Positions 1 through 64,000 of a DNA stretch of 64,000 nucleotides are shown here, piece by piece. Numbering within the stretch: the first letter of the stretch is position 1; every line of letters begins with the position of its first letter. A model generated the notes under the pieces. The model worked only from the letters and a program-made list of their open reading frames with translations. It was not told the origin of the DNA and made no database searches. Made by a program: the position numbers and the translations under genes. Origin of the DNA: Acidimicrobiaceae bacterium (GTDB lineage: Bacteria; Actinomycetota; Acidimicrobiia; Acidimicrobiales; RAAP-2); the NCBI GenBank assembly GCA_003153575.1, contig PLZW01000001.1:284548-348547 (forward strand), in the 5' to 3' direction.

Positions 1-633
1 ATCTTCACCCTGTATGCCGTCGGGCGGGGCGGCGTGCTGGGGGACGTGGAGTCGGTGGTGGTGGCGAGTGCCTTCGGCTATTTCAATCCGGAAGTGGTCG
101 ACGCCCTATGGAACCTCGGCAAGCAGCACGTCGCCCCCCGTGAGGCCGCCCGCGCCTACCTCGACTGCGCGGCCGAGGTCGGCCGTCGGGCCCTCGTGGA
201 CATCGAGGGCCTCGACGCCATGGTCACGGCGGCCGATGCCGTCAATGACGCCGCCGATCCGGTGGGACTCGCCCTCTATGCCGGGTATCGGGGTGAGCTC
301 CTGGTCGACGACACGCCCGGACGGGCCCTCCAGATCGTCAACGTCCTGCGCGAGCTGCGCGGAAGTGCCCATCTGATCGCGCTGCGGGCTTGCGGCGTCG
401 ACGCCCGGACGGCGCACTTCATCAAGCGGCCGGGTGACGGAGCCATGTTCGGATGGCCCGCCGACTTCCTGCCCGAGATCAGCGAGGACCAGCGGGCGGC
501 AGCGGCGCGGGCCGAGTCCCTCACCGACGACCTGGTGCGACCGGCCTACGCCGCGCTCGACGACGACGGGTCGGCCGCCCTGCTCCGCGGACTCGACAAC
601 ATGGCGGTGGCCCTCGGGAGCGCCCCCGACTGA
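1..633 (+). CDS. SCO6745-family protein, 5' end cut by the window
   Basis: The reading frame is open from the first base, so the start lies outside the window; about 210 C-terminal residues are present. The pattern (F-x-F-NP near the start, LYAGY in the middle, LRELRGSAH followed by ALRACGVDA, then a C-terminal helix ending RPAYAALDDD) matches the actinobacterial SCO6745 family. These are all-helical proteins of about 250-290 residues with no established biochemical role. The codon-level bias is that of its neighbours. Family membership is by recall of the motif pattern; function is unknown. Confidence 0.7.
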   Translation: MFTLYAVGRGGVLGDVESVVVASAFGYFNPEVVDALWNLGKQHVAPREAARAYLDCAAEVGRRALVDIEGLDAMVTAADAVNDAADPVGLALYAGYRGELLVDDTPGRALQIVNVLRELRGSAHLIALRACGVDARTAHFIKRPGDGAMFGWPADFLPEISEDQRAAAARAESLTDDLVRPAYAALDDDGSAALLRGLDNMAVALGSAPD

Positions 634-791
634 CCCGTCGCCGAGTACCTGTCCGGGCAATGGGGCAGGTGCAACGTCGTCCATCGGGTGATCGGCGTCG
701 ACCGGGGCGGTGCTGTGCCCGGCCCTGGAGCCCGAGGGCAGCTGAATGGGAGCGCTAGCATCGGATGTCCGCACGAGCCCGGGGGAACCAC

Positions 792-1145
792 ATGGACGGT
801 GACTGGGCACGGCCGGTGGTCCACTGGGAGATCGTGGCCCGTGACTCCGCCGCCCAGGCCAGTTTCTACCGGCAGCTGTTCCACTGGGAGATCGCCGACG
901 GTGCCTTCATGGAAGTGCCGGCCGGCCTCGGCGGCCCCGAACCTGGACCCGGGGGCCACATCCGGACCGGTGATGAGCCCGCGGTGGTCCTGTACGTACA
1001 AGTCGGCGACCTGAGAGCCACGTTGGTCCGGGCGGGCGAGCTGGGAGGTCGGATCACCTCCGACCCCATCGACCTCCCCGACGGCCCGACCGTCGCCTTC
1101 ATCACCGACCCGGAGGGCAACGCCGTCGGCCTCGTGCAGCAGTAG
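792..1145 (+). CDS. VOC (glyoxalase/dioxygenase-fold) family protein
   Basis: A 117-residue protein with the single-module VOC pattern: an N-terminal WEI-x-ARD-S strand and helix (separate in sequence and time of the ligand), FY-x-x-LF-W, a central PAVVLYVQVGDL strand and a C-terminal FITDPEGNAVGLVQQ. Such proteins are metal-binding or antibiotic-binding dimers; the substrate cannot be told. The ATG at 792 is chosen because GGGGGA precedes it at a good distance; an in-frame start 27 bases upstream lacks this. The stop codon lies inside a 23-bp tandem duplication. Confidence 0.8.
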   Translation: MDGDWARPVVHWEIVARDSAAQASFYRQLFHWEIADGAFMEVPAGLGGPEPGPGGHIRTGDEPAVVLYVQVGDLRATLVRAGELGGRITSDPIDLPDGPTVAFITDPEGNAVGLVQQ

Positions 1146-1170
1146 GGGTCGGCCTCGTGCAGCAGTAGGG
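1125..1170. repeat. 23-bp perfect tandem duplication across a stop codon
   Basis: Bases 1125-1147 are repeated exactly at 1148-1170, and the next three bases (GTC) begin a third copy. The first copy encodes the last residues and stop of the VOC gene; the second sits between that stop and the stop of the convergent gene. The duplication does not change the VOC protein. Confidence 0.9.
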
Positions 1171-1171
1171 G

Positions 1172-1459
1172 TCAGTCCAACTCGTGGAAGCGCTTCACAC
1201 TGACGGAGTCGGGGTCGATGTGGGACCGGAACTCCCGACAGGCGTCGTCCTCGGACCGCATCTGGTCGCCGGCGTCGGCTGACGCGGGCCCGTCCCACAG
1301 GGTGAGGACCAACCAGTCGGCGTCCTCGCCGCGGGCGATGGTCCTGCGCACCAGCCCTTGCTGTCGATAGGCGAAATCCGACTGCAGCCGCTTGTCGGCG
1401 AGCAGGAACGCCACGTCGTCGGTATCGCTGCGCAACCGGAAGGACAGGGACTCGATCAC
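1172..1459 (-). CDS. Small protein resembling the dimeric alpha-beta barrel (ABM-like) fold
   Basis: A 95-residue protein starting with GTG. It has an N-terminal strand (ESLSFRLRS), a helical stretch around ADKRLQSDF, a strand DWLVLTLWDGP and a final helix and strand ending KRFHELD. This layout fits the stress-responsive / antibiotic-biosynthesis-monooxygenase type of ferredoxin-like barrel, where the second strand carries a similar LVLTLWD pattern. No catalytic residues are recognisable. It is convergent with the VOC gene and its own upstream neighbour is the transglutaminase operon end. The family assignment is tentative. Confidence 0.6.
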   Translation of the reverse strand: MIESLSFRLRSDTDDVAFLLADKRLQSDFAYRQQGLVRRTIARGEDADWLVLTLWDGPASADAGDQMRSEDDACREFRSHIDPDSVSVKRFHELD

Positions 1460-1539
1460 CGGGACTCACGCTACTTCCGGCGGGCCGGCCGCCGCGACCT
1501 CTACCTCCGTGGCCGTACAGCCGATCGACAGATGGGCGT

Positions 1540-2421
1540 TCAGTCCGCCAGCACGTGACGGACGTCGACGGCCACGTCGAGCAGGTGTGAGTCGCCGCCC
1601 CCGAACACGATGCCCTTCAACGGCGACACGTCGGCGTAGTCCCGGCCCCAGGCGGTGGTCACGTACCCGGCGCCGACGACCTTGTCGTTGGTCGGGTCGA
1701 GGTCGAGCCAGCCCCAGCCGGGCACGAAGACCGAGAGCCAGGCGTGGGACGCGTCGGCCCCCACCAGACGCTCCTCGCCGGGAGGTGCCTCTGTCTCCAG
1801 GTAGCCGCTGACGTAGCGGGCGGCCAGGCCCATCGACCGCACGCAGCCGACGGCCAGATGGGCGAAGTCCTGGCAGACTCCCCGACGGTGGGCGAGCACC
1901 TCGTCGAGCGGAGTGGTGACCGTCGTGAAGCCGGGGTCGTAGAGGAAGTCGGCGTGGATCCGCTCCGTCAGGGCGGCCACCGCGTCGACGAGGGGCGCAC
2001 CCGGGGGGAACGACGGCTCGGCGTACTCGCGCACGATGCGAGCCGTCGACACCAGGGGCGACTCGAAGCAGAACTCCCGGGCGTCCAGCATGGCGGGGCT
2101 CAGGTCGTTGGTGAGCAGGTCGAGCGCCTCGCCCCACCCGGGCCCGACGGCGGGGAGCGGGTCGCCGTCCACGACGTCGACGGTGCTCACCGCGGTGACC
2201 GTCATTTCGGTGAACGGGCCGTCCACCACGAAGGCGGCCACCGGGTTGCCGTAGAAGTCGGACCGCTCGCTCCATCCCGTGGGTGCAGGCTCGACCACCA
2301 GGTCGCTCGCCACACACCTCTGGCGGTCCGTGTCCCGGGGCCGCAGGTGGGCCTCGTTGCGGCAGCGACTGACCGGCGCGCTGTAGTGGTAGTCGGTCCG
2401 ATGCTCGATCCGGTACCTCAC
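1540..2421 (-). CDS. Transglutaminase-like protein with bacterial N-terminal domain
   Basis: A 293-residue cytoplasmic protein: an N-terminal beta domain (RYRIEHRTDYHYSAPV) typical of bacterial transglutaminase-like proteins, then the papain-fold core. The catalytic Cys is in RGVCQDFAHL, the His in ASHAWLSVF and the Asp in LDLDPTND, so the triad is complete. It could act as a peptidase, transamidase or deamidase. Its GTG start overlaps the stop of the upstream ATP-grasp/alpha-E gene by four bases (GTGA), so it is the last gene of the four-gene operon 1540-7713. The same association is known from many bacteria and has been predicted to make or process a peptide tag. Confidence 0.92.
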   Translation of the reverse strand: MRYRIEHRTDYHYSAPVSRCRNEAHLRPRDTDRQRCVASDLVVEPAPTGWSERSDFYGNPVAAFVVDGPFTEMTVTAVSTVDVVDGDPLPAVGPGWGEALDLLTNDLSPAMLDAREFCFESPLVSTARIVREYAEPSFPPGAPLVDAVAALTERIHADFLYDPGFTTVTTPLDEVLAHRRGVCQDFAHLAVGCVRSMGLAARYVSGYLETEAPPGEERLVGADASHAWLSVFVPGWGWLDLDPTNDKVVGAGYVTTAWGRDYADVSPLKGIVFGGGDSHLLDVAVDVRHVLAD

Positions 2422-5099
2422 GACCCACCGCCGATGCTCTCGAGCTGCCCGCCGGCCAGCACCGAGAGTCTCTCATGGGCGAAGTACGTGCTCCCCAGCG
2501 ACTCCAGCAGATCGCCGAGCAGGCCGTCCGTCGTGGCGAACACCGAGTCGAGCTCCGACCGGCGGCCGGCGGCGGCGTCGACGGCCGACAGACGGTCGGG
2601 GTCGGTGAGGCGGAGGAGGGTGATGGTCTCGAGGGCCAGCCGCTCCTCGTTGCCGAGGCGCTGGGCCGAGGAGCGCTTGGGCAACTCGGCCAGGTGGGCG
2701 ACCAGCTCGTCCAGCTGGAACAGGACGCTCCTCGGGTTGGCCACGTCGTAGACCAGCAGGTCGAGGGCGCCGGCGACGTGCAGGATCGACCCGGCCCGAC
2801 GACGGAAGATCATCAAGCTCTCGGACGTCTTCAGCAGCGACTCGACGAGCAGGTCCTCGACCACGTCGGTCCGCTTCTCGACGAGCACCGACCGGAGGAG
2901 GCGCACGAGTGACCGGGCCCGCTCCAGGCGCCGACCCCCGTCGAGGAACAGCCAGGCTGAGTCGCGCTCCATGTTCTCGGAACACACCCCGGACAGGGCC
3001 AGGAGCGACCGCTGCAGGCGGAGCAGGCTGGGCTGGGCCCCCACGAACTGGGTGGGCGGTCGGCGACGGAACCGGCCGAGCTCCTCCTCGATGTCGCCCA
3101 CCAGCTGCCACGTGTCGGCCGACAGCTGCTCACGCACCGAATAGGCGGACTCGACCAGGATCCCGAGTGTCGACACCAGGCTGCCGTCCGTGCTCTCGTC
3201 GAACAGGAGGGCCAGCGCGGTGCGGTCGTGGGGCAGCACACCCTCGGCCACCGACCGGGCGGGAGCGGCGTCGCCGGGTGGGACCGGTGTGCCGACGGCA
3301 GCCGCATCGGCTGCCGGATCGAAGCCGGACGCGGCCCCGAGTGCGGCGAGCAGGACCTGGAGCGACTGGGCCCCGTCCTCGTCACCGGAACCGATCGGCT
3401 GGTCGAGGCGGGCCAGGACCGTGCGGATGAGCCGCACCACCAGCTCGGCGTGCTCGGAGCTGCGCCCGAGGGTGAACAGGCGGGCGGCCACACGGCCCGG
3501 CAGGGCCACCACCAACTCGGGCACGAGCACCGGCCGGGGCGTGGCCCGGACCGACGGGAGCCACGGGCTCTGCTGGAGTGCCGGCTCGGCCGAGGCCACC
3601 CAGGTGTCCTTACTGGTGCCGTCGCCCCGACTCGAGATGACGAGCGATCCGGTGTCGGCGCCCACCCGGGTGAGCCCTCCGGGCAGGAGGCGGAACGCAT
3701 AGGAGTCCGCCGCGTCGTCGGCCACGGCGAACGTCCGGAGGACCACTGGCCGGGGTACCAGCGTGCCGTCGTCGGCCACCGTCGGCATGGTCGACGGCAC
3801 CACGATCTCCTGGCCGACCCAGTCGCCGGGCCGGGCCCGGACCCGCTCCTGCAGTTCGTCGCGCCCGGCCCGGGTCAGCAGAGCCGGCCGGACCGGGCGG
3901 GAGCCATCGGACGGCCGGACCGGCAGGAGCAGGAGGTGGTCGAAGCCGGCCAGCACGTGGCTCAGGCCATCGGGGCGACCGCACCACCAGCTCTGCGGGC
4001 CGCGCAGGGCGAGGTCCTCGCCGAGCAGGGCGGGCGCCACGTCGGCCAGGAGTGCGGCCAGCGCCGGGCTCTCCAGGATCCCCGAGCCGAGCGGGTTGAG
4101 AACCGCCACCCGGCCGCGGCGCGCCACCTCCAGCAGGCCGGGTACGCCGAGCAGCGAGTCGGCCCGCAGTTCGACCGGGTCGCACCACCGGTCGTCCACC
4201 CGGCGGATGACGACGTCGACCGGGTCCAGCCCGGACAGCGACCGCAACCACACCCGGTTGTTCTGGACCACCAGGTCCCGGCCCTCCACAAGGGGGTAGC
4301 CCAGGTACGAGGCGAGGTAGGCGTGCTCGAAATAGGTCTCCGACAGCGGGCCCGGTGTGAGGATGACCACCCGGGGTTCGTCGGTGCCCTCGGGAGCGGC
4401 GCGGGCGACGCCGGCCCGGATGGCCCGGAAGAAACCGGCCTGACGCTCCATACCCGACGCCCGGTGCAGGGCGGGCAGGACCCGGGACAGCGCCGACCGA
4501 TTGACGAGGGCGTAGCCGAGCCCGGAGGGGGCCTGTGCCCGGTCGGCCACCGCCCGGAAGCTCCCGTCGGACTCGCGCACCACGTCGACGGCGGTCAGGA
4601 ACAGGTGGTGGGCGCCGGGTAAGGGGATGCCGGCGCAGGGGCGCAGGAACGCCGGGTGGCCGAGCACCACTTCGGCGGGCACCAGGCCCCGGGCCACCAG
4701 GGAGCGGTCGCCGTAGAGGTCGACGTTGACCAGATCGAGCAGCAGCGCCCGCTGGGCGACGGCCCGTTCGAGGCGGGCCCACTCGACGGGGTCGAGCACA
4801 AGGGGCACCGGGTCGAGCGTCCACGGGCGGCGCACGCTGCGCCCGTCCACCGCCACGTTGTAGGTGGCCCCTTCGTTGCGCAGCAGGCGGGCCAGTTCGT
4901 CGCGCCGGGAGGCCAACCCGTCAGGTCCGAACCCGTCGAGGGCCTCGGCCACCTGACGCCATCGGGCGCGGACGGACCCGTCGTCCTCCCGGAACTCGTC
5001 GGTGCACCCGGGGGGCGCGCCATACGCCGCCACCGGTGACGGGGCAGCCGTCCGGTCGTCCGACGGGCCGAGCGGGCCCACCGGTACGGCGGTGGTCAC
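2418..5099 (-). CDS. Circularly permuted ATP-grasp fused to an alpha-E domain
   Basis: An 893-residue fusion. Residues 1 to about 520 are a circularly permuted ATP-grasp module (DUF404/DUF407 type), recognisable by YNVAVDG, LTPGPLSETYFEHAYLA, IRRVDDRWCDP and a terminal SKDTWV. The remainder is an alpha-E (DUF403) helical domain beginning near LPGRVAARLFTLGR. Compared with the stand-alone ATP-grasp at 6205, the acidic LEDN stretch reads VADRAQ here and the VVKPANESGGYG stretch is replaced by a proline/arginine-rich LLPVRPSDG, so nucleotide binding may be lost. The GTG at 5099 is chosen because it overlaps the upstream stop by GTGA; further in-frame sequence upstream is a shadow of the preceding gene. 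Confidence 0.88.
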   Translation of the reverse strand: MTTAVPVGPLGPSDDRTAAPSPVAAYGAPPGCTDEFREDDGSVRARWRQVAEALDGFGPDGLASRRDELARLLRNEGATYNVAVDGRSVRRPWTLDPVPLVLDPVEWARLERAVAQRALLLDLVNVDLYGDRSLVARGLVPAEVVLGHPAFLRPCAGIPLPGAHHLFLTAVDVVRESDGSFRAVADRAQAPSGLGYALVNRSALSRVLPALHRASGMERQAGFFRAIRAGVARAAPEGTDEPRVVILTPGPLSETYFEHAYLASYLGYPLVEGRDLVVQNNRVWLRSLSGLDPVDVVIRRVDDRWCDPVELRADSLLGVPGLLEVARRGRVAVLNPLGSGILESPALAALLADVAPALLGEDLALRGPQSWWCGRPDGLSHVLAGFDHLLLLPVRPSDGSRPVRPALLTRAGRDELQERVRARPGDWVGQEIVVPSTMPTVADDGTLVPRPVVLRTFAVADDAADSYAFRLLPGGLTRVGADTGSLVISSRGDGTSKDTWVASAEPALQQSPWLPSVRATPRPVLVPELVVALPGRVAARLFTLGRSSEHAELVVRLIRTVLARLDQPIGSGDEDGAQSLQVLLAALGAASGFDPAADAAAVGTPVPPGDAAPARSVAEGVLPHDRTALALLFDESTDGSLVSTLGILVESAYSVREQLSADTWQLVGDIEEELGRFRRRPPTQFVGAQPSLLRLQRSLLALSGVCSENMERDSAWLFLDGGRRLERARSLVRLLRSVLVEKRTDVVEDLLVESLLKTSESLMIFRRRAGSILHVAGALDLLVYDVANPRSVLFQLDELVAHLAELPKRSSAQRLGNEERLALETITLLRLTDPDRLSAVDAAAGRRSELDSVFATTDGLLGDLLESLGSTYFAHERLSVLAGGQLESIGGGS

Positions 5100-6079
5100 T
5101 GGGTGGCGGTCGCCGGCTCCCAGCCGACGAAGTTCGGCCGGAAATAGGTGTCGTCCACGCGCTGGTGGATCTCCACCAGGGACAGCTGTACTTCCTCGAG
5201 GAATTCGCTCAGACCGCCGACCGTGAGTCGGGCCACTGATGCCGCGGCGACCACCATGGAGGCATTCTGGCAGGCTTCCTGGGCCCCCTCGGAGTGCGGG
5301 AGCGCCTTGAGCTGGGCCCGGGCCTCGGTCAGGCAGGCGCCCACGGCCCGGGGGAAGCGGTCGTCCTGGAGCAGGAACCGGAGGGTCGAGCCGCCCTGCG
5401 GTCGGGCCGGCATGGCCCGACGGAACGGCTGATAGGCGGCCAGCGACCGGAGTACGGCCATCCAGTGGACGACGTCGTAGGGGTCGTCGGCCCCGGGGTG
5501 GTGGAGCGAGTCCGAGCGCACGTCGAGCACCCGGGTGGTGAGGTCGGCGCGCTCGATGTTCTGGCCGAGGACCAGGAACGACATGGCCTCGTCCCGGCTC
5601 ATGGTGCCGAGCAGGATGCCGTGGATGCACTGGCACCCGGCGATGATCCGTCGCAGCCAGAGGACCCGGCCCTCCCGGGAGTGGGCCTCGTGGAGGTGGT
5701 CGTGGCTGCCGAGCCACAGGTTGTTGCAGGCCTCCCACGCCTCGCGGGGGACCACCGGCCGGGCGGTGCGGAGGTTCTCCCGGGCCGCCGTCAGCGAGGC
5801 CAGGATCGACGAGCCGTTCCCTTCGCCATGGAGGAGGAACTCGATGACGTCCTCCTCGGCCGCCCGGACGTCGTCGGGGTCCTCGGCCTCCTGGTAGCGC
5901 TCGGCGAACTCGGAGTCGACCCCGGCGATGGCGAGCAGGGGCTCCCAGCCCACGTCCTCGCCTACGGGCAAGTCGACATGGGCGTCGGTGTGGACCTGGA
6001 CGATCCTGGCCGTGCCCTCGGCCCGCTCCAGGTGCCGTCCGGCCCAGTAGACGGCTTCGGCCATGCGTGCGAGCAGCAT
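5096..6079 (-). CDS. Alpha-E domain protein (DUF403)
   Basis: A 327-residue all-helical protein that opens with the family signature MLLARMAEAVYWAGRHLERAE and continues with repeated helices (SFLVLGQNIERADLTTRVLDV). Alpha-E proteins have no proven activity; they always occur with circularly permuted ATP-grasp and transglutaminase genes and are thought to be partner or substrate-handling subunits of that system. The ATG at 6079 is preceded by AAAGGGG about eight bases upstream and places the signature at the N-terminus. A GTG at 6208 would overlap the preceding stop by four bases but add 43 uncharacteristic residues. Confidence 0.9.
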   Translation of the reverse strand: MLLARMAEAVYWAGRHLERAEGTARIVQVHTDAHVDLPVGEDVGWEPLLAIAGVDSEFAERYQEAEDPDDVRAAEEDVIEFLLHGEGNGSSILASLTAARENLRTARPVVPREAWEACNNLWLGSHDHLHEAHSREGRVLWLRRIIAGCQCIHGILLGTMSRDEAMSFLVLGQNIERADLTTRVLDVRSDSLHHPGADDPYDVVHWMAVLRSLAAYQPFRRAMPARPQGGSTLRFLLQDDRFPRAVGACLTEARAQLKALPHSEGAQEACQNASMVVAAASVARLTVGGLSEFLEEVQLSLVEIHQRVDDTYFRPNFVGWEPATATQ

Positions 6080-6204
6080 CGTGCCACCCCTTTCGTCCCG
6101 TTCCTCCGGTTCGTCCTGCTCCGCCCGGTGCTGCTGGTCGTGCCTGTCCGGCGCCGCCCCCGCGGTGTCGGTCCCCGGACCGTCGACCATGTCGACCGGG
6201 TCGC

Positions 6205-7713
6205 TCACGAGGGCTCGTCGCCCGGGGCGTCGACCACCCAGGTGTCCTTGCTGCCCCCGCCCTGGGACGAGTTGACGACCAGGGACCCTTGGCGTCGGGC
6301 CACCCTCGTCAGGCCGCCCCGGGTCACGTAGGCGCCATCGGGTCCCATGAGCGTGAACGGGCGGAGATCGACGTGTCGGGGCGCCACCGCGTCGTCGCAC
6401 AGCGTCGGGGCGGTCGAGAGCTTGATGATCGGCTGGGCCACCCACCGGTTCGGTTGGTCCTCGACCTCCTTGGCCGCGGTGGCCAGCTCCTCATCGGTGG
6501 CCTGGGAGCCCACCAGCACCCCGTAGCCGCCCGATTCGTTGGCCGGTTTGACCACGAGGTCGGCCATATTGGCCAGGACATGGGCCCGGGATGCCGGATC
6601 GCTGCAGCGGAAGGTGGGGATGGTCCAGAGGATGGGCTCCTCGTCGAGGTAGAAGCGGATGATGTCCGGGACGTAGGAGTAGACCTTCTTGTCGTCGGCG
6701 ATGCCGGCCCCGGGGGCGTTGACCAGGGCGACCCGGCCGGCCTTCCAGGCCCGCATCAGGCCGGGCACGCCGAGCATCGAGTCGGCCCGGAATACCTCGG
6801 GGTCCAAGAAGACGTCGTCGACCCGTCGGTAGATCACGTCGACCTGCTCGAGGCCGTCGATGGTGCGGGCGTAGACGCAGTCGTCGTCGAGCACGACCAG
6901 GTCGCCTCCCTCGACCAGCTCGACCCCCAGCTGCTGGGCCAGGAACGCGTGCTCGAAGTAGGCGGAGTTGTAGATGCCCGGGGTGAGCACGACGATGGTC
7001 GGGTCGCCGGTCGACGGCGACACCGAGGCCAGCGTGGCGGCCAGGCGGCCGACATAGGGGTCGACGGGTTCGATGCTGTAGTGGCGGAACATCTCGGGGA
7101 AGATGTGCTTGGTGACCATCCGGTTCTCGAGCAGGTAGGAGACCCCGGACGGCACCCGTAGGTTGTCCTCCAGCACGTACCAGATCCCCTGGTCGTCGCG
7201 GATCAGGTCGCTCCCGCAGATGTGGACCCAGATGCCCCCGGGAGGATCCACTCCGACGCACTCGCGGCGGAAGTTGGGGGAACCGCTGACCAGATCGGCC
7301 GGGACCACCCCCTCGCTCACCGCCCGCTGGTCGTGGTAGCAGTCGTCGATGAACAGGTTGAGGGCGGAGAGGCGTTGGACCAGTCCCGCCTCGATGACCT
7401 GCCACTGGTTGCGGGGGATGATCCTCGGGATGATGTCGAACGGCCACGGCCGGTCGACGCCGACCCCCTCGTCGTAGACGGTGAAGGTGACGCCGATCGC
7501 CCGGATCTCGCGGTCGGCGGCCAGCTGGCGTTCGGCCAGCGCGTCGGCTCCGAGCTCGGCGAAGTAGGTCCAGAGGGCCTCGGCCGAGGGCCGAGGGGCG
7601 CCGTCGGGCGCCACCAGCTCGTCGAAGAAGGGGGCGGGGTCGTAGGACGGCCAGGCACGCGTGCCGGCCCCGGGCCGGGCCGGCGGCGCGAGGGGGTCCA
7701 CGGGTGCATCCAC
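6205..7713 (-). CDS. Circularly permuted ATP-grasp family protein
   Basis: About 502 residues. Motifs of the active form are all visible: FDELVAPDG near the N-terminus, PFDIIPRIIP, LEDNLRVPSGVSYLLENR, TPGIYNSAYFEHAFLA, YRRVDDVFLDP, VVKPANESGGYG and a final SKDTWVVDAP. ATP-grasp enzymes join a carboxylate to an amine through an acyl phosphate; here an amide or peptide bond to an unknown substrate is the likely product. It is the first gene of the operon ending with the transglutaminase. The start is uncertain: GTG at 7713 has GGGGGA upstream, while ATG codons at 7749 and 7779 are in frame. It is divergent from the acyl carrier protein gene. Confidence 0.9.
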   Translation of the reverse strand: MDAPVDPLAPPARPGAGTRAWPSYDPAPFFDELVAPDGAPRPSAEALWTYFAELGADALAERQLAADREIRAIGVTFTVYDEGVGVDRPWPFDIIPRIIPRNQWQVIEAGLVQRLSALNLFIDDCYHDQRAVSEGVVPADLVSGSPNFRRECVGVDPPGGIWVHICGSDLIRDDQGIWYVLEDNLRVPSGVSYLLENRMVTKHIFPEMFRHYSIEPVDPYVGRLAATLASVSPSTGDPTIVVLTPGIYNSAYFEHAFLAQQLGVELVEGGDLVVLDDDCVYARTIDGLEQVDVIYRRVDDVFLDPEVFRADSMLGVPGLMRAWKAGRVALVNAPGAGIADDKKVYSYVPDIIRFYLDEEPILWTIPTFRCSDPASRAHVLANMADLVVKPANESGGYGVLVGSQATDEELATAAKEVEDQPNRWVAQPIIKLSTAPTLCDDAVAPRHVDLRPFTLMGPDGAYVTRGGLTRVARRQGSLVVNSSQGGGSKDTWVVDAPGDEPS

Positions 7714-7883
7714 GTCAACGAGTGTCCCCCATCGGTGGGTCGGACGCATTGCTGCAGTGTTTCCACTCCGTGAATGCACGGCTCGGGTATCATTCCCGCA
7801 GACCAGGGCCGAGTTCCGGCCATGGTCCCGACCCCGAAACAGGAGACGCCGTGCCCGCTGAAACCCATGTGGAGAAGGGTCCC

Positions 7884-8147
7884 ATGGACCGTCAGCAGAT
7901 ACTGGAGCTCATCCGTGAGCTCCTGGCCGACATCCTGGAGATCGAACCGTCCGCCATCAGCGAGTCGTCCTCGTTCGCCGAGGACCTGGATGCCGACTCC
8001 CTGGCCCTGATCGAGCTGGTCGAGGGCCTGGAGGAGGAGCTCGGCGAGCGCTCGGTCGGCTTTCGGATCGACGACGAGGACCTGGAGGAGCTGCGGACGG
8101 TCCGCGACGCCGTCGACTACGTGCACACCAAGCTCGAGGGGGCCTGA
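7884..8147 (+). CDS. acpP: Acyl carrier protein
   Basis: An 87-residue acidic four-helix protein with the phosphopantetheine site in EDLDADSLALIEL (Ser of DSL). The C-terminal helix VRDAVDYVHTKL is normal for fatty-acid ACPs. It carries growing acyl chains in the cytoplasm. The ATG at 7884 follows GGAGAAGGG; a GTG at 7851 with AGGAGA upstream would give 99 residues and cannot be excluded. Placement directly before rnc with an 8-base gap is the usual bacterial arrangement, which favours the primary-metabolism ACP over a polyketide one, though no fab genes are nearby. Confidence 0.9.
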   Translation: MDRQQILELIRELLADILEIEPSAISESSSFAEDLDADSLALIELVEGLEEELGERSVGFRIDDEDLEELRTVRDAVDYVHTKLEGA

Positions 8148-8155
8148 GGCGCCCG

Positions 8156-8884
8156 ATGGCGCCGAGTGACGACGCGGGGGACACCGCTACCGACGGGCGG
8201 CTCGCCGAGCGGCTCGGCCACCGGTTTACCCGTCCTGAGCTGCTCGGACAGGCGTTGTCCCACCGGTCCTGGTGCTCCGAGCACGGAGGCCGGGCCTCCA
8301 ACGAGCGGCTCGAGTACCTGGGGGACGCCGTCCTCGGACTGATCGTGGCCGAGTACACCTTCCGCGTCCACCCGGAACTGTCCGACGGGATGCTGTCCAA
8401 GGTCCGGGCCTCCGTGGTGAACGCCCACGTCCTGGCCGAGGTGGCCGTCGAGCTGGGCATCGCCGAGCACCTCCGACTCGGCAAGGGCGAGGACGCCTCG
8501 GGTGGCCGCACCAAGGTCTCGATCCTGGCCGACACCATGGAGGCCGTGATCGGTGCCGTGTACCTCGATGCCGGCCTCGACACCACCCGTGAGCTGGTCC
8601 TCTCGATGCTGGTGACGCGGATCACGGCGGCTGTGGGCGAGCCCGGCGAGTCGGATCACAAGAGCCGGTTGCAAGAGGAGGCCGTGCGGCTCGGGCTCGG
8701 CGTTCCCCGGTACGACCTGGAGGGATTCGGACCCGATCATGCTCGGAGGTATCTGGCCACGGTGTACGTTGCTGGCCAGCGCCTCGGTACGGGGGAGGGT
8801 CGCTCCAAGAAGGACGCCGAGCAGGTTGCCGCCCAGGCGGCCTGCGGATCGTTGGAAGCCGAGAGAGGCGGGGGAAATGCCTGA
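8156..8884 (+). CDS. rnc: Ribonuclease III
   Basis: 242 residues. The RNase III signature NERLEYLGDAVLG is at residues 49-61 with the catalytic acidic residues, the second acidic cluster is in DTMEAVIGAVYLD, and a double-stranded RNA-binding domain fills the C-terminus (SRLQEEAVRLG through KKDAEQVAAQAA). It cuts double-stranded RNA in rRNA precursors and mRNA. The last bases overlap mutM by eight bases, so the two are translationally coupled. Confidence 0.97.
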   Translation: MAPSDDAGDTATDGRLAERLGHRFTRPELLGQALSHRSWCSEHGGRASNERLEYLGDAVLGLIVAEYTFRVHPELSDGMLSKVRASVVNAHVLAEVAVELGIAEHLRLGKGEDASGGRTKVSILADTMEAVIGAVYLDAGLDTTRELVLSMLVTRITAAVGEPGESDHKSRLQEEAVRLGLGVPRYDLEGFGPDHARRYLATVYVAGQRLGTGEGRSKKDAEQVAAQAACGSLEAERGGGNA

Positions 8885-9719
8885 GCTTCCCGAAGTCGAG
8901 ACCATTCGGAGGGACCTCCAGGGCGAGGTCGTCAACCGCAAGATCAAGTCGGTCGAGGTGCGCAACGGGCGTACCGTCAAGCGGCATGCCAGCGCCAAAG
9001 CCTTCCGGGCCCAGCTCGAGGGCCACAGCATCACGGCCATCAACCGGGCCGGCAAGTACCTCCTGATGGTGCTGGACGACGGCGCCACCCTGGTCATCCA
9101 CCTGGGCCTCAGCGGCCAGCTCCACCGGGTCAAGAACGTGAAGGAGCCGAAGGTCCCTCACACCCATGCGGTGATCACCTTCACCCAGGGGGGCCAGCTG
9201 CGCTTCGTGGATCCCAAGACCTTCGGCGAGCTGTTCGTGTCGGCGGCTCCGGCCGAGGGCGAGCCCGCCCTGCCCGAGTTGGCCCACCTGGGGTTCGACC
9301 CGCTCGAGGACATCATGAGCTGGGAGAAGTTCTGGGTGCTGCTTTCCTCGCACGAGTCCGGGCTCAAGTCCCTGCTGATGGACCAGGAGTTCGTGGCCGG
9401 CATCGGCAACATGTACGCCGACGAGATCCTGTTCGCGGCCGGGCTCCGCTATGACCGCCAGTCGAACTCGCTGTCCTCCCAGGAGGTCCGCCGGCTCTAC
9501 CGGTCGATGGTCGAGACGCTGGCCGAGGCGGTCAAGCGCCGGGGTTCGTCGATGGCCGACGAGCAGTACCGGGACCTGTTCGGCGAGGAGGGCGACTACC
9601 AGGACCAGCACCAGGCCTACGACCGCGAGGGGCAGGCCTGCCGGCGCTGCCGATCGACGATCGTGCGGGTCAGGTCCGGAGGCCGCTCGACGTTCTTCTG
9701 TGAACATTGCCAAGTCTGA
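8877..9719 (+). CDS. mutM: Formamidopyrimidine-DNA glycosylase (Fpg)
   Basis: 280 residues starting MPELPEVE, where Pro2 is the Schiff-base nucleophile and Glu3 the general acid once Met is removed. Lys60 (AGKYLLM) is the conserved phosphate contact. The helix-two-turn-helix carries EFVAGIGNMYADE, and a C-terminal zinc finger C-x2-C-x16-C-x2-C is intact. It removes 8-oxoguanine and formamidopyrimidines and nicks the abasic site. The ATG at 8877 lies inside the end of rnc with GGCGGGGG just upstream. Confidence 0.97.
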   Translation: MPELPEVETIRRDLQGEVVNRKIKSVEVRNGRTVKRHASAKAFRAQLEGHSITAINRAGKYLLMVLDDGATLVIHLGLSGQLHRVKNVKEPKVPHTHAVITFTQGGQLRFVDPKTFGELFVSAAPAEGEPALPELAHLGFDPLEDIMSWEKFWVLLSSHESGLKSLLMDQEFVAGIGNMYADEILFAAGLRYDRQSNSLSSQEVRRLYRSMVETLAEAVKRRGSSMADEQYRDLFGEEGDYQDQHQAYDREGQACRRCRSTIVRVRSGGRSTFFCEHCQV

Positions 9720-9767
9720 CAAGGGGTTCCCGCGGCACCGGGCGCGTGCCGGTAGGGTGAGCGCCCG

Positions 9768-12700
9768 GTGTTCCTGAAGTCCCTCTCGCTCAAAGGTTTC
9801 AAGTCATTCGCCGATCCGTCCGTGCTCGAATTCGAGCCGGGCGTGACCGTCGTCGTCGGCCCGAACGGCAGCGGCAAGTCGAATGTCGTCGACGCCGTGG
9901 CCTGGGTGCTCGGTGCCCAGGGGCCGCGCACCCTGCGGTCGTCCAAGATGGAGGACGTCATCTTCATGGGCACGGCCAACCGGCCCGCCCTGGGGCGCGC
10001 CGAGGTCTCCCTGACCATCGACAACAGTTCTGGCAAGCTCTCGGCGGACCTGGCCGAGGTGACTATCACCCGCACCCTGTTCCGCTCGGGCGACTCCGAG
10101 TACTCGATCAACGGCACCCCGTGCCGCCTCCTCGACATCCAGGAGCTGCTGTCCGACACCGGAGTGGGACGCCAGCAGCACGTCATCGTCAGCCAGGGCC
10201 ACCTCGACGCCATCCTCGAGGCCCGTCCCGAGGACCGCCGATCGGTCATCGAGGAGGCCGCCGGCGTCCTCAAATTCCGCCGGCGCCGCGAACGGGCCGA
10301 GCGCCGCCTGGCCAGCACCGAGGAGAACCTCGAGCGTCTGTTCGACCTGGTCCGTGAAGTCAAACGCCAGATCCGGCCGCTCGAGCGCCAGGCGGCCGCC
10401 GCCCGCTCCTACACGGGGCTGGCCGACGAGCTGCGGACCGTACGCCTCTTCGTTGCCGGGTCCGAGCTCGAAGCCCTCGACCGTCGGCACGCCACGGGCA
10501 CGCGACTCCAGGAGGAACAGCGGGCCAAGGAGGCCGAGCTGCAGGAGGCACTGGGCGCCCTCGACGCCGACTCGGTGCGCACGGCCGACGAACTCTCGGC
10601 CGAGCGCGAGTCCGACCTGACCGCCGCCCTCGGCCGGACCGAGGGCATGGTGGAGCGGGCCCGTGGCCTCTCGGGTGTGCTCCGGGAACGCCAGCGCTCG
10701 CTGGCCCAGGCGCTCGACGCGGCGGCCGACGCCGACGTCGTCTCCACCCTCGAGGCCGAAGGGGCCCGACTGGCCGAGGAGCTGACGGCCGCCGAGCAGG
10801 AGGCGTCCGACCTGGCCCCCGAGCAGGACGGTCTGCTGGTGGCCGAGTCGACGCTGGCCACGGAACTCGAAGCCCACCTGGCGGCCCGGGGCGACGGCTC
10901 CGAACTGCGCAGTGCCGAAGAGGCCGTCACCGTGGCCCGGGGGCAGTTGGCGTCCCTCGAGCACGCACTCGAGCGGGACCGCCGGGCCCTCGACCAGCTG
11001 GTGGCCCGCCAGGCCGGCGCCGAGCGCCGGGCCGCGATGCTGGAGGGCGAGGACCACGAACTCGGCGAGCGCCTGGCCGAGACCGAGCAGAGTCGGCACC
11101 ACCTGCAGGCGGCCCGGGCCGAGACCGAGGCCGCCCACCAGCGCGCCACCCACCATCTGGAGGTCGCCGAGGAGGCCCTGCGTCAGGCCGAACAGGAGCA
11201 CGCCCGCTCCCAGGCCCGGGCCGATGCTCTCGAGCGCGCCCTCGACGAGGCGCGGGGCGCGGCGGGCGCCGAGCTCCTGGCCGGGGTCGACGGCGTGGTC
11301 GGCACGCTGTTGGACCTGGTCGAGGTGGACAGCGGGTGGGAGGAGGCCTTCGAGGCCGCCGCCGGTGCGTCGTTGGCCGCCGTCGTCGTGTCCGGTAGCG
11401 AGCCGGCCCGTGCCGCGCTGTCGCGCCTGCGCCAGGGTGGCGCCGCCGGGGCCGTGTTGGCCCTCACCGAATCGGCCGCGTCCCGCGGTGTCAACCTGGC
11501 CGGCCCGGCCGTCCCCGGGGGCACCGAGTCGATCCGCGGCCACGTCCGGCCCCGCGCCGGCGGTCGGCACTACCCGGGCCTGGACACCGTGCTCGACACG
11601 CTGCTCCACGGCTCGTGCTGCGCCACCCGGGGCTGGTCCGACGCGATCGACCTGGCCCTGGCCCGCCCCGACCTGGTGGTGGTCACCCGCGACGGCGACC
11701 GCTTCTCACCCACCGGCTGGCGCGTCCGCGCCGGTGGCGGCGTGGTGACCGCCGCCGTGGTCGACGAATCCCGGGAGCGGGCCGAGGTGGCCCGGGCCGA
11801 GGCCGGACGGGCCGCCGAGGAGCGGACCACGGCCCGGGCCGAGGTCGAGACCACCCGTGAGGCCGCCGCCGAGGGTGTCCGGTCCGACGACCGCAACGAG
11901 GTCGCCCATCAGGCTGCACGGGTCGGACGCCAGCGGGTCTCCGGCGACCGTGACCTGCTGGCCACCGAGCTTGACGAGATCCGGCGGAACCGGGCCGAGA
12001 TCGAGGAGCGGATCGGCCGGGACGGGGCCCGGGTGGCGGAGCTGGTGGCCGGCATGCCCGAGCTCGAGCACGAGCGGTCCCTGGCCGGCGAGCGAGTGGC
12101 CGCGGCGCGCGAAGAACGTCGGCGCCTCGAGGGACTGATTGCCGATGCGGCTGCGGCCCGCAACGAATGGGAGGTCCGCACCGCCGGCCTGGTCGAACGG
12201 CGGCGGGTGCTGACCGAGCGGCTGGGCGAGGTGGAGCGCCGCCTGACCGGTCACGCCGACGAGCGCCTGCAGGCCGCGGCGCGCCGGACCCGTCTGGAGT
12301 CCGACGCCACCGCCGTCCAACGGCTCCTGGGGGTGGTGGCCGAAGCGCAGGCCGGCCTCGACTCGCTGCTGTCGTCGCTGCGGGACCGGCATCGCCGCCA
12401 GCTCGAAGCGGTGCGGGCCGGTGGTGCCCGCCTGGAGGAGCTGCGCCGCCGACGTTCGGTCAATGACCACGAACTTGCTGCCACCCGCAGCCGGCTGCAG
12501 AAGGCCGAGCTCGACCTGGTGGAGGCCACCATCCGGCGGGAGGCGGTGGTGGAGGCCCTGCGCCGGGAGCTGGGCTGCGGTCCCGAGGACGCCATCGGCG
12601 CACCCGCTCCCGAGCTACCCGAGGGAGTCGATCCGTCCGGCCGGGTGGACCAGCTCGAGTCCGAGCTGGCGGCCATCGGCCCGGTCAACCCGTTGGCCAT

Positions 12701-13535
12701 GGAGGAACTGTCGGAGCTGGGCGAGCGCCACCAGTTCCTCGAGTCCCAGGTGGAGGACGTCCGCAAGGCCCAGCGGGAGCTCCGCCAGATCATCCGCACC
12801 CTCGACGAGGAGATCATGCACGTCTTCGACGCGGCGTTCGCCGACGTCAACGAGCACTTCTCCAACCTGATCACGTCACTGTTCCCGGGTGGCACCGGCC
12901 GGTTGTCGCTGACTGACCCCGAGAACCTGCTCGACACCGGTGTCGAGGTCGAAGTGCGCCCGGCCGGACGCAACGTGCGCCGCCTCTCCCTGCTGTCCGG
13001 CGGCGAGCGGTCGCTGGTGGCCATGGCCTACCTCTTCGCCGTCTTCCGGAGCCGGCCGTCGCCCTTCTACCTGATGGACGAAGTCGAGGCCGCCCTCGAC
13101 GACGTCAATCTGATGCGGTTCCTGGCCCTGGTCAACGAGTTCCGGGAAGAGGCCCAGCTGATCATCGTGAGCCACCAGAAGCGCACAATGGAGGCGGCCG
13201 ACGCCCTCTACGGGGTGACGATGGCCCCCGGCGGCTCGTCCAAGGTGGTCAGCCAGAAGGTGCCCCGCGACCGCACGGCGACCGACGCGCTCGAAGCCCG
13301 GCCGGCCGCTCCGATCGATGGGGACGCGGATGCGGACGCGCTGTCGCCGGTTGCGACGGCGCCCGTCGAGGTGCCCGAACTGACCGACGGCCAGTCCGGT
13401 GCCGAGCTGTCGGACCTGCTCGACGAGCCGGAGCGCAAAGAGGGCCCGGCCATCCCCGTGCCGCCCCCCCGTGTCGATGTCGGCGGCGTGGGGACGGGTC
13501 GCGGCGAACCCGGCGCCGCCGGCACCGTCCACTGA
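9768..13535 (+). CDS. smc: Chromosome segregation ATPase SMC
   Basis: 1255 residues. The N-terminal ATPase half has Walker A GPNGSGKSN at residues 31-39, followed by a long Glu/Ala/Arg-rich coiled coil, a hinge domain around residues 505-660 (GVDGVVGTLLDLVEV), the second coiled coil, the ABC signature LLSGGERSLV near residue 1075 and Walker B FYLMDEVEAALDD near 1100. SMC loads near the origin and compacts and separates sister chromosomes with ScpAB, whose genes are not in the window. Beyond the ATPase core there is an unusual low-complexity acidic and proline-rich tail of about 105 residues. GTG start; the stop overlaps the ftsY start as TGATG. Confidence 0.97.
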   Translation: MFLKSLSLKGFKSFADPSVLEFEPGVTVVVGPNGSGKSNVVDAVAWVLGAQGPRTLRSSKMEDVIFMGTANRPALGRAEVSLTIDNSSGKLSADLAEVTITRTLFRSGDSEYSINGTPCRLLDIQELLSDTGVGRQQHVIVSQGHLDAILEARPEDRRSVIEEAAGVLKFRRRRERAERRLASTEENLERLFDLVREVKRQIRPLERQAAAARSYTGLADELRTVRLFVAGSELEALDRRHATGTRLQEEQRAKEAELQEALGALDADSVRTADELSAERESDLTAALGRTEGMVERARGLSGVLRERQRSLAQALDAAADADVVSTLEAEGARLAEELTAAEQEASDLAPEQDGLLVAESTLATELEAHLAARGDGSELRSAEEAVTVARGQLASLEHALERDRRALDQLVARQAGAERRAAMLEGEDHELGERLAETEQSRHHLQAARAETEAAHQRATHHLEVAEEALRQAEQEHARSQARADALERALDEARGAAGAELLAGVDGVVGTLLDLVEVDSGWEEAFEAAAGASLAAVVVSGSEPARAALSRLRQGGAAGAVLALTESAASRGVNLAGPAVPGGTESIRGHVRPRAGGRHYPGLDTVLDTLLHGSCCATRGWSDAIDLALARPDLVVVTRDGDRFSPTGWRVRAGGGVVTAAVVDESRERAEVARAEAGRAAEERTTARAEVETTREAAAEGVRSDDRNEVAHQAARVGRQRVSGDRDLLATELDEIRRNRAEIEERIGRDGARVAELVAGMPELEHERSLAGERVAAAREERRRLEGLIADAAAARNEWEVRTAGLVERRRVLTERLGEVERRLTGHADERLQAAARRTRLESDATAVQRLLGVVAEAQAGLDSLLSSLRDRHRRQLEAVRAGGARLEELRRRRSVNDHELAATRSRLQKAELDLVEATIRREAVVEALRRELGCGPEDAIGAPAPELPEGVDPSGRVDQLESELAAIGPVNPLAMEELSELGERHQFLESQVEDVRKAQRELRQIIRTLDEEIMHVFDAAFADVNEHFSNLITSLFPGGTGRLSLTDPENLLDTGVEVEVRPAGRNVRRLSLLSGGERSLVAMAYLFAVFRSRPSPFYLMDEVEAALDDVNLMRFLALVNEFREEAQLIIVSHQKRTMEAADALYGVTMAPGGSSKVVSQKVPRDRTATDALEARPAAPIDGDADADALSPVATAPVEVPELTDGQSGAELSDLLDEPERKEGPAIPVPPPRVDVGGVGTGRGEPGAAGTVH

Positions 13536-14734
13536 TGGACGCCGCCCTGGTGACGGCGGCCTCCGACGCCCTGATCGCCGTCGCTGTGGCCGTGCCCGTG
13601 TGCCTGGTGGCCGGCGGGGTCGCCATCGCCACCCGCCGGCGGGGTCGCGGTACCGACGGCGCCGCCCGGTCGGATGGCGCCGACGCCGAAGTGGCCGGGG
13701 CCGGCCGGATGACGGCGGTCCTCACCCCGCGGGCCACACCTGAGGTCGCCCCCGCGCCCACGGCCGAGCCGGCACCCCCGCCGACGCCCGAGCCCGAGGC
13801 GGAGCCCGCCTCGTACCGGGGTCGCCTGGGCAAGGCCCGCGGGCTCCTGTCCGGGTACCTCGGCGCCGTCCGGGCGAAGGGCAGGATCGACGCCACCACC
13901 TGGGACGACCTCGAGGAGGCCCTGATCCGCGCCGATGTCGGCGTGGGGGCCACCGACGCCCTGTTGGACGACCTCCGGGGCCGGGTGAAGTCGGGCGAGA
14001 TCGACGGCCCCGACGCCCTGGTCGAGTCGTTGAAGGGCGACCTGGTGGCGATGCTCACCACTGACGGGTCGGGGCTGGCCGTGGTCGGCGCCGACCGTCC
14101 CGGGCCGGTCGAAGGCGAGACGGCCCGCACCGTCGACGTGTGGCTGTTCGTCGGGGTCAACGGGGTGGGCAAGACCACCACGGTGGGCAAGGTGGCCACA
14201 CGGCTGACCCGGGCCGGCACCCCGGTGCTCCTGGCCGCCGGCGACACCTTCCGGGCCGCGGCCGGCGAGCAGCTCAGTCTGTGGGCCGAGCGGTCCGGCG
14301 CAGACATCGTGCGCGGGGCCGAGGGGGGCGACCCGAGCTCGGTTGTCTTCGACGCCGTCCAGCGGGCGGCTGCCAAGGGACAGCCGTTGGTGCTGGCCGA
14401 CACGGCCGGCCGGCTCCACAACAAGGTCAACCTGATCGAGGAGCTGAAGAAGATCCGACGGGTGTCGGACCGACCCCCGGGCCACGTGACCGAGGTGCTC
14501 CTGGTGCTCGACGCCACCACCGGTCAGAACGGCCTGGCCCAGGCCAAGGTCTTCCTCGATGCCGTCGACGTCTCCGGGGTGGTGCTGACCAAACTGGACG
14601 GCACGGCCAAGGGCGGGATCGTGGTGGCCATCCAGCGCGAACTCGGCCTCCCGGTCAAGCTGGTCGGACTCGGCGAAGGTCCGGGCGACCTCGTCGACTT
14701 CGACCCCGAGGCCTTCGTCGACGCCCTGTTCTGA
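13535..14734 (+). CDS. ftsY: Signal recognition particle receptor FtsY
   Basis: 399 residues. An N-terminal hydrophobic segment (about residues 8-30, LIAVAVAVPVCLVAGGVAIA) probably anchors it in the membrane, as in other actinobacterial FtsY, followed by a Pro/Glu-rich linker and the NG GTPase domain from about residue 95. Walker A is VNGVGKTTTVGK near residue 207; LADTAGRLHNK and LTKLDGTAKGG are the other GTPase motifs. It receives ribosome-SRP complexes at the membrane. It overlaps smc by one base and is followed 64 bases later by ffh, its partner. Confidence 0.97.
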   Translation: MDAALVTAASDALIAVAVAVPVCLVAGGVAIATRRRGRGTDGAARSDGADAEVAGAGRMTAVLTPRATPEVAPAPTAEPAPPPTPEPEAEPASYRGRLGKARGLLSGYLGAVRAKGRIDATTWDDLEEALIRADVGVGATDALLDDLRGRVKSGEIDGPDALVESLKGDLVAMLTTDGSGLAVVGADRPGPVEGETARTVDVWLFVGVNGVGKTTTVGKVATRLTRAGTPVLLAAGDTFRAAAGEQLSLWAERSGADIVRGAEGGDPSSVVFDAVQRAAAKGQPLVLADTAGRLHNKVNLIEELKKIRRVSDRPPGHVTEVLLVLDATTGQNGLAQAKVFLDAVDVSGVVLTKLDGTAKGGIVVAIQRELGLPVKLVGLGEGPGDLVDFDPEAFVDALF

Positions 14735-14798
14735 GCCGCCTGAGGCGAGGGATCGGGCGCACGGGCCGGCCACCGTGGTCGGGTAGCCTGAGCACCCC

Positions 14799-16334
14799 AT
14801 GTTCGAGAGCCTGACCGACCGATTCGACGGCATCCTGACCCGGCTGCGGGGCCGCGGACGCCTGACCGAGGCCGATGTCGACGAGGTCCTGCGCGAGATC
14901 CGCACCGCCCTGCTGGAGGCCGACGTCGAGATCGGCGTGGTCCGCAAGTTCACCACCGCGGTCCGCGACCGGTGCGTCGGGCTCGAGCTGTCGCAGAGCC
15001 TCAGCCCGGGCCAGCAGGTCATCAAGATCGTCAATGAGGAGCTGGTCGCCATCCTCGGCGGCGAGACCCTCCAGATCCGGTACGCCAGCCGGCCCCCGAC
15101 GGTCATCCTGCTCGCCGGCCTGCAGGGGTCCGGCAAGACCACGGCATCGGCCAAGCTGGCCCGCTGGTTCAAACAGCAGGGCCGCAACCCGCTGCTGGTG
15201 GGCGCCGACCTCCAGCGTCCGGCCGCTGTCGAACAGCTGCAGGTGCTGGGCGGCCAGGCCGGGGTCACGGTGTTCTCGGAGGCGACGGACCCGGTGGCCG
15301 TGGCCACCGCCGGCCTCGAGGAGGCCAAGCGCCTCGGGCGCGACGTCCTGATCGTCGACACCGCGGGCCGCCTGTCCATCGACGAGGAGCTGATGGACGA
15401 GATCCGGGACATCTCCGGGTCGGTCCGGCCCGACTACACGTTCCTCGTCATCGACGCCATGACGGGCCAGGACGCGGTGTCCACCGCGGAGGCCTTCCAC
15501 GCCGCCCTCACCCTCGACGGGGTCATCTTGACCAAGCTGGACGGCGACGCCCGGGGTGGCGCCGCCCTGTCGGTGAAGGAGGTGGTGGGCCGGCCCATCG
15601 CCTTCGCCTCGACGGGGGAGAAGCTCGACGACTTCGACCAGTTCCACCCCGACCGCATGGCCGACCGCATCCTCGGCATGGGGGACGTCCTCAGCTTGAT
15701 CGAGCAGGCCGAGCGCACGATGGACCAGGACGTCGCCACCAAGGGTGCGGCGGCCATCATCGAGGGGCGGTTCACCCTCGAGGACTTCCTCGAGCAGCTC
15801 CAGCAGGTCGAGAAGATGGGCTCGATCTCCGGCATGATGTCGCTCATCCCCGGCGTGTCGAAGGACCTGAAGCGGGCGTCGGAGTCGGTCGGCGACAGCC
15901 AGATCGGGCAGGTCAAGGCCATCATCTTCTCGATGACGCCCCGCGAGCGGACCGACCCCTCGATCATCGACGGGGGGCGCCGGGTCCGCATCGCCAACGG
16001 CAGCGGGACGACCACCGCCGACGTCAACGCCCTCCTGAAGCAGTTCAAGGATATGCAGAAGATGATGAAGGGCTTCGGTAAGGGGGGGATGGGCGGGGCC
16101 CTCGGCGGGCTCGGCGGCCTCCTCGGCCGGGGTGGCCCCAAGATGTCGCCGCAGGCCATGTCCGACATGGCCTCGCAGATGGGGGGGAGCGACCTGGCGG
16201 CCCTCGGGGCCGGTGCCCCGGGCGGACCGGCCAGCCCGTTCACCGGGGCGGGCGGTGGGTCGAAGGCGGCCAAGAAGGGCAAGGGCGGCAAGAAGGGCAA
16301 GGGCGGCGGCCGGGTCACGCCGAAGTCCCGCTGA
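14799..16334 (+). CDS. ffh: Signal recognition particle protein Ffh (SRP54)
   Basis: 511 residues: N domain, GTPase domain with [24 protein letters not shown] and [11 protein letters not shown], and a methionine-rich M domain ([27 protein letters not shown]) that binds signal peptides and the SRP RNA. The C-terminus ends in a Gly/Lys-rich tail ([13 protein letters not shown]) longer than usual, probably RNA-binding. No SRP RNA gene was recognised in the window. It stands 64 bases after ftsY and about 160 bases before rpsP. Confidence 0.97.
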
Positions 16335-16497
16335 CCGGGGACGACAGGGTCGGAACGGGCCCGGACCGCCCCTGGTGCACACGGGTCCCCGCTTTGGTGG
16401 GAGACTGTCGGTCGCTCGCGGCCCGGACGGCCGCAACGTGTTCGTACCAACACCCAGTGCTTCACTTGGAAGACACCATGCAACAGAGGAGTTCACC

Positions 16498-16785
16498 GTG
16501 GCAGTAAAGCTCCGCCTCGTGCGGATCGGGAAGAAGAAGCAGCCGACGTACCGGCTGGTGGCGGCGGACAGCCGTTCGCCCCGTAACGGACGGTTCATCG
16601 AGATCGTCGGGACCTACGCCCCGCGCGGCAAGTCGTTGGCCGAGCCGGATGCCGTCGTCCAGATCGACAACGCCAAGGCCGTCAAGTGGCTGTCCCAGGG
16701 CGCCCAGCCCACGGAGCGCGTCGAGAAGCTGCTGAAGCAGTCGGGTGCACTCGACGAGTTCGCGTCGGCCAAGGCGGCCCAGTGA
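16498..16785 (+). CDS. rpsP: 30S ribosomal protein S16
   Basis: 95 residues; [20 protein letters not shown] at the N-terminus and [14 protein letters not shown] are diagnostic of S16. The start is a GTG at 16498 with AGAGGA eight bases upstream; the reading frame continues upstream without meaning. It is the first gene of the rpsP-khpA-rimM-trmD group and overlaps the KH gene by GTGA. The protein binds 16S rRNA in the body of the small subunit. Confidence 0.97.
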
Positions 16786-17120
16786 CCGAGGAGATGACGG
16801 CGGACTCGGTGGACGACGTCAACACCATCGACGACGGATTCGACGAGCACGACGACGACGCCGGCAACCGCGTCTCCGGCGGGACCCCGCTGGCCGTCGT
16901 GACGTATCTGGTCCACTCCATCGCCTCGGACACCGAGGCCGTGGTGATCAACACCGAGGAGCGCGGCGACAGCGTGCGCTTCCGCATCCACGTGGCCCCC
17001 GAGGACATGGGACGGGTCATCGGCCGACGCGGCCGCGTGGCCCAGGCCATCCGCACGGTGGTAGCCGCCGCCGGAGCACGCGACGGCGTCCAGACCAGCG
17101 TCGACATCGTCGACGACTGA
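16782..17120 (+). CDS. khpA: KH-domain RNA-binding protein KhpA (YlqC family)
   Basis: 112 residues. A type-II KH domain occupies the C-terminal two thirds, with the GxxG loop in [17 protein letters not shown]. The N-terminal 40 residues are strongly acidic ([12 protein letters not shown]), longer than in most KhpA proteins, which are near 80 residues. KhpA pairs with KhpB/Jag to bind RNAs and affects cell elongation in other bacteria. The GTG start overlaps the rpsP stop by four bases; seven bases separate it from rimM. Confidence 0.93.
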
Positions 17121-17127
17121 CCGGGCG

Positions 17128-17667
17128 GTGCCCTCCCCGGCCCCCGGCGACGGCGCCGACGGCGCCGGCCACGGGGCCCACGCCCCACTGGGGCCCCCGG
17201 CCCTGCTCGGCGTCGGCCGGATCGTCAAGCCCCACGGGCTGCGCGGCGATGTCATCGTCTCACTGACCACCAACCGCGCCGAACGGGTGGCGGTCGGCTC
17301 GGTGCTCACCTCGGAGGACGGCCGGACCTTCGAGGTGGTGCGCTCGTCGCCCCACGGTGGCCGCCACATCGTGACCTTCGCCGGCGTGGCCGGCATCGAG
17401 GCGGCCGAGGCGCTGCGCGACACCCCGCTGCTGGCCGCGCCCCTCGAGGATCCGGACGCCCTGTGGGTCCACGACCTGATCGGTTCGGTGGTGGCGGACG
17501 CCGACGGCGTCGAGCTCGGCCGGGTGACCGGCGTCGAGGCGAACCCGGCCAGCGACCTGCTGATCCTCGACGGCGGCGGCCTGATCCCGCTCCGGTTCGT
17601 CACTTCCTCCGAGCCCGGGGTACGGGTCGTGGTCGACATCCCCGACGGGCTGCTCGACCTGCCGTGA
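17128..17667 (+). CDS. rimM: 16S rRNA processing protein RimM
   Basis: 179 residues. After a Gly/Ala/Pro-rich N-terminal extension of about 28 residues, the RimM barrel begins at LGVGRIVKPHGLRGDV and the PRC-barrel half at LWVHDLIGSVV, ending IPDGLLDL. It helps 30S head maturation, binding ribosomal protein S19. GTG start; its stop overlaps trmD by GTGA. Confidence 0.95.
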   Translation: MPSPAPGDGADGAGHGAHAPLGPPALLGVGRIVKPHGLRGDVIVSLTTNRAERVAVGSVLTSEDGRTFEVVRSSPHGGRHIVTFAGVAGIEAAEALRDTPLLAAPLEDPDALWVHDLIGSVVADADGVELGRVTGVEANPASDLLILDGGGLIPLRFVTSSEPGVRVVVDIPDGLLDLP

Positions 17668-18473
17668 GCGGCGCCTCGGATGCAACGACCGGCGCCACCC
17701 CGGCTGTCCGGATCGACGTCTTCACGCTCTTCCCCGAAGTCGTCACCGGGTACGGGGAGACCTCGATCCTCGGTCGGGCCCGCGGCCGGGGGCTCCTCGA
17801 CCTGCGCGCCCACGACATTCGTGCGGCCACCCACGACGTCCACCGGAGCGTCGACGACGCCCCCTTCGGGGGCGGGGCGGGGATGGTGCTGTCCCCCGAG
17901 CCCGTGTTCGAGGCGGTGGAGGCAGTGGCCGCCGGACCCGACGGCCTGCCCCGGCCCCTCCTCCTCCTGTCGGCCTCGGGCCGGCCGTTCGACCAGGTCG
18001 TGGCCCACGAGCTGGCGGCTCTGTCGGGAGGATTCTCCCTCGTGTGCGGCCGCTACGAAGGAGTCGACCAGCGGGTGGCCGACCACCTGTGCGACGACGA
18101 GCTGTCCATCGGCGACTACGTGCTCGCCGGGGGCGAACTGGCCGCCCTGGTCGTGGTCGAGGCCGTGGTCCGGCTGCTGCCCGGTGTCCTCGGCAACGAG
18201 CAGTCCACCGACGAGGAGAGCTTCGCGGCGGGGCTCCTCGAGTATCCCCAGTACACCCGCCCGGCCGAGTTTCGGGGCCACGGGGTCCCCGAGGTCCTGC
18301 GATCGGGGGACCACGGGAATGTGGAGGCCTGGCGCAGGGCCCAGTCCCTGGTCAGGACGCTGCACCGGCGTCCCGACCTGATCGGGGCCCGAGGCGGGCT
18401 GACCCCCGAGGAGGTCCGGCTGCTGGCCGACCACGGTGAAGTGCGCCTGCTCCGCGAACACGGCTACGATTGA
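17664..18473 (+). CDS. trmD: tRNA (guanine37-N1)-methyltransferase TrmD
   Basis: 269 residues. The SPOUT fold is clear: [10 protein letters not shown] at the start, GGGAGMV, the knot segments [13 protein letters not shown] and [16 protein letters not shown], then LEYPQYTRP. It methylates G37 next to the anticodon and prevents frameshifting. The GTG at 17664 overlaps the rimM stop and adds about 15 linker residues before the conserved domain; a second GTC-rich stretch offers no better start. Confidence 0.96.
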
Positions 18474-18606
18474 AGAGCCTCGCCGGCACCGGTTCGCCCC
18501 GGTGTCCGCATCGACGGCCCGCCACGCGTCGCCCTCCCGGTGGGAGCGTCGGGCCCGGGTCGCCGGCGGGGGAGAGATCGAACGACCTTCGAAAGAGACG
18601 CGCCCC
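18474..18606 (+). promoter_or_regulatory. rplS leader with two GC hairpins
   Basis: The 133-base gap between trmD and rplS holds two inverted repeats: CACCGG at 18487-18492 with CCGGTG at 18499-18504, and CTCCC at 18534-18538 with GGGAG at 18542-18546. Neither is followed by a T-run, so they do not look like intrinsic terminators. They could be processing or regulatory stems for L19; this is inference from spacing alone. Confidence 0.35.
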
Positions 18607-18960
18607 ATGAATCCGACCGACATCATCGACCGCGACAGCATGCGGGACGACATCCCCGACTTCCGCCCCGGCGACACCGTCAAGGTGCACGTGCGGGTGG
18701 TCGAGGGCACCCGGGAGCGGGTCCAGGTGTTCCAGGGTGCGGTCATCCGCCGTCAGGGCACCGGCATCCAGGAGACCTTCACCGTGCGCAAAGTGAGCTT
18801 CGGGGTCGGCGTCGAGCGGACGTTCCCCGTCCACTCCCCGGTCATCGACCACACCGAGGTCGTGTCGCTGGGCGACGTCCGGCGGGCCAAGCTCTATTAC
18901 CTCCGCGACCGCCACGGCAAGGCGGCCAAGATCCGGGAACTGCGGACTGCCCGCTCCTGA
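18607..18960 (+). CDS. rplS: 50S ribosomal protein L19
   Basis: 117 residues; [34 protein letters not shown] and [14 protein letters not shown] are diagnostic of L19, which sits at the subunit interface. The ATG at 18607 gives the family's usual length; in-frame sequence upstream is not conserved. In most Actinobacteria lepB and rnhB follow; here the DUF2469 gene is next. Confidence 0.97.
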
Positions 18961-19023
18961 TCGTGCCCCGTGGGTGCCCGGCTGTGGCCCCGGAGCGGGC
19001 ATGACGACGCGGCCCGGCGCCCG

Positions 19024-19317
19024 ATGAGCGAAGAGGACCTCGAGCGCTACGAGTCGGAGATCGAGCTCGCCCTGGTGCACGAGTACCGGGCGGTCGTCCC
19101 GCTGTTCTCCTATGTGGTCGAGACCGAGCGCCGGTTCTACCTGGCCAACAACGTGGAGGTCACCGTGCGGTCCGACACCGCGCCGGCGTGTGTGGAGGTC
19201 ATCCTCAACGACGCCTGGGTGTGGGACATGTACCGCCCGGCGCGGTTCGTGCCCTCGGTGCGCATCCTCACCTTCCGAGACGTGAACATCGAGCGGTTGC
19301 CCGACAAGGATCCGTGA
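19024..19317 (+). CDS. DUF2469 family protein
   Basis: 97 residues with the actinobacterial DUF2469 pattern: MSEEDLERYESEIEL, VVETERRFYLANNVEV, and DAWVWDMYRPARFV. The family is small, conserved and of unknown function, and usually lies between rnhB and yraN. Here rnhB is missing but the yraN side is kept, with a four-base GTGA overlap. The ATG at 19024 fits the family N-terminus, although no strong Shine-Dalgarno precedes it. Confidence 0.93.
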   Translation: MSEEDLERYESEIELALVHEYRAVVPLFSYVVETERRFYLANNVEVTVRSDTAPACVEVILNDAWVWDMYRPARFVPSVRILTFRDVNIERLPDKDP

Positions 19318-19703
19318 GTCCGACACCGTCGCCGGGTTCCGGCTCGGGGTCGGATCACAACCGGGACCTCGGACGCCGCGGCGAGGGCGTGGCGGTGGCC
19401 TGGTACGAAGAGCACGGGTACGAGCTCCTCGAGCGCAACTGGCGCCGCCGCGAGGGCGAGGTCGACCTCATCGTCCGCAAGGGACGCACCGTGGCCTTCT
19501 GCGAGGTCAAGACCCGCTCCACCGACGCCTTCGGCACCGGAGCCGAGGCCGTCCTGCCGGCCAAGCAGCGCCGGATCCGGCGGCTCGCCTCCCGTTGGCT
19601 GGCCGAGCTGACGCCCGCTTCGGGGCGAGCCCTGGTCGACGTGCGCTTCGACGTGGTGTGCATCACCTCCGGCGACGTGGACGTCATCGAGGACGCCTTT
19701 TGA
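19314..19703 (+). CDS. yraN: YraN / UPF0102 family putative endonuclease-fold protein
   Basis: 129 residues. The family core is intact: LGRRGEGVAVAWYEEHGYE, LLERNWRRREGEVDLIV and VAFCEVKTRS. The E...D...E-x-K residues resemble the catalytic set of Holliday-junction-resolvase-like nucleases, but activity has not been established for the family. A Ser/Gly-rich stretch of about 16 residues precedes the core. The start is the GTG overlapping the DUF2469 stop. Confidence 0.93.
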   Translation: MSPTPSPGSGSGSDHNRDLGRRGEGVAVAWYEEHGYELLERNWRRREGEVDLIVRKGRTVAFCEVKTRSTDAFGTGAEAVLPAKQRRIRRLASRWLAELTPASGRALVDVRFDVVCITSGDVDVIEDAF

Positions 19704-19731
19704 GTGTGGGCGGACCTCCTAAGGTGACCGG

Positions 19732-20526
19732 ATGGCCGACACGCTGAAGACCTTGATCGTGGAGCGCACCGGGGGCGTGGTGACCGTCACCATGAACCGG
19801 CCGGAGCGCAAGAACGCCGCCAACGGGACCATGTGGCGGGAGCTCCTGGGCGTCTTCGAGGACGTGGCCGGCGACCGCGGCGCCCGGGCGATGGTCCTGA
19901 CCGGCGCCGGGGGCGCCTTCTGCTCGGGCGCCGACCTGTCCGACCCGTCCGACGTGGCCGGTCGGCCCGGCGACCCCAACCTGGTCCAGATGCGGGCACT
20001 GGCCGATGTCGCCCTCCGCCTGCACCGGCTCCCGAAGCCGACCATCGCCAAGGTGGGCGGGGTGGCCGCCGGGGCCGGCATGTCGATGGCCCTTGGCTGC
20101 GACCTGGTGGTGGCCTCGGAGTCGGCCCGCTTCTCCCAGATCTTCGCCAAGCGCGGACTCTCGGTCGACTTCGGGGCGTCATGGCTGCTGCCCCGGCTGA
20201 TCGGGCTGCACAAGGCGAAGGAGCTGGCCTACTTCGCCGACATCCTGAGCGCTTCCGAGGCCGAGGCATTCGGCCTCGTCAACCGGGTAGTGCCCGACGA
20301 CGACCTGGACCGGTTCGTCGACGACTGGGCCCGGCGGCTCGCCGAAGGTCCGACGCTGGCGCTGTCGATGACCAAGACCATGCTGAACAACTCGCTGGCC
20401 GTCTCCATGGAACAGGCGCTGGAGGACGAGGCCCGGGCCCAGTCGGTCAATTTCGTCACCCGGGACACCCGAGAAGCGCTGACCGCCTTCGCCGAGCGTC
20501 GTCCGCCGGCCTTCGAGGGCCGCTAG
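19732..20526 (+). CDS. Enoyl-CoA hydratase/isomerase family protein, atypical active site
   Basis: 264 residues of crotonase fold: VTVTMNRPERKNAAN, SGADLSD forming half of the oxyanion hole, and AAGAGMSMALGCDLV for the other half. The two glutamates of true enoyl-CoA hydratases are not present: the first position reads Ser in GAGMSMALGCD, and the second reads Phe in FSQIFAKRG. An Asp follows in GLSVDFGASWLLPRL, the arrangement seen in PaaG-like isomerases. An acyl-CoA isomerase or related role is therefore more likely than plain hydration. It stands alone between yraN and the convergent VIT gene. Confidence 0.88.
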   Translation: MADTLKTLIVERTGGVVTVTMNRPERKNAANGTMWRELLGVFEDVAGDRGARAMVLTGAGGAFCSGADLSDPSDVAGRPGDPNLVQMRALADVALRLHRLPKPTIAKVGGVAAGAGMSMALGCDLVVASESARFSQIFAKRGLSVDFGASWLLPRLIGLHKAKELAYFADILSASEAEAFGLVNRVVPDDDLDRFVDDWARRLAEGPTLALSMTKTMLNNSLAVSMEQALEDEARAQSVNFVTRDTREALTAFAERRPPAFEGR

Positions 20527-20544
20527 ACCCACGGCCGGTGGTGC

Positions 20545-21360
20545 TCACCCTCCCGAGGCATGGAACAGTCGGCCGATGGCGAAGCCGAGTGCGGCGGCAC
20601 CCAGACCGATGCACACCATCTTCAGCCCGTTCTTCCACCAGGAGCCGACCCGGGTGAGGGCCGAGTAGACCCCGACTCCGAACAGGACGACGGCACTCGA
20701 GATGATGGCCACGACCAGAGCAGGTCCCCGCGCCAGGAAGACGAACGGGAGCAGCGGAATGAAATGGCCGACGAGCGTGGCGATGGTGATGACCGCGGAG
20801 CTGCGCAGGACGTCCCGGTTCTCGACCGGCTGCAGATGGCGCTCCTCTTCCATGATGGTGGTGACCCATTTCTCACGGTTGTCCGTGATGGTGGCGACCA
20901 CCTGATCGAGAAGAGGGCCGGAGAACCCCTTGGCACGGTAGAGCTCGGTGATCTCCCGGCTCTCCAGGTCGGTGTCGACGCTGACCGCCGACTCTTCGAT
21001 GGCGCGCTGGGCGGCGTAGTAGTCGCGGTCGGCGACGGTCGAGGTGTAGCCGACGGCTCCCATCGAGATGGACTCGGTGATGGCCGCGGCAAACCCGGCG
21101 GCCAGCAGGACGGTACGGTCCCCACCCCCGGCGATCACGCCGAGGATGATGCCGAGAATGTTGACCAGGCCGTCTTGGCCTCCGAGGATGACATCTCGGA
21201 GCCAGTCCGTCCTACCTTCGTGGCTGTGCCGGCTGCCGCTGCGCGACAACCCCAAGTCCGGCTGCGGCTCTTGTTGGCCCGTGCCTTGCCCGGCACAGGC
21301 CCGGCCGAGGCGGGTGACAGGTGTGGGTTGCGAACCCGTGCCCGAGGCTGGATCGGTCAT
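20545..21360 (-). CDS. VIT1/CCC1-family iron/manganese transporter
   Basis: 271 residues. The family hallmark WLRDVILGGQDGLVNILGII starts the first membrane segment, followed by GFAAAITESISMGAVGY; a cytoplasmic metal-binding insert with EEERHLQP follows, then three further hydrophobic segments to the C-terminus. Homologues move Fe2+ or Mn2+ out of the cytoplasm or into compartments. The first 45 residues are not conserved, so the true start may be internal. It is convergent with the crotonase gene and divergent from comM. Confidence 0.88.
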   Translation of the reverse strand: MTDPASGTGSQPTPVTRLGRACAGQGTGQQEPQPDLGLSRSGSRHSHEGRTDWLRDVILGGQDGLVNILGIILGVIAGGGDRTVLLAAGFAAAITESISMGAVGYTSTVADRDYYAAQRAIEESAVSVDTDLESREITELYRAKGFSGPLLDQVVATITDNREKWVTTIMEEERHLQPVENRDVLRSSAVITIATLVGHFIPLLPFVFLARGPALVVAIISSAVVLFGVGVYSALTRVGSWWKNGLKMVCIGLGAAALGFAIGRLFHASGG

Positions 21361-21437
21361 CCGAGCGAGAAGCTACGTCTGAATACCCCTCGGTGCAACC
21401 CTCGGCGGGCGTCGAGGATCCGAGGCGTCGGTTGGAT

Positions 21438-21463
21438 GACACACCCGATCCGTAAGGTGTGTC
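21438..21463. repeat. 8-bp perfect inverted repeat between VIT and comM genes
   Basis: GACACACC at 21438-21445 is matched by GGTGTGTC at 21456-21463 with ten bases between. It lies in the divergent region, about 78 bases upstream of the VIT start and about 82 upstream of the comM start. It could be an operator; there is no T-run. Confidence 0.4.
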
Positions 21464-21510
21464 CGGTGCCTCGAGGGCTGATGGCATCGGTGTATCCCAG
21501 TCGTTCCCGC

Positions 21511-21539
21511 CCTCCTGAGTCCCACCCTTCCTCAGGAGG
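21511..21539 (+). promoter_or_regulatory. Hairpin enclosing the comM Shine-Dalgarno
   Basis: CCTCCTGAG at 21511-21519 is the exact reverse complement of CTCAGGAGG at 21531-21539, with an 11-base loop. The right arm contains the perfect Shine-Dalgarno AGGAGG (21534-21539), five bases before the comM GTG at 21545. If formed in the mRNA, the stem would block ribosome binding, so comM and coupled dprA may be controlled at translation. The pairing is visible in the sequence; the regulatory role is inferred. Confidence 0.65.
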
Positions 21540-21544
21540 CACCT

Positions 21545-23074
21545 GTGATCGCCAGCATCCCCTCCGCCGTCCTCCAAGGTGTCGACGGCTGCCCCGTCGT
21601 GGTCGAGGTCCACGTGGCCAACGGCCTGCCCGGATTCACCGTGGTGGGGCTGCCCGACGCCGCCGTGCGGGAGTCCCGCGACCGGGTGCGCGCCTCGTTC
21701 GCGTCGAGCGGACTGCCGTGGCCCCGCCGGCGGATCACGGTGAACCTGGCTCCGTCCGCCATTCCGAAGGGAGGTGCCGGCCTCGACCTGCCCATCGCCC
21801 TCGGGGTCCTGGTGGCCTCCGGCGTGGTGGCACCCGAGGCGGTGGCGGGCTACGCCTTCGTGGGCGAGCTCGGACTGGACGGCTCACTGCGCGGCGTGCC
21901 GGGGGCGCTGGCCTTGGCCGACGCGCTGAGGTCCCACCGGTTGGTGGTGGCCGTCGAGGACGGGCCCGAGGCCTCGCTGGGCGGCGGCACCTGCCTCACG
22001 GCACCGAACCTGGTCGAGGTCGTGGCCCGTTGCACGGGGCGCCGGCCGTGGCCCGGGCCACCCCCGGCGACGACCGGGCCGCAGGGGACCGACGACGGAT
22101 CCGGGGCTGCGGGCGATCTCGCCGAAGTGAGGGGCCATCTGCTGGCGCGCCGGGCCCTCGAGGTGGCGGCCACCGGGGGTCACCACCTGTTGATGGTGGG
22201 CCCGCCCGGAGCCGGCAAGACGCTTCTGGCCAACCGCCTGCCGGGCCTTCTCCCCGACCTTGACGACGCCACGGCGCGGGTGGCGACGCGCATCCGTTCG
22301 GCCGCCGGGATCGGCGGGGCGACCACCTCGCTCCTGCGGCGCCCACCGTTCCGGGCTCCCCACCACGGGCTGTCGGCGGTGGCCATGATCGGAGGGGGCA
22401 CCGGGGCCCTCCGGCCTGGCGAGGTCAGCCTGGCGCACGGCGGGACGCTCTTCCTCGACGAGCTCGGCGAGTTCCCCACGACCGTGCTCGACGCCCTCCG
22501 CCAACCCCTCGAGGATGGCGTCGTGCGGGTCAGCCGATCGCACGGATCATCCACGTGTCCGGCCCGCTTCCTGCTGGTGGCGGCCATGAATCCGTGCCCT
22601 TGTGGGGAGGGCGGGGTGCCCGGTGGTTGCCGGTGCCCGCCCGCGGCGCGGGCCCGCTACGGGCGCAGGCTATCGGGTCCGCTCCTCGACCGGTTCGACA
22701 TCACGCTGCGGATCGACCGCCCAGCCGACACCGAGCTCCTGGACCGCGATCCGGGCGAGTCGACGGCGGTCGTGGCGGCCCGGGTGGCCGAGGCGCGAGC
22801 CCGGGCCGGGGCGCGGGGGGTGCCGACCAACGCCGAGCTCGACGGTCCGGCGCTCGACCAGGCCACATCCCTCGACGACCGGGCCACCGCCTGTCTCGAG
22901 GCGCACCTGCGCTCCGGGAAGTTGAGCGCCCGGGGGCTCCTGCGGGTCCGCCGGCTGGCCCGCACGGTGGCCGACCTCGATGGGGCGGGCGACACGGTCG
23001 AGTCGCGCCACGTGAGCGAGGCCCTGTTCCTACGGGGCGGGCGCGACCTCCTGTTCGGCGAGGAGACGCGGTGA
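21545..23074 (+). CDS. comM: ComM / YifB family Mg-chelatase-like AAA+ ATPase
   Basis: 509 residues. The N-terminal Lon-like domain reads VEVHVANGLPGFTVVGLPD; the AAA+ module has Walker A VGPPGAGKTLL near residue 220 and Walker B LFLDELGEF near 301. A Cys cluster (CPCGEGG, GGCRCPP) lies near residue 350 and a C-terminal helical domain follows. ComM is a hexameric helicase that drives branch migration of incoming DNA during natural transformation. GTG start with a strong but hairpin-bound Shine-Dalgarno. It overlaps dprA by GTGA. Confidence 0.95.
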   Translation: MIASIPSAVLQGVDGCPVVVEVHVANGLPGFTVVGLPDAAVRESRDRVRASFASSGLPWPRRRITVNLAPSAIPKGGAGLDLPIALGVLVASGVVAPEAVAGYAFVGELGLDGSLRGVPGALALADALRSHRLVVAVEDGPEASLGGGTCLTAPNLVEVVARCTGRRPWPGPPPATTGPQGTDDGSGAAGDLAEVRGHLLARRALEVAATGGHHLLMVGPPGAGKTLLANRLPGLLPDLDDATARVATRIRSAAGIGGATTSLLRRPPFRAPHHGLSAVAMIGGGTGALRPGEVSLAHGGTLFLDELGEFPTTVLDALRQPLEDGVVRVSRSHGSSTCPARFLLVAAMNPCPCGEGGVPGGCRCPPAARARYGRRLSGPLLDRFDITLRIDRPADTELLDRDPGESTAVVAARVAEARARAGARGVPTNAELDGPALDQATSLDDRATACLEAHLRSGKLSARGLLRVRRLARTVADLDGAGDTVESRHVSEALFLRGGRDLLFGEETR

Positions 23075-24195
23075 GCGCCGGGCCCGATGAGGACCTGGAC
23101 TGCGCGGCGGCGCTGCTCGACCTGGCCGGCATGACTCCCGTGCGCCTGGCCAAACTGCTGGACGGCTTCGGACCCCGTCTCGCCTGGCGGTCCGTGACGG
23201 CCGGCACCCACCCGGCCGACCGGGGCCGGAAGTTTGCCCGAGCCGCCAGAGGTGTCCGTCCAGCCGACGCCGCCCGGCGCTACGAGTCGGCCGGCATACG
23301 GCTGCTCCTGCCCGACCGGGCCGGCTATCCAGCCGCCCTGGCCGGCGACCCGGGTGCGCCGGCCGTGCTGTGCGCCGACGGCGACACTTCGGTGCTGGAG
23401 GCCCGCCCGGCGGTGGCCGTCGTGGGTACGAGGTCGGCCACCCCCTACGGGGTGAAGGTGGCCGCCGGGCTGGGTCGGGAGCTGGCCGCAGCCGGGGTGG
23501 TGGTCGTCTCCGGGCTGGCCCTCGGGATCGACGCCGCCGCCCACGCCGGCGCGCTGGCGGCGGGGTCGACCGGCGCCCCGCCGTTGGCCGTGGTCGGCAC
23601 CGGGCTCGACGTGGTCTACCCCCAGGAGAACCGGCTGCTGTGGGAGCGGGTGGCCGCGGTCGGAGCCGTCCTGTCGGAGGCGCCGCTGGGCACGGCGCCA
23701 CGCCGCCGGGTCTTCCCGGCCCGGAACCGGATCATCGCGGCGCTGTCGGACGTGGTCGTGGTCGTCGAGTGCCACGGCCGGGGCGGCTCGCTGTACACGG
23801 CGGAGGCTGCCGCCCGCCGGTCCATCCCCGTGTGCGCCGTGCCCGGATCGGTGCTGAGTCCGGCGTCGAGGGGCACCAATGGCCTCCTGGTGGACGGGTG
23901 CACGCCGGTCCGTGACGTGTCGGACGTGCTGGTGGCGGTGGCCCTGGCCCGGGGCGACGCCCCCGTGCGGGCCGCAGGTACCGCGGCTGGCCCGCCGCCG
24001 GTGGGCGGGGACGCCGCCCTTGGGCTCGACCGGGTCGGGAGATTGGTATGGGAGGCGGTCGAGGACACGCCGACCACGGTCGAGACGGTGCTGCTCCGCA
24101 CGAATCTCTCCCTGGCTGCCCTGACCGAGGCGGTCGCCGACTTGGTCGACCTGGGGCTGTTGGTGTCGGGTGCCGGGTGGTGGTCGAGGGCGTGA
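23071..24195 (+). CDS. dprA: DNA-processing protein DprA
   Basis: 374 residues: an N-terminal SAM/HhH-like part, the Rossmann core with VVGTRSATPYGVKVA near residue 118, VVVSGLALGIDAAAHAGAL, GRGGSLYTAEAA and PVCAVPGSV, and a C-terminal winged helix (PTTVETVLLRTNLSLAALTEAV). DprA protects incoming single-stranded DNA and loads RecA. The GTG start overlaps the comM stop, so the pair is translated together and shares the hairpin control. Confidence 0.95.
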   Translation: MSAGPDEDLDCAAALLDLAGMTPVRLAKLLDGFGPRLAWRSVTAGTHPADRGRKFARAARGVRPADAARRYESAGIRLLLPDRAGYPAALAGDPGAPAVLCADGDTSVLEARPAVAVVGTRSATPYGVKVAAGLGRELAAAGVVVVSGLALGIDAAAHAGALAAGSTGAPPLAVVGTGLDVVYPQENRLLWERVAAVGAVLSEAPLGTAPRRRVFPARNRIIAALSDVVVVVECHGRGGSLYTAEAAARRSIPVCAVPGSVLSPASRGTNGLLVDGCTPVRDVSDVLVAVALARGDAPVRAAGTAAGPPPVGGDAALGLDRVGRLVWEAVEDTPTTVETVLLRTNLSLAALTEAVADLVDLGLLVSGAGWWSRA

Positions 24196-24249
24196 TGCGG
24201 ACGGGGCGGGACACCGGGTGCAGCCGGGGTCGACCGCTACTGTGCGGGG

Positions 24250-25071
24250 GTGCCCGTGCCCGACCACGTCACCACGTCCGTGGGAGGACTGAGCCTGTGG
24301 TTGGAGGCCCCGGAGGCAGGCACGGAGGACGGATCGGTGCTGGAGCGGGCCCGGACCGCAGCCGAGGCGGCGGTGCGGATCGGCTGCACGGCGCTGTGGA
24401 TCTCCGAGCCCGACCGGGACCCCGCCACCGGGCGGGTCCCGTACGAGGCCTACTCCCTCCTGGGTGCCATGGCCACCTACCGGTACGACCTGCACCTCGG
24501 CGTGTCGGCAGATGGCGGCGAGCGGCGCGCCCCTTCGATCTTGGCCAAGATCGTGAGCGGCATCGACGTCATCTCCCGCGGCCATGGTGTCCTGTCGCTC
24601 GAAGCCGACCGGGCCGATGCCGCCGACAGGCTGGCCAACTGGCTCGAGGTGGCCCGGGCCGTGCTCGAGGACGATTCCCCGTCGTTCGGGGGCCGGTTCC
24701 ATTCCGTGGCCGGGGCGGTCAACCGGCCCGCCCCGGTCCAGACCGGCGGGGTGCCGCTCGTCGTGTTCTTGAACGGCACGGGGTCGGCCGCCGGTCTGGT
24801 CGAGGTCTGCGCCCGCTCGGCCGACGCCGTGGTGGTGGGCCACTACGCCGTCCGGGAGATTGTGGATTCCGTCGCCGAATGGCCCGGCGCCCGCTCCCGG
24901 CCGGCCGACCGGGTAGCCGTCCTGGGTAAGGTCCGGACGTCCGGCGCAAGTGGCACCCGGATCGTCGACGAGGTGGCGGCCGTCCGTGACGCCGGGGGCG
25001 ACGGATGCCTGGTGGGGGTGGCGGCGCCGTGGTCCGTCGAACTGTTGGAGGGCATGCGGCCGGCCTGGTGA
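24250..25071 (+). CDS. Luciferase-like (LLM) flavin/F420-dependent oxidoreductase
   Basis: 273 residues. The bacterial-luciferase barrel pattern is visible: an early strand LSLWLEAPEAG, IGCTALWISEPD, the APSILAKIVSGIDVISRGHGVL segment and a C-terminal EVAAVRDAGGDGCLVGV. Relatives in Actinobacteria mostly use coenzyme F420. The substrate is unknown. It is shorter than typical family members (about 300 residues) and is weakly conserved in the middle. GTG start. Confidence 0.72.
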   Translation: MPVPDHVTTSVGGLSLWLEAPEAGTEDGSVLERARTAAEAAVRIGCTALWISEPDRDPATGRVPYEAYSLLGAMATYRYDLHLGVSADGGERRAPSILAKIVSGIDVISRGHGVLSLEADRADAADRLANWLEVARAVLEDDSPSFGGRFHSVAGAVNRPAPVQTGGVPLVVFLNGTGSAAGLVEVCARSADAVVVGHYAVREIVDSVAEWPGARSRPADRVAVLGKVRTSGASGTRIVDEVAAVRDAGGDGCLVGVAAPWSVELLEGMRPAW

Positions 25072-25179
25072 ACGGCGCCCCTGCCGGGGCGCGCGGCACC
25101 AACTAGATCCGTCGGCGCCGACCGCACTGGCGGCTGTGTGCCCCGAGAATCCCAGGGAGTGCGCTGATACGGTGCGCCC

Positions 25180-26052
25180 ATGTTGATCGGTGCCCACGTA
25201 CGAGCGGGGAAGGGCCTGGTTCCGGCCCTCCAGCACGGCGCGGACATCGGGGCGGACTCCGTCCAGATCTTCACCCAGAGTCCCCGGATGTGGAAGGCCT
25301 CCCAGTACAGCGACGAGGTCCTGGCGGCCTACCGGGAGGCCCAGGACGAGCACCCCTCGGTGGTCTCCACCTTCTGTCACGCCACCTACCTCATCAACCT
25401 GGCCTCGCCTGATCCCGAACTGGCGGTGAAGTCGCGCACCTGCCTGACAGCCAACCTGTCGACGGCGGACGGCATGGGCGCCGAAGGCCTCGTGCTGCAC
25501 ATCGGCAGTCACCGGGGGAGCGGCTTCGAGACGGCCCTCCCGGCAGTGGCCGAGGCGCTGGTCCGTACCCTCGACGAGGTCGACGCCGACATCGAAGGCT
25601 GCCCGATCCTGTTGGAGAACGCCGCCGGCGCCGGCGACACCGTCGGCCGGTCCTTCGAGGAGCTGGCCCAGGTCATCGACGCCGCATCCGGTGACGAACG
25701 CCTGGGGGTCTGCCTCGACACCCAGCACCTGTGGGCGTCGGGCATCCCGTTTGGCACGGTCGACGAGGCCGACGCCCTCGTCGTCCTCATCGACGGCACC
25801 GTCGGCATGGACCGGCTCCGGTGCATGCACCTCAACGACTCCAAGGTGGACTTCGGGGCCAACAGGGACCGGCACGAGAACATCGGGGACGGCACCATCG
25901 GCGCCGACGGACTGGCCGCGCTGCTCGGCCACCCGGCCCTGCAGGGCCTACCGGCCATCCTGGAGGTACCGGGCGAGGGGGACGGCCCCCGGACCGAGGA
26001 CGTGGCCTCGGCCCGACGGGTGCTGGAGGCGGGTCTGGCGCTGCGCTCCTGA
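25180..26052 (+). CDS. nfo: Endonuclease IV (AP endonuclease family 2)
   Basis: 290 residues with all metal-site motifs of the Nfo TIM barrel: IGAHVRAGKG, LLENAAGAGDTVG, CLDTQHLWASG, MHLNDSKVDFGANRDRHENI and LEVPG. It cuts 5' of abasic sites and complements MutM in base-excision repair. The ATG at 25180 gives the full family length. It is monocistronic, with the Zur-box promoter immediately downstream. Confidence 0.95.
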   Translation: MLIGAHVRAGKGLVPALQHGADIGADSVQIFTQSPRMWKASQYSDEVLAAYREAQDEHPSVVSTFCHATYLINLASPDPELAVKSRTCLTANLSTADGMGAEGLVLHIGSHRGSGFETALPAVAEALVRTLDEVDADIEGCPILLENAAGAGDTVGRSFEELAQVIDAASGDERLGVCLDTQHLWASGIPFGTVDEADALVVLIDGTVGMDRLRCMHLNDSKVDFGANRDRHENIGDGTIGADGLAALLGHPALQGLPAILEVPGEGDGPRTEDVASARRVLEAGLALRS

Positions 26053-26090
26053 CGCTCCGCGCCCTCCGGGGAGCGGTCGGAGCTCAGTTG

Positions 26091-26105
26091 TAATGAGAAT
26101 CATTC
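26091..26105. promoter_or_regulatory. Fur/Zur-type operator of the metal-uptake operon
   Basis: TAATGAGAATCATTC contains the dyad AATGA-GAA-TCATT (26092-26104), matching the Fur-superfamily box core. A TATAGT at 26109-26114 can serve as the -10 and TTGTAA at 26088-26093 as a loose -35, so the box would sit across the promoter and block it when metal is bound. The operon downstream ends with its own Fur-family gene, so feedback control is likely. Confidence 0.82.
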
Positions 26106-26213
26106 CCATATAGTGTGTGGGTGTGCGTAGGTTCCCATGGCCTCAGCCGATGCGGCCGATCGTGGCCGTGGCGGCCAAGTTGGACGCGTCGGCCGCGGCA
26201 CTGCGGCGATCCC

Positions 26214-27071
26214 ATGGTTGACGTGACGACCACCGCGGAGACGGTCGGTCCGGCGGTCCGGTTCGAGGACGCCACGGCACGGATCGGCGGACGGGACATC
26301 TGGACCCACGTGGACCTCGCCATCGATCCCGGCACCTTCGTCGCCGTCCTCGGCCCCAACGGGTCCGGGAAGTCGACCCTCATCAAGGCCGTCCTCGGCG
26401 TCCTCCCCCTGGCTGCCGGCCGGGTGGCCGTCCTCGGTCGTCCGCCGGGCGAGGCCGGTGGGGACATCGGGTACCTGCCGCAACGAAGGAGCTTCGACCC
26501 GAGCATGCGGGTCCGGGGAATCGATGTGGTCCGCCTCGGAGCCGACGGCGACCGGTGGGGCGTGCCCCTACCCTGGGGGGCCGCCAGGCGGGCCCGTGAC
26601 GCCCGGGTGGCCGAAGTGATCGACCTGGTGGGGGCCGGTGACTATGCCCGGCGCCCCGTGGGCGAGATGTCAGGGGGCGAACAGCAGCGCCTGCTCATCG
26701 CCCAGGCCCTGGTGCGCAACCCCCACCTCTTGCTCCTCGACGAACCGCTCGACAGCCTCGACCTGCCCAACCAGGGAGCCGTGGCCGCGCTGATCGCGGA
26801 CATCAGCCAGGAGTTCGGGATCACCGTGGTCATCGTGGCCCACGACGTGAACCCCATCGCCTCGGCACTCGACGGTGTGGTCTACGTGGCCCGGGGGCGG
26901 ATCGTCAGCGGGACCCCCGACGAGGTCATCACCACGGCAACACTGTCCGAGCTCTACGGCTCGCCCATCGAGGTGCTCACCACCAGCGACGGCCGACGGG
27001 TGGTGGTCGGCCAACCGGACGCGTCCTCCCACCACGTCGGGCCCCACGGCCACCACCACGACGTCCGATGA
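26214..27071 (+). CDS. znuC: Zinc/manganese-type ABC transporter ATP-binding protein
   Basis: 285 residues. Walker A GPNGSGKST is at residues 47-55, Q-loop in IGYLPQRRSFDP, signature MSGGEQQRLLIAQAL near 151, Walker B LLLLDEPLDSLD near 170 and the H-loop VIVAHDVN near 208. The C-terminus is His-rich (SSHHVGPHGHHHDVR), suiting a metal system. It powers the permeases encoded next. The ATG at 26214 is chosen for family length; no clear Shine-Dalgarno precedes it and the frame is open upstream to the probable transcription start. Its stop overlaps the next ATG. Confidence 0.9.
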   Translation: MVDVTTTAETVGPAVRFEDATARIGGRDIWTHVDLAIDPGTFVAVLGPNGSGKSTLIKAVLGVLPLAAGRVAVLGRPPGEAGGDIGYLPQRRSFDPSMRVRGIDVVRLGADGDRWGVPLPWGAARRARDARVAEVIDLVGAGDYARRPVGEMSGGEQQRLLIAQALVRNPHLLLLDEPLDSLDLPNQGAVAALIADISQEFGITVVIVAHDVNPIASALDGVVYVARGRIVSGTPDEVITTATLSELYGSPIEVLTTSDGRRVVVGQPDASSHHVGPHGHHHDVR

Positions 27072-28003
27072 CCACCATCCACCTCCCGTTGGCGACACTG
27101 TCAGGTCCCGGAGCGAACCCGATCGACGACGTGCGCCAGATGCTGGCCCTCCACTTCATGGTCAACGCCTTCCGGGCCGGGGCCGTCGTGGCGGTCCTCG
27201 GCGCCGTCATCGGCTGGTTCATGGTGCTGCGACGTCAGAGCTTCGTCGGCCACACGCTGGCCGTGGTGTCCTTTCCGGGGGCGGCCGCCGCGCTCTGGCT
27301 CGGGGTGAGCGTGACGTCGGGCTACTTCGCGGGCAGCATTGCCGCCGCCCTGGTGATCGCGCTGGTCCCCCGGTCCCCTTCCGGCCGGGCCGGCAGCCAG
27401 GAGTCGGCGGTGATCGGGACCGTCCAGGCCTTCGCCCTGGCCACGGGGGCCCTGTTCGTCAGCCTCTACGGGGGTTTCCTCGACAGCATCACCGGCCTCC
27501 TGTTCGGCTCGTTCCTCGGGGTGTCCGACGGCCAGGTGGTCACCCTTGCGGTGGTCGCCGTGGTCGTGCTGGCGACCATGGCCGCCCTGGCCCGCCCCCT
27601 GTTCTTCGCCACCGTGGACCGCGAGGTGGCCTCCGCACGCGGGGTGCCGGAGCGGGCCCTGTCGGTCACCTTCCTCCTGGTGCTCGGCTGCACGGCCGCC
27701 GAGGTCAGCCAGATCACCGGGTCGCTGCTCGTCTTCGCCCTGCTGGTGATGCCGGCCGCCGCCGCCCAGCAGTTGACGGCCCGCCCCGTGCTCGGGCTGT
27801 GCGTGGCAGTCGCCCTCGGGCTGGCCGTGGTGTGGCTGTCTCTTGGCGTGGCGTTCTACTCGACGTGGCCGGTGGGGTTCTTCGTGTCGTCCTTCGGGTT
27901 CGCCGCCTACCTGGCCGCCGCCGGTGCCCGGTGGGCGGGCGCACGGTGGCGCGGTGGCGTCCGGTCGGCGCCGGTGTTCACCGTCGGGGTGACCGGCCCG
28001 TGA
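27068..28003 (+). CDS. znuB: ABC-3 family metal permease, first subunit
   Basis: 311 residues with about eight membrane segments. The ABC-3 pattern is clear: VLRRQSFVGHTLAVVSFPGA after the first segment, GTVQAFALATGALFVSLYGG, and the late SLLVFALLVMPAAAAQQLTARP. It forms the membrane channel for Zn or Mn with the ATPase before it. ATG overlaps the ATPase stop (ATGA) and its stop overlaps the second permease (GTGA). Confidence 0.9.
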   Translation: MTTIHLPLATLSGPGANPIDDVRQMLALHFMVNAFRAGAVVAVLGAVIGWFMVLRRQSFVGHTLAVVSFPGAAAALWLGVSVTSGYFAGSIAAALVIALVPRSPSGRAGSQESAVIGTVQAFALATGALFVSLYGGFLDSITGLLFGSFLGVSDGQVVTLAVVAVVVLATMAALARPLFFATVDREVASARGVPERALSVTFLLVLGCTAAEVSQITGSLLVFALLVMPAAAAQQLTARPVLGLCVAVALGLAVVWLSLGVAFYSTWPVGFFVSSFGFAAYLAAAGARWAGARWRGGVRSAPVFTVGVTGP

Positions 28004-28884
28004 CGGCGACCTTCTTCATCTTCGCCCACCCGTTCCTGGAGTCGGCCTTCGGCGCCGGCACGGCCATCGCCCTGGTGTCGGGTCTGGTGGGCTACGTGGT
28101 GGTCCTCCGGGGCCAGGTCTTCGCCGGCGATGCGCTGTCCCATGTCGCCTTCACCGGTGCGCTGGCCGCGTTGGCCTTCGGCGTCGACCTCCGCGTCGGC
28201 CTCTACGGCGGGTGTGTCGCCTTCGCCCTGCTGCTCGCCGCTCTCGGGCGGCGCGGTGGGGCCGATGACACCGTGATCGGCTCGATGTTCGCCTGGGTGC
28301 TCGGACTCGGCGCCCTGTTCCTCAGCCTGTTCACCACGTCGTCGAGCGGTACCGGGGGCTCGGGGGGCACCACCGGGGTGAACGTGCTCTTCGGCTCGAT
28401 CCTCGGTCTGAGCGGGGGCCAGGCCCTGGCCGACGCGGTGGTGTCGCTGGCGGTGGGGGCGGTGCTGGTGGCCGTGGCCCGCCCGCTGGTCTTCGCCAGC
28501 CTCGACCCGGCGGTGGCCGTGTCCAGGGGAGTGCCGGTGCGGGCCCTCTCCTACGGCTTCTTCGTGCTGCTCGGGGTGACCGCAGGGGTCGCCACCCAGG
28601 CGGTCGGCGCCCTGCTGCTCCTCGGCCTCCTGGCCGCACCGGCCGGCGCGGCCCAACGACTGACGGCCCGCCCGTTCCGGGCCCTGTGGCTGTCGGCGGC
28701 CATCGCCGTCGGGTCGATGTGGGTGGGCCTGACCGTGACCTACCTGGTGCCCACGGTGCCTCCCAGCTTCGGGATACTGGGGGTGGCGACCTCCGTCTAC
28801 CTGGGTACGTTCGTCTGGTCCGGCCTCGCCCGCCGTCGGTCCGACCGGCCTCACCCGGCGCACGCCGTAATGTGGCCGGCGTGA
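28000..28884 (+). CDS. znuB: ABC-3 family metal permease, second subunit
   Basis: 294 residues; same family as the preceding gene but clearly different in sequence: VVLRGQVFAGDALSHVAFTG, IGSMFAWVLGLGALFLSLF, and GALLLLGLLAAPAGAAQRLT. Two non-identical permease genes suggest a heterodimeric channel. The first hydrophobic segment begins almost at the GTG start, which overlaps the previous stop by four bases. Confidence 0.9.
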   Translation: MTATFFIFAHPFLESAFGAGTAIALVSGLVGYVVVLRGQVFAGDALSHVAFTGALAALAFGVDLRVGLYGGCVAFALLLAALGRRGGADDTVIGSMFAWVLGLGALFLSLFTTSSSGTGGSGGTTGVNVLFGSILGLSGGQALADAVVSLAVGAVLVAVARPLVFASLDPAVAVSRGVPVRALSYGFFVLLGVTAGVATQAVGALLLLGLLAAPAGAAQRLTARPFRALWLSAAIAVGSMWVGLTVTYLVPTVPPSFGILGVATSVYLGTFVWSGLARRRSDRPHPAHAVMWPA

Positions 28885-29366
28885 GTGTCGCCGCCTCCGT
28901 GCACGAACAGGCCGCCCTGCGCCTCGGGGGCCTGGACCAGCGCTACACGCCCGTACGCCGTGCACTGGTGACCACGCTGGCCACGGCCGGGCGGCCCCTC
29001 TCGATCCCCGAGATCCTCGAGGTGAACGAGGCGCTCCCGCAGTCCAGCGCCTACCGCAACGTGACCGCCCTGATCGAGGCCGGTGTGGTGCGGCGGGTGA
29101 CCGGCGTGGACGATCACGGCCGCTTCGAGCTGGCCGAAGAGCTGGCCGGCCACCACCACCACCTGGCCTGTGCCCGCTGCGGCACGGTCGAGGACATCGT
29201 TCCGTCGCCGCGCCTGGAGCGGGCCATGGACGAGGCGGCCAGGGTGGTGGCCGAGGAGCAGGGCTATCAGGTGACCGGCCACCAGTTCGACCTGGTGGGG
29301 ACCTGCCCGACCTGCCAACTGGCGCCCGACGCTCCTACGATGCCGAACGCCCGCGGGGCGCTGTGA
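28881..29366 (+). CDS. zur: Fur-family regulator, probably Zur
   Basis: 161 residues: winged helix ([13 protein letters not shown] ... [19 protein letters not shown]), a His-rich metal/dimerisation strand [16 protein letters not shown] with structural Cys97 and Cys100, and a second pair in GTCPTCQ. It is a repressor that binds DNA with zinc bound. Its place at the end of a zinc-type ABC operon, and the Fur/Zur box at 26091, favour zinc over iron, but Mn or Fe cannot be ruled out. GTG overlaps the permease stop by four bases. Confidence 0.9.
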
Positions 29367-29403
29367 CGAGACGTCCGAAGGGCGCCATCAAAAGGAGACC
29401 TAC

Positions 29404-30795
29404 GTGAGCCAGGACTTCCGCACCGAGACGGACAGCATGGGGGCGATCGAGGTGCCTGCCGACCGCTACTGGGGGGCCCAAACGGCACGGTCGCTGCTGC
29501 ATTTTCCGATCGGCGACGACCGGATGCCCAAGCCCCTGATCCGGGCCATCGGGGTGTTGAAGGAGGCCTCGGCCCAGGTCAACGCCGACCTTGGCAAGAT
29601 GGCGCCGGAGAAGTCGGCCCTGATCATCGCCGCGGCCACAGAGGTGGCGGAGGGCAAGCTCGACGACGAATTCCCGTTGAGCGTCTGGCAGACCGGCAGC
29701 GGCACCCAGTCGAACATGAACGCCAACGAGGTGATCTCCAACCGGGCCATCGAGATGGCGGGCGGGAAGATGGGCTCGAAGGAGCCTGTGCACCCCAACG
29801 ACGACGTCAACATGTCCCAGTCGTCCAACGACACGTTCCCGACGGCCATGCACATCGCCGCGGTGGAGGAGATCACCCACCGACTGCTGCCCGCCATCCG
29901 TCACCTGCGGGAGTCGCTGGCCGCCAAGTCCGAGGCCTACGACTCGATCACCAAGATCGGCCGCACCCACCTGATGGACGCCGTCCCGCTCACGCTCGGC
30001 CAGGAGTTCTCGGGCTACGTGGCCCAGCTCGACGCCGACGTCCGGCGGATCGAGTCGACCCTCGACGACCTCTACGAGCTGGCCGCCGGCGGCACCGCGG
30101 TGGGTACGGGGCTCAACACCCACCCGGAGTTCGGTGTCCGGGTGGCCGAGGCCATCGCCGAGCTGACGTCGCTGCCCTTCGTCACCGCGCCCAACAAGTT
30201 CGCCGCCCTGGCCGCCCATGACGCCCTGGTCATGACCAGCGGGACGTTGCGCACCCTCGCCGCCTCGCTGATCAAGATCGCCGACGACATCCGCTGGCTG
30301 GGGTCGGGACCGCGGTGCGGACTCGGCGAGCTGAACCTGCCCGAGAACGAGCCCGGCTCCTCGATCATGCCGGGCAAGGTCAACCCGACCCAGAGCGAGG
30401 CCATGATCATGGTGTGCATCCAGGTCTACGGGAACGACGCGGCGGTCGCCATGGCCGGGGCCCGGGGCAACCTGGAGCTCAACGTGTGCAAGCCCGTGAT
30501 CATCCACAACGTCCTCCACTCGGTCGAGCTGCTGGCCGAGGCGTCGAGCGCGTTCACACGCTTCTGCGTCGACGGGCTCGAGCCCAACGAGGCACGGATC
30601 CGCCAGCACCTGGAGAATTCGCTCATGCTGGTCACCGCGCTCAATCCGATCATCGGGTACGACAAGGCCGCCGAGGTGGCCAAGAAGGCCCACAAGGAAG
30701 GCACGACACTTCGGGAGTCGGCCCTCGCCCTCGGGTACCTGACCGGGGAGCAGTTCGACGAGGCTGTCCGCCCCGAATCGATGACGCATCCCTGA
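29404..30795 (+). CDS. fumC: Fumarate hydratase, class II
   Basis: 463 residues. The superfamily signature [17 protein letters not shown] contains the catalytic loop Ser; [20 protein letters not shown] and [20 protein letters not shown] complete the active site formed across the tetramer. It interconverts fumarate and malate in the TCA cycle without an Fe-S cluster. GTG start with AAAAGGAG nine bases upstream. It follows zur by 37 bases and may be partly co-transcribed. Confidence 0.96.
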
Positions 30796-31058
30796 CGCAT
30801 CTCTGACTGGGGCCACCCGAGAGCCATCAAGGAGTGGCGCAGCCAACGGGCATCGTGCGGCGAGGCTCGATGCGTCAGCTCGACTCGGCTCTGGAACGTG
30901 GGTCCAGGCACGAACCGCTGGTGGTGGCGGCCGGTCGATCGGTGACGTATTCTCCATCGCTCTCACGGTGTTTCAGCACGGAGTACGGTGCACGGAGGCA
31001 CACGCCTATCGCGGTGACCCTCCGGCACTGCTGGTCGACTGAGTTGAAAGTAAGGACA
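30796..31058 (+). other. Intergenic region upstream of the LPFTG protein gene
   Basis: This 263-base stretch has no supportable gene. It begins with short direct copies of TGACGCATC at the end of fumC (30782 and 30794) and is presumably the promoter region of the surface-protein gene. No clear operator, terminator hairpin or RNA gene was recognised. Confidence 0.4.
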
Positions 31059-31808
31059 ATGGATTTCAAGCGTTCTTCGCACGTATCGCGGCGCCGTGGG
31101 CCGATCGCACGGCTCGGTGTCGTCCGCACGTCCATCATCGGTCTGGCGGCACTGCCCGCCCTCTTGACCGTCGTGTCGGGCACGGCTGTGGCAACTGGCG
31201 TGACGTCCCCCGTGGTCACGGCGACGCAAGCCTCATTCACGATTCCCCAGGGCGCCCAAACGCCACCGATCGGCACCACGTGGCTGCTCAAGCTCCAGGA
31301 TCTGTCGACCGGAAAGGTCATCGGCTCCCAACAGTTCGCGACTACCGCGGCGCAACCCTCGGCGACCTTGGAGATTCCCGTGCCGACCGTCGACGGCTGC
31401 CACTTCCAAGTGGACGTACGGACCACTCCTCCCGGGCAACCGGTGGGCCCGACATCTGGGACCTTCTACTCAGATCTCATTGCCGTGGTCCCTGGTTGCG
31501 GGACAACGCCTACGACGACCACCACGACCACGCGACCCACTGATTCGACGACAACGACCACACTGCCGACGACAACGACCACAATCTTGCCTGTGGTGTC
31601 TGCTGGCACGGTCGACGAATCATCGACAGCGCAGCTGCCCTACACCGCCGCCACCGCCGCGTCCGTCTCGACGACTGCATCCACGCAGGCAGAGTTGCCG
31701 TTCACGGGACTGAATACGCAGTTCCTGGCCGGGTTGGGCCTGCTGCTCATCGGGGCCGGTTACCTGCTGATACGCCGGCGTCCGGCGAGGAAGCACGCGG
31801 GCAGGTGA
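31059..31808 (+). CDS. Secreted Thr-rich protein with LPFTG sortase-type anchor
   Basis: 249 residues. An N-terminal Arg-rich region and hydrophobic core (about residues 24-46, ending SGTAVATG) form a signal peptide. A globular beta-type domain with two Cys (114 and 147) spans residues 50-147; residues 149-176 are a Thr-rich linker. LPFTG at 213-217 is followed by a hydrophobic helix and the basic tail RRRPARKHAGR, the layout of sortase substrates. A second LPYTA lies at 193-197. No sortase gene is in the window. The ligand or role is unknown. AAGTAAGGA precedes the ATG. Confidence 0.8.
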   Translation: MDFKRSSHVSRRRGPIARLGVVRTSIIGLAALPALLTVVSGTAVATGVTSPVVTATQASFTIPQGAQTPPIGTTWLLKLQDLSTGKVIGSQQFATTAAQPSATLEIPVPTVDGCHFQVDVRTTPPGQPVGPTSGTFYSDLIAVVPGCGTTPTTTTTTTRPTDSTTTTTLPTTTTTILPVVSAGTVDESSTAQLPYTAATAASVSTTASTQAELPFTGLNTQFLAGLGLLLIGAGYLLIRRRPARKHAGR

Positions 31809-31902
31809 TCGTCCTCGGGTGCGGGTGCGACTCGGCCCACTGAGTTAGACGTACGCCTGGGACGGGAGCTGGGGTTCCGGCATTGTGGGGCGTCTTTCAA
31901 CC

Positions 31903-32457
31903 TCAGTACAGCTCGAGTCGATTCACCACCAGGGGAGCCTCCACTGTCTGGCGCACATCGGTGTGACAGTGGTCACAGACGAGTTGACCGCCTTCCAAGG
32001 GTGCACCACAGTTCGGACACGAAGATCGGCCCACGGTGACCTGGGCGTTGAAGGCGAAGTCCCAGAATTGGCTGCTGCCATGCTGGACCCCGTCGGGAGA
32101 TCGGGTGTCGACCAGGAGATGCACGCGTAGCGTTCGATCGCCATCCCGCATGGGCGTACCGACGAGGTGGAGTACGACGGCCACCGGTTCGTCCCCGTTG
32201 AGCGATCCGGCATTGCGCTGGCACTGGGCGATCACCCCGGGGGCGAATGTGCCTCGGAGGACATCCATGTTGCCCGACGAATCGGCGGCAAAAAGCATGG
32301 GGACCGCGCTGCCCACCGTGGCCGTCAAGACGTCCAGGGTCAGCGTGCTCGGCTCTCCCGTGGCGGCCGCCATCTGATTGAGGATGTCAGGCCAATCCTC
32401 CGGGTTGTCCACGGAAACTGCGACGGGTGCCAGCCTGGACTGGTCGGACACGGTCAT
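31903..32457 (-). CDS. Zinc-ribbon protein, possibly Tim44-like
   Basis: 184 residues. A mixed alpha/beta part is followed by LRVHLLVDTRSPDG and a segment SQFWDFAFNAQVT leading to a CPNCGAPLEGGQLVCDHC zinc ribbon. The FWDFAF-before-ribbon arrangement recalls bacterial Tim44-like proteins, but this is a weak resemblance. The ATG overlaps the stop of the SPFH gene by four bases (ATGA), so the two are made together and probably work together. Confidence 0.7.
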   Translation of the reverse strand: MTVSDQSRLAPVAVSVDNPEDWPDILNQMAAATGEPSTLTLDVLTATVGSAVPMLFAADSSGNMDVLRGTFAPGVIAQCQRNAGSLNGDEPVAVVLHLVGTPMRDGDRTLRVHLLVDTRSPDGVQHGSSQFWDFAFNAQVTVGRSSCPNCGAPLEGGQLVCDHCHTDVRQTVEAPLVVNRLELY

Positions 32458-33563
32458 GGCTGCGGCGACTCTCCGGGCGACGCGTCGATCGGCGCGGAGG
32501 GGACCTGCGCCGGTGAGGCCCCGGCACTGGCCGTGGCCATGTCGGCACCGACAACGGACGCTCCGCAGCTCGGGCAGAAGCGCGATCCGGGAGGCACGGC
32601 GGTGCCGCACTGGGTACAGAAATGCGCCGGCCCTCCGACGGTCGGGGCGCCGGCGGTCGGTGCCGGCACGGCCGTCGGGATGTTGGCGGCCGGTGCCACC
32701 GGTGCGGTCGGTGCCACCGGCACGCCCATCATCATGCCGGCGACGATGCCCGGCTGAGCGCCGACGTTGCCATTGGACACCCCCTGGGCGATCTCCAGGG
32801 CGGCCTCGCCGCGCACGGCGCTGTCGAACGAGCCGGCCACCCCGGTGTAGGCCTTGGCCGCGGCGAACTGCTTCATCTGCTGGGCGTCGGCGTCCGGGAG
32901 GTTGACGTTGAGTTCGGCGAAGGTGGTCAGGGCCAAGCCGTAGGCGACGAGCTTCTCGTTGGCCTTGGCCAAGGCTGCATCGCCGGTGGCGTCCTGGAGC
33001 TGTCCCATGGCCAGCACGCCGTGCTCGCTCACGAGATCGGGCAGGACGGCGCGGATGGCGGCCAGGGCCTGATCCTCGACCCACGTCGAGATGGCCCCGT
33101 TGAAGTCCTCCACACCGTCCGTGCCGATCAACTTGGCCAGCAGGACGGATGGGTCGGTCACTCGGAACGCCAGTTCGCCGAACACCCGCAGCGAGACCAC
33201 GAGCCCGGTCGGACCGTCGGTTAGGTTGTCGACGGGGCCGCCGAACTCCTGGTTGGCGATGTCTCTCGTGGTGACGAAGTAGAGCTCGGCGTCGTAGTAC
33301 GCGTCACCGGTCAAGCGGTCGACGAGCCAACCGAGCGTGAGGGAGGCTCCCTCGTCCAGGGGGTGACGGCCGGGTCCGAGGGTTCCGATCACCTTTCCCA
33401 GGTTGGTGAAGACCGCCAAGTAGTCCAAGTCGACATTGACCAGCGAGTGCTGGATGATCTGCTGGTCGGGCCACTTCCAGGCGATCTTGTTCTTCTCGTT
33501 GTCCGGCATCTCGATGAAGAGGCGTTGCAGGCCAGAATCCTTGTGTCCTTGGAACAGGGGCAT
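32454..33563 (-). CDS. SPFH/band-7-type protein with C-terminal zinc ribbon
   Basis: 369 residues. The N-terminus (DNEKNKIAWKWPDQQI) and the long central beta and helical part (YYDAELYFVTTRDIANQEFGG) match the SPFH domain group often annotated as virion-core-like. A Pro/Ala/Val-rich linker leads to a CTQCGTAVPPGSRFCPSCGA zinc ribbon near residues 311-330. Members form membrane-associated oligomers; no membrane segment is seen here. Genes of this kind often cluster with zinc-ribbon and Tim44-like proteins, as here. Confidence 0.85.
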   Translation of the reverse strand: MPLFQGHKDSGLQRLFIEMPDNEKNKIAWKWPDQQIIQHSLVNVDLDYLAVFTNLGKVIGTLGPGRHPLDEGASLTLGWLVDRLTGDAYYDAELYFVTTRDIANQEFGGPVDNLTDGPTGLVVSLRVFGELAFRVTDPSVLLAKLIGTDGVEDFNGAISTWVEDQALAAIRAVLPDLVSEHGVLAMGQLQDATGDAALAKANEKLVAYGLALTTFAELNVNLPDADAQQMKQFAAAKAYTGVAGSFDSAVRGEAALEIAQGVSNGNVGAQPGIVAGMMMGVPVAPTAPVAPAANIPTAVPAPTAGAPTVGGPAHFCTQCGTAVPPGSRFCPSCGASVVGADMATASAGASPAQVPSAPIDASPGESPQP

Positions 33564-33592
33564 GGTTCAGTGATCCTTCCTGAGGCGGGCGG

Positions 33593-34048
33593 TCATGCCC
33601 GTTCACCCTCGATCAGTTTGCGCAGGGCATCTGCCGACTCATGACTGATGTGGCTCTGGCTGACGATTTCGCCGACCAGGAGGTCTGCCCAGGTGGGGAA
33701 CGGGAGTGGGTCGGACGCCGGACCACGCTGCAGTGTCAGCGAGTCGACGCCGCAGGTCAGCACGCCGTCGGTCGACGCCACCCAATAGGCACCGGCGCCG
33801 ATCGTCACCAGGATGCGGTGGATCGGGTCGGACGGCCGGTGTAGGTCGTTCACGTAGGGGAGATCCCCGACCAGGCGCCGGAGCCTCCCATTGCGATAGC
33901 TCACGTCGATCTTCAGGCCTGGCACCGAGGACAGACGTTCGACCAGTGCGTGGAGCAGGGCGTCGAGCTCCGCCGCATCGAGGCGCAGCACTGCCGCGGT
34001 GGACTCGAGTTCGGCGGGAACGGTCCCTGTATTCGTGTCGTCGGTCAT
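33593..34048 (-). CDS. Hypothetical protein of the SPFH cluster
   Basis: 151 residues, not recognised. It has an acidic N-terminus, a helix ELDALLHALVERLSSV, beta strands (LKIDVSYRN, RILVTIGAGAYWVAS) and a C-terminal helix ESADALRKLIEGE. The YWVAS-DG-L pattern in a small alpha-beta layout hints at a sensory or binding domain. The ATG at 34048 has GGAAG eight bases upstream. It lies 29 bases before the SPFH gene on the same strand and is probably the first gene of that operon. Confidence 0.7.
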   Translation of the reverse strand: MTDDTNTGTVPAELESTAAVLRLDAAELDALLHALVERLSSVPGLKIDVSYRNGRLRRLVGDLPYVNDLHRPSDPIHRILVTIGAGAYWVASTDGVLTCGVDSLTLQRGPASDPLPFPTWADLLVGEIVSQSHISHESADALRKLIEGERA

Positions 34049-34252
34049 GGGGGCGGCTTCCAGTTGGTGCATCTCGGTGCGCTTCCACAGCTATCGACAG
34101 GCAGGCGGGCCAACTTGACCGGCGGAATTGGTCCGTCACCGTATTCGGTCGACCGTTAACGTAGTAGCCGATCGCTCGCTCGGGGAACTCGCCGGCAGCA
34201 TGATCAAGCGGATAGCGCGCCGACGGAGCTCGCCAATGCGTGTGGCTGGTAA

Positions 34253-34267
34253 CTGACGGACCGTCAG
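34253..34267. promoter_or_regulatory. TetR-type palindromic operator before the P450 gene
   Basis: CTGACGG-A-CCGTCAG is a perfect 7-bp dyad with a one-base centre, ending 67 bases before the P450 start. Palindromes of this kind are common targets of TetR-family repressors in Actinobacteria. No regulator gene is adjacent, so the protein that binds it must be encoded elsewhere. Confidence 0.6.
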
Positions 34268-34334
34268 ACAGCGCACTATCCTTCAGCCGTGCCCGACGCA
34301 ATCGGACCCGGGACCACGGAGTAGGAGTAGGCGC

Positions 34335-35549
34335 GTGACGATCACCCCCCCAGCCGACCTGCATATCGGGCTGACCGACGGCACCTTCTACGGCGGCGAC
34401 CCCTTCCCGGCGTTCGCCTGGATGCGGGCCGAGGCCCCGGCCTACTTCGATGAGGTGGCCGGCGTCTGGGGGATCACCCGCTACGCCGACATCAAAGAGA
34501 TCTCGAAGGACCCGGACACCTTCTCCAACGCCGGGGGCATCCGCCCGGACAGCGACGCGCTGCCGATGATGATCGACTTCGACGCGCCCGAGCACGTGCG
34601 TCGCCGGCGCCTGGTCAGCGAGGGCTTCACCCCCCGGCGCATCCGCGAGAGCGAAGAGGGCATCCGGACGGTCTGCGACGCCATCATCGACCGGGTGTGC
34701 GAGCAGGGCTCGGCCGACTTCGTCGCCGACATCGCCGCCCCACTGCCCATGATCGTGATCGGCAACATGCTGGGCGTGGCGCCCGAGGACCGGGACGCCC
34801 TGCTCGGGTGGTCGGACGACATGCTCAAGGCGCTCGGATCGCCCGACCCGACCGCCATGGACCGGGCCGCATTGGCTGCCATGGAGTACGCCGAGTACAT
34901 CACCGCGGTGGCCGACCAGCGTCGACGCGATAGCCAGACCGACGACCTGATCGGCACCCTTGTCCACGCCGAGATCGAGGGCGACAAGCTCGACGAGTCG
35001 TCGGTGATCTACGAGTCGCTCCTGATCCTGATCGGCGGTGACGAGACCACCCGCCACGTCATCAGCGGCGGCATGTACGAGCTGCTCACCCATCCGGATC
35101 AGTTCGCCCTCCTGGCCGCCGAACGTGACCGCCTGCCGCTGGCCGTCGAGGAGATGCTGCGCTGGGTCACACCGATCAAGAACATGGCCCGACAGGTCAC
35201 CCGGGACGTGGACCTGCACGGCCGGACCATCACGAAGGGCCAGAAGCTGCTCCTGCTCTACCCGTCGGCCAACCGGGACGAGACGGTGTTCGAGGATCCC
35301 GAGCGCTTCGACATGACCCGGACGCCGAACGACCACATGGCGTTCGGCTTCGGATCCCACTTCTGCCTGGGCAACCGCCTGGCCCGCATGGAGCTGCAGA
35401 TCATGTTCGACCGGCTACTCGAGCGCCTGCCCGACCTGGCTCTGGCCAGCGATGCCGAGTTGCCCAAGCGGGCCGCCAACTTCGTATCCGGCTACGAGAC
35501 CATGCCGGTCACGTTCACGCCCACCGCACCGGTCAGGGCCACGGCCTGA
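34335..35549 (+). CDS. Cytochrome P450, CYP142/CYP125-like
   Basis: 404 residues, soluble bacterial P450. The heme Cys is Cys344 in AFGFGSHFCLGNRLAR; the ExxR pair is Glu273/Arg276 in EEMLRWVTPIKNMAR; the oxygen-activating I-helix reads LIGGDETTRHVISGG. The stretches PHxxRRRRLVSEGFTPRRI-type and ITKGQKLLLLYPSANRDE resemble CYP142, which oxidises the side chain of cholesterol and cholestenone in mycobacteria; sterol or branched-lipid oxidation is therefore a reasonable guess. GTG start. It overlaps the pterin dehydratase gene by one base (TGATG). Confidence 0.92.
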   Translation: MTITPPADLHIGLTDGTFYGGDPFPAFAWMRAEAPAYFDEVAGVWGITRYADIKEISKDPDTFSNAGGIRPDSDALPMMIDFDAPEHVRRRRLVSEGFTPRRIRESEEGIRTVCDAIIDRVCEQGSADFVADIAAPLPMIVIGNMLGVAPEDRDALLGWSDDMLKALGSPDPTAMDRAALAAMEYAEYITAVADQRRRDSQTDDLIGTLVHAEIEGDKLDESSVIYESLLILIGGDETTRHVISGGMYELLTHPDQFALLAAERDRLPLAVEEMLRWVTPIKNMARQVTRDVDLHGRTITKGQKLLLLYPSANRDETVFEDPERFDMTRTPNDHMAFGFGSHFCLGNRLARMELQIMFDRLLERLPDLALASDAELPKRAANFVSGYETMPVTFTPTAPVRATA

Positions 35550-35842
35550 TGGCCCGTCCCGCTGCCCTCGACGCCGAGGCGGTGGCTGCGGCCCTGGCGG
35601 CACCCGACGCGCCGGCGTGGGACCTGGTCGACGGACAGCTGGTCAAGGTGGTGGCATGCGCCAGCTTTCCGGCCGCCCTGGACTTCGTCATGACCGTGGG
35701 TGGTCTGGCCGAGCAGGCCGACCATCATCCGGACATCGACATCCGTTGGCGGACGGTGCGGTTGGCCCTGGTCACCCACGACGCCGGTGGGATCACCGAG
35801 CTGGACTTCTCGCTCGCCCGGGCCATCGACGCCCTGACCTGA
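35549..35842 (+). CDS. Pterin-4a-carbinolamine dehydratase family protein
   Basis: 97 residues. The active-site pattern EQADHHPDIDIRW followed by LVTHDAGGITELD is intact, with the three catalytic His. The enzyme dehydrates 4a-hydroxytetrahydropterins to recycle the cofactor of aromatic amino-acid hydroxylases; bacterial copies without such a hydroxylase may serve other pterins or act as binding partners. It is translationally coupled to the P450, which is an unusual pairing. Confidence 0.9.
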   Translation: MARPAALDAEAVAAALAAPDAPAWDLVDGQLVKVVACASFPAALDFVMTVGGLAEQADHHPDIDIRWRTVRLALVTHDAGGITELDFSLARAIDALT

Positions 35843-35850
35843 TCCGGAAC

Positions 35851-35894
35851 GACCCGGTGGGACGGAACCCGAGCGGGCCTCGCACCACCGGGTC
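35851..35894. terminator. 10-bp inverted repeat between convergent genes, probable terminator
   Basis: GACCCGGTGG at 35851-35860 pairs exactly with CCACCGGGTC at 35885-35894 across a 24-base loop. It sits between the end of the pterin dehydratase gene and the stop of the Rpf gene on the other strand, so it could end transcription in both directions. The T-run is poor, as usual in high-GC genomes. Confidence 0.5.
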
Positions 35895-35904
35895 TTCGCC
35901 GGGG

Positions 35905-37197
35905 TCAGTAGCCTCCGGTGCAGCCGTTCTGGTCCGGGGCCCAGTCGGAGTTGCCGTAGTAGTAGGTGGCGAAGGCCACGGCCACCCGGATCTGCTGCAG
36001 CGGCGCGGCGTAGGCGGCGTTCCCGGAGAACCCGAAGGTGTTGAACTGCGCCCAGTTGGCGCGGCTCATGCCGAGGCCTCCTGCGAAGACGGCGCCGTTG
36101 ACCCCCCAGTTCCCACCTTCCTCGCAGAGGTTGACGCGGTCCCACGCGGCGATCTGGTACGACGACAGGCCGTAGTCGGACGCCGGGGCGGCGACAGGTG
36201 CGGGTGGTGCCTGAGGGGTGTGCACGGTGCTCCCGCCCAGTGAGCCGTAGAAGCCCACCGAACCGAAGTTGAAGACCCCGCCGTCGGCGGCCACGTCCAC
36301 GTAGCCGCTGCCGGTGGACGAGGAGGCCATGATCGGCTTGTTGAGGGTCAGGCCGGCCAACGAGCCGCGATAGGTGGCTCCGCCGAAGGCGAAGGTGCCA
36401 CCGTCGCGGGACACCACGCGGTAGCCGCCGCCGGCGGCGTCGACCGCCACGGCCGGTGCACTGATCGGTGCGGTGCCGTAGAAGGGAGCGTCACCGAAGG
36501 CATAGATGCTGCCATTGGCTGCCACCTCCCAGTAGCCGGCACCGTCCGAGGAAGGGGCGATACCCACGATCGGGCTGGTGGGCGACATGTGGGTGGCGGC
36601 GCCGTGGAAGCCGGCATCGCCGAAGGCGAACACGCCGCCGTCGGCGCCGACCAGCCAGTAACCACGGCCGTCGGAGGTGCGGGCCATCCCTGCGATCGGA
36701 GAACCGAGCGTGTTGGCCCCGGCCGAGCCGTAGAAGCCGGCGTCGCCGAAGGCGAACACACCGCCGTCGGCCGCCACCTCCCAATAGCCGTGGCCGTCGG
36801 GAGTGGCCGTAAACCCGACGATCGGGCTGTTGACGTGCAGGGCGCCGACGGATCCGTGGTAGCCGGCGTCACCGAAGGCGAACACGCCGCCGTCAGCGCC
36901 GACCAGCCAGTAGCCCCCGCCGGTGGGCGTGGCCGCAGCCGAGACGATCGGGGCGTTGAGGACCAGTCCGGCGCCGGTGGGGTAGGAAGCGGCGGAGGCC
37001 GAAGCCGAGGGTGCCGAGCCGGCCAGCGAGCTGACGGCGCCGGCCGCCAAGGCGACCGAGGCCAAGCCGACGGCCGTGGCCCGGGCCCGCCGGGTTCGTC
37101 GGCGGACGGCGTTGGTGGTGTGCGTAGGAGGTGTGGCGCGGGGGGTACTTCGGTTGGAACGTGGGGATACAGGGGTATTGGTGAATGCCGAAGGCAT
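35905..37197 (-). CDS. Secreted Rpf-type transglycosylase with six propeller-like repeats
   Basis: 430 residues. After a long basic N-terminus, a hydrophobic signal segment (about residues 42-62) leads to six repeats of roughly 40 residues, each of the form YW-x-V-x-x-DGGVFAFGDA-x-F-x-GS, which probably close into a beta-propeller. A Pro/Ala linker precedes a C-terminal resuscitation-promoting-factor domain: WDRVNLCEEGGNWGVNGAVF, with the catalytic Glu after Cys, and a closing Cys in NGCTGGY. It would cut peptidoglycan glycan strands while the propeller binds wall or surface polymers. It is preceded by a 440-base gene-free region. Confidence 0.88.
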   Translation of the reverse strand: MPSAFTNTPVSPRSNRSTPRATPPTHTTNAVRRRTRRARATAVGLASVALAAGAVSSLAGSAPSASASAASYPTGAGLVLNAPIVSAAATPTGGGYWLVGADGGVFAFGDAGYHGSVGALHVNSPIVGFTATPDGHGYWEVAADGGVFAFGDAGFYGSAGANTLGSPIAGMARTSDGRGYWLVGADGGVFAFGDAGFHGAATHMSPTSPIVGIAPSSDGAGYWEVAANGSIYAFGDAPFYGTAPISAPAVAVDAAGGGYRVVSRDGGTFAFGGATYRGSLAGLTLNKPIMASSSTGSGYVDVAADGGVFNFGSVGFYGSLGGSTVHTPQAPPAPVAAPASDYGLSSYQIAAWDRVNLCEEGGNWGVNGAVFAGGLGMSRANWAQFNTFGFSGNAAYAAPLQQIRVAVAFATYYYGNSDWAPDQNGCTGGY

Positions 37198-37500
37198 CGT
37201 GGGTGACCTTTCCTCGGTCGGTCAGGGCCCGTCGGACGACGGTGGCGCTCTGACTCTCTTCTGGTTGGGTGGACCCCACGTCTGCGCATTCAACGCCCCA
37301 GCCGGGCACCGGGAAGGGTGTGCCGGCCTGGCTACAAGAGCCGGGTGTGCTAGCGGGTGTTCATGTCCGGTAAGCGGGTGGTGTGGTTACGTGCAGCGCT
37401 CCTCAGCGGTCTGGTTCGGTGGCCCGACAGTAGCGGAAGGGTGTGTCAGGCCGGATCAATGGTCGGCGGCCCTCGGGACACTGCCCGTCGTCGCAAGTCA
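37198..37500 (-). promoter_or_regulatory. Long, possibly structured leader of the Rpf gene
   Basis: No gene is supported here on either strand. Read toward the Rpf gene, the region has GC-rich segments able to pair locally, such as GCG-TTGAAT-CGC-like and TGGG-GTCCA-CCCA stems at about 37265-37310, then an AAAGG ribosome-binding site before the ATG. A long structured leader is common before actinobacterial rpf genes, often a cyclic-di-AMP riboswitch, but the ordered riboswitch motifs were not found. The class of element is unknown. Confidence 0.35.
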
Positions 37501-37515
37501 TTGAGTGTACAAGGG

Positions 37516-37617
37516 TTGTCCACCGACCGGTAGTCGGTGTCCCCAGTCCGTGCCTCACGAATGTGGAGAACCTATGGATAACTAAAGGGTCAGCCCAGGT
37601 CAACCGCCTGTGGATCA
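37516..37617. promoter_or_regulatory. Cluster of four near-consensus DnaA boxes
   Basis: Within about 100 bases there are four 9-mers, each one mismatch from TT(A/G)TCCACA: TTGTCCACC at 37516-37524 on plus, and on minus TTCTCCACA at 37562-37570, TTATCCATA at 37573-37581 and TGATCCACA at 37609-37617. The two middle boxes are 11 bases apart, one helical turn. A 7-bp hairpin CACCGAC/GTCGGTG (37521-37539) overlaps the first box. The stretch is more AT-rich than its surroundings. No dnaA or dnaN gene is in the window. Confidence 0.55.
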
Positions 37618-37640
37618 ATTCCTCGAATTTGTATGGCCGT

Positions 37641-38024
37641 TCAGGCCGGGGCGGGAACGACCCGATGTCCGGCGCCATCCAGCACGTCGATGGCGACGTC
37701 GAGGTCGGAGTCCTGCACGAGCACCAGGTCGGTGTCGAAGGTCGACATCACGAACACGCCGATATCGGCAGCGGCCAACGGGACGGTGATCGAGGCGATG
37801 ACGCCGACCAGGTCGAAGGCCAGGGGTCCGACGATCCGCAGCGCCCGCCAGCCGCTCTCCACCATGGCCCCCTTGGGCTCATCGCCCTCGTGGCAGACCA
37901 CGGACAGCTCGTCGGGGGACAGGGTGGCCGAATACAGGGTCGAACCGGCCGGAGGGGCGGGCCACGGCGATGTGGGCCGGAGCCGGCACACGACGCAGGG
38001 GTCGGGGTCGAGCACGAACTTCAC
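37641..38024 (-). CDS. ACT-domain (CASTOR-type) protein
   Basis: 127 residues. Two tandem ACT-like halves are visible: LSPDELSVVCHEGD with WRALRIVGPLAFDLVGVIAS, and IGVFVMSTFDTDLVLVQDSDLDVAIDVL. The STFDTDxxLV motif is typical of small ACT-7/CASTOR-like proteins thought to sense amino acids. The GTG at 38024 matches the family N-terminus (KFVLDPDPCVVCRL). It follows pspAB by 11 bases on the same strand and may be the last gene of the Psp operon. Confidence 0.85.
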   Translation of the reverse strand: MKFVLDPDPCVVCRLRPTSPWPAPPAGSTLYSATLSPDELSVVCHEGDEPKGAMVESGWRALRIVGPLAFDLVGVIASITVPLAAADIGVFVMSTFDTDLVLVQDSDLDVAIDVLDGAGHRVVPAPA

Positions 38025-38035
38025 GAAAGGCCTGC

Positions 38036-38659
38036 TCAGGGAACCGGCAGGTCCCACAGCGGGAACCACCGGTCGAGGTCGGTCTCCACGGCCAGGTCAT
38101 CCGCCACCAGGCTGCGGAGCTTGAACTCCTCCTCGGTGGACCGTTGTTCGTGACCGGTGGGCACGAACGGGTAGAAGGTGCCCCGTTTGAACAGGTACAC
38201 CAGATAGGCCGTCGAGGGCAGGGCGGTGCCGGCGCCGACCGAGGCCCCTTCCCGGGTGGCGTCGCCGGGGGCCTGGTCGGGCAGTCGGGCCAGGCCGAAC
38301 ACCGAGCACAGCAGCTGCGGTCCCCAGCCGGCGTCGGACAGCGACGAGTTGACCAGGTGGATGCGTGTGACCAGGGACTCGATGTCCGGATCCTCCATCA
38401 CGAGCCACTGGTAGCCGAAGGAGTCCTGTGACGAGGTGAGACCTTTGGCGTCGTCCATCGACAGGAGGGACATCACCTCGGTCTCGGTGTCGGCGAAACC
38501 CTGGCCGGTGGGCGGCTTGAAGCACACCCCGGCGTGTCCCGAGCAGGCGGTACCCGCTGCGCTCTGCAAGGTGATCGAGGCGGACGGCAGGGCGAAGAGC
38601 GCGTCGAGATCGGCCTGGACCGGCTTGGTGCGCCCGCGCAGGGTGTCGAACAGGCCCAT
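38036..38659 (-). CDS. pspAB: PspA-associated protein PspAB
   Basis: 207 residues beginning MGLFDTLRGRTKPVQADLDALFALPSA, the signature of PspAB, an actinobacterial partner in the phage-shock-protein network. The body has two similar alpha/beta parts and no membrane segments. The gene lies directly after htpX in the cassette pspA-pspAA-htpX-pspAB. Its molecular role is not known. Confidence 0.85.
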   Translation of the reverse strand: MGLFDTLRGRTKPVQADLDALFALPSASITLQSAAGTACSGHAGVCFKPPTGQGFADTETEVMSLLSMDDAKGLTSSQDSFGYQWLVMEDPDIESLVTRIHLVNSSLSDAGWGPQLLCSVFGLARLPDQAPGDATREGASVGAGTALPSTAYLVYLFKRGTFYPFVPTGHEQRSTEEEFKLRSLVADDLAVETDLDRWFPLWDLPVP

Positions 38660-38684
38660 CAGCGTAGGTGGTCGGCCCGTGCGA

Positions 38685-39626
38685 TCACGAAGGACGGCCC
38701 ATCTCGGCCTCGAGGGACGCGAGCTGGGCCAGACGCTGGTCGAGCGACGGGTGGGTCGAGAAGATCGTGGAGATGCTGACCCCGTTCTTGGCGACGGCCG
38801 GGGTGAAGTAGAAGGCGTTGAACGTCTCGGTCGACCGCAGGTCCCGGGTCGGGATCCGGGCGATGTCGCCCGTCACCTTGACCAGGGCCGAGGCCAGCAC
38901 CGACGGCTGCCCGGTCAGCAGCGCCCCGGACCGGTCGGCGGCGAGTTCGCGGTAGCGCGACAGCGCCATGGTCAGCAGGAAGCTGATGGCGTAGACGACC
39001 ACCGAGACGACCAGCACGGCCAGCTCCACCAGCGCGGCGTTGTCCCCGCCCTGATTGTTGTTGTTATTGCTGTTCCCGCCGCCGAAGCCGCCCATCATCC
39101 CGGTCCACAGCATGACCCGGGTGACCATGCCGGCCGCCATACCCAGGAAGCTGGCAATGGTCATGACGGCCACGTCCCGGTGGGCGACGTGGGAGAGCTC
39201 GTGGGCCAGCACCGCCTCGAGCTCGGGCTCGTCGAGCCGCCGCATGAGCCCGGAGGTGGCGCAGACCACTGCGTTGCTCGGGCTGCGCCCGGTGGCGAAG
39301 GCGTTGGGCACGTCAGTGTCGGCGATGGCCACCCGCGGCTTCTTCATGTCGGCCATGGCGCACAGGCGGTCGATGGCCCCGTGCAGTTCCGGCGCCTGTT
39401 CCGGGGTCACGATGCGCCCGCCCATGCCGTAGAGGGCGATCTTGTCCGAGAACCAGTACTGGGCGAAGAGGATGCCGGCGGCCAGGACCAGGACCACCGA
39501 GTACGAAATGCCGAAGGCGATGAGGGCACCGATGACAACCCCGTAGAGGAGCACGAGCATCAGCCCGGTGGCGAACATCCGCACGGTCAGGCCGTGGTCG
39601 TTCGGGATGTTCCGTGCGGTGCTCAT
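38685..39626 (-). CDS. htpX: Membrane zinc metalloprotease HtpX
   Basis: 313 residues. Two N-terminal membrane segments (FATGLMLVLLYGVVIGALIAF and ISYSVVLVLAAGILFAQYWF) are followed by NAFATGRSPSNAVVCATSGLM and the zinc-binding HELSHVAHRD with catalytic Glu; a Gly/Asn-rich stretch (GGGNSNNNNNQGG) splits two further hydrophobic segments. HtpX degrades damaged membrane proteins. The ATG at 39626 has GAGGAA just upstream. It sits 31 bases after pspAA. Confidence 0.94.
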   Translation of the reverse strand: MSTARNIPNDHGLTVRMFATGLMLVLLYGVVIGALIAFGISYSVVLVLAAGILFAQYWFSDKIALYGMGGRIVTPEQAPELHGAIDRLCAMADMKKPRVAIADTDVPNAFATGRSPSNAVVCATSGLMRRLDEPELEAVLAHELSHVAHRDVAVMTIASFLGMAAGMVTRVMLWTGMMGGFGGGNSNNNNNQGGDNAALVELAVLVVSVVVYAISFLLTMALSRYRELAADRSGALLTGQPSVLASALVKVTGDIARIPTRDLRSTETFNAFYFTPAVAKNGVSISTIFSTHPSLDQRLAQLASLEAEMGRPS

Positions 39627-39657
39627 GATGGGTTCCTCGGGTGGGTGCGGGACAAGG

Positions 39658-39936
39658 TCAGACGCGTTCCCCGCCCGGCTCCTCGAGCAGGGCCTTCGTC
39701 TCCGCCAAGGTGGCATCGGAGAACGGCACGACCAGGTCCGAGCTGGTGAAGGCGTCGGGGGGCAGGGCACTGCCCGCCTTCCGGACGGCCTCGATGAGGG
39801 CGCCGAGGGCCGAGGCGAAGGCCGCTTCGTCCTGTCCCTCGACGGCGGCGTTCAGGGCATGCTCGAACTCGTCCAGGGCCGCCCGTTCGGCGTCGGGGAC
39901 GTCGAACTGCCCCTCGCCCAGGATGCGCACGATCAT
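39658..39936 (-). CDS. pspAA: PspA-associated protein PspAA
   Basis: 92 residues, one compact alpha/beta domain starting IVRILGEGQFDVPDAERAALDEFEHAL and ending DATLAETKALLEE, as in actinobacterial PspAA. It is coupled to pspA through an ATGA overlap, so the two proteins are made in fixed proportion. It is thought to bind and tune PspA; that is known only from association. Confidence 0.85.
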   Translation of the reverse strand: MIVRILGEGQFDVPDAERAALDEFEHALNAAVEGQDEAAFASALGALIEAVRKAGSALPPDAFTSSDLVVPFSDATLAETKALLEEPGGERV

Positions 39937-40697
39937 GCCGGCGCCTCGCCCGACTCCTTGGCCGGCGTGCTCTCGGCCGGCCCCAACTGGGCCGGCGCAC
40001 CGGCGCCGATCTCCGCCTTCAGGGCGGCCAGGTCGTTGTCCACCGTGCTGGAGGCCGACACCTGGTCCAGCTGGGCCTGGATGTCGTCCACCGGGTTGGC
40101 CAAGTCGGTGAGGGCGCCCGAGGCCAGCAGCTCGTCCATGGCCCCGGCCCGGGCCTGCATGGAGTCGATCTTGTCCTGGGCCCGCTGCACCGACATGCCG
40201 GCGTCGCCCATGGACTCGGAGATGCCCGAGACGGCCTCGCCGATCTTGGTCTGGGCCTCGGCCGCCGTGTAGGTGGCCTTCATCGTCTCCTTCTTGGTGC
40301 GGAAGGCGTCCACCTGGGTCTGCAGGTTCTGGGCGGTGACGATGAGCTTCTTCTCCTGGTCGGCCACCTGCTGGTGCTGGGTCTGGAGGTCGGCCAGCTG
40401 CGGGGCGAGGGCGGCCCGGCGGGCGAGGGCCTCGCGGGCCAGGTCCTCGCGGTCCTGGGAGAGGGCATCCTTGGCCTGCTGCTGGAGCTTGTCGGCCTGA
40501 GCCTGGAGCTGGGTGGCCTGGAGCTCGATGCGCTTCTTGGCCGTGGTGACGTCCGCCACGCTGCGTCGGACCTTCTGGAGGTTCTCGAGCAGTTTCTGGT
40601 AGGAGAGGTCGAGGGACTCCCGGGGGTCCTCCGCCTTGTCCAAGAGCTTGTTGGTCTTGGCCTGGAGGATCCCAGACATGCGCTTCATGACACCCAT
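39933..40697 (-). CDS. pspA: Phage shock protein PspA / IM30 family
   Basis: 254 residues, almost entirely coiled coil: MSGILQAKTNKLLDKAEDPRESLDLSY at the amphipathic N-terminus, then long Gln/Leu/Lys-rich helices and a short Pro/Ala-rich tail. PspA binds stressed membrane and assembles into ESCRT-III-like polymers. The ATG at 40697 is preceded by AGGAAGGATC. It is the first gene of the Psp cassette and is divergent from mca. Confidence 0.93.
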   Translation of the reverse strand: MGVMKRMSGILQAKTNKLLDKAEDPRESLDLSYQKLLENLQKVRRSVADVTTAKKRIELQATQLQAQADKLQQQAKDALSQDREDLAREALARRAALAPQLADLQTQHQQVADQEKKLIVTAQNLQTQVDAFRTKKETMKATYTAAEAQTKIGEAVSGISESMGDAGMSVQRAQDKIDSMQARAGAMDELLASGALTDLANPVDDIQAQLDQVSASSTVDNDLAALKAEIGAGAPAQLGPAESTPAKESGEAPA

Positions 40698-40762
40698 TGG
40701 CGATGATCCTTCCTCACGCTCCCCTGCAGTGTATGTCGTGCCATCCCGGTAGCGTGATCGGC

Positions 40763-41665
40763 GTGTCCGATGAACGATGCCTGCTGACCGTCCACGCCCA
40801 TCCCGACGACGAGGCCTCCAAAGGGGCCGGGACCGTCGCCCGCTACCACGCCGAGGGCGTCCACACCGTCCTGGTGTGCTGCACCGACGGTGCGGAGGGC
40901 GAGGTCCTGAACCCGGCCCTCGACACCCCCGCCGTCCACGCCGACCTGGCCGGGGTGCGGGCCGGGGAGCTGGCCCGGGCCACCGAGCTGATCGGCTACG
41001 ACGAGGTCGTCATGCTCGGCTACCGCGACTCGGGGATGGCCGGGTCCGAGGCCAACCTCAATCCCGACTGCTTCGTCGCCGCGCCGCTGGATGAGGCGGC
41101 AGGCCGCATCGTGGCCGTCATCCGGAGGACCCGCCCCCAGGCCATGGTCATCTACGGCGACGACCAGACCGGCTATCCCCACCCCGACCACCTGCGCGTC
41201 CACGACGCCGGAATGGCCGCCTACCGCGCCGCCGGCGACCAGGCCCGCTACCCCGAGGCGGGCGAGGCCTATCAGCCGGCCAAGCTCTACTACACGGTCC
41301 ATTCGGCGGCCCGGTTCCGGGCCATCCACGAGAAGTTCGTGGAGCTCGGACTGGAGTCGCCGTTCGACGAGGCCTGGCGGAGCCGCTGGGACCAGATGCC
41401 CGACGAGGTCCCCACCGCGGTCATCGACATCACCGGGTACACCGACGTGCGCCGGCTCGCGCTTCTGGCCCACGCCACCCAGGTCGATCCCGAGTCGAAG
41501 TTCTGGTTCGGCCTGCCGCCCGAGGTCATGGGCAGCATCCAGCCCCACGACGACTACCGCCTGGCCATGGTCGGCACCCCGGACGGCACGGTGTCCGACG
41601 TCACATGGGACGGCGTGGTCGAGGACGATCTGTTCACCGGGGTGCCGGCGGTGACGGCGCGGTGA
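40763..41665 (+). CDS. mca: Mycothiol S-conjugate amidase (Mca)
   Basis: 300 residues of the PIG-L zinc hydrolase fold. Zinc ligands are in HAHPDDEASKGAG and YPHPDHLRVHDAG; the C-terminal KFWFGLPPEVMGSIQPHDDYRL is the region that separates Mca from the biosynthetic MshB. It cleaves mycothiol conjugates so that mercapturic acids can leave the cell. MshB activity is possible. GTG at 40763 (or 40754) is chosen because the conserved core begins eight residues later. It overlaps the SCP2 gene by GTGA. Confidence 0.88.
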   Translation: MSDERCLLTVHAHPDDEASKGAGTVARYHAEGVHTVLVCCTDGAEGEVLNPALDTPAVHADLAGVRAGELARATELIGYDEVVMLGYRDSGMAGSEANLNPDCFVAAPLDEAAGRIVAVIRRTRPQAMVIYGDDQTGYPHPDHLRVHDAGMAAYRAAGDQARYPEAGEAYQPAKLYYTVHSAARFRAIHEKFVELGLESPFDEAWRSRWDQMPDEVPTAVIDITGYTDVRRLALLAHATQVDPESKFWFGLPPEVMGSIQPHDDYRLAMVGTPDGTVSDVTWDGVVEDDLFTGVPAVTAR

Positions 41666-42051
41666 CGACCCGCTGGCTGTCCGACGCCTGGTTCGACATG
41701 TTGGGCATCGAGTTCGGCGACGTGTCGGGCCCGCCGACGTTGTCGGGCACGGTGGTGGTGGAGGTGACCGGCGGGCCGGATGGTGACATGGCGGGCCACG
41801 TGGTCTTCGCCGACGGGTCCGTGGTGTCGAGCGGTCCCGGAGCGGTGCCGTCCCCCGATCTGACGCTCACCTTGACCGACGAGGATGCGCGCGGCGTGCT
41901 GGCGGGTGACCTCGACCCGTCCGTGGCGTTCATGCAGGGGCGCATGAAGGTTGCCGGCGCCATGGCCCCGCTGCTCGATCTCCTGGCCCTGGCCGGCACC
42001 GAGGCCTCCACGGCCCGGCGCGCCCGGGTGGCCGGGAGCACCACCTACTAG
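41662..42051 (+). CDS. SCP2 sterol-carrier-type domain protein
   Basis: 129 residues. The SCP2 pattern is clear in the C-terminal half: PDLTLTLTDEDARGVLAGDL followed by DPSVAFMQGRMKVAGAM and LLDLLALA. These small proteins hold lipids, steroids or acyl-CoAs in a hydrophobic tunnel. Coupled to mca by a four-base overlap, it may serve the handling of hydrophobic conjugates, but that is inference. Confidence 0.88.
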   Translation: MTTRWLSDAWFDMLGIEFGDVSGPPTLSGTVVVEVTGGPDGDMAGHVVFADGSVVSSGPGAVPSPDLTLTLTDEDARGVLAGDLDPSVAFMQGRMKVAGAMAPLLDLLALAGTEASTARRARVAGSTTY

Positions 42052-42054
42052 CGG

Positions 42055-42771
42055 CTAGGTGCCCGTCCCGCCGGCCCGCGCCAACACCGACCTGGCCGAG
42101 GAGGCGCCGCCCCCCAGGAAGGGTAGGTGGATCACCCCCGCGCTCTGGAGCAGGATCAACGTGACCGCGGTGACGATCACGACGACCAACAGGACCACCA
42201 GGTACGGTCGGGCGACGGCCCAGCCCGGCCGGCCGGATTGGCCGCGGCGCAGCCGGGCGGGGGCCACCGTCGTGACCGTCGACTGCCCGGCCGGTCCGTG
42301 ATGGCGGACGGCGAAGGCGCCGATCCGGGTGGCCAGGTCGACCGGGTCGCCTCCCGAGCGCAGGAACCGGTAGGTGCCGGTCCGGGTCTGGATGCTGATC
42401 AGGGCGCCGGCTTCGGCGTGGGGGAGCCGCCGATGGTGGGGCATCCGGTCCTCGGCCACATCGGCCACGCTGGACGGAACCGGTCCGGGTCCGTCGGCGA
42501 CCTCCTGATCGGGGTCGACCCACCAGGACGGGATCAACCCACCGCCCCACGGCTCGACGGCGTGGGCGATGACCGACTCCCAGGGCAGCACCCGCGGGGC
42601 CTCCCCCCGCCGGCGGATGACGCCGATGCCCAGGTCGTTGACGACCACGGCGTCGACCCGCGTGGGGTCGTAGCCGTGGGGGTCGAGCAGGAGGAGCCCG
42701 GAGACCGTGAGGGGCTTCGGGCCCGGTCCGGCGGCCGGTCCCCGTGCCTCGGGCACGGGCCCTGCCGTCAC
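42055..42771 (-). CDS. Hypothetical protein with one C-terminal membrane segment
   Basis: 238 residues, not recognised. The N-terminal two thirds resemble a PH-like or bacterial-PH beta domain (VVVNDLGIGVIRRRGE, VLPWESVIAHAVEPWGGG, ALISIQTRTGTYRFL), and a single membrane helix (YLVVLLVVVIVTAVTLILLQ) lies near the end, followed by a short tail. It starts with GTG overlapping the stop of the YdjC gene. Confidence 0.75.
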   Translation of the reverse strand: MTAGPVPEARGPAAGPGPKPLTVSGLLLLDPHGYDPTRVDAVVVNDLGIGVIRRRGEAPRVLPWESVIAHAVEPWGGGLIPSWWVDPDQEVADGPGPVPSSVADVAEDRMPHHRRLPHAEAGALISIQTRTGTYRFLRSGGDPVDLATRIGAFAVRHHGPAGQSTVTTVAPARLRRGQSGRPGWAVARPYLVVLLVVVIVTAVTLILLQSAGVIHLPFLGGGASSARSVLARAGGTGT

Positions 42772-43610
42772 GTCCCGACGGGGTGCCGCATGGCGTCCCG
42801 TAGGGGCCGGTAGCCGATCCGTTGGGCGCCCGCCGCGGCCACGACGGCCGCCACCTCGGGGTCGTCGACCAGCAGCGCATGGTCGCCCACCCGGGACGCC
42901 CAGTCGGCGGCGGCGGCCCGCAGTTCGTCGCTGTCGACCGCCGGGTGCAGCGTGATCTCGGTGACACCGGGCTCGAGCGCGCCGAGGAGCTTGAGCAGCG
43001 CCTCCCGTCCGCCCCTGGCGGGCACGGTGGCGGCCCGGTCAGCGAACAGGACACCCTCGGCCGCAGCCAGTTTGCGGATGGGGAAGCCGACGTTGGGCTC
43101 GACCGCATCGTCGGGGAGCCGGAGGGGGAGGCCGAAGTCGACGGCCAGCTCCAGATAGATGTCGAAGAACTCGGGTCGCAGCACGAGGGCGTCCATGTGG
43201 GCGTCGAGGTGGCTGATGTCGAAGCCCCATAGCACCGCCCGCTCCACCTGGGCCCGGCACTCCCGGCGCACCTCGTCGAGGTCGGCGTGGTCCCAGACGT
43301 CGGTCACCGTCCGGGGGAACCCGCCGTCGCCGTCGAGGAGGGAGGGGGCCTGGGTGATCGGTCCCCACCGGTAGAGGTCGTGCTCGGCGTTGAGAGTGAG
43401 GCGGACGCCGATGTCGTCTCCCCGGAATCGCGACGCCGCCTCGCGCGCCCAGGGCGCCGGCACGACCAGGGAGGCGGACGTGGCCAACCCCCGGCGCAAG
43501 GAGTCGTAGACGCCGGTCGTCGCCGCGTGGCAGAAGCCGAGGTCGGCAGAGTTGAGGATCAGGAGGCGGGCATCGGGGGCAGCCCCGAGCCGCTCGGCCA
43601 CGGTCGCCAT
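42768..43610 (-). CDS. YdjC/ChbG-family carbohydrate deacetylase
   Basis: 280 residues. LLILNSADLGFCHAAT at the start, VRLTLNAEHDLYRWGP, and DISHLDAHMDALVLRPEF are the metal-site motifs of the YdjC deacetylase barrel; TEITLHPAVDSDEL is near the end. Family members remove acetyl groups from chitooligosaccharides; the real sugar here is unknown. It forms a two-gene operon with the downstream membrane protein. Confidence 0.88.
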   Translation of the reverse strand: MATVAERLGAAPDARLLILNSADLGFCHAATTGVYDSLRRGLATSASLVVPAPWAREAASRFRGDDIGVRLTLNAEHDLYRWGPITQAPSLLDGDGGFPRTVTDVWDHADLDEVRRECRAQVERAVLWGFDISHLDAHMDALVLRPEFFDIYLELAVDFGLPLRLPDDAVEPNVGFPIRKLAAAEGVLFADRAATVPARGGREALLKLLGALEPGVTEITLHPAVDSDELRAAAADWASRVGDHALLVDDPEVAAVVAAAGAQRIGYRPLRDAMRHPVGT

Positions 43611-43634
43611 GCCCTGACCGTAGTCGCCGGTCCG

Positions 43635-43835
43635 TCAGGCGGCGCGGCCCGAGGCGCTCCGCAGCCGGGCCCGGGCGGAGGCGATCCCCTGACGACCTAC
43701 CCGGCGCGTGTGCTCGTCGAGTCGCCATTCCGGCTCGTCGTCGCCGGCCGTGCCCGCAGACACGGACGGCTCGATCTCGGGCAGGGGGAGTTGGGGCTGG
43801 AGCCCACGCACGTGGGCCACGGGGTTCTGGCTCAT
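43635..43835 (-). CDS. Small hypothetical protein
   Basis: A 66-residue candidate, not recognised. It has a Pro/Glu-rich first half (LQPQLPLPEIEPSVS), an EPEWRLDEHTRRVGRQGIA centre and a basic helical end (SARARLRSASGRA). The ATG at 43835 gives a compact gene divergent from the LLM gene at 43873. The Shine-Dalgarno is weak, so it may be missed or unreal. Confidence 0.45.
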   Translation of the reverse strand: MSQNPVAHVRGLQPQLPLPEIEPSVSAGTAGDDEPEWRLDEHTRRVGRQGIASARARLRSASGRAA

Positions 43836-43872
43836 GGGAGCAGTGTGCCGGAAGGGTGTAATACGGGGGGCC

Positions 43873-44877
43873 ATGACCGAGGCCGCCGACCCCACCGAGA
43901 CGCCTGACGCACCCGGGAACGGGGATGGCGCCCGCTTCGGGATCACCGTCCCCTTCGACGGGGTGCCGCTGACCGAGCACCGCCGCTGGTACGAGGACCT
44001 GCTCGGTCTCGGGTACACCGACGTCTGGTCGGCCGAGACGGACGGCCTCGACGGATTCACGCCGTTGACCCTGGCTGCGGCCTGGACGCCGACACTCCAG
44101 CTGGGCGTGGCCATCATCCCCGCCTACACCCGGGGCCCGGCGCTCCTGGCCCAGAGTGTGGCCGCCCTGGCCGAGGCCGCCCCCGGCCACTTCACCTTCG
44201 GGCTGGGCACCTCCTCCGACGTGATCGTGGAGCGATGGAACGGGGTGCCCTTCATCGAGCCGTACAAACGCGTGCGCGACACCATCGCCTTTCTGCGCGA
44301 CGCCCTGGCCGGCGAGAAGGTCGACACCGTCTACGACACGTTCGAGGTCAAAGGGTTCCGACTGGCCCGACCGGTCGAGTACCCCCCGCCGATCTTCCTC
44401 GCCGCCCTCCGTCCCGGCATGCTCCGACTGGCCGGCCGGGCGGCCGACGGGGTCATCGTCAACTGGTTGTCGGCGTCCGACGTGGCGACGGTCACCCTCG
44501 AGCTGGGTGCCAGCATCCCGGTGGCGGCCCGGATCTTCGTGATCCCGAGTGAGGACGCGGACATGGCCCGGGCCGTAGGGCGACGGATGATCACCGCCTA
44601 CCTGAACGTGGGCGTGTACGCCGAGTTCCACCGGTGGCTGGGCCGGGGCGAGGCCCTCGGACCGATGTGGCAGCTGTGGAAGGACGGGGACCGGAAGGGC
44701 GCGCTGGCCGCCGTTCCGGACGAGGTCGTGGACGACCTGGTGGTGCACGGTTCGTTCGCGGCGTGCCGGGACCACGTGGCCCGCTACGTGGCCAACGGCG
44801 TCGACATCCCGGTGCTGGCCGTCCTGCCCTTCGGGGTGGACCTGGCCGAAGCCGTCGAGGGCCTGGCCCCCCGCTGA
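43873..44877 (+). CDS. Luciferase-like F420-dependent oxidoreductase
   Basis: 334 residues. The LLM barrel is well conserved: GVPLTEHRRWYEDLLGLGYTDVWSAE, TLQLGVAIIPAYTRGPALLAQ, HFTFGLGTSSDVIVERWNG and VGRRMITAYLNVGVYAEF. Members of this F420 group act on varied lipids and xenobiotics. ATG at 43873 follows a run of six G that serves as the ribosome-binding site. It is convergent with ribH. Confidence 0.88.
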   Translation: MTEAADPTETPDAPGNGDGARFGITVPFDGVPLTEHRRWYEDLLGLGYTDVWSAETDGLDGFTPLTLAAAWTPTLQLGVAIIPAYTRGPALLAQSVAALAEAAPGHFTFGLGTSSDVIVERWNGVPFIEPYKRVRDTIAFLRDALAGEKVDTVYDTFEVKGFRLARPVEYPPPIFLAALRPGMLRLAGRAADGVIVNWLSASDVATVTLELGASIPVAARIFVIPSEDADMARAVGRRMITAYLNVGVYAEFHRWLGRGEALGPMWQLWKDGDRKGALAAVPDEVVDDLVVHGSFAACRDHVARYVANGVDIPVLAVLPFGVDLAEAVEGLAPR

Positions 44878-44907
44878 CGCCGGCCGGCTCCGGGCAGATG
44901 CAACGGC

Positions 44908-45408
44908 TCAGGCGGAGCGCGCCGTCAATGTGGCGAGGCTGCGGACCGTTCGGGCGCAGGCCTGGGCCGCCTCGACCCCCTTGCGCTCGAGGTGACGGGT
45001 GAAGAACGCGTCGTGCTCAGTGTGCTCATGGAAGTGGTGCGGGGTAAGCACGCACGAGATGACCGGGACGTCGGTGTCGAGCTGGACGCGCATCAGTCCG
45101 TTCACGACGGCGTCGGCCACGAACTCGTGCCGGTAGATGCCCCCGTCGATGACGAGTCCCGCACCGACCACGGCGGCGTAGCGACCGCTCCGGGCGAGGC
45201 GTTGGGCGTGCAGCGGGATCTCGAACGCCCCCGGAACCCGGAAGAGGTCCACCAGCCCGGAATCGAACCCCACCTGGACGATCTCGCCGAGGAACGCGTC
45301 GCGGCAGTGGTCGACGATGTCACCGTGCCACTCGGACTGGACGAAGGCGATCCAGGACGGGGCCTCTGAGGCGCTCGGCGGGATGGGGCGGTGGTCGATG
45401 CCGGGCAC
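44908..45408 (-). CDS. ribH2: Lumazine synthase, RibH2 type
   Basis: 166 residues. The lumazine-synthase core reads WIAFVQSEWHGDIV, FRVPGAFEIPLHAQRLARSGRYAAVVGAGLVIDGGIYRHEFVADAV in parts, VPVISCVLTPHHFHE and HLERKGVEAAQAC. The HHFHE and VIDGGIYRH details match the decameric RibH2 of Brucella and Mesorhizobium rather than the usual icosahedral enzyme. It joins the ribityl uracil and butanone phosphate in riboflavin synthesis. No other rib gene is nearby. An 18-bp palindrome lies 27 bases upstream. Confidence 0.9.
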   Translation of the reverse strand: MPGIDHRPIPPSASEAPSWIAFVQSEWHGDIVDHCRDAFLGEIVQVGFDSGLVDLFRVPGAFEIPLHAQRLARSGRYAAVVGAGLVIDGGIYRHEFVADAVVNGLMRVQLDTDVPVISCVLTPHHFHEHTEHDAFFTRHLERKGVEAAQACARTVRSLATLTARSA

Positions 45409-45434
45409 GGTGCCTCCTCGGGGCGGGGCAAATA

Positions 45435-45452
45435 ACTAGAACGCGTTCTAGT
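45435..45452. promoter_or_regulatory. 18-bp palindromic operator matching the KstR pattern
   Basis: ACTAGAACGCGTTCTAGT is a perfect 18-bp palindrome and its centre fits TNNAACNNGTTNNA, the motif of KstR, the TetR-family repressor of sterol catabolism in mycobacteria and relatives. It lies 27 bases upstream of the ribH2 start and 47 bases beyond the purE stop, so it should control ribH2. No kstR gene is in the window. Confidence 0.75.
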
Positions 45453-45499
45453 ATACGCCGGCCGTCGCCTTTGTCCACGGGTCGTCGCCGACCCGGGGC

Positions 45500-45994
45500 T
45501 CAACCCTGGCGGTAGCTGGCCACCACTTCTGCGTCCATATCCCGCACCTGGTCGGCCAAGTCGGCGATGTACGTGTCGAGTTCGGACGCCAGCCGTGGAT
45601 CCGACAGGGCCATGATCCGGATGGCGAGCAGGGCGGCGTTGCGGGCCCCGTTGACGGCGACGGTGGCCACCGGGATGCCCTTCGGCATCTGGACCATGGC
45701 CAGGAGCGAGTCGAGACCGCTGAGGTTGGCCAGGGCCACCGGGACGCCGATCACGGGGAGGGGGGTGGTGGCGGCCACCACCCCGGCCAGATGGGCGGCA
45801 CCTCCCGCCGCGGCGATGATCACCTGGACGCCGTTGCCGGCCGCCGCCCGGGCGAAGGCGATGGTGTCATCCGGGGTGCGGTGCGCGGACAGGACTCTGA
45901 CCTCGACGGGCACGGCGAACGTACGGAGGGTCTGGACGGCATCGTCCATGATTGACGCGTCGGACGAGCTTCCCATGAGGATGGCGACGGACAT
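45500..45994 (-). CDS. purE: 5-(Carboxyamino)imidazole ribonucleotide mutase (PurE class I)
   Basis: 164 residues. ILMGSSSDASIMDDAV, VRVLSAHRTPDDTIAFA, VIIAAAGGAAHLAGVVAATT and PVIGVPVAL are diagnostic; the catalytic His is in SAHRTP. It moves the carboxyl group of N5-CAIR to C4 in purine synthesis. Its usual partner purK is not adjacent. It is divergent from the LLM gene at 46151. Confidence 0.95.
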   Translation of the reverse strand: MSVAILMGSSSDASIMDDAVQTLRTFAVPVEVRVLSAHRTPDDTIAFARAAAGNGVQVIIAAAGGAAHLAGVVAATTPLPVIGVPVALANLSGLDSLLAMVQMPKGIPVATVAVNGARNAALLAIRIMALSDPRLASELDTYIADLADQVRDMDAEVVASYRQG

Positions 45995-46150
45995 GGGTGC
46001 ATTCTGCCCGACGGACACCGACTCGGCACATCCCGCGATGGCTGAGCACCACCGCGCCGGCGGGACGCCCGGTACGGTGTGGCGGAGGTCACCCCGCCCG
46101 GTCGGGGGGACGCCCGTGAATGTCCGGGATCGACCAGAAACGAGGCACGG

Positions 46151-47056
46151 ATGCGCATCGGCGTGATGTTCGACACGGAGCAGCCCTTCGACGGCGTGAT
46201 GGCCCAGGTGGCCGGACTGGCTGATGCGGGCATCGAGGCGGCGTGGTCCTCCCAGATCTTCGCCTACGACGCCCTGACCCTTCTGGCCGCCGTGTCCCGG
46301 GAGGTGCCGTCGATCCACTTCGGTACCGCCGTGGTCCCGACCTACCCCCGGCACCCGGTGATGCTCGGCGCCCAGGCGCTGACCGTGCAGGCCACCAGTG
46401 GCGGACGCCTGACCCTCGGAATCGGCCTGTCCCATCAGTTGGTCATCGAGAACGTGTTCGGGATGTCGTTCGACAAGCCGGCCCGCCACATGCGCGAGTA
46501 CCTGGAGATCCTGATGCCCGTCCTGGAGGGCGATCAGGCGGCCTTCAAAGGGGAGACGCTGAGCGCCTCGACCTTCGGACCGATCCAGATCACCGCCCCC
46601 GCTCCCGACGTGCTCGTCGCCGCCCTCGGGACGGTCATGCTCGACATCGCCGGACGGATGGCGTCGGGCACCATCACCTGGATGACCGGTCCGGCGACCA
46701 TCGAGCGCCACATCGCACCAACCATCGGCGCGGCGGCGGCCGAAGCGGGGCGCCCGGTGCCTCAGATCGGGGTGGGACTCCCGGTGTGCGTGACCGACGA
46801 TCCCGCCGGGGCACGGGCCAAGGCCGCCGAGGAGTACGCCCTCTACGGCCACCTCCCGTCCTACCGGGCCATGCTCGACCGCGAGGGTGCCGCAGGGCCG
46901 GCCGACGTGGCCATCGTGGGTACGGCGTCCGAAGTCACCGCCCAGGTGAAGCGGTTCGCCGACATCGGCGCCACCGACTTCTGCGGTGCACCCTTCGGGT
47001 CGCCCTATGAGATCCGGGCCACCGTCGACGCCCTGTCCGGCGTGGTGGGCGCATAG
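46151..47056 (+). CDS. Luciferase-like F420-dependent oxidoreductase
   Basis: 301 residues. RIGVMFDTEQPFDGVMAQV at the start, IHFGTAVVPTYPRHPVMLGAQALTVQ split over the third and fourth strands, GRLTLGIGLSHQLVIENVFG and the DVLVAALG strand are characteristic of an F420-type LLM subgroup that is plentiful in Acidimicrobiia and mycobacteria. The substrate is unknown. The ATG at 46151 has GAGG seven bases upstream. Confidence 0.9.
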   Translation: MRIGVMFDTEQPFDGVMAQVAGLADAGIEAAWSSQIFAYDALTLLAAVSREVPSIHFGTAVVPTYPRHPVMLGAQALTVQATSGGRLTLGIGLSHQLVIENVFGMSFDKPARHMREYLEILMPVLEGDQAAFKGETLSASTFGPIQITAPAPDVLVAALGTVMLDIAGRMASGTITWMTGPATIERHIAPTIGAAAAEAGRPVPQIGVGLPVCVTDDPAGARAKAAEEYALYGHLPSYRAMLDREGAAGPADVAIVGTASEVTAQVKRFADIGATDFCGAPFGSPYEIRATVDALSGVVGA

Positions 47057-47093
47057 CGCGTCCATCCGCTCCGGGGCGGTTCGACGACCGACC

Positions 47094-47705
47094 TCAGCGG
47101 GACAGGCGGGTGTGCTTGAACTCGTTCAGCTCGGGGTGGTCGCCCATGAGACTGAGCACACGGTCGACGGTGTCGCGGGCCCGGGCGCCGTCACCGTCGG
47201 GTCGGTCCATCAGGCGGACGAAGACGGCATCGTCGCCCGCGATGAAGGTGGGTACGCCGAACACATCGAGCTCGTCGACACAGCGCTCGTGCTCTTCCCG
47301 GATGATCTTGGCCGGCCACCCGGCGTCGACCTCGTCGAGAACGGCGTCGGCGTCGACGCCGGTCCTGGCCAGGGCGGCGTGGACGAGGGCCCGGTCGCGC
47401 AGGTCGGCCGCCTCGGTGTGGCGGGCGGTGAACAGCGACCGGTGCACGGCCAGGAAGTGATCGGGGAAGCGGTCCCGCACGGCGACGCCGGCAGCCAGGG
47501 CCAAGAGGTCGGCCTGATGGTCCGGGTCGTCCCAGGTGTGCTGGCCTTCGGACCCCGTGCCCTGGTTCAGGAAGAAGGGCACGAAGGTGACGTCCCATTC
47601 GGCGCCGGCCTCCAGGCCGTCCAGAATGTACTCGTGGCCGGTTCTGGCGAACGGGCACCTGTAGTCCCAGGTCACGGCGAACGTCGTCGGGTGGCTCATG
47701 GCCAT
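47094..47705 (-). CDS. DsbA-family (FrnE/HCCA-isomerase-like) oxidoreductase
   Basis: 203 residues. The thioredoxin-fold active site is VTWDYRCPFARTGHEY with a single Cys, so it is not a classical CxxC disulfide enzyme. The helical insert is present and the cis-Pro loop reads FGVPTFIAGDDAVF. Such proteins include glutathione- or mycothiol-dependent isomerases and dithiol oxidases; a mycothiol-linked role would fit this genome. Met3 is an alternative start. Confidence 0.85.
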   Translation of the reverse strand: MAMSHPTTFAVTWDYRCPFARTGHEYILDGLEAGAEWDVTFVPFFLNQGTGSEGQHTWDDPDHQADLLALAAGVAVRDRFPDHFLAVHRSLFTARHTEAADLRDRALVHAALARTGVDADAVLDEVDAGWPAKIIREEHERCVDELDVFGVPTFIAGDDAVFVRLMDRPDGDGARARDTVDRVLSLMGDHPELNEFKHTRLSR

Positions 47706-47754
47706 GCCAACCCCGTGCCCCGGGCTTCCATTCCCACCCGGTCAGCCCGATGGC

Positions 47755-48330
47755 TCAGCGGAAGCGCTTCACGGCGAGACCGAGGGCGGTCCCGATGACG
47801 ACCCCGCCGGCCACGTCCGAGGCATGGTGGGCGCCCAGGTGGATGCGGCTGACGCCGACGAGACCCGCGGCCGCGTAGAGGAGGGCATTGCCGCGCCGGT
47901 CGCCGGGCCGACTCAGTACCGCGGCCGAGCAGAAGGCGGCGAGGGTGTGCCCACTCGGGAAGCTGCTGGAGGTCGGGGCCCGGACGGGCACACCGGCATT
48001 GGAGATCCGCAGGTCGGAGGCGTCGGGCCGGTCCCGGCCGACGACCTGTTTGATGCCGGCGTTGACCAGGCTGGAGGAGATCCCGGCCACCCCGAGGGCG
48101 CGCACGGCTTGGCGTCGGGCCGGACCCGAACGGCGGCCCCGCCAGGCGACGATGCCCGTCCACAGCCAGCCGTGGTCGCCGAGCCCGGTGATGACCTTGG
48201 CCGCGGTGTCGACGGGTCCCCGACCCCGCAACGGCTCGAACAACCGGTCCACCCGGTCGTCGACGGTGGCCACGAGTCCCCTGAGGCCGGTGGCCGCGTC
48301 GTCATCGGGCCGTTGCCCGATGGCACTCAC
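47755..48330 (-). CDS. PAP2-family phosphatase
   Basis: 191 residues. The three phosphatase motifs are present: KQVVGRDRPDAS, SSFPSGHTLAAF and SRIHLGAHHASDVAGG. Membrane character is modest, with hydrophobic segments around the second and third motifs. Substrates may be phosphatidic acid or polyprenyl diphosphate. The GTG start overlaps the nuclease gene by GTGA. Confidence 0.88.
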   Translation of the reverse strand: MSAIGQRPDDDAATGLRGLVATVDDRVDRLFEPLRGRGPVDTAAKVITGLGDHGWLWTGIVAWRGRRSGPARRQAVRALGVAGISSSLVNAGIKQVVGRDRPDASDLRISNAGVPVRAPTSSSFPSGHTLAAFCSAAVLSRPGDRRGNALLYAAAGLVGVSRIHLGAHHASDVAGGVVIGTALGLAVKRFR

Positions 48331-49148
48331 GCCGCGCCCAGGGTGTCGCCACCGAGTGCGGCGGCGGCTAGCGACGGGTCGCCCCCGTAGGCCGGGCAGA
48401 AGTCACGGAAGCGGCAGAACCGGCACAAAGGGCCCGTCTTCGGTCGGAAGTCCTCGTCGCGGCAGGCGCGCTCGATGGCCGTCCAGACGGCCAGCGTCTT
48501 GGTCTTCTGGCCCCGCAGCCCCTGTTCGGAGGGCTCGGCGGTGATCATGGTCGGCTCCTTCAGATGCAGGAGCTTGACCGCGACGGGCCGGCGGCCGAGG
48601 ACCTCCTTACAGAGCAGGGCATAGGTCTGGACGCCGGTCAGCTTGGACTGTTCGTAGGCGGGTGACGGCGCCCGCCCGGTCTTGTAGTCGACCACCACCA
48701 GCTCGCCTTCGGGCGTGCGGTCGAGCCGGTCGAGGATGCCCCGCAGACGGACGTCGCCCAACCGGGCCTCCAGGGTCAGTTCGATGCCCACCGGGGTGAT
48801 GTCGTCCGGGTCCTCCAAGAGGAAGTAGTTGGCCACCAGGTGCTCGCCGTCGGCCAGGAACGCGTCCGCCTCGTCCGATGACAGGCCGAGGGACACGAAG
48901 TCAGGGTCGTCTTTGAGCGCGGCATAGGCCGCGTGCAGCTCGTTCCGGGCGGCAGTGGGGGAGCGGTCACCTTGCTGGTGATTCCAGAACAGCTGCTCGA
49001 GTGCGGTGTGCACCAGGGTGCCCTTGACCGTCCAGATCGTCGCCGGGTCGGGCAGGCGCTCGATGGCGGTGAACCGGAAGGCTAGGGCGCAGTCGCGGAA
49101 CGACGTGACCTTGGAGGGTGACAGTGACCGGGGAGGATCGTAGGGCAC
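48327..49148 (-). CDS. RecB/Cas4-type PD-(D/E)XK nuclease with Cys cluster
   Basis: 273 residues. LSPSKVTSFRDCALAFRF begins the fold; KGTLVHTALEQLF has the conserved His; GILDRLDRTPEGELVVVDYKTG gives the catalytic D...(D/E)xK. One Cys near the N-terminus (RDCALAF) and three in CRFCRFRDFC near the end suit a 4Fe-4S cluster as in Cas4 and AddB. There is no helicase or CRISPR gene nearby. A DNA repair exonuclease is likely. Confidence 0.9.
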   Translation of the reverse strand: MPYDPPRSLSPSKVTSFRDCALAFRFTAIERLPDPATIWTVKGTLVHTALEQLFWNHQQGDRSPTAARNELHAAYAALKDDPDFVSLGLSSDEADAFLADGEHLVANYFLLEDPDDITPVGIELTLEARLGDVRLRGILDRLDRTPEGELVVVDYKTGRAPSPAYEQSKLTGVQTYALLCKEVLGRRPVAVKLLHLKEPTMITAEPSEQGLRGQKTKTLAVWTAIERACRDEDFRPKTGPLCRFCRFRDFCPAYGGDPSLAAAALGGDTLGAA

Positions 49149-49157
49149 GGGCAGAGA

Positions 49158-50063
49158 CTACGGCGGGGGTGTGCCGGCAGGTGGGCCGAATGAGCTGAGC
49201 ACGCCGGCGGCAACGTCGCCGGGCTGCTCGAGGGGCCCGAAGTGGGTGAGGTCGGGATACGCCTCGACGGACGCCCGCGGCACCTGGGCCGCGTCGGCCT
49301 CCATCAACCGCCGCCCGAAGGCATCGGTGCGCTTGCCGTAGGCGAACGTCACCGGGCATCGCACCTCGGGCAGGCGGGCGAAGACGCCGTTGTCGAAGCT
49401 GCGGGCGTAGATCTCGGCCTCGTCGTCCCTCCGACAGCGCAGACGCACCTCGTGCCCGTCGCCCCGCTGGTCGGCCGGGACGAGTTCGAAGCCGTCTTCG
49501 ACGTAGCGTTCCAGCACTTCGGGGTCGAGGTTGTCGAACGGGGGCTTGGACGAGAAGTTGACGAAGGCGTCCTCGGCGGACGGGAAGGCCTCCCGGCGAC
49601 GGCGGGCCCCACGTGACAGCGGGTTCTCCTGCGGAGGAAACGGCACCTCCCGCTCGGGCAACACCACCGGCTCGAAGAGCCAGAGGCCGGTGAAGGTGCC
49701 GGGACGGGCCTGCTCGGCCAGGAGCAGTGCGGCGCCGCCACAGGAATGGCCGAATCCGGATGCCGTCTCGAGCCCGAGCAGGTCGACCACCGTCAGCACG
49801 TCGGTGCCGAAGCCCGACCAGGCGAAGTCGCCGCCGGCGGGCGGCGCCGAGCGACCGTGTCCCCGCAGGTCGAGGGCGTGGCACCGGAAGCGTTCGGACA
49901 GCGCTCGAGCCAGGGGCCAGAGCACGCCGGCGCAGAACCCGGTGGCATGCACCAGCAGGAGGTCGTCGCCGGTCCCACCGAAGTCGTAGACGGCCAATTC
50001 GACACCGTCGGGTGTGACGCAGGTCAGGGTGGGGGCCGTGGCGACGGGCGGACCGGGGGACAC
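49158..50063 (-). CDS. Alpha/beta-hydrolase fold protein
   Basis: 301 residues. LLLVHATGFCAGVLWPLA supplies the oxyanion region, ALDLRGHGRSAPP the typical turn, and GFGHSCGGAALLLAE the nucleophile elbow with Ser in GHSCG; a late Asp is in FAYGKRTDAFG and the His in DLTHFGPLEQP. Substrate not known. GTG start; it lies nine bases upstream of the nuclease gene on the same strand. Confidence 0.88.
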   Translation of the reverse strand: MSPGPPVATAPTLTCVTPDGVELAVYDFGGTGDDLLLVHATGFCAGVLWPLARALSERFRCHALDLRGHGRSAPPAGGDFAWSGFGTDVLTVVDLLGLETASGFGHSCGGAALLLAEQARPGTFTGLWLFEPVVLPEREVPFPPQENPLSRGARRRREAFPSAEDAFVNFSSKPPFDNLDPEVLERYVEDGFELVPADQRGDGHEVRLRCRRDDEAEIYARSFDNGVFARLPEVRCPVTFAYGKRTDAFGRRLMEADAAQVPRASVEAYPDLTHFGPLEQPGDVAAGVLSSFGPPAGTPPP

Positions 50064-50156
50064 GAGGTGACGGTAGCCGACCGGCCGACGAGGCTAACGA
50101 GGACGCCGTCCCCGATGCCACGGAACGGGTCGGAGAGCGACTAGACAAGGGGCACC

Positions 50157-50804
50157 ATGACGTCCTCATTGACCAATTTCCTGTACCACTACAGCTACTT
50201 CGCCATCTTCCTCCTGAGTTTCATCTCGGCCATGGGCATCCCGGCCGGATCGGAGCTCGCCATCATCGGAGGCGGGGCCCTGGCCAGCGGCGAGGTCCAC
50301 AAGTTGTTCGCCAACGTCCAGCAGCCGCATGAGTTCTTCCACCTCTCGCTGTTCCTGGTGATCCTGCTGGCCACCCTGGGCGAGGTCCTCGGGTCGCTGG
50401 CCGGGTACTCGATCGGCTACTTCGGGGGCCGGCCGATCGTCGACCGGTGGGGCAAGTACATCCTCTTGACCCACAAGGACCTGGACCGGGCCGAGGCCTG
50501 GTTCGACCGCCACGGCGAGCCCCTCGTCCTGTTCGGCAGGTTCATCCCGTTGATCCGGTCGTTCGTCTCGTTCGCCGCCGGCCTCGCCGAGATGGCCTTC
50601 GCCAAGTTCGTCGTCTTCACCGTGATCGGCTGCGCCGTCTGGTGCACCGGTCTGTCGCTGCTCGGGTACTCGTTGGGCGGGACCTACGACCACGTGCAGA
50701 AGTCGTTCAGCTATGCCACCTACGTGATCGCCGTCCTGGCCGTCCTGGCCGTGGTGTTCCTCTTCTGGCATCGGTTCCGGACCATGCGCGAGGAACGGCG
50801 CTGA
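50157..50804 (+). CDS. DedA/SNARE-associated family membrane protein
   Basis: 215 residues with about five hydrophobic segments. The DedA core is clear: GIPAGSELAIIGGGALASGEV, GEVLGSLAGYSIGYFGGRPIV, and LVLFGRFIPLIRSFVSFAAGLAEM. DedA proteins are flippases for undecaprenyl phosphate or phosphatidylethanolamine and support envelope integrity. ATG at 50157; its stop overlaps the likely CTG start of the next gene. Confidence 0.93.
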   Translation: MTSSLTNFLYHYSYFAIFLLSFISAMGIPAGSELAIIGGGALASGEVHKLFANVQQPHEFFHLSLFLVILLATLGEVLGSLAGYSIGYFGGRPIVDRWGKYILLTHKDLDRAEAWFDRHGEPLVLFGRFIPLIRSFVSFAAGLAEMAFAKFVVFTVIGCAVWCTGLSLLGYSLGGTYDHVQKSFSYATYVIAVLAVLAVVFLFWHRFRTMREERR

Positions 50805-51145
50805 GCCGGGTCGGGTCGGCCGGCGCCCGGAAGGCGGCGATCCTGGCCTCCGGCCACCTCGAGCGCTCGGAGTCGTGGAACGGCCTGCGGGCCGGCGACC
50901 GCGTGGTGGTCAGCGGCCTGTCCATGCGGGGGGCGACGTGGGAGTTCCGGGCCCACGTCGTCAACAAGCACAACGGCACGGAGTCCGTCGAGGTGATCGG
51001 GGGACGCCCCGGCGACCGCACCATCCGGTCGTTCGGGCCCGAGCGGATCTTCGCAGCCACCGGCAAACGGACGCGGACGTCGGCGGCCCGCGCCGTCTCC
51101 GGGCAGTTGTCGTTGGCCGACGCACCTCAGTTGCCACTCGGCTGA
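50801..51145 (+). CDS. Small SH3-like hypothetical protein, probable CTG start
   Basis: 114 residues, not firmly recognised. A compact beta domain (GLRAGDRVVVSGLSMRGATW, EFRAHVVNKHNGTESVEVIG, RTIRSFGPERIFAA) suggests an SH3-like fold, followed by a basic tail. No ATG, GTG or TTG exists between the DedA stop and the conserved part except a GTG inside the first strand. GAGGAA lies eight bases before a CTG at 50801 that overlaps the DedA stop as CTGA, so a CTG start is proposed. Confidence 0.6.
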   Translation: MSRVGSAGARKAAILASGHLERSESWNGLRAGDRVVVSGLSMRGATWEFRAHVVNKHNGTESVEVIGGRPGDRTIRSFGPERIFAATGKRTRTSAARAVSGQLSLADAPQLPLG

Positions 51146-51195
51146 CGGGACTGCTCCGGGATCAGCGCCGGAGGTGCAGCCATTAGTGTGCGCCC

Positions 51196-52044
51196 ATGGC
51201 GACCGTCACGTTCTTCCACGCCCATCCCGACGACGAGGCCATCGCCACCGGGGGCACCATGGCCTCATTGGCCGAACAGGGACACCGGGTCGTCTTGGTC
51301 ACTGCGACCCGCGGCGAACTCGGCGAGGTGAGCGACGGTCTCCTCGCAACGGGCGAGACCCTGGGTGATCGGCGTTCCGTCGAACTGGCCGCGGCCGCGG
51401 CCGTGCTCGGCGCCGACCGCCAGCTCTTCCTCGGCTACGAGGATTCCGGCATGGAGGGTGAGGAGAGCGCGGCCCGACCTGGCTGCTTCGCCACCGCCGA
51501 CCTCGACGAGGCCGCGGGCCGCCTGGCCGCCATCCTGGACGAAGAGGCGGCCGACGTCCTCGTCGTCTACGACGAGCACGGCGGCTACGGACACCCCGAC
51601 CACGTCCAGGTCCACCGGGTGGGCATGGCGGCGGCCGACCGCGCCGGGACGCCGGTGGTCTACATGGCCACCATGGACCGGGACTTCATGTTGGACCTCC
51701 GCAGCCGGGCCGCCGAGTCGGACCTCGCCACCGGCGACGAACTCGACGGGGCCGACACCATGGGCGAGCCGGGGGCCCGGATCACCACCGAGGTCGATGT
51801 CTCGCCGTGGGTCTCCACCAAGCGCGCCGCCATGCGCGCCCATGCCAGCCAGATCGGCGAGGACAGCTTCTTTCTGGCCATGCCCGACGACATGTTCGCC
51901 ACGGTGTGGGGCCAGGAGTGGTTCATCCGGGTCCGGCCCGAGCCGCTGGGGTTGGGGGACGGCATCCGCGAGGGCGGGCTGGTCGTCGACGCCGGCAGCC
52001 TCGCGCTCGGCGGGGGTGTGGTGCGGGAAGGGGCGGAAGGATGA
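51196..52044 (+). CDS. PIG-L family deacetylase
   Basis: 282 residues, same fold as Mca at 40763. TFFHAHPDDEAIATGGTMAS and GYGHPDHVQVHRVGMAA hold the zinc ligands; the remainder diverges from both Mca and MshB. GlcNAc-Ins deacetylation (MshB) is possible, but other N-acetyl sugars are equally likely. The ATG at 51196 starts the conserved core directly. Its stop overlaps the next small gene. Confidence 0.88.
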   Translation: MATVTFFHAHPDDEAIATGGTMASLAEQGHRVVLVTATRGELGEVSDGLLATGETLGDRRSVELAAAAAVLGADRQLFLGYEDSGMEGEESAARPGCFATADLDEAAGRLAAILDEEAADVLVVYDEHGGYGHPDHVQVHRVGMAAADRAGTPVVYMATMDRDFMLDLRSRAAESDLATGDELDGADTMGEPGARITTEVDVSPWVSTKRAAMRAHASQIGEDSFFLAMPDDMFATVWGQEWFIRVRPEPLGLGDGIREGGLVVDAGSLALGGGVVREGAEG

Positions 52045-52208
52045 CCCGGCACAAAGTGCTGCGGGTCCACGGCGGCCGGCTCGTGGTGGCCGAGCGACGG
52101 GTCGAGCTGGAGTCCGAGCTGGACGCACTGTCGGCCGAGGGGTTCACCCTGGTCCAGACGATCGCCGTCGATGACAACGTCTACCTGGTGCTGACCGCGC
52201 CCGATTGA
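52041..52208 (+). CDS. Small DUF4177-like protein
   Basis: 55 residues starting at an ATG that overlaps the PIG-L stop (ATGA) with GGAAGG upstream. It has an early strand HKVLRVHGGRLVV, a helix ELESELDALSAEGFTLVQ and a last strand NVYLVLTAPD, a common layout of DUF4177 domains. Function unknown; coupling to the deacetylase is the main clue. Confidence 0.7.
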   Translation: MTRHKVLRVHGGRLVVAERRVELESELDALSAEGFTLVQTIAVDDNVYLVLTAPD

Positions 52209-52257
52209 CCTGACCCGGCCCTTGTGCTGTCCGACCCGGGGGGCCGCGGCTCCCGGG

Positions 52258-53748
52258 CTACGACTCGCTGTAGGCGGCGATCGAGACGACCCGGTCCCGA
52301 CCGGTGGTCTTGGCCCGGTAGAGGGCGCGGTCGGCCCGCTCGATGAACGAGATCGGATCCTCGATCCCGTCCCAGCTCGTCAGCCCGGCCGACAGGGTGA
52401 CCCCCAGCTCGGTGGTCGAGTCCCGCCCGCCGTTGCGTAGGTGGTCCAACAGATGGTGGCCGCCGACAAGGTCGGTGTCCGGTAGGACCAGGCAGAACTC
52501 CTCGCCGCCGTAGCGCGACACCAGGTCCTGGTCGCGGGTGTTCGAGATCATCATGGCGGCCACCGACCGGAGCACGGTATCGCCGACGACGTGTCCGTAG
52601 CGGTCGTTGAACTCCTTGAAGTGGTCGAGGTCGATCATGGCGAGGCTCAGCGGGGACTCCGCCCGCAGGGCGTGGGCCATCTCCATCTCGATCCGCTCCA
52701 TGAGGCTCCGTCGATTGGCGAGACCGGTGAGCGTGTCGGTCCGGCTCTCGGTGTGCAGGCCGTTCGCGAAGTTGGCCCGGCTGGTGACCCGGAGGAAGGC
52801 GGCGGCCAGGAGCCCGGCCGCCTCGGCGGCGTTGGCGTCGGTGCCACCGTCGGGCGCGGCGCGCTCGATGACCATGACGAGCTCGCCGTCGGGGGCGTAG
52901 CCGACCGGGAGCACGCAGAAGTGCGGCTCGAGCACGACGGTGTTCTGGGCGAGCGCCGTCGACACCGCAGGCAGGCGGGCCAGGTCGCTGCAGTCGGTGG
53001 AGAGGTCCGGCCAGGACGCGACCAGGACGAAGCGTTCCACGGAGCCGGTGCGGTGGAACACGGCCACCCGTTCGGCGGGCAGGATGCAGGGCACGTAGGG
53101 CAGGCCGCGGGCGAAGATCTCGGCGAACGTGTCCGCCGTGGATCGCGCCGCATCGAGGCCGACGGTGTCGAAGCAGTCGTTGAGCGAGTCGAGGGCGAGG
53201 CTGAAGTTGATCTGCCCCGTCAGCGACCCGACCGTGCGGGCGCAGATGAAGTTGATCACGGCGATCGTCGAGGCGTAGATGATCAACGACACGAGGAACT
53301 CGCCACCGCGCAGACCTTGGACCCACCCGATCAGCGCGATGAGGGCGAGGGCGTAGCCGTCGATCACCAGCTGCATCCGTCGGTCGCCGACGATGGCCAC
53401 GAAGATGACACCGACCAGCATGGCCGGTGTGTAGAGGGCCGCCGGGGTGTCGGTCGAGAGCTCGATGCAGGCCAGGCCGGCGAGGGCGAGGCAGGCGATG
53501 ATGAACCACGAGTTGGCCTGGGACTGCACACTCGCCCTGCCGCGGGTGACGGCCGAGAAGACGACCTGGAAGCAGATGGAGACCACGATGCAGACGACTG
53601 CACCCGCCAGGTACCCCCACCGGACCTGTCGATGGTCGAGGAACGTCATGGCCAACAGAATCGGGACCATGATCGACTCGGCGATGATGCCACAGGTGAC
53701 ACCGTCGCGAAGCTGTCGGGACGTGGGACGCACAAGATCGAATCTCAC
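52258..53748 (-). CDS. Membrane-anchored diguanylate cyclase (GGDEF)
   Basis: 496 residues. Residues 20-180 form about six hydrophobic segments, followed by a GAF-like linker and a GGDEF domain. The active site is SRYGGEEFCLVLPD (GGEEF, near residue 413), with a preserved inhibitory RxxD site (RDQD) five residues before it, and DLDHFKEFNDRYGHVVGD for metal and nucleotide. It should make cyclic-di-GMP under feedback control. GTG start. Confidence 0.92.
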   Translation of the reverse strand: MRFDLVRPTSRQLRDGVTCGIIAESIMVPILLAMTFLDHRQVRWGYLAGAVVCIVVSICFQVVFSAVTRGRASVQSQANSWFIIACLALAGLACIELSTDTPAALYTPAMLVGVIFVAIVGDRRMQLVIDGYALALIALIGWVQGLRGGEFLVSLIIYASTIAVINFICARTVGSLTGQINFSLALDSLNDCFDTVGLDAARSTADTFAEIFARGLPYVPCILPAERVAVFHRTGSVERFVLVASWPDLSTDCSDLARLPAVSTALAQNTVVLEPHFCVLPVGYAPDGELVMVIERAAPDGGTDANAAEAAGLLAAAFLRVTSRANFANGLHTESRTDTLTGLANRRSLMERIEMEMAHALRAESPLSLAMIDLDHFKEFNDRYGHVVGDTVLRSVAAMMISNTRDQDLVSRYGGEEFCLVLPDTDLVGGHHLLDHLRNGGRDSTTELGVTLSAGLTSWDGIEDPISFIERADRALYRAKTTGRDRVVSIAAYSES

Positions 53749-53883
53749 TGTTGACGTATCGGCTCACATGCCCGCCACCTTGACCACCTTCGGCCCTGCC
53801 GCAGGCAGGCGGGCGGTGAACACCCGGTAGTGCGACGAAGCCACTCGGGGTTGCAGCGATCAGACGGGGTCAAGCGCACCTGG

Positions 53884-53954
53884 AGCGGCTGAAGGGGATC
53901 GAACCCTCGTCATCAGTTTGGAAAACTGAGGCTCTACCATTGAGCTACAGCCGC
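53884..53954 (-). tRNA. tRNA-Gly (anticodon TCC)
   Basis: On the minus strand the sequence folds into a full cloverleaf: acceptor GCGGCTG/CAGCCGC, D-arm GCTC/GAGC, anticodon stem TCAGT/ACTGA around loop TTTCCAA (anticodon TCC, reading GGA), and a T-arm with TTCGATC. A genomic CCA follows at 53881-53883. The discriminator base is T. Length is 71 bases without CCA. Confidence 0.96.
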
Positions 53955-54029
53955 GTGACTCTGGGCGTGGACTCTAGCAGCGGTGCGTTGACCAGGGAGT
54001 TTGCCACGAGTCGCCCGACCTCCGGTGGG

Positions 54030-54698
54030 TCAGCGCTGGTCGGGCGACCAGAGGGGCGCATCGACGGTGAATCCCACCGGCGTGCCCCACCGATTGCGGT
54101 ACGACACCTCGTGGACGGGTTGGCGGGCAGCCACCCCCCACCGGCCGGTGGGGTAGCCGAAGCTCACGCAGCAGGCCATGATCCACTGCTCGTCGGCGGG
54201 CACACCGAGGATCTCGAAGGTCTCGTCCGGGTGCCAGAAGCCCAGGACGGCGGTCAGCGAGCTGCCGACCCCGTGGGCCCGGGCGGCGAGCTGGGCGCTC
54301 CACACCGCCGGGTAGATCGAGCCGCCGGTCGCATCGCCCTGGATGAAGGCGAACAGGAAGAGCGGCACCTCGGCGAAGTGGTCGGCCAGCCATTGGGCCG
54401 AGCGCTGGACCTTGAGCATCTGCACACTCTCGGGGTCGGCGGGGTCGGCCTGGGCGGCGGCCAACCGCTCGGCGTACACGGTCTCCCACAGCTCGCCGAT
54501 GGCGTGCTGGTAGAGCGGGGCGATCCGGCCGATCACCGCCTTGTCGTCGACCAGCAGGAACTTCCAGTTCTGGGTGTTGCCCCCGGACGGGGCGCGGATG
54601 GCGGCGTCGAGGATCTTGGCCTGGACGTCCATGGGGACGGGGTCGGGCTTGACCCGGCGCATGGCCCGCGTCGTGTACAGCGCCTCGTCGATGTCCAC
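54030..54698 (-). CDS. Nitroreductase family protein
   Basis: 222 residues. The FMN-fold motifs are YTTRAMRRVKPDPVP, AAIRAPSGGNTQNWKFLLV and VGSSLTAVLGFWHPDE. Members use NAD(P)H to reduce nitro groups, quinones or flavins; no specific substrate is evident. The GTG at 54698 is chosen because GGGAGGAC lies just upstream; a longer frame upstream is Arg-rich and uncharacteristic. Confidence 0.9.
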   Translation of the reverse strand: MDIDEALYTTRAMRRVKPDPVPMDVQAKILDAAIRAPSGGNTQNWKFLLVDDKAVIGRIAPLYQHAIGELWETVYAERLAAAQADPADPESVQMLKVQRSAQWLADHFAEVPLFLFAFIQGDATGGSIYPAVWSAQLAARAHGVGSSLTAVLGFWHPDETFEILGVPADEQWIMACCVSFGYPTGRWGVAARQPVHEVSYRNRWGTPVGFTVDAPLWSPDQR

Positions 54699-54826
54699 AT
54701 CGTCCTCCCGAGCCCCGGCCGCGACCCGACGGCGACGGCGTGGACTCACCGTACCGTCACCCCGACCGGTCCGTCGCACCGCCCGGGTGGAGGGCGCGAC
54801 GTCGGTCCGGTGCTAAGAACCGGACC

Positions 54827-56092
54827 ATGGTCACGCCCTCCACCGTGCCCGCCGACGTGGTCGAGCTGGAGGTGGGAGCCATCGCCGCCGGGGGAGGTTG
54901 CGTGGCCCGGGCTCCGGACGGCCGGGTGGTCTTCGTGCGTCACTGCCTGCCCGGCGAACGGGTCCGGGCCCTCATCACGTCGGAGGCGACCTCCTATTTG
55001 CGCGCCGACGCCATCGAGGTGCTGGAGGCCTCGCCCGACCGGGTGGAACCCGGCTGTTCCCATGCCGGTCCGGGTCGGTGCGGGGGCTGCGACTTCCAGC
55101 ACGTCGCCCTGCCGGCCCAACGCCGGTTGAAGGAAGACCTGGTGGCCGAGCAACTGTCCCGCCTGGCCGGCCTCGATCTGCGCGTGGCGGTCGAGGAGGT
55201 GCCCGGTGCCCCGGACGGGCTCGGATGGCGCACCCGGGTGACCTTCGCCGTCGACCACCATGGGCGGATCGGGCTCCGGCGCCACCGCAGCCATGACATC
55301 GAGCCGATCGAGCATTGCCCGATCGCCACTGACCGGGTGAACGACGCCTCGCTCGGCGCGCACCTCTGGCGCGGGGCCCGCCAACTCGAGGTCGTGGCCT
55401 CGCCCGACGGGGGGAAGCCGGTGGTGCTGGTGGAGACGGGCAAGGACCGGCTCGACGGGCTGCCCGGCCTCGACGTCGGCATTGTCTGGAAGGGCCGGAC
55501 CCTGCGGGCCCCGGACCACGTGCAGTTCGAGGTGGACACCGTCCGCTTCGGCGTCGGTGCCGGCGTGTTCTGGCAGGTGCACCCGTCGGCCGCCCCTGTT
55601 CTCACCGCAGCGGTTCTCAGCGGCCTGGAGGCGAGGACGGGTGACCGGGTCGCCGACCTGTATGCCGGTGCCGGACTGTTCACCGTGGCCCTGGCCCGAG
55701 TGGTCGGACCGACCGGAACGGTGGTGGCCGTCGAACGGAGCGGACCGGCGGTCGCCGATCTGCGCCGCAATGCCACCGGCCTCGGGCAGGTGGAGATCGT
55801 GCGGGCCGACGTCACCCCTGCCGTCGTGGGCCGGCGGCTCGGCCGTCCCGACCTGATCGTGCTCGACCCGGCCCGAGCGGGCGCGGGTCGCGACGTGATG
55901 GCGGCCCTGGTCGGGCTCGACCCGCCACCCCGTCGGATCGCCTACGTGTCGTGCGAGCCGGCACCGTTCGCCCGCGACCTGGCGGTGGCCCTCGGGGCCG
56001 GCTGGACGCTGGGGTCGCTCCGGGCCTTCGACCTGTTCCCCATGACCGAGCACGTCGAACTCGTCGGCATCCTCGAGCCTCCGAGCGCCTGA
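54827..56092 (+). CDS. TrmA/RlmD-type RNA (uracil-5-)methyltransferase
   Basis: 421 residues. An N-terminal TRAM-like domain (VVELEVGAIAAGGGCVAR) is followed by an Fe-S Cys pattern (CSHAGPGRCGGCDFQH), the SAM-binding motif VADLYAGAGLFTVAL, and the catalytic Cys in IAYVSCEPAPFARDL; FWQVHPSA is the FxQ motif. It methylates C5 of uracil in rRNA or tRNA. Which RNA cannot be told. ATG at 54827. Confidence 0.93.
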   Translation: MVTPSTVPADVVELEVGAIAAGGGCVARAPDGRVVFVRHCLPGERVRALITSEATSYLRADAIEVLEASPDRVEPGCSHAGPGRCGGCDFQHVALPAQRRLKEDLVAEQLSRLAGLDLRVAVEEVPGAPDGLGWRTRVTFAVDHHGRIGLRRHRSHDIEPIEHCPIATDRVNDASLGAHLWRGARQLEVVASPDGGKPVVLVETGKDRLDGLPGLDVGIVWKGRTLRAPDHVQFEVDTVRFGVGAGVFWQVHPSAAPVLTAAVLSGLEARTGDRVADLYAGAGLFTVALARVVGPTGTVVAVERSGPAVADLRRNATGLGQVEIVRADVTPAVVGRRLGRPDLIVLDPARAGAGRDVMAALVGLDPPPRRIAYVSCEPAPFARDLAVALGAGWTLGSLRAFDLFPMTEHVELVGILEPPSA

Positions 56093-56157
56093 ACCGCCTG
56101 GCGACGGCGCGATCCGGGCGACGGAGGCCGGCGCGGGCGCGCTGCTACCCTCGGTCC

Positions 56158-56706
56158 GTGCGTGGCAGACCCCTGGCCCTCCTGCTCGCGGTGGGCCTGG
56201 CGGCCACCGCCTGCTCGGGCGGCACCCCGGCGGCCGCGCCCACCACCACGCGGCCCCCCAAGCCGGCCGGGGCGCTGCCGTCGCCCATCTCGGTGCAGGT
56301 GTGCTCGCACGAGGCCCAACGCGAGATGGCCGCGGCCCTCGGTGAGACGGCCCGGGTGACGACGCCCACGTGGCTCGACCACCACTACGCCTGCACCTAC
56401 GGGTACCCGACGGCGGCACCATCGGGATCCTTCGAGGTGTCGGTGCAGGAGCTGTCGAGCTGGCCGGAGACCTACGCCTACTACGACGGCCTGGCCGCCC
56501 GCCTGGGCAAGGCGCGGGACCTCGAGGCCCTGGGTCAGGCGGCCTTCCAGACCACGGACGGCTCGGTCGTGGTCCGCAAGGACTGGAAGGTGCTTCTGGT
56601 GGACAACACCGGCCTGCCCCCCCAGTTCGGAGTTCCGGCCACCAGTGCGACGGCCGTGGCCGTCACCGTGGCCGACGTCATCCTCGGGTGCTGGGCCGGC
56701 GACTGA
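56158..56706 (+). CDS. Putative lipoprotein
   Basis: 182 residues. A lipobox is present: ALLLAVGLAATAC with Cys19, followed by a Pro/Thr-rich linker and a soluble domain with VQVCSHEAQREMAAAL, YACTYGYPTA and a final AVTVADVILGCW. The three further Cys may pair. No family recognised. It is convergent with the copper protein gene. Confidence 0.8.
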   Translation: MRGRPLALLLAVGLAATACSGGTPAAAPTTTRPPKPAGALPSPISVQVCSHEAQREMAAALGETARVTTPTWLDHHYACTYGYPTAAPSGSFEVSVQELSSWPETYAYYDGLAARLGKARDLEALGQAAFQTTDGSVVVRKDWKVLLVDNTGLPPQFGVPATSATAVAVTVADVILGCWAGD

Positions 56707-56731
56707 GCGCCGACGCCCTGCGACGCGCGGC

Positions 56732-57850
56732 TCAGGGCTTGTAGACGCCCTTGACGGTCTGGATCAGGCCCAGGCACATCTCGTCGGACGAGCCGTCGCC
56801 CCACACCACGTAGCGGGCGGGGAGTTTGCGCAGCTGGGGCAGCTCCTGGCGCAAGGTCGGGTCGTACGTGCAGCTGACCTCGACGGTGTCGCCCGGATGG
56901 GTCATGACAGGGTGGGCCAGCGTGTACGACCTCTGGTAATCGAAGTTGTAGTTCTTGACGTTCAACAGCACCTTGGCGTCGGGCGTGCCCGGATTGAGGG
57001 TGATCCGAAGCGACCTCCCTGTGAGGTGCATGTGGGCGCCGAGCCGGACGATGGTCTCGCCCCCGCTGATCGGCCACGTGCACGAGGTGGTGTCACCGGC
57101 CGGCGGGCTGACCGGATTCCGATCGCAGGCCTGCTCGATGATGTTGTCGAACGTGACGGCCCACGGCCCGAACCGCTGGCCCAGGTCGGCCATCGATGCG
57201 GCGCGGTTGCACAGTGGACCGGTCACCGTGGCGGGGCAGGGCACGTCCGGGGGAGCCGGGCGGAGGTCGAGCTGGAGGGCCTGCAGGCGGGTCGACGAGG
57301 GCACCGTGGTCAGGTTCAGGCTGGCCCGCACCGGCTTGTCGCCCCGCAGGAGGTTGTAGTGGATCTGCTCGACCACCAGACTGCCGGTGGGCAGCCACAC
57401 GCCGGTCCCGGCCGGCTCGATGTCGGCACCGTGGCCGGGGGCCCAGGCGGTCAGCCACGGGGTGTTGGAGATCTGCGAGATCGAAGCCGTACCCGGCAGC
57501 GCCGACTCGCCGAAGCAGGTCCAGCCCTTGCCGGCGCCGTCGTCCTTGATCGCCTGGGCGGCCAGGTTCGGCGGGATCAGGAAGAGGATGGCGTGGTGCA
57601 CCTCGACGCTGTTCGGGAAGAAGTGGGCCTGCACGATGTAGGAGTCGTGGGTGACGTGCGGGTTGACCAGCGTGCAGTGGTAGTCGTCGGTGCCGCCGGC
57701 CGGTGCGGAGGGGGTGTACGACGCGCCCTTCATGCTGATGACGGTCCGCGCGGGTGAGGAGGCGCCGGCATGGGAAGCCGCCAGGCCTACGGCCAGACCT
57801 GTGGTCACGAGGATGCCTGCCAAGACCAGGCGCGCCAGTCGGGAGTTCAT
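56732..57850 (-). CDS. Secreted PHM-like type II copper monooxygenase
   Basis: 372 residues. A signal peptide (about residues 8-30, ending SHAGA) precedes two beta-domains of the peptidylglycine/dopamine monooxygenase type. Ligands for both coppers can be placed in order: His85 and His86 (SVEVHHAILF), His164 (EQIHYN), His273 and His275 (GAHMHL) and Met358 (SSDEMC). Several Cys (59, 112, 205, 214, 242, 257, 327, 359) could form disulfides. The substrate is unknown; hydroxylation of a secreted small molecule or peptide is plausible. ATG start. Confidence 0.82.
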   Translation of the reverse strand: MNSRLARLVLAGILVTTGLAVGLAASHAGASSPARTVISMKGASYTPSAPAGGTDDYHCTLVNPHVTHDSYIVQAHFFPNSVEVHHAILFLIPPNLAAQAIKDDGAGKGWTCFGESALPGTASISQISNTPWLTAWAPGHGADIEPAGTGVWLPTGSLVVEQIHYNLLRGDKPVRASLNLTTVPSSTRLQALQLDLRPAPPDVPCPATVTGPLCNRAASMADLGQRFGPWAVTFDNIIEQACDRNPVSPPAGDTTSCTWPISGGETIVRLGAHMHLTGRSLRITLNPGTPDAKVLLNVKNYNFDYQRSYTLAHPVMTHPGDTVEVSCTYDPTLRQELPQLRKLPARYVVWGDGSSDEMCLGLIQTVKGVYKP

Positions 57851-57956
57851 GGGGAGAGGCTACCCCTACGTAACCCCTGGTGCCCGGTGCCGGCACCCCG
57901 CCCCCGCTCTCGGGGGCCGGCGGGTCGCCACGATCCTCTCCCGCTACGGTGGCGCC

Positions 57957-58778
57957 ATGGCGACCATCGTGGACAAGATCACCACTGTCGAGCTCCTGCG
58001 CAACGAATTCCGGCAGTTGGCCGACCTGGGCGCCTCCCTCGACAGTGACCAGTGGGACACCCCGACCTGCCTGCCCGGGTGGACCGTCCGGGACGTGGTC
58101 AGCCACGTCATCGGCGCCGAGGCCATGCTCCTCGGCGAGCCGGCGCCCGATGTCGATGTCTCCCATCTGACGCACATGCACAACCCGGTCGCCGAGGCCA
58201 ACGAGATCTGGGTGGAGGCCAACCGCAGCCGGACGGGTGCAGAGATGGTGGCCCGCCTGGAGGACGTGGCCGACCGGCGACTCGCCGTACTCGACGCCAT
58301 GGACCAGGCCGACTTCGACGCCCCCTCGTGGACGCCGGCGGGCAAGGACGAGACCTACGGTCGGTTCATGCGCATCCGGCACTTCGACTGCTACCTGCAC
58401 GAGCAGGACATCCGCCTGGCACTCGGACTGCCGGCCCGGGAGACCGTCGAGGACCTGAACTCCTCGCTCGACGAGGTGGCGACGGGGCTCGGCTACATCA
58501 TCGGCCGCAAGGCCGGCCTGGCGGACGGATCGCGCGTGCGCATCGACCTGACCGGTCCGGTGCGCCGGACCTTTCTCGTCCAGGTGGATGGCCGGGCGGC
58601 GGTGGTCGACGCCCTCGACGGCGAGCCCACCGTCGGCATCGAGCTGTCGGCCCTGCGCTTCCTGCGTCTGACCGGAGGCCGCCACGACGCCGGGGTGGAA
58701 CCCGAAGAGGAGATCCGCTTCTCCGGGGACCGGGAAGCGGGTAGCCGGCTGGCGGCCAACATGGCCTTCACCATCTGA
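57957..58778 (+). CDS. Mycothiol-dependent maleylpyruvate-isomerase (MDMPI/DinB-like) domain protein
   Basis: 273 residues. The N-terminal four-helix DinB-like domain has DQWDTPTCLPGWTVRDVVSHVIG, with the metal-binding His (VSHVIG), a second region FDCYLHEQDIRLALG, and a beta C-terminal domain (SRVRIDLTGPVRRTF). Members use mycothiol as cofactor for isomerase or transferase reactions, in keeping with mca in the same window. ATG at 57957. Confidence 0.85.
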   Translation: MATIVDKITTVELLRNEFRQLADLGASLDSDQWDTPTCLPGWTVRDVVSHVIGAEAMLLGEPAPDVDVSHLTHMHNPVAEANEIWVEANRSRTGAEMVARLEDVADRRLAVLDAMDQADFDAPSWTPAGKDETYGRFMRIRHFDCYLHEQDIRLALGLPARETVEDLNSSLDEVATGLGYIIGRKAGLADGSRVRIDLTGPVRRTFLVQVDGRAAVVDALDGEPTVGIELSALRFLRLTGGRHDAGVEPEEEIRFSGDREAGSRLAANMAFTI

Positions 58779-58811
58779 GCGACGCCGCCGCACCCGACCG
58801 ACATGATCCGG

Positions 58812-59291
58812 TCAGGTGTCACGCCTTGCGAAGGTCCGGAGGGCGTCGCCATCGAGGCGGTAGCCGGTCCAACCGGTCATGGGTCGGGCGCCGATGGAAC
58901 GGTAGAAGCCGAGGGCCGACTCGTTCCAGTCGAGCACCGACCAGTCGATCCTGGCGTAGCCGCAAGCCCGGGCCTGGTCGGCCAGGGCCGTCATCAGGGC
59001 TGTACCGACCCCGCGGCCCCGGGTTTCGGGCCGCACGTAGAAGTCCTCGAGGTAGATCCCGACCCGGCCGGTCCAGGTGGAGAAGTTGAGGAAGTGGATC
59101 GTCATGCCGAGCACCGTGCCGGCGTCGTCGGCCACGTTAGCGAACACCACCGGCGACTCGGCGAACAACGCGGCGGCGAGCATCTCCTCGTCCACCTCGA
59201 CCGCGTCCGGCTCACGCTCGTAGGCGGCCAGGTCGCCGATGAGCGCGACCAGGGTGGGGACGTCGTCCCGGGTGGCGGGACGGACGATCAC
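58812..59291 (-). CDS. GNAT-family N-acetyltransferase
   Basis: 159 residues. IVRPATRDDVPTLVALI at the N-terminus, the acetyl-CoA motif YVRPETRGRGVGTALM and the NESALGFYRSIGA segment give a standard GNAT, closest in layout to the spermidine/diamine acetyltransferase (SSAT) group. The GTG overlaps the previous oxidoreductase stop by four bases. Confidence 0.9.
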   Translation of the reverse strand: MIVRPATRDDVPTLVALIGDLAAYEREPDAVEVDEEMLAAALFAESPVVFANVADDAGTVLGMTIHFLNFSTWTGRVGIYLEDFYVRPETRGRGVGTALMTALADQARACGYARIDWSVLDWNESALGFYRSIGARPMTGWTGYRLDGDALRTFARRDT

Positions 59292-60256
59292 GGGACGAGC
59301 AGGACCCGGCCGAACGCCTGGCGGCTCTCGATGTAGGCGTGGGCCTCACCCGCCTCCTCGAGCGCGAACCGGCGGTCGATGACCACCTGCAGCTGCCCGG
59401 CGGCGATGTCGTCGAGGTGGGAGGCGATCATGGCGTGGGCCCGGGTCCCGAGGAACAGTTCGGCGCCGAGGAAGTAGCCGACCAGGGTCTGGTTGTTGGC
59501 CCGCATGGTCGAGATGTCGAGGGTCGAGGGCATCTCGCGACCGGCGTCGCCGAAGGTCACGCACCGGCCCCGGTAGGCCAGGCAGAGGAGGCTCCGCTGG
59601 AGGTTGGACCCTCCGACCGAGTCGACGATGACGTCGGCGCCTCGGCCGTCCGTGAGTGAACGCACCTCCTCCACGAAGTCGGAGGACACATAGTCGATCC
59701 CGTGGTCGAGGCCGAGCTCGGCCAGGCGGCCGAGCCGCTCGGCGCTCGAGGCGGTGGCGAGCACCTGCGCGCCGGCGCGCTTGGCCAACTGGATGGCGGC
59801 GACGCCGACGCCGCTGGCTCCGGCGTGGATGAGGGCGGTCTCGCCCGCCTGCAGACGGCCGAACTCGAACAGGCAGTCGTCGGCCGTGCCGAACGGCACC
59901 GGCACGCAGGCCGCCTCCTCGGTGGAGAGCCCGTCGGGGATGGGCCAGCAGAACGTACGCCCGGTGACCCGCAGCTCGGCGTGCGAGCCGTCCAGCCCGA
60001 CGGTGACCACGCGGTCACCGGTGGCGAGGTCGTCCACCCCGTCGCCGACCGCCACCACGACTCCGGCGCACTGGTAGCCGACGATGTGGGGCACCCGGGC
60101 CAGGTCGCCGCCCAACCGGCTCAAGGTGTCGCCGCCTTCGATACTGACGGCCTCCACCCGGATCAGCACGTCACCCGGGCCGCAGTCCGGGTCGGGCACC
60201 TCCTCGTACCGGAACACGTCCGGGCCACCCGTCTCGTAGTACACCGCTGCCTTCAT
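59288..60256 (-). CDS. Zinc-free quinone oxidoreductase (MDR family)
   Basis: 322 residues. MKAAVYYETGGPDVFRYEEV opens the GroES-like domain; the Rossmann half has IHAGASGVGVAAIQLAKRAGA for NAD(P)H. The zinc-binding Cys/His pattern of alcohol dehydrogenases is absent, as in NADPH:quinone reductases. The ATG at 60256 follows GGAGGAGG. It is operonic with the GNAT gene and divergent from the GGDEF-EAL gene. Confidence 0.9.
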   Translation of the reverse strand: MKAAVYYETGGPDVFRYEEVPDPDCGPGDVLIRVEAVSIEGGDTLSRLGGDLARVPHIVGYQCAGVVVAVGDGVDDLATGDRVVTVGLDGSHAELRVTGRTFCWPIPDGLSTEEAACVPVPFGTADDCLFEFGRLQAGETALIHAGASGVGVAAIQLAKRAGAQVLATASSAERLGRLAELGLDHGIDYVSSDFVEEVRSLTDGRGADVIVDSVGGSNLQRSLLCLAYRGRCVTFGDAGREMPSTLDISTMRANNQTLVGYFLGAELFLGTRAHAMIASHLDDIAAGQLQVVIDRRFALEEAGEAHAYIESRQAFGRVLLVP

Positions 60257-60419
60257 GGCCCTCCTCCGGTCGAACGACAGGCCCACCCTAGACACCATCC
60301 CCGGGACGACCGGCGGGTGGCCGAGGAGTGGCACCGGTCGGCTGCGGCCCGCCCCCGGAGCGCCTCCCGGGGTACCGGATGGTCAAGTCCGGCGCCCGGA
60401 TGGTCGATGCCTCTGGCAG

Positions 60420-62249
60420 ATGGCACTGACCACCGCGACCGATCACCCGCCAGACGGGCAACCGGCAACGGTCGCCTCAACCGGTGACCGGGCAGCGCTC
60501 GGCGCCGCCCTTCGGGCCCGGGCCCGCCCGATCGCCGCCGAGGTGGCCTCGCACTTCCCGGCTCACATCCGCGCCACGGTAGACGGGTCGGCACGGCTCG
60601 CCACCGAGCTGGTCGGACGGTGGGTGGCTGCCGGGGAGCAGGGGGTCGGGCAGGACCGACACGACCTGGCCAGCCAGGCCCGCCAGGCCATGCTGGTCGA
60701 ATCCGACCTGGCCGGCGCCGTGTCCTGCCACCTGACCTGGCGGGACCTGTGCCTCGTGGCGCTGGACGAGGACGCCACGCGGCTGGGCATCGGTCCGGAC
60801 ATCGTGTCCGCGGCCCGGGCCATCGTGCAGCTGAGCTGCGACGGCGCCCTGGCGGCGACGGCCCGAGCCTTCGACGAGCTGGTCCAGGTCCTCCAGGAAG
60901 GCCCGAGCGTCAAGGGGCAGGACGGGTCCCACCAGGTCCTCCACGACGACCTGACCGGACTTCCGAACCGCCTCCTGCTGTGTGACCGGTTGCAACAGGC
61001 CGCAAAGACGGGCGACCGCCGCGCCGCCCGGTCTATGGTCCTCGTGCTCGATCTCGACAACTTCGGGGCCATGAACAACCGTTTCGGCCGACCCGCCGGC
61101 GACGCGCTCCTGGTCGAGGTCGCCCACCGTCTGGACGAGCTTGTGCGCAGTACGGACACCGTGGCACGAATCGGCGACGACGAGTTCGCCATCCTGGCCG
61201 CGGACCTCGACGAACCGGGCGACGCCGCCCAGTCGCTGGCCGAGCGCATCCACCAGGCGATGCGCACCCCGGTGGCGGCCGGGGACTGCGAGCTCCACTC
61301 GTCGGTCAGCATCGGGATCACCGAGGTGGCCCGGGGGGTCGATCCCGAAACCCTGCTGGCCTGGGCGGACGCGGCCATGCGGCGGGCCCGGCTCGGGGGA
61401 CCAGCGCGCTACGCCGTGCACGACGTGTCCGTCGGGGCCGAGTACCGGCGCGAGAGCCGACTGGCCGACGACCTGCGGGCGGCCCACGGACGGGGACAGC
61501 TGTCGGTCGACTATCAACCGCTGTTCCGCCTCGGTGCGGGGTCGCTCGGCGGGCCCGTAGGCATGGAGGCCCTGCTGCGGTGGGACCATCCGTTGCTCGG
61601 CGCCGTGGACCCCGACGAGTTCGTCCCGCTGCTCGAGCAGAGTCGGCACATCGTGCCCGTCGGCCGGTGGGTGCTGGGAGAGGCGGCGTCGCAATGCGTC
61701 GAGTGGCAGCGGGAACGGCCCGAACTCACCGTGTCGGTCAACGTGTCGGCCCGCCAGCTGCAGGACCCGGACTTCGTCGGCGACGTCCGGGCGGCGCTGG
61801 TCGGCTCGGGCCTCGACCCCGGCCACCTCGTGCTCGAGGTCACCGAGTCGGTCCTCGTGGTGGACGTGGTGCGCGTCGGCGCGGCCATGCAGGCGGTCCG
61901 GGATCTCGGCGTCCGGATGGCACTCGACGACTTCGGCACCGGGTACTCCCCCTTGCTCTATCTGCAGGGCCTGCCCCTCGACCGGTTGAAGGTCGACCGG
62001 AGCTTCGTGTCCGGACTGGACGCCAGCGGGCACGACGGCACCGTGCTGAGGACCGTGGTCGACCTGGCCCACAAGTTGGGGATCACCGTGATCGCCGAGG
62101 GAGTCGAGACGGCGGGCGAGCTCCGGGCGGTGGGCGCCATCGGCTGCGACGAGGTCCAGGGCTTCTACCTCGGTGGCCCGGCGCCGGCCGACCACCACGA
62201 CCTCGGGTCCGGCGACGCCGGACACCCTGCGTCCGGACACCCGGCCTAG
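60420..62249 (+). CDS. Cyclic-di-GMP protein: GGDEF-EAL with N-terminal helical domain
   Basis: 609 residues: about 180 residues of helical sensor, a GGDEF domain whose signature reads RIGDDEFAIL, and an EAL domain with GMEALLRW, VTESVLVV, LDDFGTGYSPL, KVDRSFV, VIAEGVET and EVQGFYLGGP. The EAL catalytic residues are all present, so phosphodiesterase activity is likely; the altered GGDEF may be regulatory. ATG at 60420 fits the domain edge; the sequence further upstream is not conserved. Confidence 0.9.
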   Translation: MALTTATDHPPDGQPATVASTGDRAALGAALRARARPIAAEVASHFPAHIRATVDGSARLATELVGRWVAAGEQGVGQDRHDLASQARQAMLVESDLAGAVSCHLTWRDLCLVALDEDATRLGIGPDIVSAARAIVQLSCDGALAATARAFDELVQVLQEGPSVKGQDGSHQVLHDDLTGLPNRLLLCDRLQQAAKTGDRRAARSMVLVLDLDNFGAMNNRFGRPAGDALLVEVAHRLDELVRSTDTVARIGDDEFAILAADLDEPGDAAQSLAERIHQAMRTPVAAGDCELHSSVSIGITEVARGVDPETLLAWADAAMRRARLGGPARYAVHDVSVGAEYRRESRLADDLRAAHGRGQLSVDYQPLFRLGAGSLGGPVGMEALLRWDHPLLGAVDPDEFVPLLEQSRHIVPVGRWVLGEAASQCVEWQRERPELTVSVNVSARQLQDPDFVGDVRAALVGSGLDPGHLVLEVTESVLVVDVVRVGAAMQAVRDLGVRMALDDFGTGYSPLLYLQGLPLDRLKVDRSFVSGLDASGHDGTVLRTVVDLAHKLGITVIAEGVETAGELRAVGAIGCDEVQGFYLGGPAPADHHDLGSGDAGHPASGHPA

Positions 62250-62265
62250 AGGGGATGCCGACCGC

Positions 62266-63843
62266 TCAGCGGGCCAGGCGGGCGAACGTGCGTCGCTGGG
62301 CCTTGTAGAGCTTCGGGAACTCGGCGTACAGCTTGTCGTAGGCAGCGGTGGCCGACGGGTCAGGTCGGTGGGTCTCGGCCACCGGCACCAGGTCGCGGAT
62401 CTCGTCGGCCGTCACCGCCCCCAGGCTGAGTCCGGCGATGAGGGCGCTCCCCCGGAGGTTGGCCAGCACCGGGTCGGCGACCTGTTCGACCGTGCGGCCG
62501 AGGACGTCGGCGTAGATGGAGCACCACAACGTCGACGTCGCCCCGCCCCCGATGGCCCGGTAGGTGCCGAGCGGACGGCCCACGAAGCGTTCGACGCCCT
62601 CCGCCAGCCACCGCGAGTTGAAGGCCACGCCCTCGAGGACGGCCCGGGTCAGTTCGGCCCCGGTGGTCCGCAGCGACAGGTTGTGGAACCCGCCCCGGGC
62701 GGTCCGGTCGTCGATCGGGGAGCGCTCGCCGGCCAGCCACGGGGTGAACACCACCCGCCCGCTCCCGGGTGCCACGCCGGCGGCCACGGTGGTCAGATGG
62801 TCGAACGACGGTGGCTGTCCGGTCGGGTCCCCGGCGGCGGCCACCGTGTCACGGAACCACTGGAGGGCCCGTCCCCCGGACTCCTGGTTGTTGGCCACCA
62901 GTCGCAACCCGGGCACGATCCCCGGCACGGTGGCCATCTGGCGGATCGGGTCCGTCTTCTTCTTCGGGAACGGGCAGCTGATCCAGCTGGTGGTCGAGAT
63001 GGCCACGTGGGGCTGGAGGGCGAGCACCGCCCCGGAGCCGACACAGGCCGAATGGAGGTCCGGCGTCCCGGCCACCACCACCACGCCGTCAGGCAGGCCG
63101 AGATCGTCGGCGACCGATGCCAGTACGGTGCCGACCACGGTGGCTGTCGCCACCAGAGGTGGGAGCTTGGCGGCGGGCACCCCGCTGGCCCGCACCAGGA
63201 CCGGGTCGTAGGCGAGGACATCGGGCCGTCGGTTGTCGGTGAGCCAGGCGCCGGCCATGGACGCCGGCGTGGCCGCCGCCCGGCCGGTGAAGCGCATCGA
63301 CAGATAGTCGACCGGCTCCAGGTACCACCGGGCAGCCCGCGCCACCTCGGGCTCGTCGCGCTCGAGGTGGAGAATATGGCCGATGGGATCGGCGCCCGAC
63401 GTCGATGGCGCCCCCCCGCTGTGGCGGATCCAGCGCAACGCGGCCAGTGGGGCGTAGCCGGCCACCGGGCCGCCGATGACGCCCCGGGAGTGGGGTCCGC
63501 CCCGGGTGTCCGACCACAGCTGGCAGGGCCCGACCGGCATCCCCGCGACGTCGACGGGCACGGTGCTCGCCCACTGGCCGGTGCACGACACGGCCACCAC
63601 CCGCGAGCGGTCGACGACCCCGGCGTCCAGGGCCCGCCGCGTGGCGTCGCAGATGAGGTCCCACCACCGGGAGGCGTCCTGGGTGGCACTGCCGTCCGGC
63701 CCGACGTCGGTCGGCACGGCCAGGTGCTCGGACCAGGCGATGACCCCGGTCAACGAGACGACGCCGACCTTGGGCCCGCCCGTCCCGAGGTCGACGGCCA
63801 CCACCCAGGCGTCCTCCCGCCGACCCGCGGCGGGCCCGGTCAC
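62266..63843 (-). CDS. FGGY-family carbohydrate kinase
   Basis: 525 residues. WVVAVDLGTGGPKVGVV is the phosphate-1 motif, VVAVSCTGQWASTVPVD follows, and GIGG-like AIGGGATSTLWCSIYADVLG near the C-terminus is the FGGY signature. SMRFTGRAAATPASMAGAWL and FTPWLAGERSPIDDR resemble xylulokinase-like proteins. It phosphorylates an unidentified sugar or polyol with ATP. GTG start. Confidence 0.9.
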   Translation of the reverse strand: MTGPAAGRREDAWVVAVDLGTGGPKVGVVSLTGVIAWSEHLAVPTDVGPDGSATQDASRWWDLICDATRRALDAGVVDRSRVVAVSCTGQWASTVPVDVAGMPVGPCQLWSDTRGGPHSRGVIGGPVAGYAPLAALRWIRHSGGAPSTSGADPIGHILHLERDEPEVARAARWYLEPVDYLSMRFTGRAAATPASMAGAWLTDNRRPDVLAYDPVLVRASGVPAAKLPPLVATATVVGTVLASVADDLGLPDGVVVVAGTPDLHSACVGSGAVLALQPHVAISTTSWISCPFPKKKTDPIRQMATVPGIVPGLRLVANNQESGGRALQWFRDTVAAAGDPTGQPPSFDHLTTVAAGVAPGSGRVVFTPWLAGERSPIDDRTARGGFHNLSLRTTGAELTRAVLEGVAFNSRWLAEGVERFVGRPLGTYRAIGGGATSTLWCSIYADVLGRTVEQVADPVLANLRGSALIAGLSLGAVTADEIRDLVPVAETHRPDPSATAAYDKLYAEFPKLYKAQRRTFARLAR

Positions 63844-63888
63844 CGAGCGGTGCGCCGGGGCGCCGCCATCAGACCCGGTGCCCGACGT

Positions 63889-64000
63889 TCAGGCATCGTC
63901 GGGGATGGCCTGCTGGGCGTCCATCATGTCGGCCATCACCATGCGGATGAACTCGTCGGCCTCGTCGGTCATGCCGCCGGCCACGCCGCCGTAGATGGCC
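63889..64000 (-). CDS. C-terminal fragment of an unidentified protein
   Basis: The last 36 residues of a minus-strand gene lie here, truncated by the window edge: they contain GGVAGGMTDEADEFIRMV and end DDA. The sequence is acidic and helical. It may be co-transcribed with the FGGY kinase, whose start is about 45 bases away, but the family cannot be named. Confidence 0.65.
   Translation of the reverse strand, partial: AIYGGVAGGMTDEADEFIRMVMADMMDAQQAIPDDA

Follow-up and report, generated by a model that had tools for sequence, protein, structure and literature searches.

A gene cluster that combines ATP-grasp, Alpha-E, transglutaminase and Anbu genes is said to have been described by Iyer et al. 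in 2009. Clusters of this kind are widespread, and their function is still treated as unproven in the literature searched. The Anbu operon is described in PMC5666114 and PMC6376114; in the parts of the latter that were available, the ATP-grasp protein of the Yersinia bercovieri Anbu operon releases phosphate, and a search for Anbu partners among the operon proteins failed, the bait being Anbu rather than the ATP-grasp, Alpha-E or transglutaminase-like proteins. According to the available portions of other reports, such clusters are strongly induced or NtrC-dependent in Pseudomonas putida and Burkholderia cenocepacia (nitrogen shortage) and correlate in metagenomes with urea genes (PMC3597751).

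The locus considered here lies in a window of 64,000 nucleotides (the whole stretch of DNA that was analysed) from an Acidimicrobiaceae bacterium, the genome of which measures 2.98 Mb and is 76% complete. Its nearest named relatives are Acidimicrobiaceae/Acidimicrobiales genomes from metagenomes, and two of the isolate names contain "bog". Four genes, named S, A, F and T in this order, run along the minus strand from 7713 to 1540 (Table 1), and the Pfam matches of all four are far beyond the cut-off. The four-gene operon of the preliminary description is therefore real, and its placement within the uncharacterised ATP-grasp/Alpha-E/transglutaminase kind holds as well: an ATP-grasp gene with an intact site, an adjoining Alpha-E gene and a transglutaminase-like gene with Cys, His and Asp residues are all present. 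The operon is well conserved and is a variant of an already known uncharacterised kind; the newly recognised element is a conserved, predicted pseudo-ligase, the product of F, and its pairing with T.

Table 1. Features of the S-A-F-T operon (window coordinates).
Feature	Position	Strand	Evidence
S: separate circularly permuted type 2 ATP-grasp, 502 aa	6205-7713	-	PF14403, 537.6 bits
A: separate Alpha-E protein, 327 aa	5096-6079	-	PF04168, 251.3 bits
F: ATP-grasp fused to Alpha-E, 893 aa	2418-5099	-	PF14403, 434.9 bits, and PF04168, 193.5 bits
T: transglutaminase-like cysteine enzyme, 293 aa	1540-2421	-	PF08379 and PF01841
GTGA overlap, A stop / F start	5096-5099	-	sequence
GTGA overlap, F stop / T start	2418-2421	-	sequence
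S E182-D183-N184 (LEDN), predicted Mg/ATP ligands	7162-7170	-	E182 and N184 in 110/110 aligned S genes
S K389-G398 (KPANESGGYG), predicted ATP lysine and glycine-rich loop	6520-6549	-	K389 in 111/111 S genes
F A185-D186-R187, where S has E-D-N	4539-4547	-	sequence comparison

S is read from a GTG at 7713, although its true start might lie as far upstream as 7779. The frame of A is open up to a GTG at 6208, and a GTGA is also present at the S/A junction (6208-6205); A more likely begins with the ATG at 6079, which lies behind a purine-rich stretch and leaves 125 nt between S and A. The overlap by GTGA claimed for the genes as a group thus holds for A/F and F/T and probably not for S/A. The flanks of the operon look ordinary, with an acyl carrier protein gene on one side (together with genes taken by eye as rnc, mutM and smc) and small unrelated genes on the other. 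Among known anti-phage defence systems, no PADLOC family matched S, A, F or T at E 0.01. Downstream of T, where two convergent small genes meet, a stretch of about 23 bases (GACCCCTACTGCTGCACGAGGCC) forms a head-to-tail repeat at 1128-1175, as seen by eye, and a minus-strand ORF of 95 aa occupies 1172-1459, for which neither Pfam nor NCBIfam gave a match at E 0.001.

The separate pair, S and A, resembles a working ligase. S matches the structure 3n6x at E 8e-151 and has the fold of glutathione and glutathionylspermidine synthetases. It carries the residues E182-D183-N184, which we take to be Mg/ATP ligands; in an hhalign comparison this segment falls on D318/E330/N332 of Escherichia coli Gss, in an alignment that is not significant. 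In a Pfam scan to E 10, CP_ATPgrasp was the only strong ATP-grasp model, ATPgrasp_YheCD and ATPgrasp_ST matched weakly, and the GSP_synth and GSH synthetase models were unmatched. An assignment of the ATP-grasp domains to glutathione or lysine enzymes, raised earlier as the outcome that would overturn the idea of an uncharacterised system, is thus not obtained at the sequence level. The model of A is all-helical (pLDDT 79.2). Three things lead us to read S with A as an amide ligase: the fold, the motifs and the fact that the Y. bercovieri Anbu operon encodes an ATP-grasp protein that releases phosphate.

In L052 (G070:C102), a second ATP-grasp was seen that belongs to the S clade but is highly divergent; it sits on a long branch, and no Alpha-E match adjoins it. 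Three phage-named records (MT835738, CAKLQH020000004, CAKLQF020000002) encode S relatives of 44-50% identity; they may be bacterial sequences mislabelled as phage. In L042 the frame of S changes near its end and F was not found, in L067 S was found only in part, and in L066 F is split over two frames; these broken copies could be assembly errors or decay.

The fused protein F differs from S at the predicted ATP/Mg site. Motif columns were compared in 65 grasp domains from relatives (35 S rows and 30 F rows). All S rows keep E182, N184, R186, D340, K389, the GGxG loop and D449, and 34/35 keep N481 and K489, one row being gapped. None of the 30 F rows keeps E182, N184, D449 or N481, four keep K389, and in every one R186 is replaced by Q, N249 by S and D340 by E. 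The same picture emerges from a larger set of 111 S and 65 F genes, aligned pairwise and labelled S or F by the better-scoring seed: N184 is found in 110/110 aligned S genes vs 0/65 F, E182 in 110/110 vs 1/65, K389 in 111/111 vs 15/58 aligned and D449 in 108/109 aligned vs 0/56 aligned. All four of these residues are kept in 107/111 S genes and in no F gene, and at least two of them in 111/111 and 0/65, respectively. Some residues of the site survive in F (D169 in 64/65, K489 in 30/54 aligned, R451 and D490 too), so nucleotide binding may persist in some members. Most F rows still have both ER motifs in the Alpha-E half, but N104, R106, N121 and D181, residues that separate Alpha-E proteins retain, are mostly lost there (numbers counted from two residues ahead of the ATG of A).

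F is no local copy. In a tree of 64 rows, which bears out the labelling by seed, S and F lie on opposite sides of one branch (support 100/100), and the F rows come from Actinobacteria, Alpha- and Betaproteobacteria, Campylobacterota and Verrucomicrobia, which marks F as an old paralogue. F is under purifying selection and retains the ATP-grasp fold. From sequence comparison, which underlies the gene content and coupling of the operon as well as the divergence of S from F and the loss of motifs in F, the fused protein appears to be an ancient, conserved and catalytically dead copy of the ligase. The preliminary description held that the ATP-grasp and Alpha-E functions each occur twice; the domains do, once separate and once fused, but a duplicated ATP-grasp function is not supported, as the fused copy lacks the predicted catalytic residues. 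Inactivity of F was not reported in the literature searched; the founding 2009 paper, outside that search, may say so.

Two alternatives would leave F a catalyst. Both ATP-grasp proteins might be active and carry out two successive ligations that build a short peptide, as their strong PF14403 matches, the purifying selection on F and its retained fold would allow; the loss from F of the E-x-N pair and D449, and usually of the lysine and the glycine loop, makes this quite improbable. Alternatively, F could be a ligase-fold enzyme of changed chemistry that dispenses with Mg-ATP and transfers or rearranges an acyl group made by S, or that employs other metal ligands. The residues specific to F (Q186, S249 and E340, each in 30/30 rows across phyla, and in 50, 48 and 60 of the 65 F genes of the larger set) agree with such an enzyme, but would equally fit substrate binding without catalysis, and we know of no family with chemistry of this type; we consider this reading unlikely.

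F is regularly found together with T. In T a triad C183/H226/D242 is predicted, with the Cys conserved in 66/69 homologues and the His and Asp each in 68/69. Among 90 non-duplicate loci, T follows F in all 42 uncut cases (two more F loci end at contig ends); in another 40 loci from the order, half chosen because they hold F and half because they hold S, T follows F in all 20 of the F-chosen loci. The T genes linked to F, 41 rows, fall into one clade together with 5 others (support 99/96). These five come from Acidimicrobiaceae loci with S, A and T in which F was not found, and in four of them (L036, L037, L041, L044) Alpha-E and the transglutaminase-like domain are fused in one frame of 643-692 aa that adjoins a separate ATP-grasp gene. 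Identity to the genus relative L043 is 78% for S and 79% for A, and 56% for F and 59% for T; this pairing is less clean in two other relatives. Near F-T clusters, genes for a zinc-binding metallopeptidase (PF15887) were seen at L137, L138, L145, L100, L258, L259, L263 and L265, the family accounting for 4/130 neighbour proteins scanned.

F also depends on S. Of the genomes of the order with F, among the matches listed, 25/26 also have S, as judged from the match span or read at the locus; the exception (G545) is 89% complete, and its F lies 2.5 kb from a contig end. For 25 F loci beyond Acidimicrobiales, 16 genomes were searched, of which 14 have a full S and the other two only small fragments of a second copy. 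The converse does not hold, S without F being common in the family of the window: PF14403 occurs in 37/100 of its genomes, and F was seen in 7/36 of those inspected. Co-inheritance of F with T, the near-complete dependence of F on S and purifying selection are likewise read from comparing homologous genes.

The order S-A-F-T, found in 10/90 non-duplicate loci including that of the window (in three of these, a DUF2126 gene flanks the set at one end or F appears as two hits) and in 9/20 of the loci picked for F (in a tenth, L260, a short DUF2126-like match lies in between), is not due to chance. Within the 90 loci, A follows S in 59 cases and T follows it in 2, and 2 others have neither of them behind S; in L147 a single S is split into two hits. 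Other architectures comprise S-A-T (35 loci), DUF2126-F-T (17 loci), S-A-DUF2126-F-T, and S-A with Anbu and T. These counts make the arrangement in the window a recurrent variant of its order.

Of the 293 neighbour proteins listed, 130 were scanned, and the commonest Pfam family among them has 5 members (25 families listed). A small secondary-metabolite cluster with a peptide-like natural product, in the manner of Cp1B and E-64, is accordingly a remote prospect; no tailoring, transport or resistance family is strongly recurrent beside the core among the families listed, the genes are conserved across phyla and, in the accessible parts of the expression reports, two Proteobacteria place them under nitrogen control. 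A gene for a small substrate peptide was not found in 36 related loci and the window (ORFs of at least 50 aa, matches above 60 bits), a weak search, as these cut-offs miss most short peptides.

For the mechanism, we regard as about evenly poised a make-and-break amide system in which S and A would act as the ligase, F as a non-catalytic partner and T as the cysteine enzyme, probably serving under nitrogen shortage. S with A would be an amide (peptide or amine) ligase that depends on ATP and is built on the glutathionylspermidine/glutathione synthetase fold, activating a carboxylate as an acyl phosphate and joining it to an amine. F presumably arose long ago by duplication of the S-A pair and fusion of the two into a single chain; it would have lost the ATP/Mg site and been retained for binding S-A, their substrate or product, or both, and for presenting the latter to T. 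T, a putative cysteine amidase or transglutaminase, would trim, hydrolyse or transfer the amide. The ligase chemistry of S, the inactivity of F, the physical contacts, the direction in which T works and the role in nitrogen are what we infer. The plan is made plausible by E. coli Gss, which follows a comparable logic, with an ATP-grasp synthetase and a thiol amidase joined in one protein.

More tentatively, and with rather low confidence, F may represent an obligate class of pseudo-ligase, an inactive reader of the S-A amide conjugate that hands it to T as the eraser, within a write-read-erase system present across phyla and tied to nitrogen. If true, F would found a previously unrecognised class. 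The proposed split into a catalytic S-A pair and an F-T pair of pseudo-ligase and transglutaminase indicates which proteins to combine, which of them needs ATP, and nitrogen shortage as the growth condition to use.

Nitrogen shortage is probably the best physiological clue, and it comes from expression data in Proteobacteria and the metagenomic correlation; a search for comparable data in Actinobacteria found none. The main text of a Mycobacterium smegmatis nitrogen transcriptome paper mentions neither transglutaminase, ATP-grasp nor DUF40. Nitrogen genes lie near 5/130 loci (L140, L141, L149, L150, L258), about equal to the roughly 3/125 expected (a rough estimate from five nitrogen loci per 3.5 Mb), so that gene neighbourhood gives at most a hint of such a role. 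In L149 (10090-12123) and L150, both of one genus, a GlnR-like regulator gene and glnA stand directly upstream of S-A-Anbu-T on the same strand.

The make-and-break reading has to be weighed against protein tagging, in which S and A would mark proteins with a tag or with added amino acids and T or a proteasome (here that of Pup, elsewhere Anbu) would remove the tag or degrade its targets. This hypothesis is in print (PMC6376114, in the part available), and Anbu adjoins S-A-T in other genomes (L149-L151, L158, L288). In the operon and its own genome (76% complete), no Anbu gene was seen, which extends the absence from the window noted in the preliminary description; its only PF00227 genes are two neighbours that, read by eye, encode subunits of the 20S proteasome and lie next to Pup and PafA/Dop-like genes. 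Nor was Anbu seen in 12 related genomes, judged by their number of PF00227 genes: 11 have exactly two and one has none. With no tag gene found either, in the weak search of ORFs of at least 50 aa, tagging seems to us improbable.

Compared with the Anbu cluster, the window's operon has the same tight arrangement of circularly permuted ATP-grasp, Alpha-E and transglutaminase-like genes, but lacks Anbu, carries the extra fused pseudo-ATP-grasp/Alpha-E gene and has a T of the F-linked clade rather than of the groups beside S-A. The S-A-DUF2126-F-T cluster of an Enterobacter roggenkampii plasmid (NZ_CP116251, L131) shares the order of S, A, F and T and differs by its DUF2126 amidoligase/transglutaminase gene; DUF2126 (PF09899) was not found in the operon or its own genome (76% complete), a Synechococcus control being positive. 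The plasmid cluster has arsC in its vicinity and is flanked, within the stretch inspected, by IS6-family transposase genes to the left and right, one of them named IS26. The rlo operon of Pseudomonas aeruginosa (PMC12239564) also encodes an ATP-grasp protein and a transglutaminase-type domain, but in the part of that report available these belong to different protein families: a RimK-like ATP-grasp and a membrane-bound inactive transglutaminase, with a secreted aspartic protease. The E. coli glutathionylspermidine synthetase/amidase Gss and the peptide-spermidine ligases YgiC and YjfC share with S the ATP-grasp fold and a similar-looking pattern of D...ExN and K...G motifs, and pair a ligase with a cysteine amidase; their sequence match to S is not significant, the amidase of Gss is of the CHAP type whereas the putative counterpart in the window is transglutaminase-like, and the Alpha-E protein and pseudo-ligase of the window have no counterpart there.
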